Virus record (IMG/VR): IMGVR_UViG_3300042893_000514
Span: 1-20,125 of that record
Source of the DNA: a virus
Reading direction: 5' to 3' (one strand)
Length of the DNA: 20,125 bases
The notes under the pieces are model-generated. The model did no database searches, was not told where the DNA came from, and saw nothing but the letters and a program-made list of their open reading frames with translations. A program made the position numbers and the translations under genes. Numbering within the stretch: the stretch's first letter is position 1; every line of letters begins with the position of its first letter. Positions 1 through 20,125 of the stretch are shown in pieces.

Positions 1-1647
1 GGTAGGCACGTAAGTACTGTTGATAGAATTTTGATTGGCAACGTTTTGATTAACTGTGCTGGAGTTTGGAACTTTAGTTACTGCACCTGGCTTCAATCCA
101 GATGTTGTTAATCTGCCAATAATAGCCAACACAGTGCCCAAACTTCCGCTTGGGGGCGGTCCTGAACTTGGATTTTTACGATTTGACATGTTCAATCCAA
201 TGTTGTTGAATCCATTGGCACGAATATAATCAACGTCTGATGGAAGATTGTACGTAAAATTTGTAACCACACACGGATGATTGTTAAACTGATATTGTCC
301 AAAGCCACTCAAGTATACCAACGGCGGGGGTGTTCCGGCCTGTGGGTCTTGGCCGTAAAACATTTTTGTAACAGATCTAAAAAAGTGAATTACTGCCAAC
401 AAATACGAAGCTTCCCGAGTGTCTTGTGCTGTGAATGTTCCACGAATAATTATGTCACTAACTGAACTACTTTGGTAAAATTGGCCTTTATAGTTGCTGT
501 GTATAAGATCTGTTTTGGCATAAGAAGCAACATAACTGGTTTCAATACTGGGCGTGTAGGGAAATATCACACCATTAGTAGGCCGCAATGGTGCAAGTAT
601 GCCCGGTCCACCTGTGCCATCTCGGTTGGATGGAGCGTTATACAAATAAGAAGAATTTTGTGCTAGACTTATTCGCACACGCCAATCGGCCGCTGCAGGT
701 TGATTCACACGAGTTTGATTGGTGCTCTGTGCTTGTGCTCGATTTGTTGCAGCGGCTGTGCTGACTCCTGGTGTATTGACTCCCGGTGATGCTACCTCTG
801 GTGGCAGTGTTGCTGGTTGTTCTGCCACAAATTCCGGATCTGTCGCAACAGAAACGGCTGCAGGTGCTGTTGTTGGCGGTGTTGCTGGTTGTTCTGCCAC
901 AAATTCCGGATCTGTCGCAACAGAAACGGCTGCAGGTGCTGTTGTTGGCGGTACTGCGGCGGGGTCGCCGTCTCCAGGATTACCTTCGCCTCCAGGATTG
1001 CCGGTGCCATTGGGATCAACACCAGGCGTACCGGCCCCAATAGACCCGCCGCCACCGGTGACAACTGGCGCTGGATTTGTATTTGGCAGTGGGTTTACAA
1101 CCAATCTGTCTGCTGCGCCCTCAAATTCCGACGGCGCCAATATTCTACCGCCCACTGTCAACGGTTCAAATGCCACAGGCGCTGTTGGAACAGGTTCTGC
1201 TGGAACAGGTGGCGCGGCCGGTGTTGGTAATGGTGTTGCTACTGCTGGTGGAGTTGTTATGTCTACATTTACAACAGTTTTTAACTCTTGAGGAATAGGC
1301 GGCTGCTCAACAATTGAAGATGGCGGTGCATCAGCGACCGGAGCTCGGGTTTCTACAAGTCGATTTACAGCTCCTGGAACTGGGGCTATACCCGGTGGCA
1401 ACGCGGCTGCTGCAATTTCTGCTGGACTAGTTATTGGAGTTTGTGTAACAAAATTACCGCCAGTCACAGCTCCAAACTTATCTCCGACGGTATAACTTTG
1501 CCCAAATGTAGAATTAGCCAGGGCAATTGTGGCATTGTCTGCTGCTGTTCGTACAGAGTCTGGTATGGAGCCGCCACTGCGAATATCCGCTTGCTGTTGT
1601 GACGTAAGCGGAATTTTTGTTTGTATTTCGTAGCTGTATGTTGCCAT
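1..1647 (-). CDS. Baseplate / tail-tube junction-like structural protein (gp48/gp54-like), partial
   Basis: An open frame of 549 codons runs from an ATG at 1647 to the left edge with no stop, so the C-terminus lies outside the window. Residues 1 to about 300 are low-complexity, rich in Pro, Ala, Thr and Val, and include an exact 24-residue tandem duplication. From about residue 318 (around W322) the sequence becomes ordinary globular protein. The stretch around residues 390-425 (F-T-A-Q-D then ...FFRSVTKMFYG) followed by ...NLPSDVDYI resembles the C-terminal part of T4-like gp48/gp54 tail-tube cap and initiator proteins. In that family this domain joins the tail tube to the baseplate. The mRNA would carry a TAGGA Shine-Dalgarno about 8 nt before the ATG, downstream of a late-type element. 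The structural role is fairly safe; the exact gp number is a tentative family resemblance by eye. Confidence 0.5.
   Translation of the reverse strand, partial: MATYSYEIQTKIPLTSQQQADIRSGGSIPDSVRTAADNATIALANSTFGQSYTVGDKFGAVTGGNFVTQTPITSPAEIAAAALPPGIAPVPGAVNRLVETRAPVADAPPSSIVEQPPIPQELKTVVNVDITTPPAVATPLPTPAAPPVPAEPVPTAPVAFEPLTVGGRILAPSEFEGAADRLVVNPLPNTNPAPVVTGGGGSIGAGTPGVDPNGTGNPGGEGNPGDGDPAAVPPTTAPAAVSVATDPEFVAEQPATPPTTAPAAVSVATDPEFVAEQPATLPPEVASPGVNTPGVSTAAATNRAQAQSTNQTRVNQPAAADWRVRISLAQNSSYLYNAPSNRDGTGGPGILAPLRPTNGVIFPYTPSIETSYVASYAKTDLIHSNYKGQFYQSSSVSDIIIRGTFTAQDTREASYLLAVIHFFRSVTKMFYGQDPQAGTPPPLVYLSGFGQYQFNNHPCVVTNFTYNLPSDVDYIRANGFNNIGLNMSNRKNPSSGPPPSGSLGTVLAIIGRLTTSGLKPGAVTKVPNSSTVNQNVANQNSINSTYVPT
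809..952. repeat. Exact 72-bp tandem duplication
   Basis: Positions 809-880 and 881-952 are identical over 72 bases. The unit is a multiple of three and lies in the Pro/Ala-rich region of the minus-strand structural gene, so it adds 24 residues (containing TDPEFVAEQPA) without breaking the frame. The two copies have no base differences, including at third codon positions, so the duplication is recent or maintained by recombination. Confidence 0.95.
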
Positions 1648-1658
1648 TAGATGTTCCT

Positions 1659-1673
1659 ATAGCTTATTTACCG
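1659..1673 (-). promoter_or_regulatory. Late-type promoter element GGTAAATA for the left structural gene
   Basis: Read on the minus strand, CGGTAAATAA occupies 1673-1664. Its last six bases of the -10-like octamer, TAAATA, match the T4 late consensus TATAAATA. Using T4 spacing, transcription would start near 1659, giving a 12-nt leader with TAGGA before the ATG at 1647. The identical 10-mer occurs before the portal gene at 16632-16641. The role is inferred from sequence and position only. Confidence 0.5.
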
Positions 1674-1703
1674 CTGACAAAAACGGCTCAGTTTAACAAG
1701 AGG

Positions 1704-1731
1704 TTGACAATTGTTGTAAATATGCTACAAT
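1704..1731 (+). promoter_or_regulatory. Sigma70-type promoter for gp55
   Basis: TTGACA (1704-1709) is followed by 16 bases and TACAAT (1726-1731), close to the bacterial housekeeping consensus. The predicted start near 1738 falls at AAGGAG (1738-1743), which could serve as a rather distant ribosome site for the ATG at 1757. This fits expression of the late sigma factor by host polymerase before late transcription. Confidence 0.65.
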
Positions 1732-1756
1732 CCTATTAAGGAGACCTTGTCATACT

Positions 1757-2653
1757 ATGACTCTATTACCAAAAGCGGCACCTCGTGTCAATTACCTAAA
1801 CAACCGTGATATTTTGAAAGAAATACACTTCAGCAAGAACACCTATTGCTGGTATCGAGATCCTGTACAGGACCACCAGTTTGATTTGATACTGCCCGGC
1901 CTGGACAAAATTAATCAACGCACTGTAGTTGAAGCAAGAAAAAATCGTGCTGACCGTATCAAACGCGAAACAGGCGAAGTGATTGATCAAAAGAAAATTC
2001 CCAACACTGACCTAGTGTTTAGGATCACCTGTTGGGATCACATTCCTAAAGCACCTAAAAAAATTACCAAGGCCGAAGCCAAACGCAAAAAACTAGAAGA
2101 CATTTTTGAACTGGATGATGTAGCAGAAGATCCACTAGCAGAAATATTGGATGTGCCTGTGTTGGATCTAAATCATGTGCGTGTGAACTTTCCTCCGTTT
2201 GAACAGTATAGACTGGACGAAGATAAAAAACCTTATATTGTGGGCCGTAGCCACTGGAAGGGCGATTTGACCACAGGAGAGTTTTCAAAAGATCACGGCA
2301 CAATGACCAAGAAGCTGGCGCTGATGTTTATGAAACTGTGCGAACGCTATGCCACTCGATCTAACTGGCGTGGCTACACCTACAACGAGGAAATGCGTGG
2401 ACAAGCTCTACTTCAACTTAGTCAAATTGGTCTTCAATTTGACGAATCAAAATCGCAAAATCCCTTTGCTTACTATACCGCTGCTATCACTAATAGCTTT
2501 ACACGGATTCTTAACATCGAAAAGAAAAATCAGAATATCAGAGATGACATCCTGGAGATGAACGGTTTGAATCCATCATGGACTAGGCAAAACTCTGGCA
2601 AAGCTGGTATGGCTGCCATGTCCGGACCGGTTGTATCTAGCTTGGATGAGTAG
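1757..2653 (+). CDS. 55: Late transcription sigma factor, gp55-like, with a large insertion
   Basis: The 298-residue product resembles T4 gp55, the sigma subunit that directs host RNA polymerase to TATAAATA late promoters. Residues 12-23 (NYLNNRDILKEI) match the gp55 N-terminus. The sigma-2-like core is at about 180-265: a helical LALMFMKL segment, GYTYNEEMRGQALLQL, then FDESKSQNPFAYYTAAITN, matching the T4 block GYTQSWKQEM...FDETKYKNPHAYITQ. About 130 residues with no counterpart in T4 gp55 (about 185 residues in all) lie between these parts, at about residues 35-170. They include Lys-rich and acidic stretches. The C-terminus ends SSLDE; the hydrophobic clamp-binding tail of T4 gp55 is not obvious. 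It is the first gene after a sigma70-type promoter. The family assignment rests on recalled T4 sequence, with good blockwise agreement. Confidence 0.85.
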   Translation: MTLLPKAAPRVNYLNNRDILKEIHFSKNTYCWYRDPVQDHQFDLILPGLDKINQRTVVEARKNRADRIKRETGEVIDQKKIPNTDLVFRITCWDHIPKAPKKITKAEAKRKKLEDIFELDDVAEDPLAEILDVPVLDLNHVRVNFPPFEQYRLDEDKKPYIVGRSHWKGDLTTGEFSKDHGTMTKKLALMFMKLCERYATRSNWRGYTYNEEMRGQALLQLSQIGLQFDESKSQNPFAYYTAAITNSFTRILNIEKKNQNIRDDILEMNGLNPSWTRQNSGKAGMAAMSGPVVSSLDE

Positions 2654-2665
2654 TATACTAGCAGG

Positions 2666-3640
2666 ATGAATTCATTAATTTTACACAACGGAAATCAACT
2701 GGTTAAGCCGTGGTTTAGTTCTAAATTAAAAAATTCAAAAATAATGCCATGCATTGCAGATTCGTGGACAGTTGACGGGTCTACACTGTGTGACTTTGAT
2801 TCAAGAATTCAGTATTCAAAATCTAAGACAAATGTCTGCACAGATCTTACATGTGCAGACAATATACCCACACTAATTCTTGCACAGCTCAAAGAGACCT
2901 TTACCTGTGTCAAGATTATATCTGATCACAATCTTGACATTGCTAATCTTGATCCAGCGTGGGAGTTGGATCAGTACAATCAAATGCAATGGTTAAAAGC
3001 GTCTTTGTACAGATTGTCAATGAGTGATGAACTAATTTTTTGGCACAAACCAAAATTATCTAGTGCGCAGACTACTCCTCCTATAATTTTTACCACCGGA
3101 AGGTCAGGAACTCATGTACTAAAGGAAGTGCTTGATACAAAACACTTTTGTCATCATGACAAAAACATTATTGCCGATTATAGATTCCGACGTTTGACTA
3201 CTGCCGAGTTCATTGGGGCTGTGGCCAGAAAAAGTTTTTTAAAATATTTGCTAAGTGTAGAAATTGCCAAGCAACGCCGTCTAATAATAACTACTGCTGA
3301 TTCTTTAAAAGAAATCCAACAAGAAGTGCAGATGTGGCAACCCATACACATTGACAAAGATGCTTGTGATCAAGCATTGGATAGTTTTGTAAATTATGTA
3401 GATCTATTGTTGGCATTATTTTATTTTTACAACAAATCTATAAATTTTAGTTTGCTTGAAGATTTGTCCGACCACTATGATTCAATTGCTGTTGTAAAAA
3501 ATCCCTATCATGCACCTGATTTATGTTCTAACTACGATTGGGTGGCAGAGTTGTGCGAGAAAACTTATCAACCAATTTACGAAAATATTTTGAAAAAACT
3601 GCAACTACTATTTGGTAACAATTGTTATAAACATGTCTAA
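2666..3640 (+). CDS. Sulfotransferase-like P-loop protein (accessory)
   Basis: A 324-residue protein starting 12 nt after the gp55 stop; the only upstream purine run, GCAGG, touches the ATG, so initiation may depend on coupling. At residues 143-152 it has TTGRSGTHVL, preceded by a beta-strand-like PPIIF. This is the form of the PAPS 5'-phosphosulfate-binding loop of sulfotransferases (xGRSGTxxL). The first 140 residues show no motif I recognise, and I do not see a convincing 3'-phosphate-binding motif further on. No signal peptide or membrane segment is evident. By eye it is more AT-rich than gp47 and gp46, as expected for a cargo gene. Its end overlaps the gp47 start by 8 nt. The substrate cannot be inferred; it may be a sulfotransferase, or a related P-loop protein without that activity. 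Confidence 0.5.
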   Translation: MNSLILHNGNQLVKPWFSSKLKNSKIMPCIADSWTVDGSTLCDFDSRIQYSKSKTNVCTDLTCADNIPTLILAQLKETFTCVKIISDHNLDIANLDPAWELDQYNQMQWLKASLYRLSMSDELIFWHKPKLSSAQTTPPIIFTTGRSGTHVLKEVLDTKHFCHHDKNIIADYRFRRLTTAEFIGAVARKSFLKYLLSVEIAKQRRLIITTADSLKEIQQEVQMWQPIHIDKDACDQALDSFVNYVDLLLALFYFYNKSINFSLLEDLSDHYDSIAVVKNPYHAPDLCSNYDWVAELCEKTYQPIYENILKKLQLLFGNNCYKHV

Positions 3641-4649
3641 TCTATTCCGTAAAGCCGCTATCTTCACTGACATACACTTTGGACTCAAATCCAATTCTAC
3701 CTTACACAATGAAGATTGTTTGGCTTTTGTAAAATGGGCCACTGCTAAAGCAAAAGAGGAAGGGTGTGAAACAGCCATGTTCCTAGGCGACTGGCACAAC
3801 AACCGTGCCAGCCTAAACATTGTCACACTCAACTACAGCCTTCGATCACTGGAGCACTTAAATGCAAATTTTGACCGCGTGTATTTTATTCCTGGTAACC
3901 ACGATTTATATTATCGCGATAAACGTGACATTCAAAGCGTGGAGTGGGCAAAGCACCTCCCTCGTGTTGAAATCTGCAATGATTGGTTTAGCAGTGGTGA
4001 TGTCGTTATTGCCCCTTGGCTATGTGGAGACGATCATAAGAGGATACCCAAGCTAACTGGCAAGTACATGTTCGGGCACTTTGAACTGCCCGGCTACTTG
4101 ATGAATGCCATGGTAGAAATGCCAGACCACGGAGAGGTGCGTAGAGAAGACTTTGAGAATTTTGAACATGTATTCACCGGACACTTCCACAAGCGACAGA
4201 CTAAGAAAAATATTACCTACATCGGCAATGCGTTTCCTCACAATTATGCAGATGCTGGTGACGACGAACGAGGCCTCACTATACTGGAGTGGGGAGGAAC
4301 GCCTGAGTTTCATGCTTGGCCTGCTCAACCAACCTATCGCGTCTACGGACTCGCCAACCTTATTGACAACGCTCCGACTCTTCTTAAACCCAAAATGCAT
4401 GTGCGTGTTGGACTAGACATTGAGATCTCATACGAAGAAGCCAACTTTATCAAAGAAACATTCATCCGCGACTATGACCTGCGTGAGATGAGTTTGATAC
4501 CAAACAAGAACTCAGATGTGGACACAGACATGGCGCCTGGCGAGATCAAGTTTGAAAGTGTGGATCAAATTGTAACAGACCAACTCACAAACATCGAGTC
4601 AGAATTCTACGACAACAAGCTACTGCTGAAGATTTATCAAAACTTATAA
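3633..4649 (+). CDS. 47: Recombination endonuclease subunit gp47 (SbcD/Mre11-like)
   Basis: A 338-residue calcineurin-like metallophosphoesterase that would pair with gp46 to process DNA ends in phage recombination and recombination-dependent replication. The metal-binding motifs appear in order: D-I-H at 13-15, GD ending at D53, GNHD with N89/H90, GHFE with H149 and GHFH with H184/H186. Length matches T4 gp47 (about 340). I chose the ATG at 3633, since the family begins within a few residues of the first beta strand; an upstream TTG at 3612 would add seven residues. The start lies inside the end of the preceding gene, with no clear Shine-Dalgarno, which suggests coupling. The partner gp46 is not adjacent: two metabolic genes lie between. 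Confidence 0.93.
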   Translation: MSNLFRKAAIFTDIHFGLKSNSTLHNEDCLAFVKWATAKAKEEGCETAMFLGDWHNNRASLNIVTLNYSLRSLEHLNANFDRVYFIPGNHDLYYRDKRDIQSVEWAKHLPRVEICNDWFSSGDVVIAPWLCGDDHKRIPKLTGKYMFGHFELPGYLMNAMVEMPDHGEVRREDFENFEHVFTGHFHKRQTKKNITYIGNAFPHNYADAGDDERGLTILEWGGTPEFHAWPAQPTYRVYGLANLIDNAPTLLKPKMHVRVGLDIEISYEEANFIKETFIRDYDLREMSLIPNKNSDVDTDMAPGEIKFESVDQIVTDQLTNIESEFYDNKLLLKIYQNL

Positions 4650-4658
4650 GGATTTTAC

Positions 4659-5606
4659 ATGAAAAAAATTATAGCAAGTTTGCTGGTAGCATTTGTATCT
4701 ATGAATACAATAGCACAAAATTTTCCAAGCAAACCAGTTAAAATTATTTTATCAATTGGGGTTGGTTCAGGTCCTGATGTTATGGCTAGAAAAATTTCTG
4801 AAGTACTAACCGAAAAATGGAAACAGCCAGTGTTAGTTGAAAACCGCCCGGGAGGTGCTGGCGTAATTGGGCTGAATGCCATCAACAGTGAGCCATCTGA
4901 TGGATACACTATAGGATTTTTAGATGGCGGTACTGTAGTTTCCTATCCAGTGCTTTATAAAAATCATGAACCAATTGGCCGTCTAGAGCCAATTGCACCA
5001 GTGTTAGATGCAAACATGGCATTGTTTGCATCTAGTCAAATACGCAATTACGATGATCTCAAGCAAGAGATATCCAAAAATCCAACATACAGTTCTTGGA
5101 ACATTGGTTCCATTGGACACTTGCTTGGCGCAGAGTTTGGTGCTAGTCTTGGAAATAAATCTATGACACACATACCTTACAAAGAGTTTGGCCAGTGGCA
5201 AGCTGATGTGTCAACCCGTCAAGTCCCATATGCGTTTGGCAGCACAGGAACTACAAAAAATATGGTGTTGGCCGGGAAAACAAAATTGATTGGCATTGCA
5301 ACTGCGCAAAGAGATTCACGATATCCCGAAGTTCCGACACTTAAAGAATTGACTGGTAAAAACATTACAACACTCATCTCTTGGTGCAGTTTTTATGTGT
5401 CTACTAACACTCCCACAGCAATCAAAATTCAATTAGAACGTGATCTCAAAGACGCTGTTGCTGATCCAAGAGTTCAAGAAACTATGGCAAAGTTTGATTA
5501 CATTCCTATTCACACAATGACGTTAACTGACTTCAAACGAAAAGTCAAGAACGAGCAAGACCAGTATCAAACCATTGTTAATAATTTTAACATTACACCA
5601 CAATGA
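4659..5606 (+). CDS. Bug/TctC-family periplasmic solute-binding protein
   Basis: A 315-residue product with a clear Sec signal peptide: MKK, a hydrophobic core, and a likely cut after NTIA before QNFPSKP. The mature part follows the Bug family (tripartite tricarboxylate transporter receptor) throughout: FPSKPVKIIL, GSGPDVMAR for the ligand-binding loop, VENRPGGAGVIG, PSDGYTIGFLDG, HIPYKEFGQ, YPEVPTLKEL, and a C-terminal TPTAIKIQLERDLKDAVADP. Length is typical (about 320). Bug proteins bind carboxylates or related small molecules in the periplasm and usually deliver them to TctAB permeases; no permease is visible here, so host TctAB would be needed. AAGGA at 4648-4652 overlaps the gp47 stop and is well spaced for the ATG. 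The stop overlaps the next start (ATGA). The gene appears intact. Ligand unknown. Confidence 0.93.
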   Translation: MKKIIASLLVAFVSMNTIAQNFPSKPVKIILSIGVGSGPDVMARKISEVLTEKWKQPVLVENRPGGAGVIGLNAINSEPSDGYTIGFLDGGTVVSYPVLYKNHEPIGRLEPIAPVLDANMALFASSQIRNYDDLKQEISKNPTYSSWNIGSIGHLLGAEFGASLGNKSMTHIPYKEFGQWQADVSTRQVPYAFGSTGTTKNMVLAGKTKLIGIATAQRDSRYPEVPTLKELTGKNITTLISWCSFYVSTNTPTAIKIQLERDLKDAVADPRVQETMAKFDYIPIHTMTLTDFKRKVKNEQDQYQTIVNNFNITPQ

Positions 5607-7081
5607 GTAACATCTTATCTCGCGACCTTATTTCGCCAGATTTTGTTCTCTATCAGGAGAACTTTCAATCTAACGAGGTAACAATTATTGATCGAACACA
5701 ATTTGTCAGCATGATTGATTATTGGAAAATGTTGCTGGTAGAAAAGTATCAGGCAAAGCCTGGCCAAACAGTGATGTTAGAGTTTAACTTGACCAATGCC
5801 TACTATTACAGCGCGGTGTTTGCGGTGTGGGAGTTGGGAATGATTATGATTGTTGATTGGCCGCATGCCTTCAGTTACGAAGATGCGACTAGTTATCGAA
5901 TGACCATGCATGGTAAGGTAGATTTTGCAATTGTGTACAGTCGGCAAACTGATCCTAACGATCAGGATTTTTATTCTTACTGGGATCACAAACGCAATCA
6001 ACTTAACTGCAATACCATACTAACTGAAAAAGAGTTTGACTCTTATCAAATTCAAGATCATACAAAATTTAAAAAAATCTCGCAAACAATTTTGGCGTCT
6101 GCTGACATTGATGCTGTTTGGACAGCATCAGGAGGAACAACTGGCAATCCCAAACAGATTAAGATTACTCACAAAGAAATTGCATTACAAGCAAGTCGGT
6201 TAACTAAACATCTAAATTTTAATTCTGGCGAACACGCATTGCACACTAACAATTTACATCACGGTGCTAGTATGTGCTACCACTTCTTGCCTAGTTTTAT
6301 GACTAGCAAGAATCACTACATCTACAACGGTGATCCGAGAGACAACAACTATTACAAAGTTTTATCTAAGTATATTGTTGACCGTAAAATCAACAAGATA
6401 CTGCTGTATAGTTCAGAAAAATTAATAAACTTTTTGTCCGAAACACCCAGACTCACTCACAATCTAGACATTGTTACATTGTTCTATGTTAACAATCGAT
6501 GCATTGATTTAATGCACGAAAAAAATGTTGGATCTATTAGGAACGTGTTTGGTGATACCACAATTGGTTACGGCTTTTTGGTCAAAGTAGTGGATAAAAA
6601 TACAGATTCGAGTACGTATGTAACCAGTAGAATTGGACCAAAACTTGATGACTTTTTTGATTTTAAAATTGAAGACGGGTATCTACATGTCAAGGTTGTG
6701 GGGTTGGGAGAAACTGAGTGGAAGACCAGTCAGGACAAATTTAATTTAATAAACAACGACTATCATTTCTACGGTCGAGGCACACAGTATCGTATCTGTG
6801 ATGAATGGATAAATCTTGGCGACATTGACAACAAAGTTGCAGAGTGTTTTCCAGAAGATGGTGCTACTGCTGTGATTGATAACGAGGAACAACAACTGTA
6901 CCTAAGTGTTTGGAAGTCTAATCCAGACGGAGAGCAAAAATTTTCCAACTATCTTAAAGACAATTACCAACATGTAACAGTTAACAAAATTGCCAGAGAG
7001 CTCAATGTTATAGAATACATTGTCAGTCGAAAAGTTGATAGACAAAAGCTCATGCAACATTTTAGAAAAATTAAAGAATAA
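5603..7081 (+). CDS. ANL-superfamily adenylate-forming enzyme (AMP-binding ligase)
   Basis: A 492-residue protein of typical ANL length, which would activate a carboxylate as acyl-AMP and possibly pass it to a thiol or amine. The P-loop-like A3 motif is TASGGTTGNPKQ at 174-185. The A5 motif is probably FGDTTIGYG (G317-T320). A7 is diverged but keeps a candidate ribose-binding Asp at D378 (TSQDKF), followed by YGRG at 390-393 and the A8-like hinge region RICDEWINLGDIDNKVAE. Near the C-terminus SRKVDRQKL (K477) corresponds to the A10 catalytic lysine region (GKxxR). No carrier-protein or condensation domain is attached. Its ATG overlaps the stop of the Bug gene (ATGA) and lacks a Shine-Dalgarno, so translation is probably coupled. 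The specificity pocket cannot be read by eye; it could be an acyl-CoA synthetase or another ligase. Confidence 0.85.
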   Translation: MSNILSRDLISPDFVLYQENFQSNEVTIIDRTQFVSMIDYWKMLLVEKYQAKPGQTVMLEFNLTNAYYYSAVFAVWELGMIMIVDWPHAFSYEDATSYRMTMHGKVDFAIVYSRQTDPNDQDFYSYWDHKRNQLNCNTILTEKEFDSYQIQDHTKFKKISQTILASADIDAVWTASGGTTGNPKQIKITHKEIALQASRLTKHLNFNSGEHALHTNNLHHGASMCYHFLPSFMTSKNHYIYNGDPRDNNYYKVLSKYIVDRKINKILLYSSEKLINFLSETPRLTHNLDIVTLFYVNNRCIDLMHEKNVGSIRNVFGDTTIGYGFLVKVVDKNTDSSTYVTSRIGPKLDDFFDFKIEDGYLHVKVVGLGETEWKTSQDKFNLINNDYHFYGRGTQYRICDEWINLGDIDNKVAECFPEDGATAVIDNEEQQLYLSVWKSNPDGEQKFSNYLKDNYQHVTVNKIARELNVIEYIVSRKVDRQKLMQHFRKIKE

Positions 7082-7109
7082 CAATCCAGTCGACCAATCA
7101 ATGGTATTG

Positions 7110-7118
7110 TGCTATAAT
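7110..7118 (+). promoter_or_regulatory. Extended -10 promoter element before gp46
   Basis: TGC-TATAAT (TG at 7110-7111, TATAAT at 7113-7118) is a perfect extended -10 box. It lies only 5 nt before the gp46 ATG, so a transcript starting 6-7 nt downstream would begin on or just inside the start codon. No good -35 is present, which extended -10 promoters tolerate. No Shine-Dalgarno is seen. A chance match in a 42-nt gap remains possible. Confidence 0.45.
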
Positions 7119-7123
7119 CAACT

Positions 7124-20125: not shown

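Follow-up and report, generated by a model that had tools for sequence, protein, structure and literature searches.

A candidate phage cassette of a predicted carboxylate-binding protein and an ANL enzyme in the cargo slot between gp47 and gp46

The window analyzed here, a 20,125-base virus record from IMG/VR, carries two overlapping genes between the recombination nuclease genes gp47 and gp46. The first encodes a Bug/TctC-type periplasmic solute-binding protein and the second an adenylating enzyme of the ANL superfamily. The pair recurs in related jumbo phages, and we assign a probability of about 0.5 to the reading that it belongs to a modular auxiliary metabolic cassette for the uptake of aromatic carboxylates via host TctAB and for their activation or hydroxylation.

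The features of the window up to gp46 are all located on the plus strand. A gp55-like late sigma factor (1757..2653; phrog_12791, 3.1e-75), which is kept upstream in relatives, provides a phage marker. It is followed by orfA (2666..3640), a cargo reading frame from the ORF list which lies between gp55 and gp47 and overlaps the gp47 start (ATGTCTAA). Searches of orfA against Pfam and PHROG gave zero matches; relatives at 33-39% were detected in loci L025 and L058. The left border of the cargo slot is gp47, an SbcD-like recombination nuclease subunit (3633..4649; phrog_100, 1.1e-57), whose start is most likely the ATG at 3633, to judge from the MSNLF start in relatives. A Shine-Dalgarno-like AAGGA (4648..4652) is situated 6 nt before the ATG of the Bug gene (4659..5606, 315 aa), and the stop codon of Bug and the start codon of ANL (5603..7081, 492 aa) overlap in an ATGA at 5603..5606, which points to translational coupling of the two genes. 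The right border is formed by gp46, the SbcC-like subunit (7124..9205; phrog_77, 2.8e-106). A first-pass annotation had already proposed this arrangement: the overlap is present in the sequence, phrog_100 and phrog_77 bear out the location, and the identities of both cargo proteins were confirmed by PF03401 (2.8e-37, far above the cut-off), by PF00501 (3.8e-10, above the cut-off) and by AlphaFold/Foldseek. The portal protein of the window is nearest to those of the jumbo phages Atu_ph07, Phosso and PA5oct (48-55% identity), and the carriers of the cassette are Rak2/PA5oct/Atu_ph07-like jumbo phages of the T4 superfamily. Judging from their relatives, these phages probably infect Burkholderiales and probably live in freshwater.

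Directly 5' of gp46 we found a promoter-like TCGACC-17-TATAAT with extended -10 (7090..7118), which is a consensus match only. A perfect TATAAT not more than 30 nt upstream of gp46 is present in 9 of 43 filled slots versus 0 of 12 empty slots among those listed; a looser 5-of-6 match showed mild enrichment only (20 versus 14 in shuffles). Both gp46 and gp47 are early-middle genes in T4, and the cassette is therefore probably expressed during replication. Downstream of gp46 the window contains a gene for a SegE-like GIY-YIG protein (9221-9694; PF19835, 9.1e-33), which is found at this place in nearly all relatives; the PHROG label of this family, 'NAD synthetase', looks like a mislabel. The next reading frame, orfB (9705-10718), is SGNH-like by motif and AT-rich, as is orfA. 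The positions of orfA and orfB indicate that cargo enters also between gp55 and gp47 and after the segE-like gene.

Scanning of IMG/VR with gp46 yielded 80 syntenic loci and, after dereplication, 65 loci with both borders. The junction of gp47 and gp46 shows no gap in 22 of the 65 loci and contains one or more cargo genes in the other 43, so this junction is a cargo slot. The cargo includes radical-SAM/SPASM, SGNH-hydrolase-like, sulfotransferase-like and amidinotransferase-like proteins, ANL, Bug and unknowns, several of these labels being a reading of sequence motifs. The most frequent occupant (L057, L083, L014, L038, L050, L064, L073, L074 and others) combines SPASM and radical-SAM parts in about 500-526 aa, and in some slots SGNH-like genes come after it. 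Within the cargo of L073 (5820-6344) an apparent fusion of a gp46 N-terminus with a gp47 C-terminus is found, possibly a scar of slot recombination. Among the 65 loci ANL occurs in six and Bug in five, in each case together with ANL; the Fisher p value for this linkage is 7e-7 for all loci and 6e-6 within the 43 filled slots, both values being nominal because the loci are kin, though their gene orders differ. The search for further phage contigs which had been suggested for the pair was thus positive: adjacent Bug and ANL genes recur in the same slot of many distinct contigs, which is more than chance would give.

The gene order varies considerably. Bug precedes ANL in the window, L005 and L065/L087, the order ANL-Bug is found in L046, L116 and L117, and an SGNH gene is added in front of ANL-Bug in L026/L093, L091 and L095. 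Locus L070 has the order ANL-Bug-ANL, whereas L006 and L088 contain ANL-Bug followed by RHDa and RHDb, the two subunit genes of an oxygenase, and L111 and L113 contain Bug-RHDa-RHDb without ANL. A Bug fragment next to ANL lies at the contig end of L079. Outside the slot, ANL-Bug is present in L090 and in L112, there adjoining genes for an RNR small-subunit-like and a glutaredoxin-like protein, and ANL without Bug occurs in L021, L101, L097, L099/L100 and L089. These many architectures argue for a combinatorial module.

To judge the selection on the module we compared close pairs. Within the window clade Bug gave a dN/dS of 0.075-0.092 and ANL one of 0.090; the L026 clade gave 0.035-0.12, and for the RHD genes of L111/L113 values of 0.02-0.12 were obtained. 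The phage Bugs are under strong purifying selection. In a phylogenetic tree 16 module Bugs formed one clade (100/100), which was grouped (100/99) with five Bugs from Burkholderiales plasmids, and seven other phage Bugs were placed elsewhere in the Bug tree. The comparison with Burkholderiales paralogues proposed in the first-pass annotation therefore resolves into one phage clade with plasmid-borne sisters, and in this tree the module Bugs appear as an old phage lineage with no recent capture from the sampled cells, the cellular sample consisting of plasmid Bugs only. A variable and often empty slot is also what neutral hitchhiking cargo from host operons, functionless in the phage, would produce. 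This explanation, which we regard as extremely improbable, was rejected on the dN/dS of 0.035-0.12; the old phage-specific Bug clade speaks against it as well, as do reading frames and motifs that are intact in contig after contig.

The Bug protein has the features of an exported binding protein. Its N-terminus, about residues 1-20, is signal-peptide-like (MKKIIASLLVAFVSMNTIAQ), and MKK plus a hydrophobic stretch, a predicted export signal, can be recognized by eye in most slot Bugs. Profile matches to the PDB are Bug27, BugD and terephthalate-binding proteins. The AlphaFold (AF2) model shows the type II two-domain fold of binding proteins with a mean pLDDT of 88.6, and Foldseek retrieved BugD, the terephthalate binders TphC and TBP, and Bug27 with TM 0.77-0.82, followed by a sharp drop to other binding proteins. 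In solved Bugs two pincer loops provide the contacts to the ligand carboxylate (PMC8556258, PMC5812351). In the alignment the first of these loops corresponds to residues 30-44 (ILSIGVGSGPDVMAR; 4746..4790), with GSGPD in place of the common GGxxD, and the second to residues 170-184 (THIPYKEFGQWQADV; 5166..5210), with YK[ED] in place of the common YKG. Of the beta1-alpha1 signature P-F-x-A-G-G-x-x-D the Gly and Asp are kept and PF and the second Gly are altered (SxxGSGPD); this variant is common to the cellular Bugs L130, L134 and L138. Inspection of the pocket by predicted structure and alignment, proposed earlier as a check, gave coherent and conserved residues, though unusual motifs; the protein is classed as a canonical solute-binding protein of the TTT family with a predicted export signal. 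Bug reached at most 25% among INPHARED phages, the match being in a faecal scaffold that carries no annotation.

The search of 20 phage records, largely fragments, found no TctA; host TctAB would therefore be required. The same result fits a Bug that acts alone in the periplasm as a decoy or receptor-like protein, by sensor interference or superinfection exclusion and with no transport. We consider this very unlikely, since Bugs orphaned from nearby TctAB are the rule in betaproteobacteria (PMC5812351) and a decoy leaves the linkage to cytoplasmic enzymes unexplained.

Evidence for the ligand class comes from the oxygenase genes of related phages and from cellular Bug neighborhoods. An IMG/VR scan with the oxygenase detected four contigs (L006, L088, L111 and L113), and in all four the slot Bug is located directly upstream. 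The alpha and beta genes encode the domains PF00848, PF00355 and PF00866, and the Rieske CxH..CxxH and mononuclear-iron DxxHx4H motifs are intact. The alpha subunit RHDa is 58-60% identical to plasmid homologues, among them an annotated salicylate 5-hydroxylase NagG (58.8%). The AndAc equivalog model scores 358 bits, below its cut-off of 750, which places the phage enzyme, by its sequence, in the same subfamily below equivalog level. A search of the phage records, largely fragments, revealed no separate Rieske ferredoxin, so that ferredoxin and reductase would be those of the host.

On the cellular side four of the five sister Burkholderiales Bugs adjoin aromatic-ring genes, in a set of plasmid contexts only, which is enriched in catabolic operons. 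These neighbors are an FAD monooxygenase with fumarylacetoacetate hydrolase (FAH), LigK with protocatechuate (PCA) 4,5-dioxygenase, gallate dioxygenase, and an AMP-binding enzyme with thioesterase and FAD monooxygenase. Bugs outside the sister group have mixed neighbors (TctAB, LLM oxidoreductase, D-serine ammonia-lyase, indolepyruvate oxidoreductase, SDR-MaoC-AMP-binding and one chlorocatechol-type operon), and some of them also belong to catabolic operons. The Acidovorax plasmid locus L138 was chosen by the likeness of its oxygenase to the phage one (57.6%), independent of Bug similarity. Its operon has the order RHDa-RHDb-ferredoxin-reductase-FAH-cupin-Bug. GSGPD, GSWGIGS and YKD are present both in the L138 Bug and in phage Bugs; the typical Bugs of the comparison carry GGxxD and YKG/YRG instead. 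With 35% to a phage Bug, the L138 Bug also shows the top identity among the cellular Bugs compared. In four phages Bug is paired with a Rieske oxygenase of the NagGH type, and the nearest cellular Bugs lie mostly in aromatic-acid operons of hydroxybenzoate type; both observations point to an aromatic carboxylate as Bug ligand; the sister-group contexts, the L138 locus and the shared pocket motifs favor the same class.

A different reading is a Bug that serves as a general nutrient scavenger in the manner of PstS, for an aliphatic di- or tricarboxylate, an amino acid or a pyridine carboxylate, with ANL acting in an unrelated process, e.g. surface or peptide modification. The ligands of known Bugs include aspartate, glutamate, citrate, adipate, nicotinate and quinolinate (PMC5812351, PMC11452294), many other enzymes occupy the slot, Bug-less ANL homologues sit amid radical-SAM, glycosyltransferase-like and oxygenase-like cargo, and further Bug and DctP-type binding proteins are encoded elsewhere in the L006 genome. 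The strong Bug-ANL linkage, the linkage of Bug to NagGH and the pocket motifs common to Bugs of aromatic operons argue against scavenging, which we regard as possible and rather unlikely.

The L006 record (337 kb) encodes five TctC/Bug proteins, the slot copy and those at L125:6291-7265, L125:11321-12211, L126:5123-6094 and L127:4690-5607, besides the DctP-type protein (L125:7420-8367). It also contains two nitronate-monooxygenase-like genes and a gene (L126:7988-9283) for a member of the isocitrate lyase family (PF00463, 5.7e-106), which could belong to a glyoxylate shunt. A second, shorter ANL-like protein of 363 aa (L127:3540-4631, minus strand; PF00501, 2.1e-26) is encoded divergently from a Bug gene and adjoins a nitronate-monooxygenase-like gene. 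With five TctC proteins, the DctP-type protein and the isocitrate lyase family protein, acquisition and use of organic acids seem to be a wider theme in this phage.

The ANL enzyme of the window keeps the A3 P-loop, A7 Asp378, A8 Arg392 and A10 Lys477. These positions are kept in nearly all ANL relatives, the A10 Lys being lost in L089. Motif A5 (YGxTE) reads FGDTT in the window, an exchange of Glu for Thr, and all 14 members of the main Bug-linked clade, the Bug-less L089 among them, have Thr, Ser or His in this place. The Glu is retained in the Bug-less ANL clade and in L046 and L116 (L021, L046, L097, L099, L101, L116). By its sequence the main Bug-linked clade would either use another metal ligand or have changed chemistry. 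Motif A4 is an almost invariant HHG (HHP in L116), with His where amino-acid A domains carry Asp in the HMM alignment, which argues against alpha-amino acids as substrate. An NRPS amino-acid A domain was rejected as identity because of the missing A4 Asp; no PP-binding domain, the possible carrier partner, was detected in 20 phage records, most of them fragments. The AlphaFold (AF2) model (mean pLDDT 88.6) has a large N-terminal and a small C-terminal domain. Foldseek retrieved McyG-A, EntE, MenE, PchD, AuaEII and acyl-CoA synthetases with TM 0.55-0.69 and 10-15% identity, and its structural neighbors include anthranilate-CoA and salicyl-AMP ligases. ANL is very divergent and has zero matches among INPHARED phages. 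Contig scans revealed no cellular relatives of ANL or the phage Bug, the short phage-specific peptide patterns used in the scan missing relatives that lack them.

The neighborhood of anthranilate-CoA and salicyl-AMP ligases, together with an oxygenase of the anthranilate/salicylate-processing type, is also consistent with a module that removes or rewires an aromatic signal or defense compound of the salicylate or anthranilate type, inactivated by ANL and oxygenase, with no feeding. For signals inside the cell a binding protein that imports would be of little use, and zero signaling genes are linked to the module; we consider this reading unlikely.

Returning to uptake and activation, Bug would be exported to the host periplasm, bind a carboxylate, most likely an aromatic one (hydroxybenzoate- or salicylate-like), and pass the acid to the host TctAB permease. 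In the cytoplasm ANL would activate the acid to the acyl-AMP and then probably to the CoA ester, so that it would adenylate the ligand of Bug. In related phages the NagGH-type oxygenase would hydroxylate the acid with host electron-transfer proteins, and host pathways would burn it during infection. We infer the ligand class, the use of TctAB, the shared substrate, the host and the benefit to the phage. A two-step pathway of capture and activation had been suggested from the window and is supported in part. The recurrent pair and the exported-type Bug agree with the pathway, as do the phage records without TctA insofar as it relies on host TctAB. Against it count the replaced A5 Glu and the strong divergence of ANL, the occurrence of each gene without the other (Bug alone in L111 and L113), and the lack of TctA, of an acyl-carrier domain and of a separate Rieske ferredoxin in the phage records searched. 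The catalytic role of ANL is the weakest link of the two-step model, because the A5 Glu is lost in the main Bug-linked clade and ANL is found without Bug.

A more specific form of this reading is plausible and remains tentative: jumbo phages would carry a kit of Bug, ANL and NagGH-type oxygenase that channels aromatic acids of plant or humus origin into the metabolism of the infected host, and the Bug-linked ANL would be a clade specific to phages whose A5 chemistry has changed. Genes for photosynthesis, nucleotide metabolism and phosphate uptake are among those known to be supplied by phages. If the reading is true, a recurrent module for high-affinity uptake and activation of organic acids extends viral control to the heterotrophic use of dissolved organic carbon and would offer orphan Bug proteins, for which functional leads are few, one more such lead. 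It also makes the carbon source required by a jumbo phage open to a concrete test.

Among known systems, BugD, Bug27, TphC and TBP share with the phage Bug the fold (TM about 0.8), the Pfam family, the signal peptide, the two pincer loops and the orphan status with respect to TctAB; the phage protein differs by 20-27% identity, GSGPD, YK[ED] and the coupling to ANL. Burkholderiales aromatic-acid operons, such as the RHD-gentisate-type operon of Acidovorax sp. DW039 (L138) and the AMP-binding/FAD-monooxygenase/Bug operon of Variovorax (L134), also have a Bug with the same pocket type, next to an oxygenase of the NagG type or an AMP-binding enzyme. However, the cells encode the whole pathway with electron-transfer proteins and the phages two to four genes, and the phage ANL differs from the cellular AMP ligase. 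With the ANL superfamily (aryl-acid adenylating enzymes, MenE, NRPS A domains) the phage enzyme has in common the predicted two-domain fold, the P-loop, A7 Asp, A8 Arg and A10 Lys; it deviates by 10-15% identity, the A5 Glu replacement in the main Bug-linked clade and HHG in A4. The oxygenase of L006, L088, L111 and L113 resembles NagGH/AndAcAd in alpha identity (58-60% to NagG-type homologues), Rieske and iron motifs and alpha-beta order, but it is phage-encoded and lacks adjoining ferredoxin or reductase genes.

In SUP05 viral contigs a tctA domain match has been described as a viral auxiliary gene and TTT family component (PMC4164917); this is a membrane subunit in one domain match, without Bug, ANL or oxygenase. 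The first-pass annotation knew of no described phage cassette of this type, and in the open literature, subscription papers being outside the scope, we likewise found no earlier phage Bug, Bug-ANL or Bug-Rieske cassette; searches on ring-hydroxylating dioxygenase and AMP-binding genes of phages also turned up none. As in other auxiliary metabolic genes, metabolic genes with T4-like flanks and purifying selection (dN/dS 0.035-0.12) were observed. The cassette is a variant of known phage auxiliary metabolic genes, and its combination of Bug with ANL or a Rieske oxygenase is apparently undescribed. The precedent is the cyanophage PstS (PMC2984593), with which a T4-like phage likewise provides a transporter of its host with a periplasmic binding protein, but the phage Bug belongs to another ligand class and transporter family and is linked to activating or oxidizing enzymes.
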